Assembly (NCBI GenBank): GCA_903910385.1
Contig: CAIVZM010000050.1
Location: forward strand, 1 to 64,000
Source of the DNA: an uncultured Armatimonadota bacterium
Lineage (GTDB): Bacteria; Armatimonadota; Armatimonadia; Armatimonadales; Armatimonadaceae
Direction of reading: 5' to 3'
DNA length: 64,000 bases
A program made the position numbers and the translations under genes. The notes under the pieces were generated by a model. That model was not told where the DNA came from. It saw nothing but the letters and a program-made list of their open reading frames with translations, and did no database searches. Numbering within the stretch: the first letter of the stretch is position 1; each line of letters begins with the position of its first letter. This document shows positions 1 through 64,000 of this stretch, piece by piece.

Positions 1-1
1 C

Positions 2-316
2 ATTGCTATCGAAAATGCCAAGAAATACTTCCCGAATATCACCTATGCCAAGAACGCTTTTGAAGCGGCGGAAGGAGCGGATGCGGTAGTTGTCGTCACG
101 GAGTGGAATGAGTTCAAGCAAATCAACCTGGACAAACTCCGCGCAACGATGTCGGGCAATATCCTGTGCGACGGGCGCAATATCTACGATCCCGCTAAAG
201 TGACCCGTTCTGGCTTTAATTATGTCGGTATTGGTCGTGGCTCAAGCGGGATGAACGCCGCTACCGATACCAAGAATGTCGATGTCGCCCCGAAAGCCAA
301 GTCTCTGTCGCGGTAA
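2..316 (+). CDS. UDP-glucose 6-dehydrogenase, C-terminal end (partial)
   Basis: The open frame enters from the left edge and ends at TAA 314-316, giving the last 104 residues. The stretch GADAVVVVTEWNEFK followed by ILCDGRNIYDP and a terminal FNYVGIGR is the C-terminal UDP-binding domain of the UDP-glucose/GDP-mannose dehydrogenase family, which oxidises UDP-glucose to UDP-glucuronate in the cytoplasm for polysaccharide synthesis. The catalytic cysteine lies upstream of the window. UDP-glucose specificity is inferred from the TEWxEF and DGRN signatures; another UDP-hexose dehydrogenase of the same family cannot be excluded. The gene is convergent with the next one and they share a terminator. 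Confidence 0.9.
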   Translation: MAIENAKKYFPNITYAKNAFEAAEGADAVVVVTEWNEFKQINLDKLRATMSGNILCDGRNIYDPAKVTRSGFNYVGIGRGSSGMNAATDTKNVDVAPKAKSLSR

Positions 317-339
317 CCCGCCCGTTTAGCGTAAGGCGA

Positions 340-385
340 AACCATGAAGGGGCGGCGGGATAAATCCCGCCGCCCCTTCATGGTT
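340..385. terminator. Perfect 21-bp bidirectional terminator hairpin
   Basis: Positions 340-360 and 365-385 are exact reverse complements with a TAAA loop, and short T/A-rich flanks lie on both sides. The hairpin sits between two genes that end facing each other (316 on plus, 404 on minus), so it can serve both. Confidence 0.8.
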
Positions 386-403
386 TATTGGTGGAGGCGG
401 AAT

Positions 404-1396
404 CTAGTTCATCTTGACGGGAGCGCTGTTTTGCGCGGCGGAACGCCATGCGGCTTCCGTCAGTTCGATGGTGCGCAGACCGCAGAGCGGCGGCGCGGCA
501 GGGCCGTGTTCGCCCCGGATCGTTGCGATGAAATCCTCATCGATATTGTGCGAGGACGGCAGATTGGAATCGTCCATCTTGTGGCTCTGTCCCTGTCCAT
601 CCACAAAGGTAAGCGAACCGTTGCGGTAGAGGAACGCCCCTTTTTCACACCAGATCGAAATATCTTCGTGCCAGCCGATCACGGAATCGCCGACGACGGA
701 GATATTGCCCTGAGCGCCATTGGTGAAGCGGAAGGCAAGCGCGGAATTGATATCGACAGGAGTGCCACAGTTATCGATAAACGCCGAGACTTCCGCAACG
801 GTCAACCCGGTGATCCACAGGAGAATATCGAGCAGGTGAGAACCGGAGTCATTGATCTGGCCGCCGCCGGAAAGAGCAGGATCCTGTCGCCAGCTTCCCG
901 CCGTTCCATGCTTCCAACCCTGACACTGTAATGCGCTGATGAAGGTCACTGCGCCGACCTCACCCGACGCGATCTTCTCGCGGATGAAGATAAATTGCCC
1001 CATCGCGTGACGCTGATAGGCAAGCGCGACGACCTTATCGTAGTTTTCAATATGCTTCAAGACACGGTGGGCATCATCCACCGAGCACACCATCGGCTTT
1101 TCCATCAGGATATGCTTGTTGGCATTTACGGCATCGATCAACTGGTCGGCATGTTGCGTATGCGGAGTACAAACGAGGACGGCATCCACATCGTCCCGTT
1201 TCAGCAATTCTTTGTAGTCCGCCGTGACGAACGCCTCCGCCAGATGGGGGAACTGCGTCTGCGCTTTCTCAATAGCAGCAGGATTGATATCGCACAATGC
1301 GGTCACGGCGACGCCGTCAATCGCCTTTATCTGATTCAAATGGTGGCGTGCGATACCACCTGTTCCGATAATTCCTAATCGAATCGTCTCTGACAT
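404..1396 (-). CDS. Gfo/Idh/MocA family oxidoreductase
   Basis: 330 residues. The N-terminal Rossmann domain has the dinucleotide motif LGIIGTGGIARHH (residues 7-19), and the family signature EKP is at 99-101 (ILMEKPMVCS). The C-terminal alpha/beta domain contains the expected HxxD-type region (GGGQINDSGSHLLDIL). Members use NAD(P) to oxidise or reduce sugars, inositols or related polyols in the cytosol; the substrate cannot be read from the sequence. A GGGACAGG element just upstream of the ATG fits a ribosome-binding site. This is one of three paralogues in the window (also at 40112 and 49950). They are not closely similar to each other, so they probably act on different substrates. Confidence 0.9.
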   Translation of the reverse strand: MSETIRLGIIGTGGIARHHLNQIKAIDGVAVTALCDINPAAIEKAQTQFPHLAEAFVTADYKELLKRDDVDAVLVCTPHTQHADQLIDAVNANKHILMEKPMVCSVDDAHRVLKHIENYDKVVALAYQRHAMGQFIFIREKIASGEVGAVTFISALQCQGWKHGTAGSWRQDPALSGGGQINDSGSHLLDILLWITGLTVAEVSAFIDNCGTPVDINSALAFRFTNGAQGNISVVGDSVIGWHEDISIWCEKGAFLYRNGSLTFVDGQGQSHKMDDSNLPSSHNIDEDFIATIRGEHGPAAPPLCGLRTIELTEAAWRSAAQNSAPVKMN

Positions 1397-1519
1397 TTAA
1401 CCTGTCCCTCTCGTGGTCAAGACCTGAGGCTCTCTTTCGCCTTTTAGGAAGTGGTTTCCTGCCAGATTACGGCGTGTTCATCACGATTTTGACAGGCAGA
1501 TAGCCTTCGGGAAACGCGG

Positions 1520-2332
1520 CTACGCGCTTACCAGAGTCAGTACCGCTACTTCCGGCGGGCAATAGATACGCATAGGACTGAGAGTCGCGATGCCGCGTGA
1601 GACATAAAGCGGGACTGGGGCGTTGGGATAGAAACCGCTGATATAACGCTTCGCGGCGCTGGGCGTGTGGAGCGCAAAACCGCCCGGTAGGCAAACTTCT
1701 CCGCCATGACTGTGACCGCTCAACTGGAGACTGACTTCCTGAGGCATCCAATCCACAAAGTCGGGTTCATGAAACAGGGAAATCAGGGAATGAGATTTTC
1801 GGGTCGTTCGCAAGAAGCTGGGATTTCCTCTCCCGAATAATCCGTCGTCGATACCGGCGATAGTGACTCCGGCAATGTCAAAGAACTCGTTACGCAACAA
1901 CCGGAAGGGTGTTTCGTTTACCATCTGCTGAAGATGGTCAATATCTTTGCCCCGGTAATCGTGATTGCCGGGAACCGCGAGGCAGGGGCAGGCGGCATCG
2001 TACAGTTCACGGAACGCGGTGGCGATATTGGTATTGAACGAACGGATCGCTTTGGACACGAAATCGCCGGTGAAGACAATGACATCGGGTTTCTCTGCCA
2101 GCGCAATACGGACGGCTTCCTGCGCTTGTCGAACCGCCCTTTCATGATCCAGATGAACATCCGTCAGTTGTACGATGCGAAAACCGGAGGCGTCCCATCG
2201 GGGCAGCGCCAGCGTGCGCCGCTCGACCACGATTCGTCGGGAAGTCATCGCGCCGCCTGCAATCCCTGTCGCCAGAACCGCGCCGGTTCCCAGTAGCAAT
2301 TTGCGCCGCGTCACCCGCCTGTTTTCCGTCAT
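1520..2332 (-). CDS. Tat-exported calcineurin-like metallophosphoesterase
   Basis: 270 residues. The N-terminus carries a twin-arginine signal (RRKLLLG at 9-15) followed by a hydrophobic Ala/Gly segment. The metallophosphoesterase motifs follow in order: LTDVHLDHE (DxH), FTGDF (GD), PGNHDY (GNHD) and SGHSHGGE (GHxH). This set binds a di-metal centre in the YkuE-like branch. The protein is expected to act outside the cytoplasmic membrane on phosphoesters, perhaps lipid head groups as in UDP-diacylglucosamine-hydrolase-like relatives, but the substrate is unknown. The start is supported by an AAAGGCG element 4 nt upstream. The RHS remnant begins 10 bp upstream, so this gene now abuts the distal end of the toxin island. 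Confidence 0.88.
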   Translation of the reverse strand: MTENRRVTRRKLLLGTGAVLATGIAGGAMTSRRIVVERRTLALPRWDASGFRIVQLTDVHLDHERAVRQAQEAVRIALAEKPDVIVFTGDFVSKAIRSFNTNIATAFRELYDAACPCLAVPGNHDYRGKDIDHLQQMVNETPFRLLRNEFFDIAGVTIAGIDDGLFGRGNPSFLRTTRKSHSLISLFHEPDFVDWMPQEVSLQLSGHSHGGEVCLPGGFALHTPSAAKRYISGFYPNAPVPLYVSRGIATLSPMRIYCPPEVAVLTLVSA

Positions 2333-2341
2333 CGCCTTTCA

Positions 2342-2725
2342 CTACGCAACGACGAGGCTTCTCATTCCCTGAAAAAGGCAAACCTGTCTCCAACCAAAAA
2401 CTATTTGACCAACAGCCTCGACGCCGTTCATTCCAAAGGCGTCCGTGTCGAGGCTGTCCGTTTTGGTCTGAGTGCTGTTGGTTATCGCCCGCGTCGTCCC
2501 TAAAGCGTCCGCATGGTAGTACTTGCTGGTTCCGCCTCGCGTCTCGCCAATCAGACCGCCCGCCCCCTGCATATAGGAAGCGGCGCCATCGGAGAGAACA
2601 TCGCTATCAATGGCGTCATCGGTCAGGGTGAACGCATTACTGCCTTCGACCTTCTTTACTCGCGGGCCTAACCCGTTGCAGGAGTTCGTTTGGGTCAGGG
2701 TTGCGCCCGTCGTGACGTTCTTATA
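2342..2725 (-). pseudogene. RHS-core remnant without tip
   Basis: The minus strand encodes the late RHS core (ASYMQGAGGLIGETRGGTSK, then YYHADALGTTRAITNS and DSLDTDAFGMN), nearly identical to the copies at 6300, 7750, 8950 and 10620. It stops being RHS-like immediately after FGMN (about 2427) and reads into unrelated sequence to a stop at 2342. Upstream, homology ends near 2725 and the preceding small membrane-protein gene follows. It has no start codon of its own and no toxin tip, so it is a dead end piece of the array, presumably left by deletion of a tip/immunity cassette. Confidence 0.75.
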
Positions 2726-2770
2726 AGATGAATATGTTATAAACCAATATAAATTATATTATGTCTATTA

Positions 2771-3139
2771 CTATCGCTCTACGCCTCTGAATTTATCAAC
2801 AATAAAGTTCAAACAAAGTCGCAATATATATCCGCATATCCCTGTTATGACTCCCACCGGAACGCAGAAAAAAATGTAGAAAAGAATATTCTCGGCTACC
2901 TTGAAAAAATTTCGTGGCGCATCATTCGACAAGTAGTGTAAAAACACATTTACCCAGAATTGTACTCCCCACAATAGAATTAATGATAGGGGTAGACGAG
3001 AAGGATAAAGTAAACTCATAATCAAAGCAGGCGCTATGATAGATAGCACGGTTTCCGATTCAACGAAGTAAAAATCAATAACGCTATAAGATAGGCTGAT
3101 TGTTGCGATAATAAAAAAGTATTTCCAGTTTGTCGTCAT
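2771..3139 (-). CDS. Small polytopic membrane protein, putative immunity partner of the tip at 3266
   Basis: 122 residues, mostly hydrophobic, with about four predicted membrane segments (near residues 7-25, 31-47, 50-70 and 85-110) and a basic C-terminus (FIVDKFRGVER). The DNA is clearly more AT-rich than the flanking RHS core and housekeeping genes, as is usual for transferred immunity genes. It follows the RHS tip at 3266-3919 in the direction of transcription, separated by a hairpin. I recognise no family. The immunity role is inferred only from position and from the same layout being repeated seven times. Confidence 0.55.
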   Translation of the reverse strand: MTTNWKYFFIIATISLSYSVIDFYFVESETVLSIIAPALIMSLLYPSRLPLSLILLWGVQFWVNVFLHYLSNDAPRNFFKVAENILFYIFFCVPVGVITGICGYILRLCLNFIVDKFRGVER

Positions 3140-3202
3140 CAGAATGGATTTCCGTCCAGTAGATTATGCTACGCTATTTGTATAACATCATAATAATTGT
3201 AC

Positions 3203-3233
3203 GGTTGGGGTGAATGTTACATTCACCCCAACC
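3203..3233 (-). terminator. Hairpin after RHS tip cassette (3266)
   Basis: 13-bp perfect inverted repeat (3203-3215 with 3221-3233, loop GTTAC) just beyond the stop of the tip gene and before the start of its partner ORF. No strong T-run follows on the minus strand. Confidence 0.55.
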
Positions 3234-3265
3234 TATGTCATTTGTCGTGGCCTTGAGGATTATTA

Positions 3266-3919
3266 TTAGGGCTTATGTGACCCAATAGGATAGATATATC
3301 CTTTCTTTTCCGCATCCTGCCACGTCATTGGTTTCGGCTTGCGCCCCTTACTTCCTATTCCCATATTGCCAGGCCAACCGGGATAATTTGGATCGTCATC
3401 TACATCCCGATCCTCAATAGTAAACGGCCACTTACTTCGTGGGAAATACTTGGGTGCGATGAAGTGTCCTTCGTCATCAATGTCGGTGGTGATGGGAAGT
3501 AAATGAACCCACTTCCTAGGTATTGGAAGGGGAATGCAATCAACGTCAACTGCCCCATTACTTTTTGTATCGTTGTTCGATTCCCATCCCGGCGGTAATG
3601 GCACTTTTACCACATGACCATCGTTGTCGTCGAAAACGATGGGTACAAATTTTTTCGAGTTATTGACCACATGACCAGGTTTGTCGTGAGCATGGTCAGT
3701 CAACCCTTTCGGGTCCACGCCATTAACGGGATCGTTGTTGCAGTAGGCGTACCAGTTGTATCCGTCTTGGATCGGGTCACGGGAGAGGAAGCGTCCTACT
3801 GAGGCATCGTAGAAGCGATGCCCTAACCTCATGAGTCCGGTAACGGAATCGTTCTGGTAGCCATGCTGTCCGGCGAACCCGAACGGCGTAGGCGTCGTCC
3901 CCGTACTGGCGACGCTCAT
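3266..3919 (-). CDS. Orphan RHS C-terminal module with tip family A
   Basis: 217 residues read from an internal Met; recognisable RHS core continues upstream to about 3985 (TTRAITNSS...DAFGMS). Core residues 1-70 contain GLMRLGHRFYDASVGRFLSR and NDPVNGVDPKG, the pre-tip boundary of RHS/YD proteins. The tip (about 3266-3703) is unique here and starts after DPKG. It shares a pattern with the tips at 5685 and 9996: a PI(V/C)FD strand, a (V/I)x(V/I)xLPPGxE strand, a D(V/I)D segment and a DxPNYPGxPxNMGI element. In RHS systems this region is the cleaved toxin domain. No start or ribosome-binding site precedes the module, so it is probably silent unless recombined onto a complete core. The toxin activity is unknown. 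Confidence 0.72.
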   Translation of the reverse strand: MSVASTGTTPTPFGFAGQHGYQNDSVTGLMRLGHRFYDASVGRFLSRDPIQDGYNWYAYCNNDPVNGVDPKGLTDHAHDKPGHVVNNSKKFVPIVFDDNDGHVVKVPLPPGWESNNDTKSNGAVDVDCIPLPIPRKWVHLLPITTDIDDEGHFIAPKYFPRSKWPFTIEDRDVDDDPNYPGWPGNMGIGSKGRKPKPMTWQDAEKKGYIYPIGSHKP

Positions 3920-4041
3920 TCCAAAGGCGTCGGTATCGAGGCTGTCGGTCTTGGTCTGCGAGGAGTTGGTTATCGCCCTCGTCGTAACTGATATGACTTT
4001 CCGCTTACATCCCCGCCCGGCGTCGCGCCGAGAATCAAAAC

Positions 4042-4515
4042 CTATTCTTGAGCTCCGTTTTGGAGAAGCAACGAGATGACTTCAGCGTTACCCGTTTCCT
4101 TTGCAAAAGATAACGGCGTTTCGCCATCAGCATTAGTTTCATTAACGTTCGCCCCACGGGAAAGGAGTAAATTCGCCGCCTCTAAGTTGCCATACGCGCA
4201 GGCGCTATGCAGAGCCGTTCCTTGATCCTCATGATGGTTGACCGAAGCTCCAAGGTCTATCAATAGTTTGATTGCGTCGATATCGTCTTCCGCTGCCGCA
4301 TTCATCAGGGCTGTCACTCCTTCGGCCGCCGTGTCCGGGTTAGCGCCCTGTTGGATCAGTAGTTTAGCGACGTCCAAATGCCCCTCCTGAATCGCCCAAA
4401 ATAGCAGTGGAAAGCCCTCCTCGTCATAAAAATCCGAGATGGCGAAACTACCAATCACGGCTCGCACACCCTCCGTTTCACCGCGTTTTACAAGGTTTAC
4501 AAAATCCGTTTTCAT
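4042..4515 (-). CDS. Ankyrin-repeat protein, putative immunity partner of the tip at 4613
   Basis: 157 residues forming about four ankyrin repeats: FPLLFWAIQEGHLDVAKLLI, then GVTALMNAAAEDDIDAIKLL, then GTALHSACAYGNLEAANLLL, then GETPLSFAKETGNAEVISLL. There is no signal peptide, so it should be cytosolic and act by binding a protein. An AGGA element 6 nt upstream of the ATG supports this start and independent translation. Its place directly after the RHS tip at 4613 and behind a hairpin argues for immunity. Ankyrin proteins are known among polymorphic-toxin immunity proteins, but sequence alone cannot prove this role. Confidence 0.75.
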   Translation of the reverse strand: MKTDFVNLVKRGETEGVRAVIGSFAISDFYDEEGFPLLFWAIQEGHLDVAKLLIQQGANPDTAAEGVTALMNAAAEDDIDAIKLLIDLGASVNHHEDQGTALHSACAYGNLEAANLLLSRGANVNETNADGETPLSFAKETGNAEVISLLLQNGAQE

Positions 4516-4543
4516 AGAATCCTACTCTGTTTGGATCAGTATA

Positions 4544-4574
4544 GAGCGGCCTGCCTATTCCAGGCAGGCCGCTC
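4544..4574 (-). terminator. Hairpin after RHS tip cassette (4613)
   Basis: 13-bp perfect GC-rich inverted repeat (4544-4556 with 4562-4574, loop ATTCC) between the tip stop codon and the ankyrin gene start. Confidence 0.6.
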
Positions 4575-4612
4575 CGTCATATGAAAGCCATTCCTATGAG
4601 CATGCAACGATC

Positions 4613-5140
4613 TTACATTCTACTTTTGGGGAAGTAGTAATGCCAGTGACCAAAGACTGGATGTCGTTTCTTATCGTTACCCGGATTATTTGGATCGCCA
4701 GGATGATAGTGCGGACCATGGCCATCGTTATGGTCTTCGGGACCGACTGGCTCAACGCCGCCTTTCCTTCTCGCCTCCTCCTCAGCCTCTTTCCTAGTGT
4801 TCTTACGTATTCGTGGGGCCGCCGGGCCATTTCGTACCTGGGAGTCGTCGTTATCGCGCTTTGCCAAGTTGGGTTGATTGAAGTAATCAATGGCATGCCC
4901 TATGCCAATGATGATGCCGCCAATACCGATGACGATGATTACCGGAATGGCAATTTCCGGAAAAGCGATCGCCCCCGCCGCCAACACCCACGCCATCAAT
5001 CCCTCCGGGTCCACGCCATTAACGGGATCATTGTTGCAGTAGGCGTACCAGTTGTATCCGTCCTGAATGGGATCACGTGAGAGGAACCTGCCCACGCTGG
5101 CATCATAGTAGCGATGCCCTAATCGCATCAAACCCGTCAC
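4613..5140 (-). CDS. Orphan RHS C-terminal module, His-rich tip with membrane-like segment
   Basis: 175 residues from an internal Met. Core: GLMRLGHRYYDASVGRFLSR to NDPVNGVDPEG. The tip (about 4613-5000) starts with a very hydrophobic stretch (AWVLAAGAIAFPEIAIPVII continuing through a Gly/Ile run) that could cross or insert into a membrane. A charged linker follows (RKNTRKEAEEEARRKGG), then a His/Pro-rich end (DHNDGHGPHYHPGD, then FGHWHYYFPKSRM). The clustered histidines suggest a metal-dependent nuclease or hydrolase, but no named motif is certain. The upstream end is damaged: RHS core DNA is joined out of frame at about 5165-5175 by a deletion, so this module cannot be translated from core sequence as it stands. 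Confidence 0.65.
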   Translation of the reverse strand: MTGLMRLGHRYYDASVGRFLSRDPIQDGYNWYAYCNNDPVNGVDPEGLMAWVLAAGAIAFPEIAIPVIIVIGIGGIIIGIGHAIDYFNQPNLAKRDNDDSQVRNGPAAPRIRKNTRKEAEEEARRKGGVEPVGPEDHNDGHGPHYHPGDPNNPGNDKKRHPVFGHWHYYFPKSRM

Positions 5141-5200
5141 CGAGTCATTCTGGTAGCCATGTTGCCCGTTTTGGTCTGAAACGAAGTTTCGCCACGTTTG

Positions 5201-5605
5201 CTAATCCATCTGCCAGAGTACGAAATACCAGCCTACCGTTATCAGAACGATAACGTTCACGGCATAACAACAGGTGAGCCATTTGCCCACCCTGGACACC
5301 GGAACTTTGAACCCGTAACGTAATCCCAGGTAAGCCAGGAGGGACAGAATCGGGACGAACCACCAAAAAGTGATAACATCGCCGTACCAGGGGGTATACA
5401 GAACGTCCAGCATGTAACTGCACACCGGATCGCCCATTAGGACGAGCTTCGGGTCATCGATCATACGAATCGGTATATGACCCAGCCAATAAGTCGCTCG
5501 CAGGCAGTACACGACCCAGAACAGGAAGCCGCTGAGTGAGATGAGTAAAAATGCGACATGGACAGCTCGCAGAATGGCGATAACGGTCGCTCGCAGACTT
5601 TGCAT
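5201..5605 (-). CDS. Polytopic membrane protein, putative immunity partner of the tip at 5685
   Basis: 134 residues when started at ATG 5605, chosen over the upstream TTG/ATG because GGAAGG lies 7 nt before it. About three to four membrane segments are visible (LRAVHVAFLLISLSGFLFWV, then FWWFVPILSLLAYLGL, then YAVNVIVLITVGWYFVLW). Between the first two is an extracytoplasmic-looking loop with GHIPIRMIDDPKLVLMGDP. That loop and the aromatic C-terminus resemble the partner ORF at 9601 (IGRTPMYVAEGPDRLLVGYW), which suggests the two are homologous. Both follow tips of family A, consistent with matched toxin and immunity families. The immunity role is inferred from context. Confidence 0.6.
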   Translation of the reverse strand: MQSLRATVIAILRAVHVAFLLISLSGFLFWVVYCLRATYWLGHIPIRMIDDPKLVLMGDPVCSYMLDVLYTPWYGDVITFWWFVPILSLLAYLGLRYGFKVPVSRVGKWLTCCYAVNVIVLITVGWYFVLWQMD

Positions 5606-5631
5606 AGCAATACCTTCCATAGAGTCGCCCG

Positions 5632-5674
5632 CAGACAAGAGCCAACTGTCCTGATGGCGGTGGGCTCTCGTCTG
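5632..5674 (-). terminator. Hairpin after RHS tip cassette (5685)
   Basis: Inverted repeat 5632-5643 with 5663-5674 (12 bp, one G-U pair in RNA) around a long internal loop, located between the tip stop codon and its partner ORF. Confidence 0.45.
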
Positions 5675-5684
5675 TGAGCAATTG

Positions 5685-6530
5685 TTATTTTTTCGGAATT
5701 TTTCTGATCCAGTGTTTGATGTGTTCGGCCTTATCTGGAGTCACTTTGTAGTGTGGGAGCCAGGGAACGCCCATGTTGTCGGGATAATCAGGGGCATTAG
5801 GGGCATTAGGGCTATTGCCCCAGGTATCCCCGCTGACAGATACGTGCTTCGATCCATAGGGCGTTATGTCACCGATTACGTTTCTGTCCCACGGAAAGAG
5901 TGGCCCCATGATGTGACGCCATATATTGGGACCGGTCTTTACGAAATCTATGTCAAGGAGGTCAGGATTCGTCTCATAACCGGGAGGTAAGTCGATCCTG
6001 ATTACTATCGTGCGCGTCGGATCGTTGGAGCTGGGATCATCGACGTCGAACACAATAGGGATTACTCTGTCCGTTAGGTTCCGAACTCCGACGTGCTTTT
6101 TCGGTTTCTGCCCTTCCGGGTCAACGCTGTTTACGGGATCATTCCCTACGTAAGCGTACCAGTTGTATCCGTCTCGAATGGGATCACGGGAGAGGAACCG
6201 TCCCACCGAGGCGTCATAGAAGCGATGCCCTAACCTCATGAGTCCGGTCACGGAATCGTTCTGGTAGCCATGTTGCCCCACAAAGCCAAAGGGCGTCGGC
6301 GTGCTGCCCGTGCTGGCGACATTCATCCCAAAGGCGTCCGTGTCGAGGCTATCGGTCTTGGTCTGGCTGCTGTTGGTTATCGCCCGTGTCGTGCCAAGCG
6401 CGTCCGCGTGGTAATACTTGCTCGTTCCGCCCCTCGTCTCCCCTATCAGCCCGCCCGCCCCTTGCATGTAGGAGGCCGAATCGCCCGACGGCTGGTCGCC
6501 AATGGGTCGCCGATCTTGCTGGCCTTTCAA
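5685..6530 (-). CDS. Orphan RHS C-terminal module with tip family A
   Basis: 281 residues if read from TTG 6530; RHS homology begins only at about residue 19 (ASYMQGAGG), so the first residues are junction sequence. The core then runs through GETRGGTSKYYHADALGTTR, DAFGMNVASTG, RLGHRFYDASVGRFLSRDPI and NDPVNSVDPEG. The tip (about 5685-6113) has VIPIVFDVDD, then TIVIRIDLPPGYETNP, LDIDFVKTGPNIWRHI and PDYPDNMGV, the same framework as the tips at 3266 and 9996. It lacks a start with a ribosome-binding site and is probably silent. It is followed by a hairpin and the membrane protein at 5201. Confidence 0.72.
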   Translation of the reverse strand: MKGQQDRRPIGDQPSGDSASYMQGAGGLIGETRGGTSKYYHADALGTTRAITNSSQTKTDSLDTDAFGMNVASTGSTPTPFGFVGQHGYQNDSVTGLMRLGHRFYDASVGRFLSRDPIRDGYNWYAYVGNDPVNSVDPEGQKPKKHVGVRNLTDRVIPIVFDVDDPSSNDPTRTIVIRIDLPPGYETNPDLLDIDFVKTGPNIWRHIMGPLFPWDRNVIGDITPYGSKHVSVSGDTWGNSPNAPNAPDYPDNMGVPWLPHYKVTPDKAEHIKHWIRKIPKK

Positions 6531-6578
6531 AAACGTACGTTTCTGATGGCTGACCTCTATGAACCGTGACGGTATAGT

Positions 6579-7043
6579 TTAGTGCATTGTGAGGCTGTCA
6601 ATAAGAGCCTGTGCTTTCGAACTTACTTTTACGGTCACACCTGCCTCAATGTGATTCCATCTACCGTTGAAAAAATACCTTTTCCTAGGCTTTTCCTCAA
6701 CTAAAAGAACTATCGTATTATTACGAATAAATATAATCCCAGAAGCCCAATTCCCATGGATAAAATTCGTCTCTGTGAAATGTTGAGCATAGTCACATTG
6801 TACGCGTTCGTTACCAACGTATACTTCATTGATTGCGATTTCAGCGCTATCGATAAAAGGAGCCAGTACATGACCAGATTCATATGAGTCTATGTCCATA
6901 CTCATGTTTGTGTCATTGAATATTTTAATAACCAAAAGAGCTGTAGTTATTGCACACAAAATTGCAATGTGTAATGCAAACCGAAGAATTTTGTTGTTTC
7001 GTGACGTAATTGCAAATGTGCGACGATTTTGAGTTGTATTCAT
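6579..7043 (-). CDS. Single-pass membrane protein, putative immunity partner of the tip at 7170
   Basis: 154 residues. A basic N-terminus (NRRTFAITSRNNKILR) precedes one membrane segment (about 24-44, LHIAILCAITTALLVIKIF) and a soluble, probably extracytoplasmic domain of about 110 residues. The gene is AT-rich compared with the RHS core on both sides. No family is recognised. It stands behind the hairpin that closes the tip cassette at 7170, the usual place of an immunity gene in this array. The start lacks a clear ribosome-binding site. Confidence 0.5.
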   Translation of the reverse strand: MNTTQNRRTFAITSRNNKILRFALHIAILCAITTALLVIKIFNDTNMSMDIDSYESGHVLAPFIDSAEIAINEVYVGNERVQCDYAQHFTETNFIHGNWASGIIFIRNNTIVLLVEEKPRKRYFFNGRWNHIEAGVTVKVSSKAQALIDSLTMH

Positions 7044-7089
7044 GATGCTATAGGACTCTTCGCATAAAGAGGAAATCGAAACTAAAAAT

Positions 7090-7127
7090 CAGTTTGGAGA
7101 ACGACGTCTTACTAGTTCTCCAAACTG
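7090..7127 (-). terminator. Hairpin after RHS tip cassette (7170)
   Basis: 13-bp perfect inverted repeat (7090-7102 with 7115-7127, 12-nt loop) between the tip stop and its partner ORF. Confidence 0.6.
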
Positions 7128-7169
7128 AAAGATGGCATAGTTTGCCATTATCGTTAGAAAGTCAGGCTC

Positions 7170-7940
7170 TCACTTGTCGACTATCCACTTATATTTCTCC
7201 GCCTCTTTAAGGCTTCGCCGTGGCCACTTCTCCGGATCGGTCGGTACGACGAGGAAACCATCAACGACTGAATCGTGGACGTGGTACTCAAACTCCCACG
7301 AATGGATAGGATCTCTTACATGAAAGTATGCATCCCTATCTTTCCCCTTGATAAAGACCCCTTCGCCATCCAGAATAGGATTCGTCTTTTTACCGGGTGG
7401 TAAAGGGATAACAATCCAGATAGACTTTCCATCTGGTTTAGGAATTTGGACGACGACATCGACTGTATTCTTTCCATCGTTGATGATAACCCCATTGACC
7501 CCCTCTGGATCAACCTTATTAACGGGATCATTGTTGACGTAAGCGTACCAGTTGTATCCGTCCTGGATGGGATCACGGGAGAGGAACCTGCCGACACTCG
7601 CATCGTAGAAGCGATGCCCTAATCGCATCAGCCCCGTAACGGAATCGTTCTGGTAACCATGCTGCCCCGCAAACCCAAAGGGCGTGGGCGTGGTTCCCGT
7701 GACAGCCACGTTCATTCCAAAGGCGTCGGTGTCCAGGCTGTCGGTCTTGGTCTGACTGCTGTTGGTTATCGCCCGTGTGGTTCCCAGAGCGTCTGCGTGA
7801 TAATACTTGCTTGTCCCGCCTCGCGTTTCCCCAATCAGTCCTCCGGCTCCCTGCATGTAGGAGGCCGCGCCGTCACTCAGCACATCGGAGTCAATGGCGT
7901 CATCGGTCAGCGTGAAGGTAAAGGTATTGGCGCCCTCCAC
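7170..7940 (-). CDS. Orphan RHS C-terminal module, tip distantly like family A
   Basis: 256 residues from an internal Met; core homology reaches upstream to about 7965 (GLGQRTKKV). It contains DDAIDSDVLSDGAASYMQGA, GETRGGTSKYYHADALGTTR, the VGRFLSRDPIQDGYNWYAYV block and NDPVNKVDPEG. The tip (about 7170-7499) has NTVDVVVQIPKPDG, IWIVIPLPPGKKTNP, then an aspartate/histidine-rich middle (YFHVRDPIHSWEFEYHVHDS) and a C-terminal LKEAEKYKWIVDK. The LPPGxxTNP strand and the final helix recall the tips at 3266, 5685 and 9996, but the NYPGxPxNMG element is missing. No start signal is present, so expression is doubtful. Confidence 0.7.
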   Translation of the reverse strand: MEGANTFTFTLTDDAIDSDVLSDGAASYMQGAGGLIGETRGGTSKYYHADALGTTRAITNSSQTKTDSLDTDAFGMNVAVTGTTPTPFGFAGQHGYQNDSVTGLMRLGHRFYDASVGRFLSRDPIQDGYNWYAYVNNDPVNKVDPEGVNGVIINDGKNTVDVVVQIPKPDGKSIWIVIPLPPGKKTNPILDGEGVFIKGKDRDAYFHVRDPIHSWEFEYHVHDSVVDGFLVVPTDPEKWPRRSLKEAEKYKWIVDK

Positions 7941-7966
7941 TTTCTTGGTTCGCTGCCCCAGCCCAT

Positions 7967-8302
7967 TTATTTGATTTCTATTACATAAATTTCGTCATTC
8001 TCGGTACTTTTTTTCGTATCTTGCTTCTTCAATTTTTTCCTTTGAATGACATGGCCGTCCGCAGTTGTCACTTTTACATCATTGCTGATTCCCAATCCCA
8101 TATATTCCCCCTTGTTTATATACACACTGTGAGGAGCAAGTTGATGAACTAGTTCATATCCATCTAAATCTACATTTACAGCACGATCCATGAAATTAAT
8201 GACAATGACGGAATTGACTTGAGAACAGCCGCTCTGTAGCGCTAATAATAGTGCACAGATCGGGAGGAGTACGTACTTAAAGTATTTATTGGTAACCTTC
8301 AT
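7967..8302 (-). CDS. Small lipoprotein, putative immunity partner of the metallopeptidase-like tip
   Basis: 111 residues. The N-terminus is a type II signal peptide: basic start, hydrophobic KYVLLPICALLLALQSGC, with the lipobox LQSGC giving the lipid-modified Cys near residue 27. The mature part is short, with a beta-rich look (VNVDLDGYELVHQLAPHS) and a lysine-rich tail. An AGGA element 8-10 nt upstream supports the start. A lipoprotein immunity protein would act on the outer face of a membrane, fitting a toxin that works there. Its stop lies almost at the junction with the next RHS core fragment. Confidence 0.65.
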   Translation of the reverse strand: MKVTNKYFKYVLLPICALLLALQSGCSQVNSVIVINFMDRAVNVDLDGYELVHQLAPHSVYINKGEYMGLGISNDVKVTTADGHVIQRKKLKKQDTKKSTENDEIYVIEIK

Positions 8303-8320
8303 CGGGAGATCCTGATTTCC

Positions 8321-8348
8321 CTGGGGAGAGGTTTTGCCCTCTCCCCAG
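8321..8348 (-). terminator. Hairpin after RHS tip cassette (8392)
   Basis: 11-bp perfect inverted repeat (8321-8331 with 8338-8348, loop of 6 nt) between the tip stop and the lipoprotein gene. Confidence 0.6.
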
Positions 8349-8391
8349 AATATTCACTCAATCGTCGTTGGAGCGCGGTCTTTCTCTACAT

Positions 8392-9156
8392 TTAGCGAGA
8401 AATGCCTGCATGGTCGTCCGCATCCCGCTCTAAGGGAGCGAGGTCATGACCCACCGTAATGTATTCCTTGATAATCTCTATCAAGAACCAGGGTTCACCC
8501 ATTTCCCATTCCTGATGGACATGCCAGTGTTCATGTGCACGCCATTTTGGACTCTTCCTATAGAGATCCCAATCGTCCTCGTCATGTATATAGGTTACCC
8601 CCCCGTAAGTCATTGCATTCCCATGGTGGTTGAGCGGATTTCCCCCAATGATGACAGGATACCCTTCTTGATCAGTAACGTGCCGCGATGGCGGTGGCGT
8701 TTTGGGTATGATAAGGCCCGTCGGATCAATCTTGTTAACGGGATCGTTGTTGCAGTAAGCATACCAGTTATCGCCATCCTGAATCGGGTCACGGGAAAGG
8801 AACCTTCCGACGCTGGCATCGTAGAATCGGTGTCCTAACCGCATCAGTCCGGTCACGGAATCGTTCTGGTAGCCGTGCTGCCCCGCAAAGCCAAAGGGCG
8901 TGGGCGTACTGCCCGTGCTGGCGATGTTCATTCCAAAGGCGTCCGTGTCGAGGCTGTCCGTTTTGGTCTGAGTGCTGTTGGTTATCGCCCGCGTCGTGCC
9001 TAAGGCGTCCGCGTGGTAGTACTTGCTGGTTCCTCCCCTCGTCTCGCCAATCAGTCCGCCCGCTCCCTGCATATACGAGGCGGCACCGTCACTGAGTACG
9101 TCGCTATCAATGGCGTCGTCGTTGAGCGTGAAAGTGAAGGTATTGCTTCCCTCCAA
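8392..9156 (-). CDS. Orphan RHS C-terminal module with HExxH metallopeptidase-like tip
   Basis: 254 residues from an internal Met; core homology extends upstream to about 9262 (KTVSVGGTTTQTNTYNGIGQ). After NDPVNKIDPTG the tip (about 8392-8716) contains RAHEHWHVHQEW, a zinc-binding HExxH (about residues 208-212) followed by xxQ. The C-terminus is LERDADDHAGISR. An HExxH-xxQ helix plus a downstream ExDAD acidic motif is the arrangement of the DUF4157/eCIS-type metallopeptidase domains often found in polymorphic toxins. The tip is short (about 108 residues), so the assignment is by motif only. The partner gene at 7967 encodes a lipoprotein. No start codon with a ribosome-binding site is visible. 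Confidence 0.7.
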   Translation of the reverse strand: MEGSNTFTFTLNDDAIDSDVLSDGAASYMQGAGGLIGETRGGTSKYYHADALGTTRAITNSTQTKTDSLDTDAFGMNIASTGSTPTPFGFAGQHGYQNDSVTGLMRLGHRFYDASVGRFLSRDPIQDGDNWYAYCNNDPVNKIDPTGLIIPKTPPPSRHVTDQEGYPVIIGGNPLNHHGNAMTYGGVTYIHDEDDWDLYRKSPKWRAHEHWHVHQEWEMGEPWFLIEIIKEYITVGHDLAPLERDADDHAGISR

Positions 9157-9429
9157 TTTCTTGGTTCTCTGCCCGATACCGTTGTAGGTGTTGGTCTGGG
9201 TCGTTGTCCCGCCTACCGAGACCGTCTTTAACCGCTCCTCGGCGTCCCAGGTCAGCGCGGGTACCTCCTTTGATGCGTCTGGTGTAGGCGACTTGAGACA
9301 GCCAACAATTCGGCAACAGGATCAAAATTACAGTCACCTCTACAATCCCTCATGCCGCGCGATCCAGCATCCACTGGTAACAATGTTCCGATTCAGTCGG
9401 CGTCGTCGCGGAACCCGCAAGTTAATTAC

Positions 9430-9545
9430 CTAATGATGTTTATCAATCCAATAAGCCATCAGGAGGATGATAAGCCCTAAAATCGGCGTGATTATTATCA
9501 TGACAAGAAAATGGTAATACTTGCTCGTACCGCCTCGTCTTACGA
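9430..9545 (-). other. RHS sliver joined to a 23-residue membrane tail
   Basis: On the minus strand, about 9512-9545 reads RRGGTSKYYH, a short piece of the RHS core motif, and then runs straight into FLVMIIITPILGLIILLMAYWIDKHH ending at a stop (9430). An ATG at 9501 could start a 23-residue single-span peptide. It looks like a scar of a lost cassette whose partner ORF left only its C-terminal end, though a real small membrane peptide cannot be excluded. The 165 bp from 9263 to 9429 between it and the next RHS core fragment show no recognisable gene. Confidence 0.4.
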
Positions 9546-9600
9546 AAGGCCCGATTGGGGCGGGGTGCCGGTCCTTGCTAACGCTAAGCGGGTCTCAGAA

Positions 9601-9921
9601 CTAATCAAAGTACCATTGCACGAAATAGGGCTGGAAAATGAGGAGCGCCAGCGTCACGGACAAGATGACTGCGGCAACGATACTCTTATGCATTATGATT
9701 GCCAACAGGGACGCCGCGGGCGAGACAAAAATGAGGACGAAACTAATTTTATAGAAAGATAACCAGTAGCCAACCAGTAGTCTGTCGGGTCCTTCCGCTA
9801 CATACATCGGCGTTCTCCCAATTGACAGGCAGGCTGCAAGCCAAATGCAGGAAACCGCCGTGACCCACGAAGCGGCTACTGTATGAAGGAGTAACGCCCA
9901 CACCGTTTTCATATTCTTCAT
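9601..9921 (-). CDS. Polytopic membrane protein, putative immunity partner of the tip at 9996
   Basis: 106 residues with about three membrane segments (LLHTVAASWVTAVSCIWLAA, then FYKISFVLIFVSPAASLLAI, then SIVAAVILSVTLALLIF) and an aromatic C-terminus (FVQWYFD). The loop IGRTPMYVAEGPDRLLVGYW resembles the loop of the ORF at 5201, which follows another family A tip. An AGGAAAA element before the ATG at 9921 supports the start. It follows the cassette hairpin after the tip at 9996. Immunity is inferred from position and from the pairing pattern. Confidence 0.6.
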   Translation of the reverse strand: MKNMKTVWALLLHTVAASWVTAVSCIWLAACLSIGRTPMYVAEGPDRLLVGYWLSFYKISFVLIFVSPAASLLAIIMHKSIVAAVILSVTLALLIFQPYFVQWYFD

Positions 9922-9949
9922 GTTTGTTTTCCTGTAAGGAGCGAGAAAC

Positions 9950-9987
9950 GACCAGACTCTTAGATACAGCGCTCGAAGAGCCTGGTC
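9950..9987 (-). terminator. Hairpin after RHS tip cassette (9996)
   Basis: 12-bp inverted repeat (9950-9961 with 9976-9987, one G-U pair in RNA) with a 14-nt loop, between the tip stop and the partner ORF. Confidence 0.5.
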
Positions 9988-9995
9988 ATTACCTT

Positions 9996-12170
9996 CTATT
10001 TGACGGGACGGACTATGTGTTTTTTGATAGCCTCGTCAATTGTCATGTCTTTGGGCGGTCTTTGAGTCTTGCCATTCCCGATACCCATGTTAGACGGGAA
10101 GCCGGGATAGTTCGGGTCATCCGGGACAGTGCCCGGATACCAGTGACCATGTACTTGCCCATCACGGACGTACAGAGTCCCATCAATGGAAGGTGTTATA
10201 TGAATCCATCGATTGGGGCCGATTTTCACGAAATCCACATCCACTACCAGAGGGTCGGTCTCGTATCCTTTCGGAAGTTTGATCCGAACCACTTTCCCCT
10301 GAAAATCGAAGCAGATAGGTATAGATGGATCATTCTGATTGCACACCTGCCCCGCTCCGAATCCCCAGAACCATCCTCCCTTTTCTGTCAACCCCTCCGG
10401 ATCCACGGCATTTACGGGATCATTCCCTACGTAAGCGTACCAGTTGTATCCATCCTGTATCGGGTCACGGGAGAGGAAGCGTCCTACACTGGCGTCGTAG
10501 TAGCGATGCCCTAATCGCATCAGCCCGGTGACGGAATCGTTCTGGTAGCCGTGCTGCCCGGCGAACCCGAAGGGCGTCGGCGTGGTTCCCGTCACCGCAA
10601 CGCTCATCCCAAAGGCGTCGGTGTCGAGGCTGTCCGTCTTGGTCTGACTGCTGTTGGTTATCGCCCGCGTCGAGCCTAAAGCATCGGCATGGTAGTACTT
10701 GCTGGTTCCTCCTCGCGTCTCGCCAATCAGTCCGCCCGCTCCTTGCATGTACGAGGCCGCCCCGTCACTGAGGACATCGCTATCAATGGCGTCATCGGTC
10801 AGCGTGAAAGTGAAAGTATTGGCGCCCTCTACCTTCTTTACCCGCTGCCCCAGCCCGTTGTAAGTGTTGGTCTGCGTGGTCGTGCCGCCTACCGAAACGG
10901 TCTTTAACCGCTCCTCCGCGTCCCAGGTCAGCGAAGTCGTCACCCCGCCGCTGGTTACGCTTGTCACATTGCCCGCATTGTCATATCCATAGGTCTTGGA
11001 ACTGGTAGAGGACAGCTTCTCGGCGTTGTCATACGTGTAAGTGTCGGTCGTCCCTCCCTGCACCTTCGTGGCGCGGTTGCCCGCGTTGTCGTAGGTGTAC
11101 GAGATGCTGTACGCCGTCGTCCCGGTCCTCACCTCACTGGTGAGTTGCCCGGCGTTGTCATACCCGTAGGTAATCACATCCCCATTGGTGACCGTCTCGG
11201 TCAAACGCCTGCCATCTCCCTTGTAGGTGTACGAGTGGCTGTCCAAAGTCACCGCCCCGCTCGTTTTCGTCACAGCCGAGGACAGATCCGCTTCAGTCGA
11301 ACTGTAGGCTTTGGTCTGCACCGAGCCATTGGGATACGTAGTCGTCAGCGTTCGTCCGGCGTTGTCATACGCGTAGGACGTGGTCAGGCTGCCGGGGTCG
11401 GTCTGACTGGTGAGCCGGTCCGCGTTGTCGTAGGAAAACGTCGTCACCGAGGTTCCGGCGACGGTGCGTGTAGTCAATCGGTTCGCGGCGTCATACGAGT
11501 AGGTGACGGAGGACGCCCCGGAGGGAGCCGAGCGCGTGGTCAATCGGCTCGCATCATCGTAGGCGTAGGAAGTGGTCCCGGTGCCGTCGGTCATGCTGAT
11601 CTTGCGGTCATCGTTGTCATAAGCAAGCGTCACCGAGGATGTACTGTCGCTGTAGGTCTTTCCCGTTAATCTCCCCGCATCGTCATAAGCGTGGGTGATG
11701 GTCACCGCCCGCCCATCGGTCTTGACGCTCAGTTCCCCGGTCGCAAGGTAGGTGTAGGCATCGCTGGTGCTGTCCGGGTAGGAGATCGAGGACAGTTGGT
11801 TTCGCACCGTGTAGCCGTAGCTGGTGATCTTGCCCCTGCCGTCGGTGAAGGACGTTTTGTTGTCGGCGTTGTCATAGCCAAAGGAGACCACCCGGCTGTT
11901 GGGGTCGGTATGGCTGGTCAGGCGGTTGGCGTCGTCATAGACATACGAGTTCACCTTCGAGAGCGGGTCTGTGACGCTCAGCTTGTTGCCGTTGGCGTCG
12001 TAGGCGAACGAGGTCACCCGACTTCCCGGCGCGGTCACGCTACTCACCCGGCCCCAGTTGTCATAGGCGTAGGAAGTGGCCCGGCTGGTGGCGTCCGTGA
12101 CCGAGGTGACCCTCCCCAATGTGTCGTACGCGGTGGAGGTCGCATGGCTCAGGGGGTCCGTGACCTCCAA
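9996..12170 (-). CDS. 5'-truncated RHS/YD-repeat protein with tip family A
   Basis: 724 residues with no N-terminal targeting region; the first Met lies inside a YD repeat (DPLSHATSTAYDTLGRVTSV). Some twenty YD repeats (pattern YDxxGRxTSxTD) run to about residue 490, then the closing core block (SYMQGAGGLIGETRGGTSK, RLGHRYYDASVGRFLSRDPI) and NDPVNAVDPEG. The tip (about 9996-10390) has IPICFDFQGKVVRIKLPKGY, VDVDFVKIGPNRWIHI and DPNYPGFPSNMGIG, the clearest family A example along with the tip at 5685. RHS cores form a hollow shell that encloses the tip. The fragment keeps far more core than the other orphans and is probably the most recently displaced. Its upstream edge abuts the TPR gene at 12178. 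Confidence 0.8.
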   Translation of the reverse strand: MEVTDPLSHATSTAYDTLGRVTSVTDATSRATSYAYDNWGRVSSVTAPGSRVTSFAYDANGNKLSVTDPLSKVNSYVYDDANRLTSHTDPNSRVVSFGYDNADNKTSFTDGRGKITSYGYTVRNQLSSISYPDSTSDAYTYLATGELSVKTDGRAVTITHAYDDAGRLTGKTYSDSTSSVTLAYDNDDRKISMTDGTGTTSYAYDDASRLTTRSAPSGASSVTYSYDAANRLTTRTVAGTSVTTFSYDNADRLTSQTDPGSLTTSYAYDNAGRTLTTTYPNGSVQTKAYSSTEADLSSAVTKTSGAVTLDSHSYTYKGDGRRLTETVTNGDVITYGYDNAGQLTSEVRTGTTAYSISYTYDNAGNRATKVQGGTTDTYTYDNAEKLSSTSSKTYGYDNAGNVTSVTSGGVTTSLTWDAEERLKTVSVGGTTTQTNTYNGLGQRVKKVEGANTFTFTLTDDAIDSDVLSDGAASYMQGAGGLIGETRGGTSKYYHADALGSTRAITNSSQTKTDSLDTDAFGMSVAVTGTTPTPFGFAGQHGYQNDSVTGLMRLGHRYYDASVGRFLSRDPIQDGYNWYAYVGNDPVNAVDPEGLTEKGGWFWGFGAGQVCNQNDPSIPICFDFQGKVVRIKLPKGYETDPLVVDVDFVKIGPNRWIHITPSIDGTLYVRDGQVHGHWYPGTVPDDPNYPGFPSNMGIGNGKTQRPPKDMTIDEAIKKHIVRPVK

Positions 12171-12177
12171 TGCGCAG

Positions 12178-12600
12178 TTAGGGCGAAACAGTTCCGCATA
12201 CCTTCAGAGACTTGCGTGCCTTATCTATCCAAGATTTTGAGTTATTGGTTTCTCTACCACTCTCCATAGTGATTATTTTTATAAGAAGTACACGAGCTCC
12301 CGCAGGGTCGCCCCTTTTGCAAAGAAAGGTTGCAAGCTCGAAGTTGGCTCCCGCGTTGACGGGATTCAACCGGACCGCTTCCCGCAACTCAGCTTCCGCT
12401 TCAGCGAATCTGTGGGCGTCACGCAAAGCGAAAGCCAGTAGAATACGCTTGTTGGAATTTGCCGGATCACTGCTGACAGCCCTTTGCCAGTATGTCACAT
12501 CTTCATGGGGCGCAAGAAAGCGGGGACGGAATAACATTAACATCCCGATGCTTGTAGTTACCAGGATAGAGAAAATAATTATAGGGGTTCTTTTAGACAT
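12178..12600 (-). CDS. TPR-like membrane-anchored protein, putative immunity partner of the complete RHS gene
   Basis: 140 residues when started at ATG 12600 (MSKRTPIIIF), chosen because a longer in-frame start would run through the cassette hairpin and because GAAGGCG precedes 12600. One membrane anchor (about residues 6-25, IIIFSILVTTSIGMLMLF) is followed by TPR-type helices (DVTYWQRAVSSDPANSNKRI, then RFAEAEAELREAVRLNPVN, then AGANFELATFLCKRGDPAGA). TPR proteins bind other proteins. Position directly behind the RHS tip at 12667 argues for immunity. The gene ends 8 bp from the displaced RHS fragment at 12170, the point where the newer cassette meets the older one. Confidence 0.65.
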   Translation of the reverse strand: MSKRTPIIIFSILVTTSIGMLMLFRPRFLAPHEDVTYWQRAVSSDPANSNKRILLAFALRDAHRFAEAEAELREAVRLNPVNAGANFELATFLCKRGDPAGARVLLIKIITMESGRETNNSKSWIDKARKSLKVCGTVSP

Positions 12601-12617
12601 TGCTTTCGCCTTCGGGA

Positions 12618-12654
12618 CCCTGAAGACATCCACCTTAGGCGGATGTCTTCAGGG
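12618..12654 (-). terminator. Hairpin after the complete RHS gene
   Basis: 17-bp inverted repeat (12618-12634 with 12638-12654, one G-U pair in RNA, 3-nt loop) right after the RHS stop and before the TPR gene. It is the strongest of the cassette hairpins. Confidence 0.7.
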
Positions 12655-12666
12655 GGATGAAAAACA

Positions 12667-15126
12667 CTACTGGCTATAGATCCGCTCGTAGGCATCCTTA
12701 GCAACATTACCAGTCTTTTTCATAACGCTCCCTTGTTCGTCATGAACGAGTGGCCAGAGCCTATTGTAATCGGGATTGCTCGGCTGAGGATGCCAGTCAC
12801 GGATAGCATCCTTCATATTCTGATTACACGTAAACTCCGTGTCCCACTCCATTATTGCCCCGATGGATTTCACCAATCCTATAGCAGTGCCAATGCCAAT
12901 AATACCTTTCCATATCGTTTCTCCCCATGTACCGACTAGGGAGCGAGCATCGTCAAGGAAGGAGTGACCATCGGGGTCGAGGTTGTTGATGGGGTCGTGT
13001 TCGCAGTAGAGATACGGTTTTTGGTCGAGGAACGTGTCCCGCGTGATGAATCGGCCTACCTGCGCGTCGTAGTAACGCGCTCCAACATGGGACAAGCCCG
13101 CATCGCCATCGTCCCGGTAGCCGCTGGTCGCGGCAAAGCCGTAAGTTGCGCCCCCGCTACTGGCGATGGTCTGACCAAAACCTTCGTACGTTCGGGAGGA
13201 AGTGACCGCCCCGGTTGCGTCCGTCGTCTGGCGGTTGCTACCCTGACCGTCATACAGATAGGTCTCGAAAGCTCCGCCCACACTCTTGCCTACCAGGACG
13301 TTACCGTAGGTGTATTTGGCGGTGTAGGATGCGCCTTGTTTTTCCAGTAGAATACCGCCTGGCCCATACAGGAACGATGTAGTCACGCCCCCCGCAGTGC
13401 GGGAAGTGCGGCGTCCCAACGCATCATAGGCATAGGTAGTCGTGTTAGCGCCACTGGTCAAACTGATGAGTTGCCCGTCTCCATCGTAAGATAGAGTGTA
13501 AGACACACCCGCCAAAGTGCGGGTTGTCTGTTCACCGTTACCGTTGTAGGAGTAGGTATTGTTCAATCCGCCCGTCGTCGTGCTTGCGGCTGTCAGCGCG
13601 TCATCCGTATCGTAGCTGAAACTTGTTGTCGCGCTACCAATAGTCTGGCTGGTGCGATTGCCCTCCCCATCCAGCGTATAAGACGCCGAGTAAGTCGTCG
13701 TTCCGGTACGCCCTTCTCCGGTCAAGCGTCCGGCGTTATCGTAGGTGTACGAAGTGACGGAACCGCCGAGTTCCGTGACACTGTTTCGCTTATCGTCGTC
13801 GCGGTATCCATAGGTGAACGAAGAAAGCGTCGTCGCGCCTCCTGGCGACTTGTTGACGATACCTATCAGACGATTGGCGTCATCGTAGGTTTTGGTAACA
13901 AGCGTTCCGTTACCATTGGTAACTCCCGTCTCGTTCCCGTTGGCGTCGTAGGAATAGGATGTCGAGCCGAGTCCATCGGCGACCGAGGCGATTTGATTTC
14001 GGACAGTGTAAGCGTAAGTGATTGTACGACCGGAAGCGTCCGTCACCGAGGAAAGCAGACCAATTTTTCCTGAGGCGTCGTAAGCGTAACTGGTTGTCGC
14101 CGTTCCTTTTGTCTCTGCTGTCAGGCGGTTGAAGTCATCATAGGTTCGCGTTGTCGTTCCAGCGCCGTCCGTAAAGGAGGTGAGATTCCCGTTTGCATCA
14201 TAGGCGAAAGACTGTGATGGGGAACCAGAGGCGGTGTAGGACTTTGTACTAAGTCGCTGCCAGTTGTCATAAGTAGAGGTTGTGGTACGACTTAGCGGAT
14301 CAACGCGGGCGAGGACGTTTCCCAAAGTGTTGTAAGTATAGGTCGTCGCTTTAGCCCCAGGTGTCGTCACGCCCGACAAATTGCCGTTGGCGTCATAGTA
14401 GTAGGTGGTCGTGTGGTTGTTACTATCCTTTTTGGTCGCCAGCGTGCCGTCGCCGTTATAGGTCAGCGTCGTCACCTTGCTATTGGGATCGGTCACGGAG
14501 GTCAGATTGCCCGCCGTATCATAAGCCCAGGTCGTCACCTTGCTCAGAGGAGTCGTCGCCGTCAGGATATCGTTCTTGCCGTTATACGTATAGGTCCACG
14601 TTTTCAGCAGCGGGTTCTTTTTGGTCAGGACATTGCCCTTGCTGTCATAGGTGTAGTCCCAGATTTTGCCCCGCCTGTCCGTCACCCGCGTCTTCTGGTT
14701 GGACGCGTTGTAGGTATAGGACTCCGTGTACAGCGCCGCATCCTTGACGGAAGCCAATCTGCCGCTTGCATAGGTATGCACGGTGGCATGACTCAGAGGA
14801 TCGGTAATGGTGGTGGTCGTGGACGTGTAGGCGTAAACGGTGGCATGACTCAGAGGGTCCGTCTCCGAGGTCAGGCTATGGCTGGCGTCATAGGCGAACG
14901 TCCAGATTTTGCCGCGCTTGTCCGTCAGGCTGGTGATGTCATGGCCCGTGTTGTAGCCGTACTGCACCTTGTAGACGGTCGCATCCCCGGAGAGAAGCGG
15001 ATACGAAACCTGCGTCAGGTCCCCGCTTCCGTTGTAGGTGATGGTCCAGGTTCTTGAGAAGGCATTGTAGAGTCGGGGATGGCGCAGGCGCCCATCGCTT
15101 CGGGGGAAATACAGATCAGACAACAC
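12667..15126 (-). CDS. RHS/YD-repeat protein with unique C-terminal tip
   Basis: 819 residues from GTG 15126, supported by AGGAAGG 9-10 nt upstream. About twenty-five YD repeats (for example TWAYDTAGNLTSVTDPNSK) build the RHS shell. The closing block differs from the orphan copies: GYRDDGDAGLSHVGARYYDA, QVGRFITRDTFLDQKPYLYC and NDPIN-like HDPINNLDPDG. The tip (about 12667-12970, near 100 residues) contains DDARSLVGTWGETIWKGIIG, a hydrophobic Gly/Ile helix, then an acidic/aromatic end (AIRDWHPQPSNPDYNRLWPL); no toxin family is recognised. There is no signal peptide, PAAR or Sec/Tat region, so either export needs a separate factor or the N-terminus was lost. This is the only RHS gene here with convincing start signals. 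Confidence 0.85.
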   Translation of the reverse strand: MLSDLYFPRSDGRLRHPRLYNAFSRTWTITYNGSGDLTQVSYPLLSGDATVYKVQYGYNTGHDITSLTDKRGKIWTFAYDASHSLTSETDPLSHATVYAYTSTTTTITDPLSHATVHTYASGRLASVKDAALYTESYTYNASNQKTRVTDRRGKIWDYTYDSKGNVLTKKNPLLKTWTYTYNGKNDILTATTPLSKVTTWAYDTAGNLTSVTDPNSKVTTLTYNGDGTLATKKDSNNHTTTYYYDANGNLSGVTTPGAKATTYTYNTLGNVLARVDPLSRTTTSTYDNWQRLSTKSYTASGSPSQSFAYDANGNLTSFTDGAGTTTRTYDDFNRLTAETKGTATTSYAYDASGKIGLLSSVTDASGRTITYAYTVRNQIASVADGLGSTSYSYDANGNETGVTNGNGTLVTKTYDDANRLIGIVNKSPGGATTLSSFTYGYRDDDKRNSVTELGGSVTSYTYDNAGRLTGEGRTGTTTYSASYTLDGEGNRTSQTIGSATTSFSYDTDDALTAASTTTGGLNNTYSYNGNGEQTTRTLAGVSYTLSYDGDGQLISLTSGANTTTYAYDALGRRTSRTAGGVTTSFLYGPGGILLEKQGASYTAKYTYGNVLVGKSVGGAFETYLYDGQGSNRQTTDATGAVTSSRTYEGFGQTIASSGGATYGFAATSGYRDDGDAGLSHVGARYYDAQVGRFITRDTFLDQKPYLYCEHDPINNLDPDGHSFLDDARSLVGTWGETIWKGIIGIGTAIGLVKSIGAIMEWDTEFTCNQNMKDAIRDWHPQPSNPDYNRLWPLVHDEQGSVMKKTGNVAKDAYERIYSQ

Positions 15127-15506
15127 AGTGCGTGACCTTCCTCATGAGATTCCATCCTTGTGAAACTGACTTCCGGATTCCTCATTCAGGGTTAGGCGCA
15201 TAACATAGCGCGGACGCTTGTCCGGGATATGCCGGGATTGTAACCGCAATGTTATTTTTTGGCAAGAAGTTTTTTTATCAGGGACAATCTTTATTTCAAA
15301 GCAAGAAGGATAGACGATTCTTGTTCGCAGTCTTCCTCCCTACGACAATAACCAATTATTGACCCGGAGCAAACATTTACTCGGACGCTACAGAAGCGGC
15401 ACGGGATTTCACAGGGCGATTCGCCCTGTGAAATCGATGTTTTATCGCAGTATCGCTACATTCGGTAGGAACCCGAACCGATGCGGAGGCGAGGAGAAGC
15501 CTGGCG
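15127..15506. other. 380-bp intergenic region upstream of the RHS gene
   Basis: No gene is visible. It holds a 15-bp perfect inverted repeat at 15405-15435 (15405-15419 with 15421-15435), placed to terminate the FKBP gene that ends at 15507. An AT-rich part follows (about 15240-15310, several A/T runs) and could carry the promoter of the RHS gene, but I see no convincing -35/-10 pair. Confidence 0.6.
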
Positions 15507-16067
15507 CTAAGGCGCGGAAGCGGGAGTGACGCCCCGAAGGATGACATCAAAGATCAGGGTTGCGCCGGGCGGTATTTTTCCGCCGGAACCCATTTCGCCG
15601 TAGCCCAGCGAAGCGGGAATGATGAGTTTACGCCGGCCCCCGACCTTCATGGTCAGGATGCCTTCGTCCCATCCTTGAATAACTTTACCCACTCCCAGAG
15701 GGAATTCGATAGGTTTTCCACGGTCATAAGAAGCGTCGAACTTGTCGCCACTTTCCAGCGTTCCGATGTAATCGACCGAGACCGTGTCGCCATTTTTCGG
15801 ACTGGGACCCGTCCCGACTGTCATGTCATCGTACTGAAGACCGGAAGCCGTTTTGATTGTTTTTCCGCTGGATTTGAAAGGTGGGGGAGCATTGGGACTG
15901 GTCTGTGGTGCGCCTGCGCTCTGTTTCGCCTTCGCGGCATCTTCCGCCGGTGGCGTGGGCGGTGTGTCCGTTTTCGGGGAGTTGCTGATATTCAGAAATA
16001 CCAGAGCGGCAATCGCCATCGCCGCGATAGCAAGAGCAGTGAAAATCGAATTGTTGTTTCGTGGCAT
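15507..16067 (-). CDS. Membrane-anchored FKBP-type peptidyl-prolyl isomerase
   Basis: 186 residues. Residues 8-26 are a membrane anchor or uncleaved signal (IFTALAIAAMAIAALVFLN), followed by a Pro/Ala/Lys-rich linker to about residue 65. The FKBP domain then runs from SGLQYDDMTVGTGPSPKNGD through VSVDYIGTLESGDKFDASYD, GVGKVIQGWDEGILTMKVGG and IPASLGYGEMGSGGKIPPGA. These are the residues that form the isomerase pocket (Tyr, Phe/Asp, Trp, Tyr). It should speed proline isomerisation of proteins outside the cytoplasmic membrane. It lies 6 bp downstream of a second FKBP gene; the pair looks like a tandem duplication in which this copy gained an export anchor. Confidence 0.93.
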   Translation of the reverse strand: MPRNNNSIFTALAIAAMAIAALVFLNISNSPKTDTPPTPPAEDAAKAKQSAGAPQTSPNAPPPFKSSGKTIKTASGLQYDDMTVGTGPSPKNGDTVSVDYIGTLESGDKFDASYDRGKPIEFPLGVGKVIQGWDEGILTMKVGGRRKLIIPASLGYGEMGSGGKIPPGATLIFDVILRGVTPASAP

Positions 16068-16073
16068 TGATGT

Positions 16074-16421
16074 TTATTTCACTCCGAGCAATTCGACATC
16101 GAAAACCAGCGTCGCGTTCGGCGGGATAACGCCGCCGGCTCCCTGCGCTCCATAGCCGAGGTTGGCAGGAATGGTGAGGATGCGTCGCCCGCCCACCTTC
16201 ATAGTCATAACGCCTTCATCCCAACCGGCGATGACGCGCCCGACGCCGATGGGGAATGTGAACGGCTCATTGCGATCACGCGAAGAATCGAATTTCGATC
16301 CGTTGGTCAGCGTCCCGGTGTAGTGAACGATCGCCGCGCCGCCGCGCTTTGGCGATTCGCCCTCGCCGACAACGATGTCTTCGTACTGTAGCCCGGAGGC
16401 GGTGGTGATAATATTGCTCAT
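16074..16421 (-). CDS. Cytosolic FKBP-type peptidyl-prolyl isomerase
   Basis: 115 residues from ATG 16421 (MSNIITTASGLQYED); the frame is open further upstream, but AAAGGAAA sits 4-5 nt before this ATG and the domain begins here. It is a single minimal FKBP domain: VHYTGTLTNGSKFDSSRDRN, GVGRVIAGWDEGVMTMKVGG, IPANLGYGAQGAGGVIPPNA and a final FDVELLGVK. With no signal sequence it should act in the cytosol. It is cotranscribed with the membrane-anchored FKBP that follows at once. Confidence 0.93.
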   Translation of the reverse strand: MSNIITTASGLQYEDIVVGEGESPKRGGAAIVHYTGTLTNGSKFDSSRDRNEPFTFPIGVGRVIAGWDEGVMTMKVGGRRILTIPANLGYGAQGAGGVIPPNATLVFDVELLGVK

Positions 16422-16497
16422 GGTTTCCTTTACAGAGCGCAAAATTGTCACGCCCTGGTGCAATTTTACCCTATACCGACCCTCAACGTGAACGGCT

Positions 16498-17760
16498 TCA
16501 GGAAGGGGTAGCGGCGCTGGAACCTGCAACGAAACCGGTAGACCATGCCGCCTGAAGATTATAACCGCCGACCGGTCCCGCGATATCAAGGATTTCGCCA
16601 CAGAGGTATAAACCGGAAATGCGCTTCGAAGCCATGGTCTGTGCATCCACTTCTTCCAGAGCGATGCCGCCGGCGACGACTTCGCCCCGTTCCAGCGGGA
16701 CATGGCGGACACGCCCCAGATTCCAGCCTTTCAAAACGGCGACCAGACGGTTGCGCTCTTTCTGACCCAGATAGGCGCCCTTTGTTGTTGGTGGGACGCT
16801 TGCCGAAAGTAACAGCGGATCTACCAGACGTTCTGGCACGTAGGAACCGATGAATTCGGAAACGTTGCGACGGGGATAATCTTTACAGAACATCAAAAGT
16901 TTTTCCGTCAGGGCGTCCTGTGGCTCATTCGGAGCGACATCCGCCTCGACGATGCTATTTTCAGGAATCGCCTCTGCGATTTCACGAGAAACTCCGAGCG
17001 CTGTCGGCCCGCTGACGCCTTTATGCGTCCAGAGCATATCGCCTCGCCATCGCATCCGCTCCTTGCCGATAATCCCATCGGCGTTGAGGCGTCGAGCGCG
17101 TAAAACTGCATCCCGCAGGGCGATCCCGCTCCATTCGGCAGGTGGCGTCGGATCGAGATAAAGCGGGGCGAGGGCCGCCCGCAGGGGGACTATGGTATGC
17201 CCCAGGGACGACATCCATTTCCATCCATCGCCGGTGGTTCCGGTCGCCGGGTAGGAAGAACCGCCGACCGCAAGGATTACCTTTTCAGATGGTAGGAATC
17301 GCTCGCCTTCCAGTTCGACGCCATGCACGGCGCCATTTTCGATGTGTATTCCTGCCACCGGAGTGTCCAGAAGCGTTTTTACTCCGGCATCCCGCAGATG
17401 GGACTCCAGAATAGCGACCACATCCTTCGCATCGGTGGGGGGCACGGGGAAAATGCGTCCGTCGGGTCGTGTATAGACTTCCATGCCGCGCTCCGTGAGC
17501 AAGCGCAGGAAATCTTCATTGGTAAATCGGTAGAAGGACGGGCGCAGGAATCGACCCTCATTGGGGCGGAATTTCGCTTCGATGCTCTGCATCGTTCCGG
17601 CATGGGTTAGATTGCACTTACCGCCGCCGGAGATCAGGATTTTGGTTCCCAGTCGTCCCTTTTTCTCAACGAGAGTGACGTCCGCGCCCAACTGAGCCGC
17701 TCGCCAGGCGGCGATCATTCCCGCCGCGCCGCCGCCAACCACCAGAATGGGGGATTCCAT
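16498..17760 (-). CDS. BaiN/HI0933-type NAD(P)/FAD-dependent oxidoreductase
   Basis: 420 residues from ATG 17760, which overlaps the stop of the preceding gene (TAATG) and has AGGAA upstream, so the two are translationally coupled. The N-terminal FAD-binding motif is ILVVGGGAAGMIAAWRAAQL. Family signatures follow: GTKILISGGGKCNLTH near residue 38-53, LAVGGSSYPATGTTGDGWKW in the middle and DIAGPVGGYNLQAAWSTGFV at the end. The family (HI0933, YhiN, BaiN) contains flavoproteins of mostly undefined substrate; some reduce steroid or bile-acid enones. Pairing with sua5 suggests a housekeeping role, but none can be assigned. Confidence 0.9.
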   Translation of the reverse strand: MESPILVVGGGAAGMIAAWRAAQLGADVTLVEKKGRLGTKILISGGGKCNLTHAGTMQSIEAKFRPNEGRFLRPSFYRFTNEDFLRLLTERGMEVYTRPDGRIFPVPPTDAKDVVAILESHLRDAGVKTLLDTPVAGIHIENGAVHGVELEGERFLPSEKVILAVGGSSYPATGTTGDGWKWMSSLGHTIVPLRAALAPLYLDPTPPAEWSGIALRDAVLRARRLNADGIIGKERMRWRGDMLWTHKGVSGPTALGVSREIAEAIPENSIVEADVAPNEPQDALTEKLLMFCKDYPRRNVSEFIGSYVPERLVDPLLLSASVPPTTKGAYLGQKERNRLVAVLKGWNLGRVRHVPLERGEVVAGGIALEEVDAQTMASKRISGLYLCGEILDIAGPVGGYNLQAAWSTGFVAGSSAATPS

Positions 17761-18761
17761 TATTCCTGAGTTCCTTTTTTCGTCGCGGCACGGTGCAGAC
17801 GGTCGTGTATCGCCGTCCATTCTGGATCGTCCGGCGGTAGTTCGAGAACGATATCGGTAACCGCTTTACCCTGTTGATCGATCTGGCGAAAGGCAGCATA
17901 GAGGAGGGCGGCATACTCCTGCGGCGATTCCGGCATGGATATGTACGAGTGAGCCAGTCGGAGGACATTTCGCCAGGATGCCTCGCGCCTCCGGCAATCC
18001 CCAAAGAGCAGGACTGCACTACCCTGCCGAATGGAGCCCGGTAAATCGGAAGATTGGACAAGAACCAGAGGCGTGGTCGGCGCATAGTGACGTGCCATTT
18101 GACCTGGTGAACGATGTGTCTTTGGATTTGCCGTGGGTCTGTTCCGTATCGCTTCCGCTTCCGCGATCATCGCCATACCGGGGCGTAGAACGCGAGGTAC
18201 AGTTCCCGTCACATCGATCACCGTACTTTCGATACCCACGCTACAGGGGCCGCCATCGAGAATCAGCAGGTGGTCGACATATCCTCCGAGAGAATCTGCA
18301 ACGTGCTGAGCGGTTGTCGGCGAGACTTCCTCTGAACGGTTCGCGGACGGTGCGGCGAGCGGAACGCCCGCTTGCTGCAAAAGTTGCAGAGCGATGGGAT
18401 GATTGGGAATGCGGATGCCGACGGTCGACCCACCCGCCGTGACGATGTCCGCGACGCTTGCCGCTTTCGGCACGACAAGGGTCAGGGGACCTGGCCAGAA
18501 CCGGGTCGCCAGCGATTCGGCGGTATCCGACCACTCCGAGGCAAGCGCCCGTGCCGAAGCGATATCAGCGACATGGACGATGATCGGGTTCGTGGAGGGA
18601 CGCCCTTTCGCTGCGTAGATTCGGGCGACCGCTTCCGTGTTCAGCGCATTGGCTCCCAGTCCGTAAACAGTCTCAGTCGGAAAAGCGACAATGCCGCCCT
18701 CGCGCAGAATTTCCGCCGCTTCCTTTAACCCTGTTTCCGCCCGAACGATTCGTATTGCCAC
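17760..18761 (-). CDS. Threonylcarbamoyl-AMP synthase, Sua5 type
   Basis: 333 residues from GTG 18761. The YrdC-like catalytic domain (about 1-200) has GGIVAFPTETVYGLGANAL, RIYAAKGRPSTNPIIVHV and the SANRSEEVSPTT motif. A linker (RSPGQMARHYAP) leads to the C-terminal Sua5 domain (about 220-330). The enzyme joins threonine, bicarbonate and ATP to L-threonylcarbamoyl-AMP for the t6A37 modification of ANN-decoding tRNAs. The two-domain form separates it from the short TsaC type. A TACAAT box ends 6 nt before the GTG, suggesting a leaderless mRNA, and the next gene is translationally coupled. Confidence 0.95.
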   Translation of the reverse strand: MAIRIVRAETGLKEAAEILREGGIVAFPTETVYGLGANALNTEAVARIYAAKGRPSTNPIIVHVADIASARALASEWSDTAESLATRFWPGPLTLVVPKAASVADIVTAGGSTVGIRIPNHPIALQLLQQAGVPLAAPSANRSEEVSPTTAQHVADSLGGYVDHLLILDGGPCSVGIESTVIDVTGTVPRVLRPGMAMIAEAEAIRNRPTANPKTHRSPGQMARHYAPTTPLVLVQSSDLPGSIRQGSAVLLFGDCRRREASWRNVLRLAHSYISMPESPQEYAALLYAAFRQIDQQGKAVTDIVLELPPDDPEWTAIHDRLHRAATKKGTQE

Positions 18762-18767
18762 GAAGGA

Positions 18768-18773
18768 ATTGTA
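18768..18773 (-). promoter_or_regulatory. -10 box of a leaderless-type promoter (sua5)
   Basis: TACAAT on the minus strand, 6 nt upstream of the GTG start at 18761; no ribosome-binding site fits in between. A -35 element is not obvious. Confidence 0.5.
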
Positions 18774-18857
18774 TCAGGGAGAGTGTGTTCGGGAGAGTAA
18801 CCCGCCTGTTGATACGGAGGGGAAGGTTACAGGGGCGCCTGATCGCTTGCGTCGGCG

Positions 18858-20153
18858 CTACTTGACCCGAAAGGGCAGATTTCCGGTTGCCGCGCCGCCT
18901 TTGCCGTCGTAAATATAGACATAAAGGCGGTACGCACCGGGTCGGGTTGGAGCGGTGAAAGAGATAGAGCCGGAAGCGCTTACCGAAGGGACGATGCCTT
19001 CGACTGCGGAAGGCGCGACCTGACCGGGCAGGGTGGAAGCGGGTTTGTTATCCTCCGGGCGTATCTCGTACCGGTAGCGGAGCGGCGCTCCCATAGGACT
19101 ACGAGCGATACAGGTGGCAGTCGATTTTGCGCCAGATTCGATCTCTTTCAGGTTCAGCGAACTGTCAAAGGAAGTAATCTCCGGAACCGGATTTTCCGCC
19201 TTCTTCCCCGCCCATGCCTCGCTCATGACATCGACCGGACCTAATTTCTCGCCGGTCTCCGGTAAGAACATGCTGAACCAGGTAGGGGTCTGCTCCATCT
19301 TGTCGCCCCAGAGAAAGGCGAAGGAACCCAGGCACCATCCTGATTGCTCTGTGACCGCCTTACGGTAGTTTTCGGCGTATGTCTTCGCTTTTTGCGTGCT
19401 ATTCTGTTCGATGGGCGCTCCCCAGACGGTCTTGCTCACTTCCCACCATCCGGCAGGACCGAACTCGGTGATGATATACGGCTTTGTCCAACCGGCCGCC
19501 TTGAGACGTTCCGGTAACGAATGGACGCCCGCATAAGAGTTGACGCCCAGAATATCGATACTGGGGCATAACTCCGCAATCTTCTTCGCCTTGATCCCGT
19601 TTTCACCCATTTCCGCAATGACGGTCATGACAGGGTGGTTTGGGTCGAGTTCGCGCACCATTTTCGCCAGATCCTCAATATGCTTCCAGACATTATCGTC
19701 TTTACCTTCGCCTTCCATTTCATTGCCAAGCGCCCAGACCAGCAAATTGGGATGATTGCGGTACTTCAGCACATCCCGTCGCACATTCGCCTTCTGTTCC
19801 GCCAGCATTTTGGGATCATCGTAGCGGAAACCATGTTCTTTGTGACCGAGCCAGATTCCCGCGCAGACTGTCATATCGAGAAGTTGCGCCGTTTCCAGAT
19901 TGCGGATGAGCGTTTCCGTGCCCCAGGTGCGAATGGCGTTCCCACCCGCTTTTTTGAGGGCGATCATGGTATCGCCGCCGCCGCCACTATGGATGAGGTA
20001 CGGTTTGCCGCCCCGCAGTAATGTCCATTTGCCGCCTTCCCGCACGGTTTTGACGGGAATCGGTTTCGTATCATAGAACGTCTGAGCCTGTACAGTACGG
20101 ACGCTGAACGGTAGAAGAAGGATGAGCAGCGAAACGGCATATTGGATTTTCAT
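18858..20153 (-). CDS. Secreted TIM-barrel glycoside hydrolase (GH2-like, clan A)
   Basis: 431 residues with a cleavable signal peptide (1-24, hydrophobic VSLLILLLPF, then QAQ). The barrel keeps clan GH-A features: GGNAIRTWG near residue 70, ALGNEMEGEG with the presumed acid/base Glu145 after Asn144, and PYIITEFGPAG with the presumed nucleophile Glu230. A C-terminal beta-sandwich (about 340-431, ending YVYIYDGKGGAATGNLPFRV) may bind carbohydrate or support the barrel. It should hydrolyse a beta-glycoside outside the cytoplasm; the sugar cannot be told. A TAGAAT box 8 nt before the ATG may be a -10 element. Confidence 0.8.
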   Translation of the reverse strand: MKIQYAVSLLILLLPFSVRTVQAQTFYDTKPIPVKTVREGGKWTLLRGGKPYLIHSGGGGDTMIALKKAGGNAIRTWGTETLIRNLETAQLLDMTVCAGIWLGHKEHGFRYDDPKMLAEQKANVRRDVLKYRNHPNLLVWALGNEMEGEGKDDNVWKHIEDLAKMVRELDPNHPVMTVIAEMGENGIKAKKIAELCPSIDILGVNSYAGVHSLPERLKAAGWTKPYIITEFGPAGWWEVSKTVWGAPIEQNSTQKAKTYAENYRKAVTEQSGWCLGSFAFLWGDKMEQTPTWFSMFLPETGEKLGPVDVMSEAWAGKKAENPVPEITSFDSSLNLKEIESGAKSTATCIARSPMGAPLRYRYEIRPEDNKPASTLPGQVAPSAVEGIVPSVSASGSISFTAPTRPGAYRLYVYIYDGKGGAATGNLPFRVK

Positions 20154-20210
20154 AAGTGTAGATTCTAATGCAAAGCAGCAACCACAGTTTATCGAGAGAT
20201 TATTGAGAGA

Positions 20211-21551
20211 TTATCGGGCGAACATACCTCGCCATACGGATGCCGCCTCGTTCAGAGCGCTGTAGCGTGGTAATTCGATAGAGGTGAGGCTCTGTCGGAA
20301 GCCGTTAGGCGAACGGAGCTTGAGTTCATCGGCAAGGGAAAGGGGGCCAGAGTTCTGAGTCGTTCGGAAATGCGCCGCGATACCGTTTTTCATAGAGTCC
20401 TGCGAGGATAGGAATGCAAGAAATTTCACTGCGCCCTCGCGTTGCTCGTCCGTGACCCATGCGCCGTTCACAAGGACAACACTTTGCTCGGAAATGACTG
20501 TCGGCTCCGGGTAAATGACCGCCAGTTTGTCGTTTTCCACCAATGCGCTCAGAGCGCTACTTTCATAGGTCACGATGAAATCATAGAGCGTGGTGTCCCG
20601 CGTAAACGCTTTCGTCAGAGACGACGACCCTTCCTTCGCTGGAATATCGAAGACAAGTCCGGCTTCAACGCTACGAAGATAATGCGCGAAGTTCTGGCTG
20701 GAGACGGTTTTCTCATCAGAGGAGTCCAGATTGTTGCGCCGCGCATAATCGTTGAGCATCAATGCCAGCGTCAGGAAACCACTGTTGGAGGCAAGAGGAT
20801 CGGCGTGGGAAAAACGGAGTTTGCCCCAGGGAGTTTTTCGCGTTCCGGCGCCCATTTCCCCGATATTCTTCCAGGCGTCCGGCCCGGCGAGTAGGGGACG
20901 TAAGAATTCCGCCTTTTGTTTTGTGGTCAGGAAAACGATGGGAGTGCGCAAATACGTTCGCACCCGCTCGGAATCGGTCATGTCAATGAGGACTTCACCG
21001 TTGCGTTCCTGATAGGCTTCGACCAGACGCGCCGTCCATACAGAACTGCCGGGACTCCATAGAACCGGTTTCTCGCGCCCGTTCAGGATCGCTTGCATGG
21101 CATCCCGCGTTTCTATGAGCCGTGTCTCTACACGGTAAGCTCCTTTGTTTTCCTGATTGAAGCGTTCGATTTCCGCCTGTAGCCAGTCCTTTTTGGTCGC
21201 CGAGGTGATGATGTCCAGAACGAGCGCCCCATCAGGATCGGCGGGCGTCGGTTTGGATTCCGTGACCGCAGGGCTCGGCGAAGCGTTCGGGGTCGGGGCG
21301 CCGATGGGCGCATTCTCTTTCGCCACAGTCGAAGCGGAAGCGACAGGCGGGGGCGCAGTGGGATTCGGAGGAGGTGTCGCGGAAGATTTCACTCCCGCTG
21401 CGATTGTGATTTTCTCCAGCGCCCCCTTCCCCATAGCTACCAGTTCGTGGCGTCGTGAATACATCCACCACCCGCCGTAAATCAGGCCACCCAGAATCAA
21501 CAACACCAGAATCCGGCGCAACGTATATATGGACATCAGACGGTCACTCAC
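20211..21551 (-). CDS. Membrane-anchored extracellular solute-binding-type protein
   Basis: 446 residues from GTG 21551 (GGGAG upstream; an in-frame ATG at 21536 is an alternative). One membrane anchor lies near residues 12-30 (LRRILVLLILGGLIYGGWWM), then a Pro/Ala/Ser linker to about 110. From about 112 comes a periplasmic-binding-protein fold: LVLDIITSATKKDWLQAEIE, NGREKPVLWSPGSSVWTARL, WGKLRFSHADPLASNSGFLT and AVIYPEPTVISEQSVVLVNG. The DP(L)ASNSGFL stretch is typical of sulfate/molybdate/iron-type binding proteins. No permease or ATPase genes are adjacent, so it may not serve a transporter; a sensing or surface role is possible. Confidence 0.75.
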   Translation of the reverse strand: MSDRLMSIYTLRRILVLLILGGLIYGGWWMYSRRHELVAMGKGALEKITIAAGVKSSATPPPNPTAPPPVASASTVAKENAPIGAPTPNASPSPAVTESKPTPADPDGALVLDIITSATKKDWLQAEIERFNQENKGAYRVETRLIETRDAMQAILNGREKPVLWSPGSSVWTARLVEAYQERNGEVLIDMTDSERVRTYLRTPIVFLTTKQKAEFLRPLLAGPDAWKNIGEMGAGTRKTPWGKLRFSHADPLASNSGFLTLALMLNDYARRNNLDSSDEKTVSSQNFAHYLRSVEAGLVFDIPAKEGSSSLTKAFTRDTTLYDFIVTYESSALSALVENDKLAVIYPEPTVISEQSVVLVNGAWVTDEQREGAVKFLAFLSSQDSMKNGIAAHFRTTQNSGPLSLADELKLRSPNGFRQSLTSIELPRYSALNEAASVWRGMFAR

Positions 21552-21629
21552 TTTCTCCCATTATAGACACTGGAATCGATAGGCAGGGTACGGAATTTTT
21601 GGATGTATATTGCATGGTAGGCACGCTTC

Positions 21630-21659
21630 TTGACATTAGACCTGTATTACTGGTACAAT
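21630..21659 (+). promoter_or_regulatory. Strong sigma-70-type promoter of the moxR gene
   Basis: TTGACA at 21630-21635 and TACAAT at 21654-21659, separated by 18 bp, 28 bp upstream of the ATG at 21688. Confidence 0.75.
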
Positions 21660-21687
21660 TTCTCAGATTAAGAGGCAACCACATTCT

Positions 21688-22638
21688 ATGTCGGTAACGA
21701 CAACTGCGGATCGAATCGGTCAGGTCATTGCGCATATAGAGCAGGTTATCATCGGTAAGCGAGATACCGTAGAACTGGCGGTTATCGCGCTTCTGTGTGG
21801 TGGTCATTTGCTCATCGAAGACATTCCCGGCGTCGGTAAAACGACTCTGGCGAAAACGCTTGCCCTGAGTCTGGGGTGCGCCTTCAAGCGCATTCAATTT
21901 ACCCCGGATCTCCTCCCCGCAGATATTACTGGAACCTCGATATTTAACCAGAAAACGCAGGATTTCGAATTTCGCGCTGGTCCTGTGTTCGCCAACATCG
22001 TGCTTGCGGATGAAATCAACCGCGCCACGCCTAAAACGCAGGCAGCCTTACTGGAATGCATGGAAGAGCGTCAGGTGACCAGTGATGGCGTCACTCATAT
22101 GTTGCCCGCTCCGTTCTTTGTGATCGCTACCGAAAATAATATCGAATACGGTGGGACATATCAACTGCCGGAAGCGCAGTTAGACCGTTTTCTCCTGCGG
22201 ATCGCGATTGGTTATCCCCAACCAGAGGATGAAAAGCGCATTCTGGAACTGCAGGTTCACGCTCATCCCATCACGGCGATCAATTCCTTGCTTTCCGCTG
22301 ACGAAGTTCTGGCGTTGCAGGCCGCCTCTCGTGCAGTTCGGGTCGTTCCCGAAGTGCAGAGTTATATCGTCGATATCATCACGGGAACGCGCAATCATCC
22401 CAAAGTCAAAATCGGCGCCAGCCCACGTGGATCCCTGGCTTTATTGCACGCGGCTCAGTCTCATGCTGCCGTCCGGGGGCGTAACTTTGTACTGCCGGAT
22501 GACGTCAAACATCTCGCGCCTTATGTTCTTGCTCACCGTATCATTCTGACCGAGCAGGAGCGCTCCAATAGCGTGAAGGATACCGCTATCATCGGGGATA
22601 TCCTGAATCGTATTCCTGTGCCGGTTGGTATAGGATAA
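21688..22638 (+). CDS. MoxR family AAA+ ATPase
   Basis: 316 residues. Walker A GVGKT at 48-52 (EDIPGVGKTTLAKT), Walker B LADEIN at 106-111, and the MoxR signature LPADITGTSIFNQK and ERQVTSDGVTHMLPAPFFVIATENN. These ATPases act as chaperones that help insert cofactors or assemble complexes, usually alongside DUF58 and von Willebrand-factor proteins. Here the usual partners are missing: the next gene is tatD after 144 bp. Its client is therefore unknown. The 144-bp gap to tatD shows no gene. Confidence 0.93.
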   Translation: MSVTTTADRIGQVIAHIEQVIIGKRDTVELAVIALLCGGHLLIEDIPGVGKTTLAKTLALSLGCAFKRIQFTPDLLPADITGTSIFNQKTQDFEFRAGPVFANIVLADEINRATPKTQAALLECMEERQVTSDGVTHMLPAPFFVIATENNIEYGGTYQLPEAQLDRFLLRIAIGYPQPEDEKRILELQVHAHPITAINSLLSADEVLALQAASRAVRVVPEVQSYIVDIITGTRNHPKVKIGASPRGSLALLHAAQSHAAVRGRNFVLPDDVKHLAPYVLAHRIILTEQERSNSVKDTAIIGDILNRIPVPVGIG

Positions 22639-22782
22639 CGGCGCTCGGAGACGGTCGCCTATCATCACCCGATCCCGAAACGAAACGATAGAATCAGCGC
22701 CCCCCGGATCGTACTGACCCCGGCTTCGCAATATTCGCGCAAGGCGGCCGCTCGATAATATCCCGAGGAGAGCCTGATAGAT

Positions 22783-23550
22783 ATGATTGACACGCACGTT
22801 CATCTCAATGATGATGATCTCTATGCAGATTTACCTCAGATTCTGGAACGCGCGAACGTGAACGGAGTCAGGACGTTTGTCGTGGTCAGTTATGATACGC
22901 CGTCGTCGGAACGCGCTCTGAAACTGGCGGCGGAAGATCCCAGGATTCACGCTGTCGTTGGCATTCACCCGTCGAACGCTTTGCAATGGAATGAAACGAG
23001 CGCCGAACAGTTACGCCAATGGGCGGCGAAGCCCGGAGTGGTCGGTATCGGGGAAATCGGACTGGATTACTACCACGAAACGGCGTCGCCGGAAATCCAG
23101 AAAAAGGCGTTCCGCGAGCAATTAAGCATCGCCCGTTCGCTGAATCTTCCAGTCGTCATCCATTGCCGGGACGCTTACAATGACACGCTGGATATTCTCG
23201 AAGCGGAGGCGGGAAACCTGACCATCATCCTTCACTGCTTTCTCGGTGAGATGCAGCATGCGGAACGCGCTTTCGCTCGCGGCTGGTATATCGGCGTTGA
23301 CGGCCCGGTGACCTACAAAAAAAGCGATGATCTTCGCGCTATCATTCGCGCCGCGCCGCAGTCTCTTCTTTTGCTTGAAACGGACGCCCCGTATCTTTCT
23401 CCGGAACCGTTCCGTGGCAAATTTCCCAATGAACCCGCCCGGTTACCGTATATCGCGGCGAAAATTGCAAAGACACGGAACGAAACCCCGGATCAGGTCG
23501 CCGAGTACACCACGACAAACGCCCGGAAAGCGTTTCGCCTCAAAGCGTGA
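22783..23550 (+). CDS. TatD family metal-dependent hydrolase (DNase)
   Basis: 255 residues, start supported by GAGGAGAG upstream. Metal ligands are seen in the expected order: MIDTHVHLND (residues 1-10), GIGEIGLDYY, VVIHCRDAY and LLETDAPYLSPE. The TIM-barrel amidohydrolase-type fold performs 3'-5' exonuclease or D-aminoacyl-tRNA-related hydrolysis in relatives; DNA end processing is the usual assignment. Length and motif spacing are normal. Confidence 0.93.
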   Translation: MIDTHVHLNDDDLYADLPQILERANVNGVRTFVVVSYDTPSSERALKLAAEDPRIHAVVGIHPSNALQWNETSAEQLRQWAAKPGVVGIGEIGLDYYHETASPEIQKKAFREQLSIARSLNLPVVIHCRDAYNDTLDILEAEAGNLTIILHCFLGEMQHAERAFARGWYIGVDGPVTYKKSDDLRAIIRAAPQSLLLLETDAPYLSPEPFRGKFPNEPARLPYIAAKIAKTRNETPDQVAEYTTTNARKAFRLKA

Positions 23551-23620
23551 GCGTCTGTGTCCAGCGGACAGCACTCTTGCTCTGTTTAAGGTTTCGGCAA
23601 TATGGTATTCTGTAGGCGTT

Positions 23621-24175
23621 ATGTCTTACCGTAATCCCGGAAATATCGTCTCCCCGCCGACAACTCCGACGGTCGCGGCGACCCGCGCCGGGAAGCGGGC
23701 GACGAACGCGATTGTCGTGGTCGGCGTTATCCTGCTGGCATTATTCGCTATCTCCTATTTCGCCTTACTGCGTGCGAAGCAGATCATGGAGACGCCGATC
23801 AATCCGGTGGCGCGGGAAGTGGCACTCAAAGATGTGCCCAAATTCCCCTACGCCTCCTACGATAAAATGGCGACGCAAAGCCTTCTTCTGACCGAGCGTA
23901 TCTTCATGCGGCAGTATAGCGCAAAGAGCGTGGACGCTCTGGGATTCAGTTCGGTGATTTCGCCTGGACAGATTATTGCCTGGTACGATCGGAATATGCC
24001 GCTGGCAGGATACCAATCCGATGCCTCCTCCGATCTGTCCAAAGGTTTCCGCGAAGCGCAGGCGCGTCGCTACCGTAAAGGCAACCAGATGGTTCTGATC
24101 CAGGTGCAGAATCGCACCCAGCAAGAGCGGGACACGCTGATTCTAGTTTACCGTTTCAAGGACGTTTCGGAATAG
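23621..24175 (+). CDS. Membrane-anchored hypothetical protein
   Basis: 184 residues from ATG 23621; the frame is open further upstream but overlaps tatD, and the composition changes here. A Pro/Thr-rich cytosolic head (1-25) precedes one membrane span (about 31-50, IVVVGVILLALFAISYFALL). A soluble domain of about 130 residues follows, with IIAWYDRNMPLAGYQSDASS and ARRYRKGNQMVLIQVQ. The AWYxxxMPxxGW/Y-like pattern with a later strand resembles small domains of secreted hypothetical proteins found in planctomycete-like bacteria, but I cannot name a family. TATGGT and TATTCT boxes lie 9-15 nt upstream. Confidence 0.65.
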   Translation: MSYRNPGNIVSPPTTPTVAATRAGKRATNAIVVVGVILLALFAISYFALLRAKQIMETPINPVAREVALKDVPKFPYASYDKMATQSLLLTERIFMRQYSAKSVDALGFSSVISPGQIIAWYDRNMPLAGYQSDASSDLSKGFREAQARRYRKGNQMVLIQVQNRTQQERDTLILVYRFKDVSE

Positions 24176-24200
24176 GTTTCGTTGCAAGTCCTGATTCCAC

Positions 24201-25019
24201 TTACGGTTTTCGCATCATCAATGTGAACGTGTTGGGCAGTTTATCGCGGATTTCGGGCGGCAGGTTTTTGAGACCGTCCCAGTAAAGTAACGGATACTCT
24301 TCCAAACGTTCCAACTGAAGGCCAGATTGTGCGAGTGCGGTCAGTATATGACCCATCGTCCACAGATGTTCATATTTCTTCGCCTGTTGTTCCACTGGCG
24401 GAACGACATCCGCCGGTATATACACAGTCGGCCATCCGCTTGTATCTTCAATCGCGCCCTCATGGAAATAGTTTCCGTAACGGGGATCGGGGTCGAGTCG
24501 TAATTCCGGACTTTCCATCGACCAGATATTCGCCATGGGGTGGCCTTCAAAGACGAAGAGCAGCCCGCCGGGTTTGAGGAGGCGAAGGATGACATCCGCC
24601 CAGGCATCCAGATCATTGAGCCAGTTCAGCGCTCCGCGCCCGGTGTAGACCAGATCAGCAGTTCCGTTCAATTCTGCGGGCGTATCCAGAATATCGCAAC
24701 GATACCAGCGTGCGGGAGCGTCCAATGCGACTGTTTTACGTTCTGCGACGCCGATCATGCGGTCGCTGATATCGATGCCGATAACTTCGTGGGCGCCATG
24801 ATTCCAGAGGGACAATGTATCTGTCCCACCCGCGCATTGCAGGTGAATCGCCCGCTTACACCATTGATCCAAATCGGTAAGCAGGCGTAGTTCCGGCTCC
24901 ATCAGGTTTTTTCCGCCCTTGCGGAGGTATTCGGTGCGTTCCTGCTCGTCTCTCTCATACTGCGCCGCCGCCTCATTCCATGCCATGCGGTTTGCCTGAT
25001 GGTATTCTCGTGTATTCAT
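24201..25019 (-). CDS. Class I SAM-dependent methyltransferase
   Basis: 272 residues. The SAM-binding motif I region is IHLQCAGGTDTLSLWNHGAH, motif II VIGIDISDRMIG and motif IV ADLVYTGRGALNWLNDL. In place of the usual GxGxG it has CAGGTD, a variant common in the UbiE/UbiG-like superfamily. Small-molecule methylation in the cytosol is likely; the acceptor is unknown. It is convergent with the preceding gene (25 bp gap). Confidence 0.85.
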   Translation of the reverse strand: MNTREYHQANRMAWNEAAAQYERDEQERTEYLRKGGKNLMEPELRLLTDLDQWCKRAIHLQCAGGTDTLSLWNHGAHEVIGIDISDRMIGVAERKTVALDAPARWYRCDILDTPAELNGTADLVYTGRGALNWLNDLDAWADVILRLLKPGGLLFVFEGHPMANIWSMESPELRLDPDPRYGNYFHEGAIEDTSGWPTVYIPADVVPPVEQQAKKYEHLWTMGHILTALAQSGLQLERLEEYPLLYWDGLKNLPPEIRDKLPNTFTLMMRKP

Positions 25020-25062
25020 TGATAATACTGTCTTTCGCTATTCGTTCTTGCGGCAAGAGTAT

Positions 25063-26034
25063 TTAGTTCTCAGTCAGTAACACGATTTTACCGTGCGCCC
25101 CGCTCGGTTTCATGACATCAATATGCGCTTGTGCCGCTTCGGAAAGCGGCAATTCCTTACCGATCACCGGACGGAGCATCCCATTCTCCAGACCGGCATA
25201 CAGGGCGGCATGGATACTATCGAGTTCGGAAGGGGGAACGTTGAAGAGAGTCATTCCCAGAATGGAAGCATCCGCTCGCATCGCGTCACGCGGGTTGATT
25301 TCCACGGTTCCGCGATTCCCGATGACCACGACGCGACCATATGTCGCCAGAACTGGTAAGTCTTTGCTAAGGTTGACGTTCGCCAGCATTTCGAGAATGA
25401 TATCGAACCCTTTTCCGTCGGGCGTTTCCGCTTTCGCCGCCTCCAGATAGCCCTCGTCCCGATGGTTGAAAACGCGGGAGGCTCCTTCGCGCAGGGCGAG
25501 CGCCAGTCCTTCTTCCGTCCCTGCGGTTCCGAAAACGTTAAAACCGTACGCCCGAGCGATTTGCACAGCGGCGATACCGACGCCGCCTGATGCGCCATGC
25601 ACCAGAACGGTCTCCCCGGCGACGCCTCCAGCACGGTGCAACAGGGCGCGATAAGCCGTTGCATAGGGTATATTGACGCCCGCTGCCGACGAAAAAGACA
25701 GGTTTTTAGGAAAAAGGTACACGTTATTCGCCTCCGCTAGCGTCTTTTCGGCATATGCGCCGGTAATAGTCGCGGACGTATATACCGTATCTCCCGGAGC
25801 CAACCCGGAGACGCCTTCGCCTACGGTTTCTATAACGCCGGTGGCGTCTGATCCCGGCGTAAAGGGAAAGGGGCGCGTGCCATAAGTTCCGGAGCGAATA
25901 TACGTATCGACGGGATTTACTCCGATCGCCTTCACTGAGACGGTAACCTGACCGGGACCCGCTACTGGGTCGGGAACTTCTTCAAACCGGAGAACTTCCG
26001 GACCGCCAAATTCGTAAAACCGAATCGCCTTCAT
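25063..26034 (-). CDS. NADPH:quinone reductase-like MDR oxidoreductase
   Basis: 323 residues, single MDR unit without the zinc ligands of alcohol dehydrogenases. The N-terminal GroES-like part has EVPDPVAGPGQVTVSVKAIG and NPVDTYIRSGTYG; the nucleotide-binding motif is VHGASGGVGIAAVQIARAYG. This is the quinone-oxidoreductase (QOR/zeta-crystallin) branch, which transfers a hydride from NADPH to quinones or enones in the cytosol. It is divergent from alaS across 146 bp. Confidence 0.9.
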   Translation of the reverse strand: MKAIRFYEFGGPEVLRFEEVPDPVAGPGQVTVSVKAIGVNPVDTYIRSGTYGTRPFPFTPGSDATGVIETVGEGVSGLAPGDTVYTSATITGAYAEKTLAEANNVYLFPKNLSFSSAAGVNIPYATAYRALLHRAGGVAGETVLVHGASGGVGIAAVQIARAYGFNVFGTAGTEEGLALALREGASRVFNHRDEGYLEAAKAETPDGKGFDIILEMLANVNLSKDLPVLATYGRVVVIGNRGTVEINPRDAMRADASILGMTLFNVPPSELDSIHAALYAGLENGMLRPVIGKELPLSEAAQAHIDVMKPSGAHGKIVLLTEN

Positions 26035-26142
26035 CTGTTAACGCCTCTCGTTCGATTCATATATTCGATATCGAAAATTTCTTTCGATTCACAATACACA
26101 GCGAATGACTGTTAGTTCCGAACGAGACCCTCGACAATCGCC

Positions 26143-26171
26143 TTTACCAACTGCCGTTTCGCGGCTATACT
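26143..26171 (+). promoter_or_regulatory. alaS promoter, leaderless type
   Basis: TTTACC at 26143-26148, a 17-bp spacer and TATACT at 26166-26171. The -10 box ends 9 nt before the ATG at 26181, so transcription should start at or within a few nt of the start codon. No ribosome-binding site is present. Confidence 0.65.
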
Positions 26172-26180
26172 GGAATTACT

Positions 26181-28841
26181 ATGCTTGCGCGCGAACTGAG
26201 ACAGAAGTATCAAGAGTTTTTCGAGGGCAAGGGAGCGTTACGCATCCCCTCTGACTCTCTGGTTTCCGATGACCCGACCCTGCTTTTTACCGTGGCGGGA
26301 ATGGTACCCTTCAAAGCCTACTTTGAAGACCGTGCCACTCCGCCCCGAACATCGATTGTGTCAGTGCAGAAATGCCTTCGTACCAACGATATTGACGATA
26401 TCGGCGATATTTCTCACTGCACGTTCTTTGAGATGCTGGGCAATTTCTCCTTTGGCGATTACTTCAAAACGGAATCTATCGCCTGGTCATGGGAATTTCT
26501 CACAAAGGTCTTGAAGCTCGAGGAGAAAAACCTTCGTGTGACCGTCTATGAGGACGATGACGAAGCGTATAATCTCTGGCGCGAGCAGGGACTGAACCCG
26601 GAGCGTATCACGCGTCTGGGGCAGAAGACCAATTTCTGGCCATCCAACGCCATTGTCACGCAATCGCAGGGGCCGTGCGGGCCTTGCAGTGAAATCTTTT
26701 TCGATTTGCGCCCCGATGAACCGTTCGATGCGGACTGGGATGGTGAAGGAACCCGCTGGCTTGAAATCTGGAACAATGTTTTCACTCAGTACACGGGCAA
26801 GGGAACGGGTGAGGATTTTCAACTTATTCCTCTGCCCAAAAAAAATATCGATACAGGAATGGGTCTTGAGCGCACGACAGCGGCGATCAATCGCCTATCC
26901 GGTCCGTTTGAAACCGATGTCTTGCGTCCGATTATCTCCCGATTGGAAGGTTTGAGCGGCAAATTTTATTCCGGCTCCGCGGATTCGCCAACCGATATCG
27001 CGTTCCGGCGTATTGCTGACCATGTCCGCGCCACCACTTTTCTGCTTTCGGATGGCGTGACGCCCGACCGGGGCGGCCCTGGCTATGTCCTGCGGCGGTT
27101 GATGCGTCGCGCGATTGTCGCCGGTATCCGGCAACTGGGCTTTGAGCGCGAACCCTTCCTGACCGAAGTCGTCCCGACGGTCATGGAAATCATGCGCGAC
27201 GCCTACCCGGAGTTGACCGAACGGGAATCGTATATTCTGACTCAAATCCGGCAGGAAGAAGAGCTTTTCCGCCGCACTCTGCAAAATGGTCTGGCGCGTC
27301 TGGATGATGAACTGGCGACGGGCAAACTCTCCGGGAAACGGGCTTTTTACCTGTACGAAACCTTTGGGCTTCCCTACGAAATTACGCGGGAAATTGCGGA
27401 GGAGCGGGGCGTTCCCGTAGACCGTGAATCGTACGAGGAAGCGGAAGAGGAAGCGCGTCAGCGCTCACGCGCCGCCTCCGATCTGGGGGGGACCTGGAAG
27501 ACCGGGGATGAAGACCTCAAAGCATTGCTTCGTGACTTGCCTCGCACCGATTTTGTGGGTTACGAAAAACTGACTCAGGAAGCCCGTGTCCTCGGGATTA
27601 TCGTCGAGGGTAAAGCGGTATCGTCCGTGCCGACAGTGCCGGAAACGGAAACACTTCAAGAGGCGGAAATCATTCTGGATGTGACCCCATTTTACGCCGA
27701 ATCCGGCGGACAGGTAGGGGATACGGGAACGTTGCTGGCAGTAAACGGCGGTCTCTTTGAGGTGTTGGACACTCGTAAAAAAGACGGTCTGTTCTACCAT
27801 CGGGGAGTAGTCTCTCACGGCAAAATCGCTGTCGGGGATACTGTCACTGCCGAGGTGATGGACACGCGACGACGTGACATTATGCGAAACCATACCGCGA
27901 CCCACCTGTTGCATAAGGCGTTGCGCGAAAGGCTGGGAACGCATGTTCAGCAACGCGGCTCACTGGTCGCGCCGGATCGTTTGCGTTTCGACTTCGCGCA
28001 TGGCTCCGCTCTGACGCCAGAGGATTGGAAGGCGGTGGAGTCGGAAGTCAACGCCGCAATTCTGGAAGAGTTACCCGTCGATATCGCCGAAAAGCCCATC
28101 GAGGAAGCCCGTGAACTGGGCGCGATGATGCTGTTCGGGGAAAAATATGGCGATGTGGTGCGTGTTGTGACTATCGGTGGGGAGCATTCCCGCGAGTTCT
28201 GCGGCGGGACGCATGTCGCGAACGTAGCCCAGATAGGGTCATTTCGGTTGGTGTCCGAAGGATCGGCGGCGGCGGGAGTTCGTCGTGTTGAGGCGATTAC
28301 CGGACGCGGAGCGCTTCGTTATGACTCTGAGAACGGGGAACGTTTGAAGCGTGTCTCTGCGCTTTTAGGAGTACGTCCCGGAGATGCCGCCGAAGCGGTG
28401 GAGCGTCTTCAGGCGGAAATCAAAGCCCTGAAACAGGAAATGGTAAAAGCGAAGTCCGCTCAATCCGGTAATCAGGCGGAATCGCTGGCGCAAAACGCAT
28501 TGACGCACAATGGTTTATCCCTAGTCATCGCCTCGCCGGAGGGAGTGACGGAAGGAGCGTCGCTGTCCACTCTCGCCGATGATGTAATGGGACGTTTGAG
28601 TAACGGAGTCGTCGTTCTCGGAGCGCCAGCGAACGGCAAAGTCCTCTTTGTGGTCAAGGTGTCGCGGGCGGCGGTAGAAAAGGGAGCGCATGCCGGAGAA
28701 ATTGTAAAGGCGGCGGCGACGATTGCAGGCGGTGGCGGTGGCGGGAAACCGGATTTCGCTCAGGCGGGCGGACGCGATGCCGCCAAACTACCCGATGCGC
28801 TCAAAGCGGCTGAGGAGACATTGATCCGACAACTGGGTTGA
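26181..28841 (+). CDS. alaS: Alanine--tRNA ligase
   Basis: 886 residues, full length. The class II catalytic core spans about 1-245 (VSVQKCLRTNDIDDIGD, HCTFFEMLGNFSFGDYF and GMGLERTTAAINRL), followed by the tRNA-recognition helices. The editing domain has HTATHLLHKAL near residue 571 and CGGTHV near 673, the four zinc ligands that remove mischarged Ser/Gly. The C-terminal oligomerisation domain ends with the GGGGGGKPDFAQAGG motif typical of the family. It charges tRNA-Ala in the cytosol. The short leader or leaderless start is unusual for a highly expressed gene. Confidence 0.98.
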   Translation: MLARELRQKYQEFFEGKGALRIPSDSLVSDDPTLLFTVAGMVPFKAYFEDRATPPRTSIVSVQKCLRTNDIDDIGDISHCTFFEMLGNFSFGDYFKTESIAWSWEFLTKVLKLEEKNLRVTVYEDDDEAYNLWREQGLNPERITRLGQKTNFWPSNAIVTQSQGPCGPCSEIFFDLRPDEPFDADWDGEGTRWLEIWNNVFTQYTGKGTGEDFQLIPLPKKNIDTGMGLERTTAAINRLSGPFETDVLRPIISRLEGLSGKFYSGSADSPTDIAFRRIADHVRATTFLLSDGVTPDRGGPGYVLRRLMRRAIVAGIRQLGFEREPFLTEVVPTVMEIMRDAYPELTERESYILTQIRQEEELFRRTLQNGLARLDDELATGKLSGKRAFYLYETFGLPYEITREIAEERGVPVDRESYEEAEEEARQRSRAASDLGGTWKTGDEDLKALLRDLPRTDFVGYEKLTQEARVLGIIVEGKAVSSVPTVPETETLQEAEIILDVTPFYAESGGQVGDTGTLLAVNGGLFEVLDTRKKDGLFYHRGVVSHGKIAVGDTVTAEVMDTRRRDIMRNHTATHLLHKALRERLGTHVQQRGSLVAPDRLRFDFAHGSALTPEDWKAVESEVNAAILEELPVDIAEKPIEEARELGAMMLFGEKYGDVVRVVTIGGEHSREFCGGTHVANVAQIGSFRLVSEGSAAAGVRRVEAITGRGALRYDSENGERLKRVSALLGVRPGDAAEAVERLQAEIKALKQEMVKAKSAQSGNQAESLAQNALTHNGLSLVIASPEGVTEGASLSTLADDVMGRLSNGVVVLGAPANGKVLFVVKVSRAAVEKGAHAGEIVKAAATIAGGGGGGKPDFAQAGGRDAAKLPDALKAAEETLIRQLG

Positions 28842-28876
28842 GTCATGCTTTTCGGCGGTGGGCAGGGGGAAGATTC

Positions 28877-30730
28877 ATGTTCGCTCCGTCAGGGAACGAC
28901 TCGATACGGTACAGGCTCAACCTGTACTCTGATGAAAATATAAGAAGTGACGCTACAGTGTGCGCCACCCCCCTGTGTCGGACTCGTTACCGACTCCGAT
29001 ATCACAGGATAAAATCACTTCCACTATTATCTCTGACGCTGGCGGCGCTATGCCTGAGGGTATGCGCCCCGACGGCGGCGATAGCGTCCGGAAAAGCCGC
29101 TCCGATCATTCTGGCTCTGGTATCGGATGTTTCTTTCGATGATCTGCAGACCGGACGTCCGGCGGCGACGTTGCAACCGCTGGCAAAGCAGGGAATGCTT
29201 GCTCTTCTGGAACCTGCTTACCGGGGGCAACCGACAGAAGCATCAACTTATCTGAGCATAGGCGCCGGAGTTCCTATCGCCGCGCCGAGTTCCGGCGGGA
29301 AGGCGGTCATTGAAGCCGGACTGAAACGAACTATGGCGGAAGTCGCAGAAGACGCTTACCCTTTTACAGGAAGAGAGAGCGTCGTAGTTGCCCAGGGATA
29401 TCGTCGCCGCTATGGCGAGTATCGTCCGCTACATTCTGTCGCCCTGCATCTGGGGCTTCCCGCCCTTCGAAGCGGTCAATTCGATGCCAGCGCCGCCTCC
29501 GCTATTGGCGCGTTAGGTGATGCCTTTCGAAAAGCGAATTTGCGGATCGCGGTTTATGGCGATTGGCGGGCTGTTTCCGTCGGAATGGATCATCAGGGAG
29601 CGGTTTATCAGGGAACGCTACGAAATTTCGACCCCGAGGAAATTGTTCGGACGGCGCAGGAAACCGACCTGATCATCGTCAACGCTCCGACCCTCTGGCA
29701 ACTTCGTCAATGTGTCGCTGTCATCAAACAGCAGGAAGGGGTGAAAGAGATCAACCTGATTATCGCCGCTGTTTTCCCAAACCGCACTATGCCGAAGAAT
29801 ATGAACCATCAGAAGTCACCGGGCTTTTTGATTGGCGTTGGTCCGGCGTTTACACCAGGAACAGTCCCTGTATCGCCGACGATGCGCCTGCCGGGAATGG
29901 TTTCTTCGCTGGATATCGCGCCTACCGTCGCTTCAATGGTGGGAACCCTGTTGCCGGGCGGGTCAGGCGTATCTCTGGTGGGCGTTCGTAAGGATATCGA
30001 AAAGGATGCCTTCAGCGCTCTCATGCGTCTGAATCAGCAAATTGTCGTCCGTGACCGAATATTACCATTGGTGCGCAGTATCCTGATCGCCGCTAGCCTG
30101 CTGGCGTTACTGCCTTTCCTTCTTGCCATCGCGGTTCGAAAAAGAGCGCTGTACTCTATCGCCCAATTCACGCTGAGGTTTGTCGCATCGTTACCGTTTG
30201 CATTTCTGGTGATGGGAATGATAGCTCCCGAAAAAATATCTGTTTATCTTCTGGGAACAGCAGGCATTGCGGCAGGGCTCGCGTTTTGCGCTATGGCGTT
30301 CCGTCGTGTCTGTGTATCGCCGCTTTCGATCCTGCTTCTGCTGAGTTCAGTGACGATTGCCGCAGATATGTTCTGGGGACAACAATGGCTTTACCACTCC
30401 GCTCTTTATGATCCAAAACTGAGCGTTGTGGCGCTATCTACCGCCTATGCTGGTCTGGGCGTGGCATCCTTTCTGTGTGGCATCGGTCTGTTCTTTTTTT
30501 TCGGACGGCGACCCGGAATCTGGCATAGCGTCGGGGGCGGCGTTATTATTGGTTGTCTGGCGTTATCGCAAATCGGAGCTACCGGCGCTTCCCATATCTG
30601 GGACATACGGTCATCGCTTCTGGCGTTTTCCCTGTTGATTGTAATCATCGCCTGTATGGACTCACTATGCGCTTACTTGCTTTGGACTATGGAACAAAAA
30701 GAATCGGCGTCGCTGTCAGCGACGAGTTAG
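28877..30730 (+). CDS. Alkaline-phosphatase-superfamily-like membrane protein
   Basis: 617 residues from ATG 28877, preferred over a TTG at 28838 that overlaps alaS, because AGGGGGAAG precedes it. A long basic N-terminus leads to a signal/anchor (SLPLLSLTLAALCLRVCAPT). The soluble part (about 55-375) resembles alkaline-phosphatase/sulfatase folds: PIILALVSDVSFDD at the first strand, YLSIGAGVPIAAPS at the position of the nucleophile loop, DLIIVNAPTLWQL and SSLDIAPTVASMVG near the metal site. About seven membrane spans complete it. Strict metal ligands are not all visible, so catalysis is uncertain. It is the first gene of a run with ruvX, mltG and a YqeG-like gene, suggesting an envelope role. 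Confidence 0.65.
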   Translation: MFAPSGNDSIRYRLNLYSDENIRSDATVCATPLCRTRYRLRYHRIKSLPLLSLTLAALCLRVCAPTAAIASGKAAPIILALVSDVSFDDLQTGRPAATLQPLAKQGMLALLEPAYRGQPTEASTYLSIGAGVPIAAPSSGGKAVIEAGLKRTMAEVAEDAYPFTGRESVVVAQGYRRRYGEYRPLHSVALHLGLPALRSGQFDASAASAIGALGDAFRKANLRIAVYGDWRAVSVGMDHQGAVYQGTLRNFDPEEIVRTAQETDLIIVNAPTLWQLRQCVAVIKQQEGVKEINLIIAAVFPNRTMPKNMNHQKSPGFLIGVGPAFTPGTVPVSPTMRLPGMVSSLDIAPTVASMVGTLLPGGSGVSLVGVRKDIEKDAFSALMRLNQQIVVRDRILPLVRSILIAASLLALLPFLLAIAVRKRALYSIAQFTLRFVASLPFAFLVMGMIAPEKISVYLLGTAGIAAGLAFCAMAFRRVCVSPLSILLLLSSVTIAADMFWGQQWLYHSALYDPKLSVVALSTAYAGLGVASFLCGIGLFFFFGRRPGIWHSVGGGVIIGCLALSQIGATGASHIWDIRSSLLAFSLLIVIIACMDSLCAYLLWTMEQKESASLSATS

Positions 30731-31140
30731 CTTTTGGCGCCTATCCTCTCACCACGATTCATCGTTCACGCTCGCTGACCCATGACTTGCAGGAGATTCT
30801 ACGTATCGCGCAGAAGGAAGAGGTCGGCGTAATCGTTGTGGGATTGCCGTTGAACGCCGATGGGACGCAGGGACCCTCCGCAAAAAATGCGGCATCCTTT
30901 GCGGCTTCTCTGGGCAAGCGCACCACATTGCCTATCCATTTACATGATGAATTTCTTACCACCGCCGAAGCGGAAGAAGCGATGATATCGATGGACGTTT
31001 CCCGTAAAAAACGCCGTGAGACCATCGATAAAGCGGCGGCGGCGCTGATTCTGGATTCTTATCTTCGGGCACAGCGAGAACGCGCTTCGATAGAATCTAT
31101 GAGTGAAGCGCCGACGGATGCATCGAAATTGACGGAGTAA
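30667..31140 (+). CDS. ruvX: Putative Holliday junction resolvase RuvX/YqgF
   Basis: 157 residues from ATG 30667, which lies inside the 3' end of the preceding gene (64-bp overlap). RNase H-like fold motifs: MRLLALDYGTKRIGVAVSDE with catalytic Asp7, VIVVGLPLNADG, and the final KKRRETIDKAAAALILDSYL with the conserved Asp. In E. coli the homologue also takes part in 16S pre-rRNA 5' processing. The family is near-universal in bacteria and often sits next to mltG, as here. Confidence 0.95.
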   Translation: MRLLALDYGTKRIGVAVSDELAFGAYPLTTIHRSRSLTHDLQEILRIAQKEEVGVIVVGLPLNADGTQGPSAKNAASFAASLGKRTTLPIHLHDEFLTTAEAEEAMISMDVSRKKRRETIDKAAAALILDSYLRAQRERASIESMSEAPTDASKLTE

Positions 31141-31151
31141 ACACGAATTAT

Positions 31152-32213
31152 ATGCGTTTCGTTGTAGTCTTTTTTATCGCTCTTCTGGTTATCATCGGAA
31201 TACCCTTTGCATGGTGGCGCTGGGCGACAGAAGCGGTTCAACCACAATCGTCCGCTCCAACGCGAATTATGGTCAAACCCGGCGCCACGGTCACCAGTAT
31301 CGGGCGAGAACTGGAAACGAAATCCCTGATCCGGTCCGCCCGCGCCTTCTCTCTGTTAGGGCGAGATACGGTAATCCACCCGGGCGTCTATGATTTTTCG
31401 CCCGCTGAACCGCCGCGTGAAATCCTGCGCCATCTGGAAAAAAGCGAATTCGCTACCGTAAAAGTGACCGTTCCCGAAGGGTTTACCAATCGGCAGATTG
31501 CCGAACGTTTGAAGTCGAAGGGTTTGATCACAGATGACAGAGCCTTTCTGAAAATGGCGATGACGCAGGGAGCCTCGCTGAAAGCCTCTTTTCCTCTGCC
31601 CACAAATCTCGAAGGCTATCTTTTTCCGGATACCTACCAATTTCCGCTGGGGGCATCCCCGCAGAAAATTCTCCAGATCATGGTCGATTCTTTTGAAAAG
31701 AACGCCGCTCGTCCCAGTATCGCCATGATCTCGCCCGGCGGCCATTCTCTGTCGGAAGCTGTTAACGTGGCGGCGATGATCGAACGCGAAGCGGAAGTGG
31801 ATGCGGATCGTCCCCTGATTGCAAGCGTGATTTACAATCGGCTGAAAAAGAAAATGAAGTTGCAGATCGATGCGACGGTGCAATACGCACGTGGGCAACA
31901 CGTCGAGCGTCTACTCTACCGTGATCTGGAAGTCGATTCTCCTTACAATACGTATAAATACGCCGGGCTTCCCCTCGGTCCGATCTGTAATCCAGGTCTG
32001 CCCAGCATACAGGCGGCGCTGAAACCTGCAAAATCGGACTACCTTTATTATGTCGGTCGCCCCGGACAGTCGCACCGCTTCGGGAAGACCTATGAAGAAC
32101 ACTTGAAAAACATTGCTATTGTCCGTCGCGAAAACGCCGCCGCCCGAACCTCTGCCGGAATCCGTGCGGAAACTAAAGGCGTTAAAGAAAGTAAGGCAGG
32201 AAATGCCCGATAA
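31152..32213 (+). CDS. mltG: Endolytic murein transglycosylase MltG
   Basis: 353 residues. An N-terminal membrane anchor (about 3-22, VVVFFIALLVIIGIPFAWW) is followed by a LysM-like small domain (PGATVTSIGRELETKSLIRS) and the YceG catalytic domain: LEGYLFPDTYQFP, AAMIEREAEVDADRPLIASV with the catalytic Glu, QIDATVQYA and SPYNTYKYAGLPLGPICNPG. It cleaves nascent peptidoglycan strands on the outer face of the membrane and limits glycan length. It is 11 bp from ruvX and overlaps the next gene by 11 bp, so the three are cotranscribed. Confidence 0.96.
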   Translation: MRFVVVFFIALLVIIGIPFAWWRWATEAVQPQSSAPTRIMVKPGATVTSIGRELETKSLIRSARAFSLLGRDTVIHPGVYDFSPAEPPREILRHLEKSEFATVKVTVPEGFTNRQIAERLKSKGLITDDRAFLKMAMTQGASLKASFPLPTNLEGYLFPDTYQFPLGASPQKILQIMVDSFEKNAARPSIAMISPGGHSLSEAVNVAAMIEREAEVDADRPLIASVIYNRLKKKMKLQIDATVQYARGQHVERLLYRDLEVDSPYNTYKYAGLPLGPICNPGLPSIQAALKPAKSDYLYYVGRPGQSHRFGKTYEEHLKNIAIVRRENAAARTSAGIRAETKGVKESKAGNAR

Positions 32214-32730
32214 TGTGGTTGCTTCTCCGACGCTTCGTCGCTTACTGACGCCCGATATTATCGTGCGCCATGTGGGGGAAATGATGGCGGAAGATTTGCA
32301 ACGACGGGGAATTCGCGCCGTCATTTCCGATCTGGACAATACGCTGGTGGAGTATCATGGCGAGAATGTGGCGAAAGAGACGGACGCCTGGCTTGCCAGT
32401 TTGCGACTTGCCGGTATCGGCGTTTGTATCGCCTCGAATACCCGTCGTCTGCCGCGCCTCGCCAGTGTCGCCAAAACGCTGGAAGTCCATTTCGTCCCCG
32501 GAAATGCCGCCAAGCCCCGAACGACGGGTCTGCGTCGCGCTCTTGCCCTTCTGAATGCCAGCCCTGAAGAAACGGCAATGATCGGCGATCAGCTTTTTAC
32601 CGATATCCTTGCCGGAAACCGTCTTGGTCTGCTGACTATTCTGGTCAATCCGATTTCGAAACGGGAGTTCGTCGGCACACGCTATATCAGCCGTAATCTG
32701 GAACGCCTCGTGCTCAAGCGACCCCGGTAG
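32203..32730 (+). CDS. YqeG-type HAD phosphatase (subfamily IIIA)
   Basis: 175 residues from ATG 32203, chosen because GGCAGG precedes it and the start overlaps the stop of mltG; an earlier start would overlap mltG by 100 bp. HAD motifs: VISDLDNTLVEY (DxD), CIASNT (motif II), and MIGDQLFTDILAGNRLG (motif IV). The YqeG family belongs with PGP phosphatases such as Gep4 and may dephosphorylate phosphatidylglycerophosphate; this would fit the membrane-linked operon, but the substrate is inference. Confidence 0.9.
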   Translation: MPDNVVASPTLRRLLTPDIIVRHVGEMMAEDLQRRGIRAVISDLDNTLVEYHGENVAKETDAWLASLRLAGIGVCIASNTRRLPRLASVAKTLEVHFVPGNAAKPRTTGLRRALALLNASPEETAMIGDQLFTDILAGNRLGLLTILVNPISKREFVGTRYISRNLERLVLKRPR

Positions 32731-32751
32731 CGTCACGTTGTTTCGGTAATC

Positions 32752-33570
32752 TCAGGGACGAACCGCCTGCAACACGATCCGCGCCCAGGAAAAGTGCGTT
32801 TCGCCGGTTTCCGGGTCGATCTGAATGCGGAATTCACGCTGTGCGGATTCGGGGGCGTTCGCAAAAAATTCGCGCACGACATTCGCGGCGTCCCCGGCGC
32901 ATCCGGATGTTTCCATCCAAGCGGACACTTCGACAGGAATCGCTCCCGGCAGGTAATCGCAGTGCGTGACCGTTAGTCCGGCGGATTGGCAGGCTTCCCG
33001 CCACTCGGAGGGAGAGAGGTTATGCACATGGGAAGCGTCGCGAGCCTTCTCAACGGCGTTCTGCCACGTCGCGGCTTCTTCGGCATCATCCGGGACCGTT
33101 GTATCGCCCAGAACCAATGCCGCCCCGGGTTTGAGGACGCGCCGTGTCTCGTGTAGGAATGCACTGACATCGGAGAAATGATGCGGCGCGATACGGACGG
33201 TCACCAGATCGAAAGATTCGTCGGGGAAGGGGAGCGATTCCGCCGGAGATTCCTGCCACGTGATATTGGCGACGCCCTGTTCCGCCGCCCGTTTCGCCGC
33301 CTGCGCCAGCATTCCCGGCGAAATATCCAATCCCACCACTTCACCGACGAATTCAGCGAACGCCAGCGCCGTGTATCCGGTTCCGGTCGCCACATCGAGA
33401 ACGCGCCAGTCCTTTTGCGGCTGAACTATCGCCTGCATCTTCTTCAGCGTTTCGTCTGTCCATGACGCCCACCGCTGGTTATACTGTTCCGCCTGTCGAT
33501 CAAACTGCGCCCGCGCCGTCCGTTGCGCGTCATTCATTGCATTTTGTACAGGTTGACTCTCGTTTTCCAT
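32752..33570 (-). CDS. Class I SAM-dependent methyltransferase (UbiE-like)
   Basis: 272 residues. Motif I VLDVATGTGYTALAFAEFVG, motif II VVGLDISPGMLAQA, motif IV FDLVTVRIAPHHFSDVSAFL and post-IV LKPGAALVLGDTTVPDDAEE. This is the typical UbiE/Methyltransf_11 layout. The C-terminal part (residues 190-270) has the SPSEWREACQSAGLTVTHCD pattern of small-molecule methyltransferases. The acceptor is unknown. A TACAAT box lies 6 nt before the ATG. It is convergent with the YqeG-like gene (21 bp). Confidence 0.88.
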   Translation of the reverse strand: MENESQPVQNAMNDAQRTARAQFDRQAEQYNQRWASWTDETLKKMQAIVQPQKDWRVLDVATGTGYTALAFAEFVGEVVGLDISPGMLAQAAKRAAEQGVANITWQESPAESLPFPDESFDLVTVRIAPHHFSDVSAFLHETRRVLKPGAALVLGDTTVPDDAEEAATWQNAVEKARDASHVHNLSPSEWREACQSAGLTVTHCDYLPGAIPVEVSAWMETSGCAGDAANVVREFFANAPESAQREFRIQIDPETGETHFSWARIVLQAVRP

Positions 33571-33576
33571 GACGGA

Positions 33577-33606
33577 ATTGTATAGTATATCTTTTCTTAT
33601 TGTCCA
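33577..33606 (-). promoter_or_regulatory. Leaderless-type promoter of the methyltransferase gene
   Basis: On the minus strand, TACAAT (33577-33582) ends 6 nt before the ATG at 33570, and TGGACA lies 18 bp further upstream. The region is AT-rich. Confidence 0.5.
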
Positions 33607-33664
33607 ATCAATAGATAATATGAGAATAATAGGCGCAGACTATACGGATTAGGACGTGTTCCCC

Positions 33665-33693
33665 TGACAGGAATATGCAATTCTGTCAGGAAT
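33665..33693 (-). terminator. Hairpin downstream of purL
   Basis: Inverted repeat around 33665-33676 and 33683-33693 (stem of about 11 bp with one bulged base), 13 bp beyond the purL stop codon. Confidence 0.45.
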
Positions 33694-33705
33694 ACGATCA
33701 GAAAT

Positions 33706-35982
33706 TTATTTCCCCATAATGCGGGGGATGGCTCCCTCAAAGGCATTACGGAGAGCGGATAAGGGAAGGTCGATCAATCCAGCGGCATCGAAACGGTCAT
33801 TAGATTTGACCTGACCGAGGAAAAGGGCTTCGATTCCGGCGGACTCGGCGAGGTCCAGAAGGGCGTTCTGGTTGACGCCTTCTTTGACCGTCACGAGAAT
33901 TCTTGCGGTAGCTTCGCCAAAAAGGATAGCGCTCCATTTCTGGTCGCCGTAGTCGGCGATAGCGAGGCGGATTTCCGCGCCTTTGTTTCCTGCAAGACAG
34001 GATTCGGCAAGGGCGACTGCCGCACCGCCATCCGAGCAGTCATGCGCGGAATGAAGGAGATTCTTCGCGATTGCCTGACGGGTGACCAGTTGGACTTTCG
34101 CTTCGGCGGCGAGATCGAGGCGCGGCGGTTTGCCCTCGTCGCGTCCGTGGATCAGGGAAAGGTAGTCGCTGCCGCCGATGCCATGTTCGCCTTCCCAATC
34201 AGTGGGACGAATGAGGTAGATCAAGTCACCGTCGTTCTGAAAGCCCTGGCCGACAGGAATGACACCATCATCGAAGACGCCCACCATGCCGACGGTCGGA
34301 GTCGGGTAAATTGCGCCGTCCGGAGTTTCGTTGTAAAAGGAAACGTTGCCGGAAACGACGGGAGCCTTGAGGGCATCACAGGCAGCAGCCATGCCATTGA
34401 CCGCCTGAGTAAATTGCCAGAACCCGGAAGGCTTTTCCGGTGATGGGAAGTTGAGACAGTCCGTGGTTGCCTTCGGGGTCGCGCCGACGCAGGAAAGGTT
34501 TCGCGCCGCTTCCGCCACGGCGATTTGCGCTCCAACATACGGATCGAGGTAGCAGAAACGCGGATTACAGTCGGTCGTCAGTGCGATACGGCGACCATCC
34601 GCCTCACGGATCGAGAGGACGGCGGCATCACCTCGTCCGGGTAGCATTTCGGTCTGGGTCTGTACCATCTGATCGTATTGCTCCCATACCCAGCGTTTGG
34701 AGGCTATGGAAGGGGAGGATAGCAGGCGTAATAGAACGGTTCCGTAATCTTCCGGTTCGGAAAGCACGGAGAAATCCGCATTCTGAACCTTTGCGATGTA
34801 TTCCGGCTCTGCGGCGTCCAGATAGTAGGTTGGGCAGTCATCGGCAAGGGACTTTGCGGGGACATCCGCTTCGACGACGCCACCGTCCTTCACCACAACA
34901 CGCCCGGAATCGTTCAGTGTCCCGATATACGCCGCTGAGAGGCCCCACTTCCGGAAGACGGCGATCACTTCTTCCTCATTACCTTTTTCCACGACTGCCA
35001 GCATGCGCTCCTGTGATTCGGAGAGCATGGTTTCATACGCGGTCATACCGGATTCACGGCGGGGGACGAGTTGGACGTCGATTTCCATACCGAGGCCGCC
35101 CTTCGCCGCCATTTCGCAGGTGGCGCAGGTCAATCCGGCGGCTCCCATATCCTGAATGGCGACAATTTTTCCGGTGGCAAGGGCTTCCAGAGTGGCTTCG
35201 ATCAGAAGTTTTTCCGTGAAAGGGTCGCCGACCTGAACGTTGGGACGCCGTTCCTGTGATTCCTCGGTCAGTTCGACGCTGGCGAAGGTTGCGCCATGTA
35301 TACCATCCCTTCCGGTTGCCGATCCGACATACAGGACAGGGTTCCCGATACCTTGCGCCTTCGCAGAGGCGATGGAATCTGTCTTTACAATCCCGGCGCT
35401 CATGGCATTAACCAGAGGGTTGCCATTGTAGCAGGGGTGAAAATAGATTTCTCCTCCGACAGTTGGGACGCCAACACAGTTACCATAATCGCCAACGCCT
35501 TTGACGACGTGTTCAAACAGGTAGCGGTTACGGATATTGACCGGGTCGTCGCCTTCGATAGGGCCGAAGCGTAAAGAGTTCAGATTGGCGACAGGGCGAG
35601 CGCCCATGGTGAAAATGTCGCGCAGAATGCCACCGACGCCGGTTGCGGCGCCCTGAAACGGTTCGACGGCGGAAGGGTGGTTATGGCTTTCCATCTTGAA
35701 AACCACGCCATAGCCCGTATCGCCCAGAGGAACGACGCCCGCATTTTCCAGAGCGCCGGTTTCCTGCGCTTTGCGATACTCCGCGAACGCCTTCAGTACA
35801 GGCCTCGAATACTTGTATCCGCAGTGTTCGCTCCACATGACCGAATACATTCCGATTTCGGTGTAGGACGGTTCGCGCCCCAATGTCTCAACAATCAGCG
35901 CGTACTCAGAATCATTCAGACCCATCTCACGATAGACAGCCGGGGAAACAGCGGGATAGTTCGCCAAAGGAATTCGCCTCAT
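33706..35982 (-). CDS. purL: Phosphoribosylformylglycinamidine synthase subunit PurL
   Basis: 758 residues, the small PurL form that needs PurQ and PurS (neither is in the window). N-terminal SEYALIVETLGREPSYTEIG and MWSEHCGYKYSRPVLKAF carry the conserved active-site His; HNHPSAVEPFQGAATGVGGI is the ATP/substrate loop. Two AIRS-type halves follow (IQDMGAAGLTCATCEMAAKG and LLHSAHDCSDGGAAVALAES). It converts FGAR to FGAM with glutamine-derived ammonia in purine synthesis. Length and motif spacing are normal; its promoter region is shared back-to-back with the gene at 36038. Confidence 0.97.
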   Translation of the reverse strand: MRRIPLANYPAVSPAVYREMGLNDSEYALIVETLGREPSYTEIGMYSVMWSEHCGYKYSRPVLKAFAEYRKAQETGALENAGVVPLGDTGYGVVFKMESHNHPSAVEPFQGAATGVGGILRDIFTMGARPVANLNSLRFGPIEGDDPVNIRNRYLFEHVVKGVGDYGNCVGVPTVGGEIYFHPCYNGNPLVNAMSAGIVKTDSIASAKAQGIGNPVLYVGSATGRDGIHGATFASVELTEESQERRPNVQVGDPFTEKLLIEATLEALATGKIVAIQDMGAAGLTCATCEMAAKGGLGMEIDVQLVPRRESGMTAYETMLSESQERMLAVVEKGNEEEVIAVFRKWGLSAAYIGTLNDSGRVVVKDGGVVEADVPAKSLADDCPTYYLDAAEPEYIAKVQNADFSVLSEPEDYGTVLLRLLSSPSIASKRWVWEQYDQMVQTQTEMLPGRGDAAVLSIREADGRRIALTTDCNPRFCYLDPYVGAQIAVAEAARNLSCVGATPKATTDCLNFPSPEKPSGFWQFTQAVNGMAAACDALKAPVVSGNVSFYNETPDGAIYPTPTVGMVGVFDDGVIPVGQGFQNDGDLIYLIRPTDWEGEHGIGGSDYLSLIHGRDEGKPPRLDLAAEAKVQLVTRQAIAKNLLHSAHDCSDGGAAVALAESCLAGNKGAEIRLAIADYGDQKWSAILFGEATARILVTVKEGVNQNALLDLAESAGIEALFLGQVKSNDRFDAAGLIDLPLSALRNAFEGAIPRIMGK

Positions 35983-36002
35983 TCAATTCGGTTTATAAGC
36001 CA

Positions 36003-36030
36003 TTATACCGGGTGGTTGGAACGGTATAAT
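36003..36030 (+). promoter_or_regulatory. Leaderless-type promoter of the small gene at 36038
   Basis: TTATAC at 36003-36008, 16-bp spacer, TATAAT at 36025-36030; the -10 box ends 7 nt before the ATG at 36038. On the opposite strand 36003-36008 reads GTATAA, and TATAAT overlaps it (36002-36007), giving a possible -10 for purL. Confidence 0.55.
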
Positions 36031-36037
36031 AGAAGGC

Positions 36038-36277
36038 ATGACGCAAGAAGAAAACGACGCCATCGCTGAGGAAATCATTCGCTTTCAGGAAGAAAATCCC
36101 GACTACTGGGGCGATCAGGATGAAAACGGCGTAGACCTCGGTCATTTGCGTGAGAACCTGAAACTTACTCCTGCCGAGCGTCTGCGAAAACTGGATGCCT
36201 CCCGTTATATATTTGATTTTGGAAAAGATGCCCGAACGCAAAATACCCTTCGCCGAAACGATCCGCTCATTTCATGA
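36038..36277 (+). CDS. Small acidic protein upstream of a nucleotidyltransferase
   Basis: 79 residues. An acidic N-terminus (EENDAIAEEIIRFQEENPDY) is followed by LRENLKLTPAERLRKLDASR. The LTPAERLRKL motif is a short helical segment seen in small proteins that precede nucleotidyltransferase genes. The gene overlaps the start of the next one by 50 bp, so translation is coupled. It might be the antitoxin or partner of the nucleotidyltransferase, but no direct evidence exists. A -10 box 7 nt upstream suggests a leaderless transcript. Confidence 0.6.
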   Translation: MTQEENDAIAEEIIRFQEENPDYWGDQDENGVDLGHLRENLKLTPAERLRKLDASRYIFDFGKDARTQNTLRRNDPLIS

Positions 36278-36731
36278 CGCGGGAATCCGCTTTGTCGTGA
36301 TTGGCGGCGTCGCTCTTGGAGCGCACGGCTCTAATTACGCCACAAAAGATGTGGATTTCGCCTATGCTGTCGAATCCGAAAATTTGGAACGCCTCGCCGC
36401 TTTTTTGCCGACAATCCACGCACGGGTTTCAGGGCGTCCTGCTAATGACGGCTTTGTGATCAGTACAATGACTCTGCAACGAGCGCGTTTCCTGAATCTC
36501 TACACTGACCTCGGCGAAGTGGACGTCATGCGAGAGATTGGTGGCATAGATTCGTTTGAAGGGCTCTGGGAACGCGCTATACCGATGGATCTGGGCGGTT
36601 TTGTCGTCCGGGTCGCCTCCATTGACGATCTTATCGCCATGAAACGCTCGGCGAATCGCCCCAAAGACCAGGCTCATATCTACGAACTCCTCGCGCTTAA
36701 AAAGTTGCTGGAAGCCCCTACAGAGGAATAA
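36228..36731 (+). CDS. Nucleotidyltransferase-fold protein (AbiEii/DUF6036-like)
   Basis: 167 residues from ATG 36228 (GGAAAAG upstream). Near the N-terminus, RFVVIGGVALGAHGSNYATK is followed by DVDFAYAVESENLERL, the GG...DxD core of the minimal nucleotidyltransferase fold found in AbiEii-type and DUF6036 proteins. LYTDLGEVDVMREIGG supplies a further acidic strand, and ASIDDLIAMKRSANRPKDQA closes the fold, as in family members. Relatives act as toxins that modify tRNA or as uncharacterised proteins. Tight coupling to a small upstream gene supports a toxin-antitoxin-like pair, at the level of a hypothesis. Confidence 0.75.
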   Translation: MPERKIPFAETIRSFHDAGIRFVVIGGVALGAHGSNYATKDVDFAYAVESENLERLAAFLPTIHARVSGRPANDGFVISTMTLQRARFLNLYTDLGEVDVMREIGGIDSFEGLWERAIPMDLGGFVVRVASIDDLIAMKRSANRPKDQAHIYELLALKKLLEAPTEE

Positions 36732-36754
36732 TCTCTGTCCGTATCCACTGCCGG

Positions 36755-36760
36755 TATACT
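36755..36760 (+). promoter_or_regulatory. -10 box of a leaderless-type promoter (36767 gene)
   Basis: TATACT ending 6 nt before the ATG at 36767; no ribosome-binding site between them and only a weak -35. Confidence 0.5.
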
Positions 36761-36766
36761 GTAGAA

Positions 36767-37816
36767 ATGAGGATATTGCGGTCACTTACCCTTTTCTTTC
36801 TCCTGTGTTCTCTTTGTACGTCCGTTTGGGCGCAACGGATTGTGTTTCAGCGGGGAGATGCGCTTTATGTGGCGGATAAAACCGGGAAAAACCCGCGACG
36901 CCTGATGGATATCGAAAATGTTGCCGGTTCGCTGTGGGCGGTCGCCCCGGACGGGCGTCGTCTGGCGTTTTTGATCCGCCCGAAGACCGGGCTTTCAACA
37001 GGAAACGAAGCCAGCGGTCTGGGCGTTCGGGAGGCGACAGTCTTTATCTCCGATTTTAACGGGCGACGGAAAAAGCGATTGTTCACGACGGAAAACCTCC
37101 GCGACCGACAGGGACGAATCGTGACGGAAGCCGCTATCAGCCCGACCGAATCCACTCTCCTTGCGGAATGGGAACCGACATCGCTGACCTGGAGCGGGGA
37201 TAGCAAGACCCTCTACCTCTCGTGTGAGCGTATCCACGACCCTAAGGGCAAGGCTACCTTTGCTGTAGATGCTTTGAACGGAGCGGCGCTGATCGATGCA
37301 GAGGGACGCTGGAAAAGTATCGCGCCAATGGCGGAAGTGGAAGGACGAGGAGCGCTACTGGTGGGAAGCGGATGGACAAGTTACGCTCCAGCGAGCGGGG
37401 GCGAAAGCTACTTTGAGCCGCTTACTGTGGTGAATCTCGTAGAGCAGACCCGTGGGGCGGTAGTGACAGTTCCGGCAGGCGCGTCGGAAACGCCGCCTTA
37501 TGCTACGGCGCATGCGCCAGCGCTCGGGCCGGGAAACCGAATAATTGCGTTCGGGAACGGGAACGGATTGTGGACAACGGACAAGTATGGCAAGGGGTTC
37601 CGGCGATTGCTGGAGGGCAGCATTCGTCGTCCCCGCTTTGAGCCTGGGATTTCCGAGGCGATGGGCGTTTTTTGTCTGTTGCCAAGACCTAATACAGGCG
37701 ATAAATCCGTCTATGATCTGTATTTCGCCAGTTTTCCGGAAAGTCCGAACAACCCGGCTCCCCCTCCGGCGTTGGTGATGCAGACCGTCGACTGGTTCGA
37801 CATCGTCCCGGATTGA
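36767..37816 (+). CDS. Secreted TolB-like beta-propeller protein
   Basis: 349 residues with a signal peptide (LRSLTLFFLLCSLCTSVWAQ). Repeats typical of PD40/WD40-like propellers follow: GDALYVADKTGKNPRRLMDI, LWAVAPDGRRLAFLIRPKTG, TVFISDFNGRRKKRLFTTEN, LTWSGDSKTLYLSCE and GLWTTDKYGKGFRRLLEG. The D-x-x-G-(K/R)-N-x-R-x-L pattern is that of TolB-type surface proteins. No TolA/Pal neighbours are present, so it need not belong to a Tol system; a role in binding other envelope proteins is likely. Confidence 0.8.
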   Translation: MRILRSLTLFFLLCSLCTSVWAQRIVFQRGDALYVADKTGKNPRRLMDIENVAGSLWAVAPDGRRLAFLIRPKTGLSTGNEASGLGVREATVFISDFNGRRKKRLFTTENLRDRQGRIVTEAAISPTESTLLAEWEPTSLTWSGDSKTLYLSCERIHDPKGKATFAVDALNGAALIDAEGRWKSIAPMAEVEGRGALLVGSGWTSYAPASGGESYFEPLTVVNLVEQTRGAVVTVPAGASETPPYATAHAPALGPGNRIIAFGNGNGLWTTDKYGKGFRRLLEGSIRRPRFEPGISEAMGVFCLLPRPNTGDKSVYDLYFASFPESPNNPAPPPALVMQTVDWFDIVPD

Positions 37817-37886
37817 TGCGCTCGTGAAATGAACGGATAGGCTCACTGAATCCACGAAAATACCGATTAGTGCAAGGAATTAATGT

Positions 37887-38999
37887 ATGGGACGCACCGC
37901 TTTTCTTTATTCCGATGATTTTCTGTCGTATGACCTTGGTGGGGCGCACCCATTGCAACAGAGACGTTTGCAAATGGTCTACCGTTTACTTGGCGCTTAC
38001 GGAGTCCTTGCGCCTGAAGGACCTATCGAATGGAAAACGCCTGTACCCGCCACGCAAGAAGAAATTTTGCGGGTGCATACGCCCGATTTCGTGGCGATGG
38101 TGATGCGAGCGGGAACCGGGTATCGTGGCCCCGATTTGAAGCGGTATGGACTGAGCGACGGCGATACGCCCGCCTTCAACAGTATGTATGAAGCGGCGGC
38201 GCTGTACGCCGGGGGGACTGTGGAAGCTGCGCGTCTCCTACTGACAGGGAATTATGACTACGCTTTCAATGTCGCAGGAGGGCTACATCATGCTCACCCG
38301 GATCATGCCAGCGGATTTTGCACCTTCAACGATCTGGCGATGGGAGCGCTTACGCTTCGGGACGGCGGCCTCCAACGCGTTGTTTATATCGATATCGACG
38401 CCCATCATGGGGATGGCGTTCAGGCTTGCTTCTACGATGATCCAGAGACGATGACGATTTCCCTGCACGAGTCCGGGCAATTTCTTTTCCCCGGAACCGG
38501 TTTTGCGGAAGAAGTAGGCAATGGGGCGGCGGCGGGGACATCCCTGAATATTCCCTATTATCCGTATACGCTCGATGACGTCTGGCACAACGCCTTCGAT
38601 GCCGTTATTCCCGATGCGCTGGCGCGATTCAAACCGGATGCGGTCATTTTCCAGTTCGGCGCGGACGCTCACTGGGAAGATCCGCTGGCTCACCTGCTGA
38701 TCACCTCCGAGGGCTGGATGCGTATGGTGGATAAACTTTTCCGGCTGACTCAGGGACTGCCAGCAATCGTCACCGGCGGAGGCGGTTACAATATCAAGAC
38801 TGTCGCCCGTCTCTGGACTATGGTAGCGGCACGATGCGCCGAAATCGAATTGCCGGATCAGGTTCCCGCATCGTATGCGGCGCAATACGATATCCATTAT
38901 CTGCACGACCGGGAAACGCCGCAGGTGGAGGAATCCGTGCAGCGTGACGCTCGCGCCTATGTCGAGAATCAACTGGAGACTCTGAAAGCGTTGATCTGA
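37887..38999 (+). CDS. Histone deacetylase-like / AcuC family deacetylase
   Basis: 370 residues. The arginase/deacetylase fold is recognised by FLYSDDFLSYDLGGAHPLQQ, GGLHHAHPDHASGFCTFND (catalytic His pair), VVYIDIDAHHGDGVQACFYD (zinc Asp/His), and VTGGGGYNIKTVARLWTMVA near the end. The second zinc Asp is in FQFGADAHWEDPLAHL. Such enzymes remove acetyl or acyl groups from lysines (AcuC on acetyl-CoA synthetase) or from acylated polyamines. The substrate cannot be read here. An AGGAA element precedes the ATG. Confidence 0.92.
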   Translation: MGRTAFLYSDDFLSYDLGGAHPLQQRRLQMVYRLLGAYGVLAPEGPIEWKTPVPATQEEILRVHTPDFVAMVMRAGTGYRGPDLKRYGLSDGDTPAFNSMYEAAALYAGGTVEAARLLLTGNYDYAFNVAGGLHHAHPDHASGFCTFNDLAMGALTLRDGGLQRVVYIDIDAHHGDGVQACFYDDPETMTISLHESGQFLFPGTGFAEEVGNGAAAGTSLNIPYYPYTLDDVWHNAFDAVIPDALARFKPDAVIFQFGADAHWEDPLAHLLITSEGWMRMVDKLFRLTQGLPAIVTGGGGYNIKTVARLWTMVAARCAEIELPDQVPASYAAQYDIHYLHDRETPQVEESVQRDARAYVENQLETLKALI

Positions 39000-39027
39000 T
39001 GAAAGATCGCGCCGATTCCCTCTGTTT

Positions 39028-39852
39028 TTATCGGGGTTTTCGGGCGGCGGCGAATACGGTCAAGCCGAAAGGCAGACCGGACGATAACGCTAATTTGCCT
39101 TCGACATCCAGTAAGGCGCGAAGCGTCCGATTGAGAGCGGCAGGCGTCGGGCGAACGTCGGCGGCGGGCGGCGCGTTCGGTCGGAGCAGGCGTTGCGCTC
39201 CCCGAATAGTGGCGACAGCAGGTAGAATAGCGGACACTGTGTAGCTCAAACGAAGGATCTCTAATCCCGCGCCCGTCAATAATGCACCAACTTCACGGGA
39301 GACATACCGGCGCTGATGCATCAACGCGACATCATGTCTACTCCAGAGCATCCGGTAGGCAGGGACGGTAATAAAGGCGATTCCTCCCGGAACAAGCGTC
39401 CGACTGATCTCACACACTGCCGCGACATCGTCCGGAATGTGTTCCAGCACATCCAGAGCCACTGCCGCCTCAAAGGTGTCGTTGGCAAAGGGGAGAGCGG
39501 TGGCGGAGGCAAGCGCCAGATTTCGGTAACCTCGCGCTACACAGAAGGCGAGCGCTCTGGCTTCCGTATCGATGCCGATGACATCGCCGTACTGTCTCAA
39601 GCGATCCAGTGTCCCGCCGGTTCCGCATCCGACATCGAGCAAACGTGGCGAACGCGATTCCGGAACCGGAATAGGAAAGCGGTTAAGGGCAGCTTCAAGA
39701 AGGTTGCGGCGGGCGACGAACCACCAGTGTTCGTCCTCCAACCGAAACATCCGGTCATATTCGTCCGTATTCATCAGGGTGAGGGGCAAGGGCGCCCATC
39801 TTATTATGCCGCGAAAAATCCCATTTTGCCGCGTCTCCCTCCTTTTCGTCAT
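39028..39852 (-). CDS. Class I SAM-dependent methyltransferase
   Basis: 274 residues as drawn; homology begins at MNTDEYDRMFRLEDEHWWFV (ATG 39774), so the true start may be there, though neither site has a good ribosome-binding site. Motif I LLDVGCGTGGTLDRLRQYGD, motif II VIGIDTEARALAFC, motif IV FEAAVALDVLEHIPDDVAAV and post-IV LVPGGIAFITVPAYRMLWSR. The DEHWWFVARR N-terminus is characteristic of methyltransferases in polysaccharide or lipid-glycan gene sets. It is convergent with the deacetylase gene. The 259 bp upstream (39853-40111) contain no visible gene. Confidence 0.85.
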   Translation of the reverse strand: MTKRRETRQNGIFRGIIRWAPLPLTLMNTDEYDRMFRLEDEHWWFVARRNLLEAALNRFPIPVPESRSPRLLDVGCGTGGTLDRLRQYGDVIGIDTEARALAFCVARGYRNLALASATALPFANDTFEAAVALDVLEHIPDDVAAVCEISRTLVPGGIAFITVPAYRMLWSRHDVALMHQRRYVSREVGALLTGAGLEILRLSYTVSAILPAVATIRGAQRLLRPNAPPAADVRPTPAALNRTLRALLDVEGKLALSSGLPFGLTVFAAARKPR

Positions 39853-40111
39853 TTTAATGAGATGGCTTTTGATGATTTCTCATAAAATAGAGAAATTTAT
39901 AAATGTTTTTGACGATACCTTGTTGATGTACATTCAGGCTTGTCGCCGGTAAATCTCACGCGTGATGAACGTGCGGATGGTGTCCCGCCGCTGCCCTGCG
40001 GCGCAAGTCAATACGATACCTGTTTATGACCTCCTGAAAGATTACTATGGTCAGGATCCCGAAGCGCGGTTACCACACCATCCTTCTTCCTGAACTTATT
40101 GCCGGATGATT

Positions 40112-41137
40112 TCAGCCCTGCGGATGATCGAGCAAATCGAATAACGGATTGCCGATGTTTGGATTGATCGGCAGTTCCACCGCAGACCGCCGCCGCGCTG
40201 ATTCATAAAGCGCAAAGAGAATTTCGCTTGCCCGAAGGGCTTTGCGGTAGGACAATTCCGGCTCTTCGCCCGTTTCCAGACAATCAATCGCGTTCTTGAT
40301 GACGCCTATCATCTGTTCGCCGGGAACCGCTTCCACTACAGGCGGCTTCCAGTCCGGTTCGTTATAGATGTGGCAATGTCGGTAATCGCCATCCCATCCC
40401 ACTTCGAGAAAGCCCTTGTCTCCGAAGATTCGGACGCCGCTCCACATATCCATGTCCCGACTGCCAACTCGGAAGGTTGCCTGCACGCCATTGTCAAAAT
40501 GGATAAAGCCCAGCGCCATAGATTCTGCGCGGACATCGAACCATTCGATCGTTTCGCTGATATCCACGACGCCCTGCACCCAATTGGCGGGAGTCTCATT
40601 GTTGAAACTCAATGCCTGGTCTACCGTATGGGTGCCACAATCCAGAAGATGTCGAAACGAGAACAAGTCCATTCGCTGGATAGTCCCAAACCGACCGTCA
40701 CGGATCAGTTCACGCGCCAGTAGGTTACCGCTGGCGAATCGTCGTTGATGGCAGAAGGTGAGAATGCTACCACTCTCCTCTGCAATCCTCGCCATTTCAC
40801 GACACTCGTTCCACCGGGCGCTCATCGGCTTCTCGGAAAGAACCGCTTTTACGCCCGCTGCGGCGCAATCCCGGAAAACAGGTAGATGGAGGTTCGTCCA
40901 CAGGGTGACGATGACAACATCAGGCTTTTCCTTTTCCAGCAGTTCCTGATACCGGGAATACACGGGAACATCCAGAGAAAAATCGGCGGCGAATTGCGTG
41001 GCGGATTCCGGTATCGTATCCGCCAGAGAGCAGATTTGAATCCGATTATCCGCAAGGACGCCGACCATGTGTTCCCGCGCCCGCTTACCGCAACCGATGA
41101 TCGCAAGACGATAGGGAGAAGAGTTCGAATCAGGCAT
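40112..41137 (-). CDS. Gfo/Idh/MocA family oxidoreductase
   Basis: 341 residues. Rossmann motif LAIIGCGKRAREHMVGVL, EKP signature in VLSEKPMSARWNECREMARI and the C-terminal domain with LFSFRHLLDCGTHTVDQALS. The middle GCGKRA rather than GxGxxG with small residues, and CHQRRFASGNLLAREL, set it apart from the other two paralogues in the window. A sugar or polyol dehydrogenase role is likely; the substrate is unknown. A TATAAT box ends 6 nt before its ATG. Confidence 0.88.
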   Translation of the reverse strand: MPDSNSSPYRLAIIGCGKRAREHMVGVLADNRIQICSLADTIPESATQFAADFSLDVPVYSRYQELLEKEKPDVVIVTLWTNLHLPVFRDCAAAGVKAVLSEKPMSARWNECREMARIAEESGSILTFCHQRRFASGNLLARELIRDGRFGTIQRMDLFSFRHLLDCGTHTVDQALSFNNETPANWVQGVVDISETIEWFDVRAESMALGFIHFDNGVQATFRVGSRDMDMWSGVRIFGDKGFLEVGWDGDYRHCHIYNEPDWKPPVVEAVPGEQMIGVIKNAIDCLETGEEPELSYRKALRASEILFALYESARRRSAVELPINPNIGNPLFDLLDHPQG

Positions 41138-41143
41138 AAACTA

Positions 41144-41149
41144 ATTATA
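41144..41149 (-). promoter_or_regulatory. -10 box of a leaderless-type promoter (40112-41137 gene)
   Basis: Perfect TATAAT on the minus strand, 6 nt upstream of the ATG at 41137, with no room for a ribosome-binding site. Confidence 0.55.
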
Positions 41150-41330
41150 GAGGGAGACGGGAAAAGTTGCGACAAAGACAAAATCCAGCAAATTTGTGAG
41201 GAATGCACCTGCTGCATGCCAGAGACCTGATGTTGGTCTATGATTGTTTGTTTTTGTGTTGTCCGGTGCAGTGGCGAAGAGATGCCGTTTCCATAAAGAC
41301 CAGCGGAGCCAAAGCAAGTTTCACCGAAAT

Positions 41331-41361
41331 TCCCGTTCGCCGAGAGTCTCGGCGAACGGGA
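41331..41361 (-). terminator. Terminator hairpin of lpdA
   Basis: 15-bp perfect inverted repeat (41331-41345 with 41347-41361) 8 bp beyond the lpdA stop. The remaining 41150-41330 stretch shows no gene. Confidence 0.65.
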
Positions 41362-41369
41362 GGGAGCAT

Positions 41370-42851
41370 TTAGCCTTTATCGATCGCCATACCACGAACA
41401 TCCTCGTTGGCGAGGCCGACGGCTTCGCCCAAAGAGGGATGTGCATGCACCGTTTTCATCAATTCTTCAACGGTATTTTCTAACTGTATGCTGACGACGC
41501 CTTCATGAATCAGGTCGGTCGCGTGTGGACCGATGATATGAACGCCAAGGATTTCTCCATACTTGTTGTCAGCGACAATTTTGACAAAACCGTCCCGCTG
41601 GTTGATTGCTTGCGATTTCGCCAGCGTGCGGAAGGGCATCGTCCCGATTTTCACGTCGTAGCCTTTATCACGGGCTTCCTGCTCGGTCAGACCGACAGCG
41701 GCGACTTCCGGCTCGGTATAGATACACGACGGAATCGCCTTGTAGTCCATAACTTCATGATGTCCGGCGATATTTTCCGCGACCACAATTCCTTCGCGGG
41801 TTGCGGTGTGCGCCAGACCGGAACCCGTCACATCGCCGATGGCAAAGACGCCCGGTACGTTGGTTTCCATGCGATCACTGACCGCGACCGCCCGCCGGTT
41901 CTTTTCCGTGCCGATTTTGACGCCGATCGCTTCCAGATTCAGGCCGTCTACAAACGGCGTCCGCCCGGTAGCCACCAGAACGGCATCGGTGGTAACAGTA
42001 TCCTCTTTGCCATCCTTTTCGTAGGTGACGACCTTTTTACCGCCCTCGCCATCGGTTACGGAGACGACTCTGGCGTTGACATGGAACTTGATACCGGACT
42101 TCGCCAGAATCTTGTTCAATTCCGCCGAAAGGTCGGCATCCATGTTGGCGATGATCCGTGGTAGGAATTCGATAACGGTCACTTTGGAACCGAGACCGCT
42201 ATACGTGTAAGCGAATTCACAACCGATGACTCCGCCGCCGACAACCACCAGTTCGCCCGGAATTTCTTTCGTGCTGACGGCTTCATTCGATGTCCAGATT
42301 TTGCCTGTCGCCAGCGTTCCCGCCGCCGCCTTGAGTTTGACTTCCCGGTTGGAAGTCCAGACATCGGCATCCTGAATGCCCGGAACGGGCAAGCGTGTCG
42401 GTACGGAACCGGTTGCGATGACCACATTCGCCCCGGTAATGCGTTCTTTGCTACCGTCCGGCTTCGTGATTTCCACCGTATGCGCATCGACAAATGCGCC
42501 GATACCCTCGTAGTGCTTGATGCCGTGTTTCTTGAAAAGATAACCGACGCCTCCGACCAATCCCTTGACGACCTTATCTTTTCGCGCCATGACCGCCGGG
42601 AAGTCCACCCCGACATTTTCCGCTTTCAGCCCGAAGTCTTTGGCGGACTTGATGGTGTGCAGAGCATCCACCGAACCGATCATCGTTTTGGTGGGAATAC
42701 AACCCCAGTTCAGGCAGGTGCCACCGGGATTATCTGCCTCAATTACCGCCGCCTTTTTTCCTAATTGCGCCGAGCGAATGGCGCAGGGATACCCTCCCGG
42801 CCCTCCGCCGATCACAATGACATCGAAATCGTATCCGCTATTGTCCGCCAT
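41370..42851 (-). CDS. lpdA: Dihydrolipoyl dehydrogenase
   Basis: 493 residues. FAD motif VIVIGGGPGGYPCAIRSAQL, redox-active disulfide in GGTCLNWGCIPTK (Cys46/Cys51), NAD-binding LVVVGGGVIGCEFAYTYSGL, second FAD contact VPGVFAIGDVTGSGLAHTA and the C-terminal His-Glu site HAHPSLGEAVG. It reoxidises dihydrolipoyl groups of pyruvate/2-oxoglutarate dehydrogenase or the glycine cleavage system with NAD+. A stretch WTSNREVKLKAAAGTLATGK then IWTSNEAVSTKEI shows a short internal duplication near residues 163-190, slightly longer than usual between the domains. Confidence 0.95.
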   Translation of the reverse strand: MADNSGYDFDVIVIGGGPGGYPCAIRSAQLGKKAAVIEADNPGGTCLNWGCIPTKTMIGSVDALHTIKSAKDFGLKAENVGVDFPAVMARKDKVVKGLVGGVGYLFKKHGIKHYEGIGAFVDAHTVEITKPDGSKERITGANVVIATGSVPTRLPVPGIQDADVWTSNREVKLKAAAGTLATGKIWTSNEAVSTKEIPGELVVVGGGVIGCEFAYTYSGLGSKVTVIEFLPRIIANMDADLSAELNKILAKSGIKFHVNARVVSVTDGEGGKKVVTYEKDGKEDTVTTDAVLVATGRTPFVDGLNLEAIGVKIGTEKNRRAVAVSDRMETNVPGVFAIGDVTGSGLAHTATREGIVVAENIAGHHEVMDYKAIPSCIYTEPEVAAVGLTEQEARDKGYDVKIGTMPFRTLAKSQAINQRDGFVKIVADNKYGEILGVHIIGPHATDLIHEGVVSIQLENTVEELMKTVHAHPSLGEAVGLANEDVRGMAIDKG

Positions 42852-43099
42852 GTTATCCTCTTATCCTCGTTCTATTTGCGCTGAATTTCGCGTTAAGTCG
42901 TCGTTCAAGCCCGGTTGACTCCAGGAAAAAGGGAGACTTCCGGTTTTCGCCCTGAGAAAAATGGCTGTTACGAGAAACTTTCGACCTGACGCATTCACGA
43001 TTCTTTCATTTCTATCTGGTATGGTTGGTTCAGGAAAAAGCGCGTCGTAAAGGTCTCAGACGACGCGCCCCGTTGCCGCAACCGGAAAAGTATAGCACA

Positions 43100-44176
43100 A
43101 TGGAATGGACTACATTGAATATGACACCTGCCTATTCGAACGGTTCCGTCCCGGCGATACCGCTAACGGAGCGACCGGTTCTCTCTCTTATACTGCCTAT
43201 CTACAACGAAGAGGCGGTGATTCCCACGTTGCTTGCCCGGTTAGATACCGTGGTCGCACAGTTGACGGAAGAAAATGGTTTCACAGAAACCATCTTCGTG
43301 AACGATGGTTCACGGGACGCTTCCATTCAACTGTTGATCGAAGCGGCGAAGTCGCGGCCTTATATGCGCGTCCTCAATTTCTCCCGTAACTTCGGTCATC
43401 AGGTAGCGGTGACGGCGGGAATGAACCATGCCTCCGGGCAGGCGGTAGTGTTGATGGACGCCGATTTGCAAGACCCGCCCGAACTGCTCCCGCAGATGAT
43501 TGCGTTATGGCGCGAAGGTTGGGAAGTGGTCTACGCCGTTCGGACGCAACGGGAAGGGGAGACTGCCTTCAAGAAACTGACTGCGTCCCTCTTCTATCGT
43601 CTTCTGCAACGCCTGACCAATGTGTCTATCCCGGCGGATACTGGCGATTTTCGCCTGATGGATCGCAAGGTGGTCGATGCACTCAATTCGATGGGCGAAC
43701 ACCATCGGTTTCTACGTGGCATGGCAGCCTGGGTCGGGTTCAAGCAGAAAGGTTTACCCTACAAGCGGGACGCCCGCGCCGCTGGAGAGACGAAATACCC
43801 GTTCCGCAAAATGTGGGCGCTGGCAATGGATGCGGTCTGCGCGTTTTCTATCGCGCCTTTGAAAATGGCGACCCGCCTCGGCGTTTCTATCGCCTGCCTT
43901 TCTATTCTGTATGGAATCATTACCATCATCCGCTTCCTGATGTCGGACGGGACTTTTCAACCGGGTTGGGCAAGTATTATCGTCGTTTTATCCCTCCTTT
44001 CCGGCGTCCAGTTAATCACGCTTGGCATTGTTGGGGAGTATATAGGACGCATCTATGATGAAGTCAAAGGGCGTCCTCTCTATCTGATCAGCGACAAAAT
44101 CGGTTTCGATCAACCACGGGTGAAACAGCCGGAAAAAGAATTGTTACCAACAACCCTGCGCCAGAATGGAGATTGA
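43100..44176 (+). CDS. GtrB/DPM1-like membrane glycosyltransferase family 2
   Basis: 358 residues from ATG 43100; the open frame reaches back to 43025, but that part contains a 9-bp hairpin (43040-43048 with 43060-43068), so it is taken as leader. GT-A signatures: LSLILPIYNEEAVIPTLLAR, IFVNDGSRDAS, LMDADLQDPPELLPQM (DxD-like DAD) and GDFRLMDRKVVDALN. Two C-terminal membrane spans (CLSILYGIITIIRFLM, then IIVVLSLLSGVQLITLGIVG) and the GEYIGRIYDEVKGRPLYLIS tail match bactoprenol glucosyl/mannosyl transferases. It likely loads a sugar onto undecaprenyl phosphate for envelope glycosylation. Confidence 0.92.
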   Translation: MEWTTLNMTPAYSNGSVPAIPLTERPVLSLILPIYNEEAVIPTLLARLDTVVAQLTEENGFTETIFVNDGSRDASIQLLIEAAKSRPYMRVLNFSRNFGHQVAVTAGMNHASGQAVVLMDADLQDPPELLPQMIALWREGWEVVYAVRTQREGETAFKKLTASLFYRLLQRLTNVSIPADTGDFRLMDRKVVDALNSMGEHHRFLRGMAAWVGFKQKGLPYKRDARAAGETKYPFRKMWALAMDAVCAFSIAPLKMATRLGVSIACLSILYGIITIIRFLMSDGTFQPGWASIIVVLSLLSGVQLITLGIVGEYIGRIYDEVKGRPLYLISDKIGFDQPRVKQPEKELLPTTLRQNGD

Positions 44177-44232
44177 GATTTTCTCCTGTGTCGACAGGAA
44201 GAATACTGTCGCCAAAACCAACTGAAACGAAA

Positions 44233-45201
44233 ATGTCCGAGGTAAATTCCGAAAACCGCGCCGGTTCCGCTCTTTCCTTTGTTGATCTGTTTTGCGGTAT
44301 CGGCGGATTTCATCTTGCTGCCACGATGGCATGTCAGGATAGAGGAAAGACGGCGCAATGTGTCTTCGCTTCTGATATTGACCCTGATTCCCAGAAGGCG
44401 TACGCCACAAATTTCGGCATCATACCGCGGGGCGATATTACTCAGGTGGATGTGAGCGATATTCCGGAACACGATATTTTATTCGGCGGTTTCCCCTGTC
44501 AGGCGTTTTCGATTTGCGGTGATCGTAAAGGTTTCGAGGATGCACGCGGCACGTTGTTCTTCGAAATCGCACGGATTCTGAGCGTAAGACGACCTGCCGC
44601 TTTCGTGCTGGAAAATGTGAAGCAGTTACGTGGGCATGACGGTGGTAAAACGCTCTCGGTGATTCTGAGATCACTGAATTCCATTGGCTATACTGTCGAT
44701 TGGCGGATTCTGAATGCTCTCGATTTCGGACTGCCGCAAAAGCGTGAACGGATATTTATCGTCGGTTTTCGTGAACCTCATGACTTTGTGTGGCCCGCCG
44801 GTGATTTTCCTAGAAAGACGCTTTTAGAAATTCTGGAGTGTGAGGAAGATATTTCCGATTTCTACAGAGCGTCGCCGAAAATCCGTCAGTCGCGCCTTCA
44901 AAAAAGGGAAGGCAAGAAGGAATGGGACGAACCTACCATCTGGCATGAAAACAAGGGGGGCAATATCAGCGCTCTACCGTACTCCTGCGCCATGCGAGCG
45001 GGCGCATCCTATAACTACCTGCTGGTCAATGGGGAAAGACGCCTGACGGAACGCGAAATGTTGCGCCTTCAAGGATTCCCGGACGAATTCAAAGTTGTGT
45101 GCGGTTACCATGCCACCCGTAAGCAGGCTGGTAATAGTGTTGCGGTATCGTGCGTCAAAGCGGTGGTAGGCTCCGTAATCGACGCACTGGCGAAAGGATA
45201 A
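44233..45201 (+). CDS. Orphan C5 DNA cytosine methyltransferase
   Basis: 322 residues from ATG 44233 (family start; the longer frame only adds 20 atypical residues). Motif I FVDLFCGIGGFHLA (16-29), catalytic motif IV GGFPCQAFSICGDRKGFED (about 86-104), motif VI FVLENVKQL, motif VIII LPQKRERIFIVGF, then a short target-recognition region, motif IX RRLTEREMLRLQGFPDEF and motif X GNSVAV. It transfers a methyl group from SAM to C5 of cytosine; the recognition site is not predictable. No endonuclease gene is adjacent, so it is either solitary or part of a broken restriction system. Confidence 0.93.
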   Translation: MSEVNSENRAGSALSFVDLFCGIGGFHLAATMACQDRGKTAQCVFASDIDPDSQKAYATNFGIIPRGDITQVDVSDIPEHDILFGGFPCQAFSICGDRKGFEDARGTLFFEIARILSVRRPAAFVLENVKQLRGHDGGKTLSVILRSLNSIGYTVDWRILNALDFGLPQKRERIFIVGFREPHDFVWPAGDFPRKTLLEILECEEDISDFYRASPKIRQSRLQKREGKKEWDEPTIWHENKGGNISALPYSCAMRAGASYNYLLVNGERRLTEREMLRLQGFPDEFKVVCGYHATRKQAGNSVAVSCVKAVVGSVIDALAKG

Positions 45202-45294
45202 GACCGCCTGACATTACGAGTGAATCGCCTGTAAGAAAATCCCGGAAAATATGAAACAGGTGAACGATTGCAGACTATTACATTCTATAGGAGA

Positions 45295-45377
45295 TGCCCA
45301 AGACAGGATTCGAACCTGCACGCCCTTACGAGCAGGGGATTTTAAGTCCCCGGTGTCTGCCATTCCACCACCTGGGC
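45295..45377 (-). tRNA. tRNA-Leu (anticodon UAA)
   Basis: 83 nt on the minus strand. The acceptor stem is GCCCAGG with CTTGGGC, discriminator A, and the T-loop is GGTTCGAATCC. The anticodon stem GGGGA/TCCCC encloses CTTAAAA, so the anticodon is TAA. A long variable arm (TGCTCGTAAGGGCG) marks it as class II. CCA is not encoded. Confidence 0.95.
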
Positions 45378-45432
45378 AAGCGGTTTTTAAACAGGAGTTA
45401 TTTTAGCGCAGGTTGACGCTATTCACAACCTC

Positions 45433-45463
45433 TTGATAAATGAGGAGGGTGATGTGGTATAAT
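45433..45463 (+). promoter_or_regulatory. Promoter upstream of the GH42-like giant gene
   Basis: TTGATA at 45433-45438 and a perfect TATAAT at 45458-45463. The 19-bp spacer is slightly long. It would give a leader of about 300 nt before the ATG at 45771. Confidence 0.5.
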
Positions 45464-45469
45464 CGGAAG

Positions 45470-45770
45470 GGAACAGCGGGCGCTATCCGTTGTCCGAAAC
45501 GTTGTTAAGACATTTGCGGGACAAAGAAGCGCCGCCTCACCGTTGTGCGCGTTTATGCAACGTTCCCCTGGAACGTCAAATTGCCGCGATCTTCAACGTT
45601 CGATACCAAAATCACTTTTTTAGGGCTGTCCCGCCCGCGATCCGCCGCCGCGCTTTCTTAACTCTATTAAGCGCTTTTCGGTTCGCTTCGTATTGATTGC
45701 GAAGCGTTGCGGTGTGCGCGTGAGCGCGGGCTGGGGACGCCCGACACAGAAAAACAGGAGCCTGGCCCTT
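45470..45770 (+). other. Long structured leader of the gene at 45771
   Basis: About 300 nt with no convincing gene (a 68-codon frame at 45490 has an atypical Arg/Cys-rich product). It holds small hairpins, for example 45684-45690 with 45700-45706, and a GC-rich segment just before the AGGAG at 45756-45760. Its length is unusual next to the many leaderless genes in this window. Confidence 0.45.
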
Positions 45771-48700
45771 ATGGCACGAAGGCGCAAAGCCGACGCCCTC
45801 GCCGTTGAAACGGCGATTGAGAATAACGATACAGAAAATCGTATCGAAGACACACTAAACATTGCTCAGACTGAGACAACCCCCCCAACTGTAGAGTCTT
45901 CCGCAGGGGAGATAGCGGGAAAAGCGGCGGTCGAACTAAGACCGCGACGGACAACGACGCGCCGTAAAGCTCCAGAAATAAAAACTGATGAAACCACGCC
46001 TGTCGCTATAACGGCGGCGGATGGTACTACCACCGGAGAATCGGTTACCACCGGAGAAGCCATTCCTGATTCGGGCGTTGCCACAAACGATCAGAAAGGG
46101 AACCGTGCGTCGGAGGCGACCCCTAAAACGGCGCAGCAAGATTCGCGATCGGGTGAATCGCTTGCCAGATCACGGCGTACCCGCAGTAAAAAAAGTCCTC
46201 AAGCCGCAATCACGACTGACCCCACCCGCGAAGAGGCTACTGCCCTTCTAGAAGGTCTGACGCGTGGTCTCACCGCGCCGGTTGGAGCGTCATTAGTTGT
46301 AGTGACACTAGTTGGAGCGTCATTACCGGATGCAGTCGAAGCGCAGGAGGCGCCTGTCGATACGGTAATAGGCGACGAGCTATCGTCCGAAATCGCTTCT
46401 TCCATCGTCTCATCCTCTGTCGTCGCTCCGTCCGAAGAAGATTATTCTCAGTATCTCAGTGATCCTGACTCTCCCCGTTCTGTCATAACGGTGACGATTG
46501 ACGCTCCTGTAGAATCCGTGGATATATCTGCGGAAGCTACGGAAGCGGCTCCGGAAAAAACGGGCCGTTCCCGACGGCGCGGAAGAGGAAAGCCGCAGAC
46601 AGATAGCGCTCGGAACGGTGACGTTTCCGACACTTCGCAAACTCTTGCCACTTCGGGCGGAATCACCGATGCACCGAACGGTACGACCACGGCGGAAAGC
46701 GGTACGAAACGTGTCCGTGGACTACGGAAAGTTCGCGCTACCGGACCGACGATTATCGTTGCGCCCACCCTGACGGAAATCGCTCCCGCGCCTGTTATCG
46801 AAGCCGGTTCGGAAGCGTCTGAGACCAGTATCGAGAAACCGAAGCGGATCCGTGGTCTTCGGAATGTAACTCGTCCGGTTCCGGTCGTAATCGCCCCGCC
46901 GGTTGTGGTGGCTGAACCGGGACTGGAAATCTACAAGCCGCTTCCTGCGGAGGTTCTGGCGAATCTGGCGGAAACGCGGATCGTTGTGCAAAACGGCGTC
47001 CCGGAACTTCTGGTCAATGGCGAACCACGCTTTCCGGTTTGGTGCTTTGTCAACACCGAAGATGCGGAAGCGCGAACGATCGCCATCAGGCAAGTCCGCC
47101 TCGCTTATGAAGCGGGCGTCCGGTTCTTCTCGGTGCTGGCGCATTTGCCCTGGAAAACCCGTAGCGGAGAACGACGCTTCGAACCGCTCGATGAGGCGTT
47201 ACAGATTATCGCGGAAAACGCTCCGGAAGCGTTGATCCTGCCCCGTCTGTTGTTTTCACCGCTCAACTCGTGGATTCGAGCCAACGAAGACCAGATGACC
47301 CTTTTCTCCGATGATGAAAAGGGAGATATCTCTCTGGCGTCTCGCGTCTTCTGGGAAGAGGAAGCGGATTCCGCCCTTCGCGCCGCCGTAGAGCGGGTAG
47401 CGCAGGGGCCATACGCCGAGAAAGTGTTCGGATTCTATCTGGAACACGGCGAGTGGTTTTATGAAAAGGGACGGGGTTTCGACCGCTCTTCCGCCAATAT
47501 CGAAGGTTTCCGTTCCTGGCTGAAGACGCAGTACCGTAATAGCGTTGTCGCTCTGAGGTCTGCGTGGTTCGATGGCAGTGTCACCTTTGAGACGGCCCTC
47601 ATACCGGATTGGCCAACGCCGGAAGGTCCGTACCTGTTCTTCAGCGCACGGGAGCGACGGTATGCGGATTACTATCAGTATGCCAGCGATCAGATAACGC
47701 ATATTATCGCCCGTCTGGGGAAGGCGATCAAGGAAGCGTCCGGTGAACGCTCGGCGGTAGCAGTCAGTTACGGCTATAGTCTGGAACTGATGCGACCTGA
47801 TTCCGGACACCTTTCACTGGGCAATCTTCTGGAGTCGCCGTACATCGATATCCTTACCGGGCCGATCTCTTACTCCGGACGGTTGCCTGGCGGTTCGGCT
47901 CCCTTACCGGCTCCGGTGGACTCCGTTCACCTTGCCGGGAAATTGTGGGTTTTCGAGGACGATGCCAAGACGCACCTCGCTTTGGAAGGCGAGGACGAGA
48001 CCCCGGATACCTATAACCCGAAAATCGATACGGTCGAAGGTGTCCTTGCCGCTCATGCCCGTAACTTCGGCGCGGCTTTGGTACGTGGCGCAGGCATGTC
48101 GTTCATGGATCTGTGGGGACAGGGATGGCTCGCCGATCCGGCGATCTGGCAAAATATCGGGCGACTACGCTCTATTGGCGAACGTCTCGCGCAACTTCGA
48201 CGATCCGCCGGGAAGGCGGCGGCGGAACCGGATGTAGCAGTCTTTGTCGATGAGCGCTCATTTTTCGGCGTTCGTCATGAGGATAATCTGCTGGATGAGT
48301 TGATCGCACAGCATCGGGATACGCTTCTGCGTTCCGGGGCGCGTATCGGCTTCTATCTGTTGTCGGATTTGCTCAAGCCTAACTTCCCGAAATCGCCGCG
48401 CCTCTTCCTTTTTCTGAACGCTTTTCGGTTGCCAGACTCCATTCGTGCGGTTCTCAAAGCGCGATGGCAAAACGACGGGCGCACCCTGGCGTGGATTTAC
48501 GGTCCCGGAGCTCTGGAAGAAAGCGTCACGGAAGTTGCGGATGCGATCGGGATGACGTTGCAATTACAACCGTGGGGGTCGAAGGCGGGGACTCAAATCA
48601 GCAGTTCCGCCCGCTCTCCATTGACGGACGCCTTGCGTGGTCAGAAAATCGGCGATGAAGTACGTCTAAATCCCACCTATCATGTGGTAGACCCCAAGGC

Positions 48701-49847
48701 GCAACCGCTGGGTGAGTATGTCCACTCCGGGGGCGTCTCACTTGCCTTCCGCAAGCATCCGAGATGGCAAAGCGTCTTCATTGGCGAGCGAACGATGCCG
48801 TTGAGTCTGTTGCGCGGACTGTACCGCTTCGCCGGGGTTCCGACATACACGGTAGACGATGATACCGCTGCCATCGGGGATAACTCCCTGATTTTGCACT
48901 CCGCGCCGGGTGGTGGGACGACAGTTTACCTGCCGGAAGCGGGGGCGCTGGGCGATGCATTGACCGGCGAATCGTTGGCCTCCGATGGTTTTGGCGCACG
49001 TCTTTCGATGCCCGTTCGAGGAACGCGTTTCCTGATCTACGGTAAGAAGGAGATGCTTGCCGATTTCGGTATCGACGTTAGCCAGTCTCCGCCGGGTCTG
49101 ACAGAGAGCGAACTGCCCCCGTCGTCCTCTCCGTTCAATTTCGAGGAAAGCGACGATGTGCCGTTCTCGAACGCCACCGCCGCGACCAGCGAGGATGCCG
49201 AACTGTTTGAGGCGGCTCTTGCGGGCGATCTTCCGATTGTGGACAAGGATACGGGCGAAGAACAGAGTGAGAAAGTTGCGGAAGGGATAACCGCCGCAGA
49301 CGCTGCCGCTGCAGAAAGCGCCGCCCGGAAAAAACGCCGTCGTCGCCGGAGACGGGGACGGGGTAAAGGAGTGTTGGAAACCGGAGGAGAAGAAGGCTCC
49401 GGCTCCAACGAGAGCGAAGAGGATTCCGACGAGGAAAGCGACGATACAGAAGGGGATGAAGAGACCGTAGAAGCGACGATCAATGAAATTCCTGAAGAGA
49501 TTCCCATCGTTGTGATTGTCCCGGAAGTTACGCCCGTTCGTGTGCGTCCCTCTCTGGAAGAACTGTTGCCTTTTTCCGACACTCTTCTGGAATCTCCAGA
49601 TGGCGAATCGTCCCTACCGATTCCGGAGGAGTTCCTTCCGCTTGCTTCGGATGCGCTTCTGAGCGGAACCGGCGGAACCGCCAAACTGGTACGTCGCCGC
49701 CGACGCTCAACGCCCACAGGACGAGTGGTGGAGGCGACGGCGGAGGCGACGGTGGAAACGCCAGGGGATGCCGGGACAATTACCAGCGAAGACACGGTAT
49801 CGTCGCCGACGGACGCCCAACCGTTCCCTGATGATCTCCATGAATAG
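45771..49847 (+). CDS. Giant GH42-like protein framed by RNase E-like disordered tails
   Basis: 1358 residues from ATG 45771 (AGGAG upstream). Residues 1 to about 385 are disordered Ala/Thr/Glu/Ser-rich sequence with basic patches (ARSRRTRSKK, GRSRRRGRGKP) and a repeated KR(V/I)RGLR motif. About 400-1110 is a GH42-like unit: a barrel with PELLVNGEPRFPVWCFVNTE, GFYLEHGEWFY and AGKLWVFEDDAKTHLALEGE, then a Rossmann-like domain (FVDERSFFGVRHEDNLL, LFLFLNAFRLPDS and TLAWIYGPGALEES) like the trimerisation domain. The C-terminal part has KKRRRRRRGRGKG followed by a long Glu/Ser/Asp run, then LVRRRRRS. No signal peptide. Such basic/acidic tails are typical of RNA-binding proteins such as RNase E. 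Substrate and function are unknown; catalysis is uncertain. Confidence 0.8.
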   Translation: MARRRKADALAVETAIENNDTENRIEDTLNIAQTETTPPTVESSAGEIAGKAAVELRPRRTTTRRKAPEIKTDETTPVAITAADGTTTGESVTTGEAIPDSGVATNDQKGNRASEATPKTAQQDSRSGESLARSRRTRSKKSPQAAITTDPTREEATALLEGLTRGLTAPVGASLVVVTLVGASLPDAVEAQEAPVDTVIGDELSSEIASSIVSSSVVAPSEEDYSQYLSDPDSPRSVITVTIDAPVESVDISAEATEAAPEKTGRSRRRGRGKPQTDSARNGDVSDTSQTLATSGGITDAPNGTTTAESGTKRVRGLRKVRATGPTIIVAPTLTEIAPAPVIEAGSEASETSIEKPKRIRGLRNVTRPVPVVIAPPVVVAEPGLEIYKPLPAEVLANLAETRIVVQNGVPELLVNGEPRFPVWCFVNTEDAEARTIAIRQVRLAYEAGVRFFSVLAHLPWKTRSGERRFEPLDEALQIIAENAPEALILPRLLFSPLNSWIRANEDQMTLFSDDEKGDISLASRVFWEEEADSALRAAVERVAQGPYAEKVFGFYLEHGEWFYEKGRGFDRSSANIEGFRSWLKTQYRNSVVALRSAWFDGSVTFETALIPDWPTPEGPYLFFSARERRYADYYQYASDQITHIIARLGKAIKEASGERSAVAVSYGYSLELMRPDSGHLSLGNLLESPYIDILTGPISYSGRLPGGSAPLPAPVDSVHLAGKLWVFEDDAKTHLALEGEDETPDTYNPKIDTVEGVLAAHARNFGAALVRGAGMSFMDLWGQGWLADPAIWQNIGRLRSIGERLAQLRRSAGKAAAEPDVAVFVDERSFFGVRHEDNLLDELIAQHRDTLLRSGARIGFYLLSDLLKPNFPKSPRLFLFLNAFRLPDSIRAVLKARWQNDGRTLAWIYGPGALEESVTEVADAIGMTLQLQPWGSKAGTQISSSARSPLTDALRGQKIGDEVRLNPTYHVVDPKAQPLGEYVHSGGVSLAFRKHPRWQSVFIGERTMPLSLLRGLYRFAGVPTYTVDDDTAAIGDNSLILHSAPGGGTTVYLPEAGALGDALTGESLASDGFGARLSMPVRGTRFLIYGKKEMLADFGIDVSQSPPGLTESELPPSSSPFNFEESDDVPFSNATAATSEDAELFEAALAGDLPIVDKDTGEEQSEKVAEGITAADAAAAESAARKKRRRRRRRGRGKGVLETGGEEGSGSNESEEDSDEESDDTEGDEETVEATINEIPEEIPIVVIVPEVTPVRVRPSLEELLPFSDTLLESPDGESSLPIPEEFLPLASDALLSGTGGTAKLVRRRRRSTPTGRVVEATAEATVETPGDAGTITSEDTVSSPTDAQPFPDDLHE

Positions 49848-49894
49848 AGTGGGTAGCTCGCTCTAAGTAGCGAGTATCAAACGGCTAGTCATGA

Positions 49895-49929
49895 AAAAGC
49901 CCTTTCCGATTCTGTCGGAAAGGGCTTTT
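49895..49929. terminator. Bidirectional intrinsic terminator
   Basis: 15-bp inverted repeat (49895-49909 with 49915-49929) with a T-run after it on the plus strand and an A-run before it, between converging genes that end at 49847 and 49950. Confidence 0.85.
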
Positions 49930-49949
49930 TTGCGGTTTTCCTGTTACGA

Positions 49950-51032
49950 TTATCCGATAACGACTTCGCGCCCAGTTTCGGCGGAGCGGTAGATGGCGTC
50001 CATGATCTGCGTAACCATCATCGCCTGCTCGCCTGTGGCGGCGCCCATTTCCTCGATCGTGCGATTATCGCGGATCGCGGTCACGAAGGCTCGGATTTCT
50101 GCGCCATGCGTCGATCCGGCATCCGGTAGCCAACCGGGTTTCGTGTCCGTGAGAGTCCCGAATTCCTCGCGGTAGATAGTAATGTCATTACTGTATCCAT
50201 CGAGGAAAGCCCCCGCTTCCGTACCCATCAGGTGGGTGGAGAACTCCTCACGCGCGATATTGGCGATAAAGGAGGCTTCCAGTCCGATAGTGGCGCCGTT
50301 CTCCAGACGAATGAGCGCGGAAGCGAAGTCCTCGACGCCGTAATCTTCCGGTTTCCAGGTTCCCCACATGCCGATCATGCCGCCGGGTTTCGTTCCCATC
50401 TTGTTGTAGGTCTGCCCGGATGCCGCCACCGGTTTGGGGTGTCCCATCAGCCAGAGGGTCATATCGGTGATATGGACGCCGATATCGATCAACGGGCCGC
50501 CGCCGCTCCGGGATTTATCCAGAAAGTTCGGGGACGGCGGCACCTGTCGTCGTCGGATGGCTCGAGCGCGGGAGTAGTAGACCTCGCCGAATTCGCCAGC
50601 CGTGACCGCACGTTTCAAGCACTGAGCGCCGGAGCCAAAGCGCATATTGTAGCCAATTTGCAGCTTGTTTCCCGTCGATTTCGCGGCATCGATCATCGCC
50701 TGACATTCCGCCGGGTTCATCGCCATGGGCTTTTCGCAGAGGACATGCTTGCCCGCCTTAAGGGCATCCACGGTAGCGATAGAGTGCACTGCATTCGGAG
50801 TGCAGACAGAGACAGCGTCAATATCGTCGCGCTCCAGCATTTTCCGATAGTCTTCGTAGACGTCCGTGATTCCCCATTTTGTCTGCGCTGTCGCTAATTT
50901 GTCCGGTAGAATATCCGCCACCGCAACGATTTCACACAACTCGGGAATATTCCGGTATCCGGGCGTATGCGCGCCCTGCGCGATACCGCCAAATCCTATG
51001 ATACCAATTCGTACTTTTTTACCTTCCGACAT
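49950..51032 (-). CDS. Gfo/Idh/MocA family oxidoreductase
   Basis: 360 residues from ATG 51032 (MSEGKKVRIGII), preferred because the dinucleotide fold starts there; an in-frame ATG at 51056 adds 8 residues. Rossmann motif IGIIGFGGIAQGAHTPGY, EKP in VLCEKPMAMNPAECQAMIDA, and the C-terminal motif GGGPLIDIGVHITDMTLWLM. The last part matches the GGG-D-G-H-xxD signature of sugar dehydrogenases such as inositol 2-dehydrogenase-like enzymes. Cytosolic, NAD(P)-dependent; the substrate cannot be told. Confidence 0.9.
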   Translation of the reverse strand: MSEGKKVRIGIIGFGGIAQGAHTPGYRNIPELCEIVAVADILPDKLATAQTKWGITDVYEDYRKMLERDDIDAVSVCTPNAVHSIATVDALKAGKHVLCEKPMAMNPAECQAMIDAAKSTGNKLQIGYNMRFGSGAQCLKRAVTAGEFGEVYYSRARAIRRRQVPPSPNFLDKSRSGGGPLIDIGVHITDMTLWLMGHPKPVAASGQTYNKMGTKPGGMIGMWGTWKPEDYGVEDFASALIRLENGATIGLEASFIANIAREEFSTHLMGTEAGAFLDGYSNDITIYREEFGTLTDTKPGWLPDAGSTHGAEIRAFVTAIRDNRTIEEMGAATGEQAMMVTQIMDAIYRSAETGREVVIG

Positions 51033-51286
51033 AATCTTTGTTCTTTCCGCCTCCATGCGGTCTAACGCCGCCGGGCAATGTTTCCCGTTGCAGGGGACAG
51101 TTTCCTGCCATAAAAGGAATTTCTTGGTGAATAACAGTGACAGGGAATTGTTTCCGGGCGTTCGGGAATCTTCCTTCCATCACGGAGCAATATCGAAATC
51201 AACAGGACGCCAAGAGATGGAGGGAATATTTATTGTTTTATGTAATTTTAAAATTTAAAATCAAAAATAAAAGTCATGCGTCAGGA
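51033..51286. other. Intergenic region upstream of the first prepilin-like gene
   Basis: No gene is visible. From about 51226 to 51275 the sequence is almost pure A/T (TTTTAAAATTTAAAAT and more), which may act as an UP-type element or bend in front of the phased repeats that follow. Confidence 0.4.
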
Positions 51287-51351
51287 TTTGACATTTTCTT
51301 AATATTTTCTTAATACTATCTTAATGCATTTGAGCAAAACTGTTGTATAAT
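51287..51351 (+). promoter_or_regulatory. 11-bp-phased direct repeats and -10 box before a prepilin-like gene
   Basis: TTTGAC at 51287 and CTTAAT at 51298, 51309 and 51320 are spaced exactly 11 bp apart. A perfect TATAAT is at 51346-51351, and no good -35 box exists at the right distance. Tandem half-sites at 11-bp steps that run into the -35 position are typical for PhoB/OmpR-family activators. A small hairpin (51392-51398 with 51401-51407) then precedes the GGAG site. Confidence 0.55.
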
Positions 51352-51419
51352 AGCACGTTAGGTGCATTTCCTTACCGCACTATATTTATGCTACGGCGAA
51401 CGCCGTAAACGGAGAATGT

Positions 51420-52340
51420 ATGCAGAATCGAAAGTTGGGAGCTTTTACGCTCATTGAACTTCTCGTGGTCATCGCTATTATTGCGATTCTCGCCGCTATT
51501 CTTTTCCCTGTATTCGCTCAGGCACGCGCCAAAGCTCGCGCCATTTCCTGCCTTTCCAACGTAAAGCAGATGGGCACCGCTTTCATGATGTATGTTCAGG
51601 ACTACGATGAAACCACCGTGTCCGGTCGTGGTGGCGGCTGGGAGTGGTGGACTGAACTGATGCCGTACATCAAGAACGTCGATGTCCTGTACTGCCCGGA
51701 TCGTATCAACGCTAACAGCGACGGCCCGCGCACACAGGGACGCTTCGCTCCCGATCCTCGATTAGGCGTTTGTGTCAGCGGTGGTTGGAATCTGAAGAAT
51801 CAGGTCGGTTATGGCTATAACTGGGGACCAATTGGCTGGCGTGGCGGCGGTCTGCTTGAATCCCAGCAACCAAACCCGGTAGCCTCGATTTGTGGCGCTA
51901 ACCATATTCCTGGCAAGTCGATTGCCGCAATCGATCAGCCTGCCGGTATGTTTGCGTTTGGCGATACCTGGGATACTCCTCGTATGACCATTGGTATTGG
52001 CTTCTCTGGCGATACCTGGGGTGGAACCTCCAATAAAGACCTTCGCCATAGCGGATTCCTGAACTACTGCTTCGTAGATGGTCACGCTAAAGCGATCAAG
52101 ATGCGTGCTGGCTATATGACCGGCGGCTTCAATGACAAGTTCATTATGCCGACCGACACAACCGGACTTGGTCGTACGGCTTACTGCGCTAATCCGGAAA
52201 CCACCATCGATACCATGGGAACTGGTGACGGCATGAATATCCCGCTTGGCATCAAGTGTGGCGATATTCCAAAGTGGATCAACGACAACTATCCTGTCTG
52301 CGCTTCCGGAGCCACGACAAACTGCTCTTTCAGCAACTAA
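51420..52340 (+). CDS. Prepilin-like secreted protein, DUF1559 / H-X9-DG class
   Basis: 306 residues; GGAG sits 5 nt before the ATG. The N-terminus [20 protein letters not shown] is a type IV prepilin/pseudopilin signal (cleavage after Gly-Ala-type leader, hydrophobic helix 12-33), followed by [20 protein letters not shown]. The mature domain is a globular beta-rich fold with many Trp/Gly residues ([15 protein letters not shown]) and ends with the H-X9-DG motif ([15 protein letters not shown]). Proteins of this class are abundant in Armatimonadota and Planctomycetes and are thought to form surface fibres or secreted scaffolds. A small lipoprotein gene follows. Confidence 0.9.
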
Positions 52341-52373
52341 TTACCCTGCCGGGTAACATCACTGTGTTGAGGA

Positions 52374-52410
52374 ACTCCCGCCCATGGCTAAATCTGTCAT
52401 GGGCGGGAGT
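52374..52410 (+). terminator. Hairpin between prepilin-like gene and lipoprotein gene
   Basis: 13-bp perfect inverted repeat (52374-52386 with 52398-52410). It ends just before the start of the lipoprotein at 52424 and could lower expression of that gene relative to the prepilin gene. Confidence 0.6.
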
Positions 52411-52423
52411 ATTGGTAATATCT

Positions 52424-52576
52424 ATGAAACATTTTTCTCGTACTCAACTGCTGACTTGCCTCCTCGCGCTTGCACTTGTCCTTCCCTTGCTGGTAGGTTG
52501 CGGTCAAACTTCGAGTTCCGAACCGCCTAAAGACGCCGCCAGTAATCCGTTGCGAAAAGAAAAAAGCGGCGATTAA
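52424..52576 (+). CDS. Small lipoprotein paired with a prepilin-like gene
   Basis: 50 residues from ATG 52424. Basic start, hydrophobic segment LTCLLALALVLPLLVGC with the lipobox LVGC (lipidated Cys25), then a short polar tail (SSSEPPKDAASNPLRKEKSG). After processing only about 26 residues remain, too short for an enzyme; a surface tether or assembly factor is more likely. The same arrangement recurs at 53751 and 63909. Confidence 0.7.
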   Translation: MKHFSRTQLLTCLLALALVLPLLVGCGQTSSSEPPKDAASNPLRKEKSGD

Positions 52577-52750
52577 AGTTCGATTGAGGATAGCGAATGC
52601 GCTTTCGTGAATTTTCCGGCAGGGGGTGGTCGGCTTGACCTCCCTTGCCCTGTCGCTTGGCATAAGTTCTTAGTTTGGTGCAGGATGTGCGTTTCTCTTC
52701 GCGACGGAGAACGTTTGCGTATGGGGTCTGGTTTCCTGCCAAAACGGAAA
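52577..52750. other. Intergenic region before second prepilin-like gene
   Basis: An open frame runs through here into the gene at 52886, but its product is unlike the family and lacks a start with a ribosome-binding site. I treat it as non-coding. Confidence 0.5.
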
Positions 52751-52816
52751 TTTAACCAACGCTTAATATTTGTCATTCCTGTTCTTAACAGTAATTTAAT
52801 GTTCAGACGATACAAT
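52751..52816 (+). promoter_or_regulatory. 11-bp-phased direct repeats and -10 box before second prepilin-like gene
   Basis: TTTAAC at 52751, CTTAAT at 52762, a degenerate site at 52773, CTTAAC at 52784 and TTTAAT at 52795 all fall on an 11-bp step. TACAAT at 52811-52816 serves as -10. The arrangement matches that at 51287-51351. Confidence 0.5.
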
Positions 52817-52885
52817 CTTGCGTATTCTTGTGTTGCCCACTTGCGCTTAAAATCCGACGCAGCCTCGCGTCCTCGGAGGAAACCC

Positions 52886-53740
52886 ATGGCGAATCGAAAG
52901 AACGCTTTTACGCTCATTGAACTTCTCGTTGTCATCGCTATTATTGCGATCCTCGCCGCAATTCTTTTCCCTGTTTTTGCTCAGGCTCGTGAGAAAGCCC
53001 GTCAAACCTCCTGCCTTTCCAACATGAAGCAGATGGGACTGTCTTACGCCATGTACGTCCAGGACTATGATGAAACTGGTCCGTTCGTCGCTAAGGGCGG
53101 TGATCTGCCCAGTATCGCGGAATATCTCCCGTTGTATCCCTACAACAAGAGCGTTGACATCTGGAAGTGTCCGTCCGCTGACCCGTCCCGGAACGACGGT
53201 TGGTCGGATAGCGCCGCCGATCTGTATGGCGTTCCCCGCTCCAATGGACGAAAATTTACCTATGGCTTCAACTGGGGACCGTTAATCTATGCGGGAGGTG
53301 GTCTCCTCTCTGAGGAATTTACGCTGACGAACCCTGCGGGGCGACAGGTTCAATATGGTAAGCCTATCGCCTCAATTGTCGCTCCGGCGGATGTCTTTGT
53401 CTATATGGACTCCTACGATACCTACCGCCCTACGAATGGCGCCGACTGGCTTCTGGATTCGACGCAGGACATCACTAAAAACAGCGCCATGCGGCACGGC
53501 GGTCGTTTCAATGTCTGCTTCGCCGATGGTCACGCCAAGAACATGAAGTTCATCGCTTTCGCCCTCGGTGGCAGAAAATACGCTGTTCCTTCTATCGAAA
53601 GCGACCGCGCTAAATGGTGCGCCGATCCGAACGAAGTGCGTCCTTACAATGCCTTCTATGGCATCCCGGATCAACCCTGCGGCACGGTCTTGACCAACGC
53701 TAATATCACGGCATTCGGCGGAACCTTCCTGCCGGAATAG
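52886..53740 (+). CDS. Prepilin-like secreted protein, DUF1559 / H-X9-DG class
   Basis: 284 residues from ATG 52886 (GGAGG upstream). Prepilin signal [18 protein letters not shown] with hydrophobic helix to about residue 32, then [20 protein letters not shown]. The mature part includes [31 protein letters not shown] and the H-X9-DG motif [17 protein letters not shown]. The first 40 codons are almost identical in DNA to those of the gene at 51420, while the rest has diverged. Likely an exported structural surface protein of unknown role. Confidence 0.9.
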
Positions 53741-53750
53741 TGAGGCGTCT

Positions 53751-53933
53751 ATGCGTAACGCTCTTGTAATTCGTCTCGCTCTGGTTACGATGGCGTTGTC
53801 CGTCTTCTTCCTGACAGGATGCGGACGGGCAGAGGAAAAGACCGACACCCGACCAACAGCGACGAACGCAACGCCATATCCCGGCACGGAAAACTCCAAA
53901 TTTGTTCAACCGGGACGACCTAAAGGGGAGTAG
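53751..53933 (+). CDS. Small lipoprotein paired with the prepilin-like gene at 52886
   Basis: 60 residues. Signal peptide II: MRNALVIRLALVTMALSVFF then LTGC lipobox (lipidated Cys24). The remaining tail is short and Thr/Pro/Glu-rich (EEKTDTRPTATNATPYPGTE). It starts 10 bp after the prepilin gene, so the two are cotranscribed. Not homologous in the tail to the other two paired lipoproteins; only the arrangement is shared. Confidence 0.72.
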   Translation: MRNALVIRLALVTMALSVFFLTGCGRAEEKTDTRPTATNATPYPGTENSKFVQPGRPKGE

Positions 53934-53945
53934 CCTCCTTGCATC

Positions 53946-53969
53946 GGAGGGCAGGATTTCCTGCCCTCC
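53946..53969 (+). terminator. Terminator hairpin after the lipoprotein gene
   Basis: 11-bp perfect inverted repeat (53946-53956 with 53959-53969) ahead of the gene at 53988. Confidence 0.6.
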
Positions 53970-53987
53970 ACACCGTATATTTTTATA

Positions 53988-56777
53988 ATGACCCAACACA
54001 ATCCGATAGCCTTGCGACTGTGCGTCGCCCTTGCCGCTTTTTCTGCCTGCGCTACTCCTGTATGGGCGCAGGAATCCCCGTATTTCCGTACTCCTTCGGG
54101 AAGTGAATACGCTAAAGTCGTTCCTGGTGGAAGGACGATCCTCCCGAACGGTCGCTTTGTGACGCCCAAGGGGCAAAGACTGTATACCAGTGACAACCTC
54201 TGGTATGTCGCTGTCCGCCCTGACGGTAAAGTCCTTGCGGAAATGTCGGATGGAGCCATGGTCATCCATTCGCTTCCTGCAAAGACGGGCGATACGTCCC
54301 GTGTCATGTTGACCAAAGATTTATGGCCTGTCGGCATCTTTACAAAGGATGGGACAAAACTCATCGTCAGCGATGGCGAAGGCGGCGGAATCCAGATTTT
54401 TGATACGGCGGGATGGGATATTGCCGCGAAACGTGACGCGAACAAGCCTTTTGCCACCTTTGCGCCAAAGCCTATCGCTACGATTTCCGCTAATGCCGGA
54501 AAGTTCAACGCATCCTATATCAATGATCTGGTTCTGAGTCCAGATGAGAAGTACGCCTACGGGGCGGACATCGCCCATCAGAGCATCGTCGTTTTTAACC
54601 TGACGCTTGGGACTATTGCGGCGCGTGTTCCTGCGGGGCGCGAACCTTACGCGCTTGCTCTCAGCGAAGATGGCAAGCGGCTTTATGTCGCCAATATCGG
54701 CGTATTCGATTATACTGCCGTACCTGCGCCCAGAGAGGGGAGCGGTTTCGATAAGCGCGGCATTTCCCGCCCGGCGTTCGCGTATCCCTCCAAAGAGAGC
54801 GAAGAGGGCGTCAAGAATTTTGAGGGACGTGATATTGCCGGAATCGGCAAGCCGCAGGTTCCCGATGCCCAATCCGTCTGGCAATATAATGTTTCCGACC
54901 CGGCGCATCCCGCCGTTTCCGCCAAAGCGACCGCCGGTCTTTTGATCCAGGCTCCTTCCGACCGGGGCAAGGCGATTGGTGGCTCCGCGCCAAACAAGCT
55001 CCTGTTGCGTGGAAATCGTCTGTTCGTTTCCAATGCGAACAACGACACTGTGCAGATTTTTAATGCGACAACGCTCAAATCGGAAAAAATCATCAAGATT
55101 ACGCCCTCTCCACTGGTGCAGGGCTTGCGGGGCGTCATTCCCTCCGGGTTGGCGTTGACCAAAGACGGCAAGCGTTTATATGTCGCGGAAAGCGGACTGA
55201 ATGCGGTCGCAGTGATCGATCCGAATAAGGGCAGTATACTGGGGCATATTCCCACGGGGTGGTTTCCGGTGCCGCTGGCGCTTTCTCCCGACGAGAAAAT
55301 GCTGTTTATCGGAACGCAAAAAGGAATTGGACGTGGTCCGCGCGGCGCGAAAAATCGCCGCCCGGACGATGACGAAAGAGCGGGTTTGCCGGATATGCCG
55401 GGAATGACCGACGCTTTGACTGTTCCTGATGACGCTTCACTGGTCGCTTTGACTCAGGAAGTCCTCGTGAATAATGGCATTGTGGATAAACGGGAAGAGG
55501 CGCGTGCGCTTCCTGCCGTCCCGCTTTCCCGCTTTCCCGGCAAGATGAGCCCGGAAATCAAGCACATCGTTTATATCATCAAGGAAAATCACACGTTCGA
55601 TGGCATTTTCGGAACGCTCAAAGGCGCAAAAGGGGAGCCCGAATACGCAGAGTGGGGCGATAAAGGCTGGATTCGCGAGAAGGACAAGAACGAAAAATTA
55701 TCGGTCATGCCCAATCATCTCCGCCTGGCGCAGCAGTTCTCCATTTCCGATAATTTCTACATGGAACCGAACGCTTCCGGAGACGGGCACCGATGGCTGG
55801 TCGGTGTGTATCCGAGCCTGTGGACGACCCGCGTCTTTTATTCCGGCTGGAATTTCAGCGCGGACAATAATGCCCGTGGTCGTATGATTTCCTTTGGCTC
55901 GAATGCTTCGCAAATCCCGGAAGATTATCTGGAAAATGGCTCCCTATGGGAGCATCTCCAGCGAAACAAGATTTCCTTCCGCAACTACGGCGAAGGCTTC
56001 GAGTTTGCCGGAGTTGGTGAGGATGAAAAGACGACCCGTACCGGTGCGACGGAAGTCATCAACTTCCCCATGCCCAAAGCTCTCTGGGACAATACCTGCT
56101 TCGATTTTCCGATTTTCAACATGAATATTCCGGATATTGCGAAGGCGGACTGGTTCTTTGAAGATGTGGTCAAGTATCGTAAAGCGAACAAGGGGAAACT
56201 CCCGCAGGTGATGACCATCGCGTTGAGTAATGACCATGGATCGGAACCGAAGCCGAAATTAGGCTATCCCTATATTTCCAGTTGGATGGCAGACAATGAC
56301 CTGGCTCTGGGGCGTATCGTCGAGTATCTGAGCAAAACGCCGGAATGGCGGAATATGGCGATTTTTGTCACGCAGGACGATTCCGGCGGCGATGGCGACC
56401 ATATCGACCGTCACCGTTCGTTCGTACTGATGATCAGTCCTTATGCCAAACGCGGGTATGTGTCCAATGTCCATACCAGCATCATGAGCATTGTGAAGAC
56501 CACCTATCTGCTTTGCGGCCTCGGACCGAACAATATGTTCGACGCGCTGGCATCCGATCTCTCCGATATGTTCACGATGACGCCGGATTTCACGCCCTAC
56601 ACGCATGTGCCGGTAGACCGACGCATCTTCCGGGAAGAGGATACCTTCGATCCGACAGATCCAAAGTTTGAACGACGGCGGAAGTTAGGCTCTCCGGTTG
56701 CGCTTGATGATCCAAACTGGTTGGAAAAGATGCGCGATAGTCAGGAACGGGATGAATCGCAACCGCAAAAGCCCTGA
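53988..56777 (+). CDS. YncE-type propeller / phosphoesterase fusion protein, secreted
   Basis: 929 residues with a signal peptide (ALRLCVALAAFSACATPVWA). The N-terminal half (about 40-480) is a seven-bladed YncE-like propeller with YVTN-type repeats (GRTILPNGRFVTPKGQRLYT, VVFNLTLGTIAARVPAGREP, LALTKDGKRLYVAESGLNAV). The C-terminal half (about 520-900) is a phosphoesterase of the AcpA/phospholipase C superfamily: IKHIVYIIKENHTFDGIFGT, then FSISDNFYMEPNASGDGHRW, TQDDSGGDGDHIDRHRSFVL and HTSIMSIVKTTYLLCGLGPN. The Glu/Asn/Asp/His residues match the metal and nucleophile sites of that family. It probably cleaves phosphoesters outside the cell while the propeller binds a partner or surface. A TATATT box lies 6 nt upstream. 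Confidence 0.9.
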   Translation: MTQHNPIALRLCVALAAFSACATPVWAQESPYFRTPSGSEYAKVVPGGRTILPNGRFVTPKGQRLYTSDNLWYVAVRPDGKVLAEMSDGAMVIHSLPAKTGDTSRVMLTKDLWPVGIFTKDGTKLIVSDGEGGGIQIFDTAGWDIAAKRDANKPFATFAPKPIATISANAGKFNASYINDLVLSPDEKYAYGADIAHQSIVVFNLTLGTIAARVPAGREPYALALSEDGKRLYVANIGVFDYTAVPAPREGSGFDKRGISRPAFAYPSKESEEGVKNFEGRDIAGIGKPQVPDAQSVWQYNVSDPAHPAVSAKATAGLLIQAPSDRGKAIGGSAPNKLLLRGNRLFVSNANNDTVQIFNATTLKSEKIIKITPSPLVQGLRGVIPSGLALTKDGKRLYVAESGLNAVAVIDPNKGSILGHIPTGWFPVPLALSPDEKMLFIGTQKGIGRGPRGAKNRRPDDDERAGLPDMPGMTDALTVPDDASLVALTQEVLVNNGIVDKREEARALPAVPLSRFPGKMSPEIKHIVYIIKENHTFDGIFGTLKGAKGEPEYAEWGDKGWIREKDKNEKLSVMPNHLRLAQQFSISDNFYMEPNASGDGHRWLVGVYPSLWTTRVFYSGWNFSADNNARGRMISFGSNASQIPEDYLENGSLWEHLQRNKISFRNYGEGFEFAGVGEDEKTTRTGATEVINFPMPKALWDNTCFDFPIFNMNIPDIAKADWFFEDVVKYRKANKGKLPQVMTIALSNDHGSEPKPKLGYPYISSWMADNDLALGRIVEYLSKTPEWRNMAIFVTQDDSGGDGDHIDRHRSFVLMISPYAKRGYVSNVHTSIMSIVKTTYLLCGLGPNNMFDALASDLSDMFTMTPDFTPYTHVPVDRRIFREEDTFDPTDPKFERRRKLGSPVALDDPNWLEKMRDSQERDESQPQKP

Positions 56778-56815
56778 CGTGAGCGTCGGTAGGACACGAT
56801 AGAATTGTCTGTGAT

Positions 56816-56841
56816 AGGCCCGGCATCATGTCGGGCCTTTT
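56816..56841 (+). terminator. Intrinsic terminator of the phosphoesterase gene
   Basis: 7-bp GC-rich inverted repeat (56816-56822 with 56832-56838) followed by TTTT. Its loop contains the ATG at 56828. Confidence 0.6.
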
Positions 56842-56863
56842 CAGATTCCGGCAGACTTCATCC

Positions 56864-57595
56864 TTGAACTTTATCGCTCATCACTATACGGCGCGGAAAA
56901 CGGCGCCGGACGGCGATTGCTGGTATTTCGCCGGAAATATCATTCCCGATTTACTGGCGCATGACGGCGAGGGGCGACTGCACGAGCGCCACATCAAGGA
57001 TGATCCTTCCTCCTTTGCCCGGGGTATCGGGTTGCACCTGTCCGCTGATAGACGATTTCATACCTCGCTTTCTTTTAAGACCGCTTCCTCGGAGGCTGCG
57101 GATTTGCTCCATGCGGCTCCGTTCACCCAACCGTTACATCGCGTCTTTTTTCTGGCGCATGTCTTTGTCGAGATCGCGCTTGACGGAGCGCTTCTACGAC
57201 AAGAGCCAGGCATCGACGAGGATTTATATTCTCAACTGCAGGATTGCGGGGTTGCCCGTATCTGCGCCGCAACCGCAGGATTACTGGAAAAGTCTCTTCC
57301 CGCATCGGATTCCGAAGCGTTTCTTGCACATAATCCCTTGCCAGATAGCCCTTCGCCAAACAACCCCTTGCCGCGCCTGGAAAGTTCCTTGGACTGGTTT
57401 TTAAAACGCCGTTACGCTTCAGAGTACCGTACATTCGAGGGCCAGGCGGAAGCGTTATCGCGTGTCAGTCGCCGCGTTGGGTTGCCGGGATTCCCGCTTG
57501 AGGAAGACAGGGCGGGGCTGGTTGCGGCATTCGATGCGTTTGCGCCCCGTATTATCGCAGTGTCCGATATATTGCTGGAGACTCCGATACGGTAA
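56864..57595 (+). CDS. AcpH-like (ACP phosphodiesterase fold) hypothetical protein
   Basis: 243 residues from TTG 56864. An in-frame ATG at 56828 lies in the loop of the upstream terminator, and family members begin with MNF-AH at this very position (here LNFIAHHYTA), so TTG is preferred. The early motif YFAGNIIPDLL followed by IGLHLSADRRFHTS resembles the GNLLxDF...GIxLHRxIDxFTD core of acyl-carrier-protein phosphodiesterases with an HD-like helical fold. Later ATAGLLEKSLPAS and YASEYRTFEGQAEALSRVSR fit the helical part. The metal site is only partly conserved, so activity on holo-ACP is uncertain. Confidence 0.55.
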   Translation: MNFIAHHYTARKTAPDGDCWYFAGNIIPDLLAHDGEGRLHERHIKDDPSSFARGIGLHLSADRRFHTSLSFKTASSEAADLLHAAPFTQPLHRVFFLAHVFVEIALDGALLRQEPGIDEDLYSQLQDCGVARICAATAGLLEKSLPASDSEAFLAHNPLPDSPSPNNPLPRLESSLDWFLKRRYASEYRTFEGQAEALSRVSRRVGLPGFPLEEDRAGLVAAFDAFAPRIIAVSDILLETPIR

Positions 57596-57677
57596 TTTTG
57601 TTCGCGCCGCTGTCTGATCAGAAGGGGAAAAGTCATCCGCTATCAGGAAGCTATCGGGCAAATCGCGTTAACAGGGC

Positions 57678-57706
57678 TTGACAGAGAGCAGGGGGCATGG
57701 TATCTT
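57678..57706 (+). promoter_or_regulatory. tRNA promoter
   Basis: TTGACA at 57678-57683, 17-bp spacer, TATCTT at 57701-57706; 20 bp upstream of tRNA-Leu. Confidence 0.75.
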
Positions 57707-57726
57707 TTATTCCGTCAGTCGCTTCC

Positions 57727-57807
57727 GGGCGAGTGGTGGAACGGCAGACACGCTGGTCTTAGGAACCAGTGCCGAAAGGCGTAGGGGTTCAAATCCCCTC
57801 TTGCCCA
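57727..57807 (+). tRNA. tRNA-Leu (anticodon UAG)
   Basis: 81 nt. Acceptor GGGCGAG with CTTGCCC, discriminator A. Anticodon stem CTGGT/ACCAG encloses CTTAGGA, giving TAG. Long variable arm (TGCCGAAAGGCGT) as in class II tRNAs. T-loop GGTTCAAATCC. Confidence 0.96.
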
Positions 57808-57840
57808 TCCCGCTCTCTGGAGCGGTTCGACGCACATTTT

Positions 57841-57913
<73 letters not shown>

Positions 57914-57945
57914 TGTTAACGTAATGAGCCAACCAGTGAGCCAAC

Positions 57946-57976
57946 ACAGGATACCGGGCTTCCGGTATCCTGTTTT
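57946..57976 (+). terminator. Terminator of the tRNA operon
   Basis: 12-bp perfect inverted repeat (57946-57957 with 57962-57973, loop GCTT) followed by TTTT, ahead of tig. Confidence 0.8.
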
Positions 57977-58033
57977 GCTGACTGAATAATTGCAATTTAA
58001 TCCCAACCGGAAACCCAGGAGAGATTCCCTGCC

Positions 58034-59527
58034 GTGCAGGTAACTACCGAACAGATTGACCCGTGTAAAGTCGCCGTCACCGTCACCGTAGAACCGGAGA
58101 AGGTACGCGCGGCAGAGGAGAAGGCTTTCCTTGCTATCGCCAAGAACATTCAGATTCCTGGCTTCCGCAAAGGTAAAGTTCCGCCTCAGATGGCCCGCCC
58201 CTATGTGGATACGGATCGCGTCAAACAACGCGCCGCCGATGCTCTGCTTGGTCCCGCTTATGCGGAAGCGTTGCAGGAATCCGGCGTCGAACCTTTTGGC
58301 AATCTTCGTCCCGATGTCGAACTCATCGAGATGAATGATGATGGTCCGCTTATTTTCAAGGCCCTTGTACCGACTCGCCCTTTAGTGACTCTGGGATTAT
58401 TCAAAGGTCTGACGGTCGAGCGACGCCTGCTGCAAGTGACCGATGCCGATGTGGACGAACAGATTGACAATGTCCGTAATCGCGGCGCGGAGTACCCGGA
58501 TGCGGGCGACCGCCCCGTCCAGATGGGCGATGTGCTTCTTGCCGATGTGGCGACCATTCTCGAAGGAAACGAAAGCGGGGAGGGCGGCGAATCCCGTCCC
58601 GCATTCGTCGAAGTCGGGCGCAATATCCCTGACTTCGATAACGCGATGGTCGATATGACCAAAGGCGAGACCAAGACGATCGAGGCTACTTACCCGGACG
58701 ATTTTCCCGATGAGAATTACCGGGGCAAGAAGGCGACCTTTATCGTAACGGTCAACGAGATACGCGATAAAGTCCTCCCCGAACTGAACGACGAATTCGC
58801 TGCGAAGATTCATCCGACCGCGAAGACAGTTGAAGAACTGAAAGCCGCCATTCGGGAAAATTTACAGCAACAGGCCGTCCAGATGGCGGACAATGATGTG
58901 GAATTCCGACTGGTGGGGCAGATTGTCGATTCTTCCCAGATAAACTTCCCGGATGTTCTGTTACGCGCCGAGATGCAGGAAGATATCAACAATCTTCAGG
59001 AGCGTTTGAAGCGTGACAAACTGACTATCGAGCAGTTCATCGAGCAGACCGGACGCACGGCGCAACAAATCGAGCAGGAAATCGCTACCGCCGCCGACCG
59101 ACGTATCCGCAACTCTCTGATCCTTTCGGAAGTGGCGCGTGCGGAAAATATCACGGTGGAAGAAGAGGATGTTGACCGCATCATCACCGAACGCGCCGCT
59201 TCCATGAATGCTACCCCGGCGGCGCTACGAGCGATGGCGGAAAAGAACAATCAACTCAACCAGCTTCGGGATCAGGCGCTGACCGGGAAGATTTTGCAGT
59301 TCATCAAGGACTCCGCTACGATTAATGAGCGTACCGTCACCCGCGCCGAGATTCAGGCGGAACAGGCCGCCGCGCAGGCTGCGGCGGGAACGATGATCTC
59401 TGAAGAAGAGATCGAACCCACTCCGCTGGGCCTTGAGTCCGCCCGACCTAAACGTCGCGGCAAAAAGGCGGAAGCGGAACCCGTTGAGGAAACGCCCGTT
59501 GCCGAGGAGACTCCGTCGGAAGAATAA
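58034..59527 (+). CDS. tig: Trigger factor
   Basis: 497 residues from GTG 58034 (AGGAGA upstream). The ribosome-binding N-terminal domain contains GFRKGKVPPQMA (residues 42-53), the ribosome-docking signature. The middle FKBP-like PPIase domain (about 155-245) has DRPVQMGDVLLADVATILEG and VDMTKGETKTIEATYPDDFP. The long helical C-domain forms the arms. The protein is longer than the usual ~430 residues because of a C-terminal charged extension (ARPKRRGKKAEAEPVEETPV). It chaperones nascent chains at the ribosome exit. Confidence 0.96.
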   Translation: MQVTTEQIDPCKVAVTVTVEPEKVRAAEEKAFLAIAKNIQIPGFRKGKVPPQMARPYVDTDRVKQRAADALLGPAYAEALQESGVEPFGNLRPDVELIEMNDDGPLIFKALVPTRPLVTLGLFKGLTVERRLLQVTDADVDEQIDNVRNRGAEYPDAGDRPVQMGDVLLADVATILEGNESGEGGESRPAFVEVGRNIPDFDNAMVDMTKGETKTIEATYPDDFPDENYRGKKATFIVTVNEIRDKVLPELNDEFAAKIHPTAKTVEELKAAIRENLQQQAVQMADNDVEFRLVGQIVDSSQINFPDVLLRAEMQEDINNLQERLKRDKLTIEQFIEQTGRTAQQIEQEIATAADRRIRNSLILSEVARAENITVEEEDVDRIITERAASMNATPAALRAMAEKNNQLNQLRDQALTGKILQFIKDSATINERTVTRAEIQAEQAAAQAAAGTMISEEEIEPTPLGLESARPKRRGKKAEAEPVEETPVAEETPSEE

Positions 59528-59565
59528 GGAAGCGAACCCGCTCCCGTCGCGAGCGAGAACGTGCG

Positions 59566-59606
59566 AGAAAACCCTTCGGTGAATGCCGCAGGGTTTTCTT
59601 TTTTAT
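59566..59606 (+). terminator. Intrinsic terminator of tig
   Basis: 10-bp inverted repeat (59566-59575 with 59590-59599) followed by a run of seven T. Confidence 0.85.
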
Positions 59607-59689
59607 CTTCCTGCATATTTTGTCGGTCGCCCTGATATACTGGCGAAGGTCAACGGCGACCGTACAAAACGCCAGAGGACTTTCGACCG

Positions 59690-60562
59690 ATGCAACTGAA
59701 ACTGGGATTGCCGAAGGGCAGTTTGCAGGACGCGACGTTTAAACTATTTGAGAAGGCGGGATGGGATATCCGGGTGGATTCCCGTTCGTATCAGCCGATG
59801 ATCGACGACCCGGAATTGACCGCGATCCTGATGCGCCCGCAGGAAATTCCGCGCTACTTGCAGGATGGCGTTATTGACGCCGGATTGACCGGTAAAGACT
59901 GGATCGAGGACAACGCGGCGGATGTACATGAAGTCTGCGAACTGACCTACTCCAAAGTGACCCGCAACCCGATCCGCATCGTACTGGCGGTGGCGCAAAA
60001 TTCGGAGGTGTACGCGGCCTCTGACCTGCGTGGCAAGCGGATCGCGACCGAATATGTGCGACTGACCGAGCGGTATCTGGCAAGCCACGGGGTGACCGAT
60101 GCCGATGTCGAGTTTTCGTGGGGCGCGGATGAAGTAAAAGTCCCGGTGCTGGCGGATGCGATTGTGGTCAATACCGAGACCGGTTCCAGCCTGCGCGCGC
60201 ATAATCTGCGGATCGTGGATACGCTTCTGACTTCGACTACCCGCTTCGTCGCCAACCATACCGCCTGGGCGGAACCGGAAAAGCGCGCCAAGATCGAAAA
60301 TATGGCGATGCTTTTGATAGGGGCTTTGAACGCCGGATCGTTGGTCGGTCTGAAAATGAATGTTCCACGCGCTTCGCTGGACGAGGTAGTGGCGCATCTC
60401 CCGGCGCTTAAAAGACCAACCGTCTCTCCACTCTATGAAAATGCGTGGGTGGCGCTGGAAATCATCATCGAGGAGAAAGAAGCGCGGGATCTGATCCCGC
60501 GCCTCAAACGCTCCGGGGCGGAAGGGATTGTCGAATATCCTCTGAACAAAGTCGTCTATTAA
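59690..60562 (+). CDS. hisG: ATP phosphoribosyltransferase, long form
   Basis: 290 residues. Catalytic domain: [40 protein letters not shown] (PRPP region) and [20 protein letters not shown]. The C-terminal ACT-like regulatory domain (about 215-290, [20 protein letters not shown] and [20 protein letters not shown]) makes it the HisZ-independent, histidine-inhibited form. It starts histidine synthesis by joining ATP and PRPP. No other his genes are nearby, so the pathway is dispersed. A TATACT box at 59635-59640 lies about 50 nt upstream. Confidence 0.94.
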
Positions 60563-60600
60563 TCTTCTCGTCTCATCCTCTCGCCAGAAACACCGGGACG

Positions 60601-60626
60601 ATCCCGGCGCAGGGTTGCGCCGGGAT
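60601..60626 (+). terminator. Terminator hairpin of hisG
   Basis: 11-bp perfect GC-rich inverted repeat (60601-60611 with 60616-60626, loop GGGT), with a short T-rich stretch after it. Confidence 0.65.
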
Positions 60627-60674
60627 TGTTCGCCGTTTCACTTTCTCGCCGCTTTACGAGCGAACAAATGTTTT

Positions 60675-60702
60675 TTGATCCGGCTTCGACATCGGGTATA
60701 CT
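60675..60702 (+). promoter_or_regulatory. Promoter of the gene at 60743
   Basis: TTGATC at 60675-60680, 16-bp spacer, TATACT at 60697-60702, about 40 nt before the ATG. Confidence 0.6.
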
Positions 60703-60742
60703 CTCTGTGAAACATTAAAACAGTTGTTTGCTTTTCACAGGG

Positions 60743-61063
60743 ATGAAGAGCGCAGACATTGAGAAGCGAGAGGTGGAACGCGAGATGGGCAAACGGGGGC
60801 CGCGACACGGCGCAACCTACCGAAAGCGGATTTTAACGCCGTGCATGGTACATATCGGCACGGAACGACAGTTGCGACAGGCGCAACGCTTTAATGAACG
60901 GCTGGATACGCTTCTTGCCGAATGGGAAGCGGCGGAAGCGTATCCGCTGAACGAACTGGAAACCAGTTTGCGTGAGCAGGCAATCGAAGTCGTCGCTTTG
61001 ATGCAAAGCGCTATCTGTGATGGCATCCTGCATTATAGTGTGGGGAATGTGGAGGAAGAATGA
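60743..61063 (+). CDS. Small helical hypothetical protein
   Basis: 106 residues from ATG 60743 (a TTG at 60728 would add five). A basic N-terminal part (GKRGPRHGATYRKRILTPCM) is followed by a long amphipathic helical region (TERQLRQAQRFNERLDTLLA, then NELETSLREQAIEVVALMQS) likely to form a coiled coil or helical hairpin. No family is recognised. It has its own promoter and lies between hisG and the CrtI-like gene, without obvious functional link to either. Confidence 0.6.
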   Translation: MKSADIEKREVEREMGKRGPRHGATYRKRILTPCMVHIGTERQLRQAQRFNERLDTLLAEWEAAEAYPLNELETSLREQAIEVVALMQSAICDGILHYSVGNVEEE

Positions 61064-61166
61064 CGCCGAACTGTTTTTCTGCGACGATCCGAACCCTCGT
61101 GGGAATCATTGACGCCGGATCGCTATTGTAAGGAGAGGAATCAGCGAACTGGCTCCGTTCAACAAC

Positions 61167-62645
61167 ATGAAAAAGTCACAGCGAATCGTGGTTATCGGGG
61201 CAGGGGTCGCCGGACTGGCGGCGGCATGTTCTCTGGCGCAAGAGGGGCGTGAAGTCGTCGTTCTGGAAAAGAACGATCAACCGGGGGGACGGGCGCGAAT
61301 CTGGCGCGACAGCGGATTCACCTTCGACATGGGGCCTTCGTGGTACTGGATGCCCGATGTGTTCGAGGAGTTTTTCGCTCGTTTTGGAAAGCGTTCCTCG
61401 GACTACTATGATCTGATCCGTCTGGATCCTTCGTATCGTGTGGTCTTTGGGGAAAACGATTTTGCTGATTTGCCCGCCGGGTATGACGCGCTCAAGGCGT
61501 TGTTCGAGAGCATCGAACCCGGCTGCGGCGCGAAGCTGGACGAGTTCCTGAAGCAGGCGGAATACAAGTATCAGGTGGGGATGGGCGATTATGTGCGCCG
61601 TCCTTCGCTGTCGATCTGGGAGTTCGCGGATTTACGGATGTTGCGGGAATCGATGCGGATCCAGATGTTCCAGTCGATGCGCAAGCATGTCGGCGCCTAC
61701 TTCAAAAGCGAAAAATTAGTCCGTATTCTGGAATTCCCGGTTCTGTTTCTGGGAGGAACGGCGCAGGAGATTCCGGCGATGTACAGCCTGATGGACTATG
61801 CCGATATTCGCGGCGGCACCTGGTATCCTCGCGGCGGCATGGTGAAAATCTCCGAGGCGATGTCGTCTCTGGCGGAATCGCTGGGCGTCCGCATTCATTA
61901 TGGCGCGGAGGCGAACGCGATAGCGGTAGAGAACGGGCGCGCAGTCGCTGTGCAAACGACGGACGGCGCTCGGTATGTGGCGGATGCCATTGTTGGGGCA
62001 GGGGATTACCATTTTATCGAGCAAAACCTGTTGTCCGCTGAGTGGCGCGATCATGATGAGGCGTACTGGCAAAAGCGGGTCATGTCGCCGTCCTCGCTGT
62101 TGTTTTATCTGGGCGTCGATAAGCGTCTGAAGAACCTTCAGCATCATAACCTTTTCTTCGATGAGGGATTGGAACTACACGCGCAGGAGATTTACCAGAC
62201 GCCCCGCTGGCCGACGAAGCCGCTATTCTATGTTTGTTGCCCCTCCCTGACCGACCCGACGGTCGCGCCGGAAGGAAAAGAGAACCTCTTTCTGCTGATG
62301 CCGGTCGCGCCGGGAATTGAGGACACGGAAGCGATTCGCGAAAAGTATTATAATGTCATAATGGATCGTCTGGAGCGTCTGACCGGGCAAGGGATACGCG
62401 AGAGCGTGGTGGTCAAGCGTTCCTATGCGCATCGGGATTTTGAGGAGGACTATCACTCCTACAAGGGAAACGCCTACGGTCTCGCTAACACTCTGTTGCA
62501 GACGGCTTGCTTTAAGCCGCGTCTGAAATCGCGCCGGGTGGACAACCTGTATTATGCCGGTCAGTTGACCGTTCCTGGCCCCGGCGTCCCTCCTTCCCTG
62601 ATTTCCGGGCAGGTAGCCGCTAGCCTGATCCTTTCAGGTAAGTAA
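61167..62645 (+). CDS. CrtI-type phytoene desaturase-like FAD oxidoreductase
   Basis: 492 residues. FAD-binding motif IVVIGAGVAGLAAACSLAQE with GxGxxG at 11-16, then VVLEKNDQPGGRARIWRDSG and FDMGPSWYWMPDVFEEFFAR. The C-terminal carotenoid-desaturase signature is present in NLYYAGQLTVPGPGVPPSLI. Members dehydrogenate phytoene or 4,4'-diapophytoene, or oxidise or isomerise carotenoids. No crtB or crtE genes are in the window, so the precise carotenoid reaction is open. Expected at the membrane surface. Confidence 0.88.
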   Translation: MKKSQRIVVIGAGVAGLAAACSLAQEGREVVVLEKNDQPGGRARIWRDSGFTFDMGPSWYWMPDVFEEFFARFGKRSSDYYDLIRLDPSYRVVFGENDFADLPAGYDALKALFESIEPGCGAKLDEFLKQAEYKYQVGMGDYVRRPSLSIWEFADLRMLRESMRIQMFQSMRKHVGAYFKSEKLVRILEFPVLFLGGTAQEIPAMYSLMDYADIRGGTWYPRGGMVKISEAMSSLAESLGVRIHYGAEANAIAVENGRAVAVQTTDGARYVADAIVGAGDYHFIEQNLLSAEWRDHDEAYWQKRVMSPSSLLFYLGVDKRLKNLQHHNLFFDEGLELHAQEIYQTPRWPTKPLFYVCCPSLTDPTVAPEGKENLFLLMPVAPGIEDTEAIREKYYNVIMDRLERLTGQGIRESVVVKRSYAHRDFEEDYHSYKGNAYGLANTLLQTACFKPRLKSRRVDNLYYAGQLTVPGPGVPPSLISGQVAASLILSGK

Positions 62646-63039
62646 GTGACGATAACGCCGCTGTTCTTTCGCGTCAAAAATCCCTGAACCTCGGACAAAA
62701 ACTTTTTGGTTAGGTTTTTAAGTTATGCTTTATTGGTGAAATATGTATAGGTAATTGCTGGGGTTCGAGAATGATAACTTTTCCTGTTTTATTTAAAAAA
62801 ATTGGGAACATAATTTGGGCATTGCTGTCTCTATAACTAACGCGGAATATCCTGCCTGAATCGGGCTTGTGATTTCGCTTCACAACACGGGGCGCCAGTC
62901 ATCACGGGCATCGCCGGTGGAGCGTTGCAAAGGGCGGGAAGGTGTTCTTTTGAACCATCCTGAATTTTGCGATTCATTGCGTTACCCCCTGCACTAACAT
63001 TTCGCAGAGGGAATTCTTTATCTATAGGGAGTGCTTACT
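62646..63039 (+). other. 394-bp region upstream of the third prepilin-like gene
   Basis: No gene is visible. The first part (about 62690-62830) is AT-rich; TTTAAG at 62717 and CTTTAT at 62728 are 11 bp apart, a weak echo of the phased repeats at the other two prepilin genes. An extended -10-like TGTATAGG lies near 62745-62751. The second part is GC-rich with possible stems, for example TGTGA with TCACA near 62870. The GGGAG site for the gene is at 63027-63031. Confidence 0.4.
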
Positions 63040-63906
<867 letters not shown>

Positions 63907-63908
63907 TT

Positions 63909-64000
63909 ATGAAATCAAACAACAAGCGGCACATCGCGTTCATCGTTCTTTGCGCCCTTTGCTGTGGTCCTCTGTCCGTTCTCCTTTCCGGTTGTGCGGC
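63909..64000 (+). CDS. Lipoprotein paired with the prepilin-like gene (partial)
   Basis: Starts at ATG 63909, 2 bp after the upstream stop, and runs off the window. MKSNNKRHIAFIVLCALCCG then PLSVLLSGCA gives a signal peptide II with lipobox LSGC (lipidated Cys29). It is the third example of a lipoprotein gene right behind a prepilin-like gene. Confidence 0.75.
   Translation, partial: MKSNNKRHIAFIVLCALCCGPLSVLLSGCA

What the first reader, a model, noticed from the sequence alone, without database searches (positions are those of the whole stretch)
7967..8716. HExxH metallopeptidase-like tip paired with a lipoprotein
The tip at 8392 has HEHWHVHQ (zinc helix) and a C-terminal LERDAD motif, an arrangement like DUF4157-type peptidases in polymorphic toxins. 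The next gene encodes a lipoprotein with LQSGC. A lipoprotein as immunity protein makes sense if the toxin acts in the periplasm or on the cell surface of the target.
Basis: partly seen in the sequence, partly recalled or inferred. Interest (0 to 1): 0.65.

Follow-up and report, generated by a model that had tools for sequence, protein, structure and literature searches.

The report
Peptidase toxin with lipoprotein antidote
A spare (unexpressed) toxin cassette in an Armatimonadota bacterium encodes a small predicted zinc protein-cutting enzyme next to a membrane-anchored lipoprotein that is probably its antidote; relatives of both genes sit side by side in other members of the phylum, so the pairing is real, but it is a new member of a kind of weapon already known from other bacteria.

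Summary
On the minus strand an Rhs-core fragment (8713-9260) runs into a 108-aa tip (8395-8718) with HEHWHVHQ and a downstream LERDAD. It is followed 89 bp later by a 111-aa gene (7967-8302) with lipobox LQSGC. Tip relatives occur in ten other Armatimonadota genomes. Across 13 aligned tips, both zinc histidines, the HExxH glutamate and a second glutamate in the C-terminal ExxA motif are invariant. The predicted structure (pLDDT 91) has a zinc helix, with the second glutamate on a later helix, as in gluzincins. The tip itself misses Pfam's DUF4157 (eCIS_core) model. A close relative passes it, and the best structural matches include a phage DUF4157 protein. All ten examinable relatives in toxin-tip context are followed by a small lipoprotein or single-TM protein. 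A search with the lipoprotein alone recovers one of those genes. The genome has no detectable T6SS or contractile sheath. A full-length Rhs with a putative Sec signal lies on another contig, its core 84% identical in DNA to this cassette. Best reading: a silent orphan Rhs toxin-immunity cassette for an envelope-acting DUF4157-like metallopeptidase. It works like Tpe-Tpi (VgrG2b-PA0261) pairs but is not shown to belong to them. Toxicity, neutralisation and substrate are untested.

The parts
8713..9260 (-). 3' fragment of the Rhs core (orphan cassette), shared by the other cassettes of the array and by the full-length Rhs on contig C23
   Evidence: TIGR03696 E 3.8e-21; 82-90% DNA identity to other cassettes; 83.9% over 522 bp to the C23 main gene
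8392..9156 (-). Open reading frame of the orphan Rhs tip (TTG to stop; frame open to 9321); no signal peptide and no full N-terminal region
8395..8718 (-). 108-aa C-terminal tip, predicted DUF4157-like zinc metallopeptidase toxin domain
   Evidence: relatives in 10 other genomes, alignment A1, AlphaFold2 model pLDDT 90.7
8512..8535 (-). HEHWHVHQ, zinc-binding HExxHxxQ motif (tip residues 62-69)
   Evidence: sequence; H, E, H invariant in 13 sequences
8416..8433 (-). LERDAD, with E97 the presumed third zinc ligand (tip residues 96-101)
   Evidence: E97 and A100 invariant in 13 sequences; on helix 95-104
8321..8348 (.). Perfect inverted repeat CTGGGGAGAGG-(6)-CCTCTCCCCAG between the tip stop and the lipoprotein start; function unknown
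   Evidence: fold energy z -2.5; single copy in the genome
7967..8302 (-). 111-aa lipoprotein, presumed cognate immunity protein
   Evidence: AlphaFold2 model mostly beta strands, pLDDT 73
8225..8239 (-). Lipobox LQSGC (lipidated Cys26, Ser at +2)
   Evidence: sequence

Best explanation
This is an orphan Rhs toxin-immunity cassette. The tip is a small gluzincin-type zinc metallopeptidase, distantly related to DUF4157/eCIS_core, with ligands His62, His66 and Glu97 and catalytic base Glu63. When joined by recombination to a full-length Rhs gene with a Sec signal, such as the one on contig C23, it would be exported and displayed or released. It would then act in the envelope of neighbouring cells, probably cleaving envelope proteins. 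The lipoprotein, anchored in the producer's membrane with its beta-rich domain facing the periplasm, would bind and block it. Shown: gene layout, motif conservation, predicted zincin-like fold, conserved pairing, shared core DNA, and a full-length Rhs with a putative Sec signal in the same genome. Inferred: zinc binding, protease activity, toxicity, delivery route, recombinational activation and neutralisation.
For: HExxH and E97 are invariant in 13 sequences. The confident model has a zinc helix. Relative L006 passes the PF13699 cut-off (23.6 vs 22 bits, E 5.8e-5). The tip profile aligns in register with nine true eCIS_core domains (hhalign E 0.0054, probability 7). BFVD structural matches include a phage DUF4157 protein (prob 1.00, TMt 0.70, rmsd 1.7 over 70 columns) and a 'Vgr2b binding protein' (prob 0.96). 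Weak PDB matches are often gluzincins. All ten examinable relatives in toxin-tip context are followed by a lipoprotein or single-TM gene, several with 4-bp overlaps. The lipoprotein alone, searched in 291 genomes, finds besides itself only two marginal hits, one of them the gene behind tip relative L014. In a leave-one-out profile the window lipoprotein scores 20.8 bits; 0 of 200 shuffles reach it. The Rhs core is shared at 84% DNA identity with a signal-bearing 1250-aa Rhs. VipB and phage sheath are absent. Literature precedent: PMC6899460, PMC3482391, PMC3967940.
Against: The window tip has no Pfam, NCBIfam or PDB sequence hit and no structural match at E <= 0.001. The profile-profile probability is low. 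Three of the eleven immunity candidates (L011, L013, L016) do not clearly beat their shuffles. The immunity model is of moderate confidence and has no clear PDB match. The orphan cannot be exported as encoded. Five of the six other cassettes in the array also have membrane-type downstream genes, so the location is not specific to this toxin.
Confidence: 0.8

Rival explanations
1. The cassette is a decaying relic: the tip is never expressed, and only the lipoprotein, if anything, is kept as protection against relatives that carry the active toxin.
For: The window copy is 5'-truncated. Relative L014 has a stop-interrupted tip but an intact downstream lipoprotein. L012's tip is cut short by a transposase-like coding sequence.
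Against: The window tip has a full open frame with every invariant residue intact, so it has been under recent selection or was recently acquired. Orphan cassettes are known to be activated by recombination (PMC3967940).
Confidence: 0.2
2. The tip is an autoprocessing or releasing peptidase, like the N-terminal PVC-metallopeptidases, rather than the toxin itself.
For: Most DUF4157/PVC-metallopeptidase domains are thought to be releasing peptidases (PMC3482391).
Against: The domain lies at the extreme C-terminus with no further toxin domain in the window and in most relatives, and it has its own paired downstream gene. PMC3482391 itself infers a toxin role for versions in this position.
Confidence: 0.07
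3. The lipoprotein is not the immunity protein but an unrelated or accessory gene that travels with the cassette.
For: The immunity candidates are very divergent, and some do not score above shuffles. The gap in the window is 89 bp with a hairpin, unlike the overlapping genes in relatives.
Against: Position and anchor type are conserved in all ten examinable relatives in toxin-tip context, and there is profile homology between the window protein and those genes.
Confidence: 0.07

Closest known systems
Tpe-Tpi effector-immunity pairs (VgrG2b C-terminal domain-PA0261, Tpe1-Tpi1; PMC6899460)
   Same: Small HExxH gluzincin at a C-terminus, with the third zinc ligand a Glu on a later helix; often annotated DUF4157; a small gene directly downstream whose product reaches the envelope as a lipoprotein, a TM protein or a periplasmic protein, much the range seen here
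   Different: Delivered by T6SS; here no T6SS is detectable and the carrier is Rhs with a putative Sec signal. No detectable sequence relation to the PDB copy of any such domain. PA0261-family cysteines are partly conserved and it needs disulfide formation; the mature window lipoprotein has only its lipobox Cys
DUF4157 / eCIS_core / PVC-metallopeptidase (PF13699)
   Same: HExxHxxQ...E signature, strands before the zinc helix, structural matches; a relative passes the Pfam cut-off
   Different: The window tip is below the model's threshold. It lacks the typical upstream part of the Pfam domain and has a longer C-terminal part with HDxAPxExxAD
Orphan Rhs toxin-immunity cassettes (Salmonella LT2 rhs orphan, PMC3967940)
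   Same: Rhs-core fragment plus variable tip plus linked downstream gene, lacking start and export signals, able in principle to recombine into a full-length rhs gene
   Different: Here the known full-length gene lies on another contig and the core identity is only about 84%, so recombination is inferred, not shown
Tox-MPTase1-5 of Rhs polymorphic toxins (PMC3482391)
   Same: HExxH metallopeptidase tips on Rhs proteins
   Different: Those are described as distantly Wss1-like and listed without immunity proteins; not compared directly here

Membership tests
Orphan Rhs toxin-immunity cassette | 3' fragment of an Rhs core followed by a variable tip after the DPxG boundary | tested here: met
   TIGR03696 E 3.8e-21 ending at DPTG; 24 core matches in the genome
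Orphan Rhs toxin-immunity cassette | No own N-terminal region or export signal; homology to a full-length rhs gene | tested here: met
   Core homology ends near 9258; full-length Rhs with putative Sec signal at C23
Orphan Rhs toxin-immunity cassette | Linked downstream gene specific to the tip | tested here: met
   Pair conserved in ten other loci; lipoprotein-only search lands on one of them
Orphan Rhs toxin-immunity cassette | Toxicity of the tip and neutralisation by the downstream product | not testable with these tools
   needs bench work
DUF4157 / eCIS_core (PF13699) | Match to the curated model above its cut-off | tested here: not met
   Window tip: no hit at E <= 1. Relative L006 passes (23.6 bits), L015 does not (14.4 bits)
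DUF4157 / eCIS_core (PF13699) | HExxHxxQ ... E zincin signature on the right helices | tested here: met
   signature as defined in PMC3482391
DUF4157 / eCIS_core (PF13699) | Profile or fold similarity | tested here: inconclusive
   hhalign E 0.0054 but probability 7; Foldseek prob 0.95-1.00 but E 0.004-0.2
Tpe-Tpi pairs | Gluzincin with envelope-located immunity protein encoded directly downstream | tested here: met
   Predicted only
Tpe-Tpi pairs | T6SS delivery | tested here: not met
   No VipB and no phage sheath in the genome, which is 95% complete
Tpe-Tpi pairs | Sequence homology to VgrG2b C-terminal domain or PA0261 | tested here: inconclusive
   Tip profile against all PDB chains gave no such match; the proteins themselves were not fetched and PA0261 was not compared

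The most novel reading that the evidence does not exclude
A Sec-exported, T6SS-independent Rhs system in Armatimonadota delivers a DUF4157-like peptidase that attacks envelope lipoproteins, and the lipoprotein immunity protein acts as a membrane-tethered decoy or pseudo-substrate. VgrG2b has been reported to lower membrane-bound lipoproteins (PMC6899460), which makes this thinkable, but nothing here tests it.
Probability: 0.12. Interest if true: 0.65.

Novelty: new member of a known kind. Interest (0 to 1): 0.4.

Why it matters
It extends metallopeptidase effector-immunity pairs with envelope-anchored immunity proteins to a poorly studied phylum and to a genome with no detectable T6SS or contractile sheath, and gives a defined two-gene pair whose function can be tested directly. 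A search of the held papers for Armatimonad*, Rhs and toxin found only one paper, none about such pairs as far as its abstract shows. If the immunity lipoprotein proves to be a substrate mimic, it could help identify what this peptidase class cuts, which was left open for VgrG2b (PMC6899460).

Tried and rejected
Plasmid and viral-contig searches with the tip: no relatives. Single-sequence and profile searches against PDB sequences: nothing credible. Pfam, NCBIfam and PADLOC with the window proteins: nothing beyond the Rhs core. The alignment-based genome-contig scan failed with all 13 tips; with five closer tips it found four loci, all Armatimonadota records and apparently matching sequences already seen. 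A possible homology between the other tips of the array (3266, 5685, 7170, 9996) and the immunity family was tested by hhalign and rejected (probability 1.6). Resemblance of the neighbouring protein 6579-7043 to the lipoprotein (E 1.7e-4) was weak in the profile test (3.1 bits, 2 of 300 shuffles as good). Foldseek of the immunity model gave no interpretable match. Considered and set aside: that tip homology might reflect only the Rhs core. The search query began after the DPTG boundary, so it does not. In the first immunity alignment (A2) the L005 row had its N-terminus shortened and given an M by hand; it was redone with the unaltered sequence (A4), and the tests and the fold rest on that.

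Full report
The observation. On the minus strand, an open frame (8392-9321, TTG at 9156) carries a fragment of the Rhs core and then a 108-residue tip (8395-8718) containing HEHWHVHQ and, some 30 residues further on, LERDAD. The core fragment matches TIGR03696 at E 3.8e-21 and ends at the DPTG boundary. After 89 bp, which include a perfect 11-bp inverted repeat found once in the genome, comes a 111-aa gene with signal sequence and lipobox LQSGC.

Setting. The window lies on contig C50 of a 4.47-Mb, 84-contig genome with 24 Rhs-core matches. The relatives that carry names are Armatimonadota. The array at about 2.3-15.1 kb holds several cassettes, each an Rhs-core fragment plus tip plus small downstream gene. 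Their cores are 80-93% identical in DNA to a 1250-aa Rhs on contig C23. That protein has a plausible Sec signal (VATLTTVAMLWLSVSPAMA; judged by eye). The cassette studied here shares 83.9% over 522 bp with it. No T6SS VipB, no phage-type sheath and no eCIS_core protein was found in the genome, which is 95% complete. The cassette is therefore a 5'-truncated orphan without its own export signal. In Salmonella such orphans are activated by recombination with the main rhs gene (PMC3967940); here that step is inferred.

Is the HExxH real? A search of 291 genomes of the phylum with the tip alone (no Rhs core) found 14 further places in ten other genomes. In a 13-sequence alignment H62, E63, H66, E97, A100, Y53, W59, G19 and G25 are invariant and P17 and H91 nearly so. 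AlphaFold2 on that alignment gives mean pLDDT 90.7, pTM 0.81: strands, then a helix 57-73 carrying HExxHxxQ, and E97 near the start of helix 95-104. This is the arrangement of gluzincins, with Glu as third ligand.

Is it DUF4157-like? The window tip has no Pfam hit. Relative L006 passes the curated PF13699 cut-off at 23.6 bits, E 5.8e-5, and L015 gives a sub-threshold 14.4 bits. That PF13699, now named eCIS_core, is the former DUF4157 is my own knowledge. The tip profile against nine true eCIS_core domains from the phylum aligns in register, from the A-x-T strand to HExxHxxQ, with E 0.0054 but probability only 7. Foldseek against BFVD gives probabilities 0.95-1.00 for its six top matches. One is a phage DUF4157 protein (TM-score 0.70 on the target, rmsd 1.7 over 70 columns) and one is named 'Vgr2b binding protein'; E-values are 0.004-0.2. 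PDB matches are weak but often gluzincins, such as DPPIII and ERAP1. PMC3482391 defines the PVC-metallopeptidase by HExxHxxQ-E and notes versions at the C-terminus of Rhs proteins as likely toxins. I read the tip as a divergent relative, not a formal member.

Is the lipoprotein its partner? In the ten relatives with a readable toxin-tip context (L005, L006, L007, L011, L013, L014, L015, L016, L017, L018) the next gene encodes a small protein with either a lipobox or one N-terminal TM segment, several starting within the last bases of the tip gene. L012 was not counted because its tip is cut short by a transposase-like coding sequence. Three stand-alone chromosomal relatives (L008-L010) had no such small gene among the downstream frames listed. 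Searched by itself, the window lipoprotein finds two marginal hits in 291 genomes besides itself. One (E 0.0099) is the gene directly behind tip relative L014. The window protein and the L005 partner align over their whole length (E 2e-5 for the single comparison, signal region included). In a leave-one-out profile test on the mature parts the window protein scores 20.8 bits against at most 7.6 for 200 shuffles; eight of eleven members beat at least 199 of 200 shuffles, while L011, L013 and L016 do not. The anchor and position are better conserved than the sequence, as is usual for immunity proteins. The predicted immunity domain is mostly beta and of moderate confidence, with no credible PDB match. 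A caution: five of the six other cassettes in the window also have membrane-type downstream genes, so envelope location may reflect the Sec-Rhs route in general.

How it would work. After joining a full-length Rhs, the peptidase tip would be exported, reach the envelope of a neighbour and cut a protein there. The producer would be protected by the membrane-tethered lipoprotein, probably sorted to the outer membrane given Ser at +2 (a rule from E. coli, applied by inference). The closest described parallel is the Tpe-Tpi group: VgrG2b C-terminal domain and PA0261. There the toxin is active only in the periplasm, its HExxH is needed, and immunity proteins are lipoproteins, TM proteins or periplasmic depending on species (PMC6899460). 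The range seen here, lipoprotein or TM anchor, is strikingly similar. Membership is not claimed: there is no T6SS, no detectable sequence link in the PDB search, and no cysteines beyond the lipobox in the mature lipoprotein.

Verdict. It is a new, divergent member of a known kind of toxin-immunity pair, in a phylum where I found no published account of such pairs among the held papers.

Noticed in passing
window 3266-3919, 5685-6530, 7170-7940, 9996-12170 (minus strand, C-terminal tips): Four other tips of the array are related to each other (best pair E 3e-20) and share an LPxGxxxN-like motif, no Pfam family; an undescribed tip family with different membrane-type downstream genes.
   Followed up: partly
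window 8321-8348: Perfect 11-bp inverted repeat with 6-base loop between the tip stop and the lipoprotein start, single copy in the genome; could be an attenuator or terminator-like element.
   Followed up: partly
window 6579-7043(-): Single-TM protein behind the next cassette (tip 7170) resembles the lipoprotein just after the anchor (E 1.7e-4), but profile support is weak.
   Followed up: partly
window 4042-4515(-): Ankyrin-repeat-like protein behind tip 4613-5140, the only downstream gene of the array without a predicted membrane segment.
   Followed up: no
L072:2037-5789 (G000:C23): Full-length 1250-aa Rhs with a putative Sec signal, followed by further orphan-like cassettes on the same strand.
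   Followed up: partly
L012 and L014: Degraded relatives: in L012 the tip frame runs into a transposase-like coding sequence; in L014 the tip is interrupted by a stop while the downstream lipoprotein gene is intact.
   Followed up: no
L008, L009, L010; L030:1252-1668: Stand-alone relatives without Rhs context (HEHHHVWQ), and a more distant protein with HERVHVRQ and NPFEREA, none with a Pfam or NCBIfam hit where tested; possible cellular branch of the same peptidase family.
   Followed up: partly
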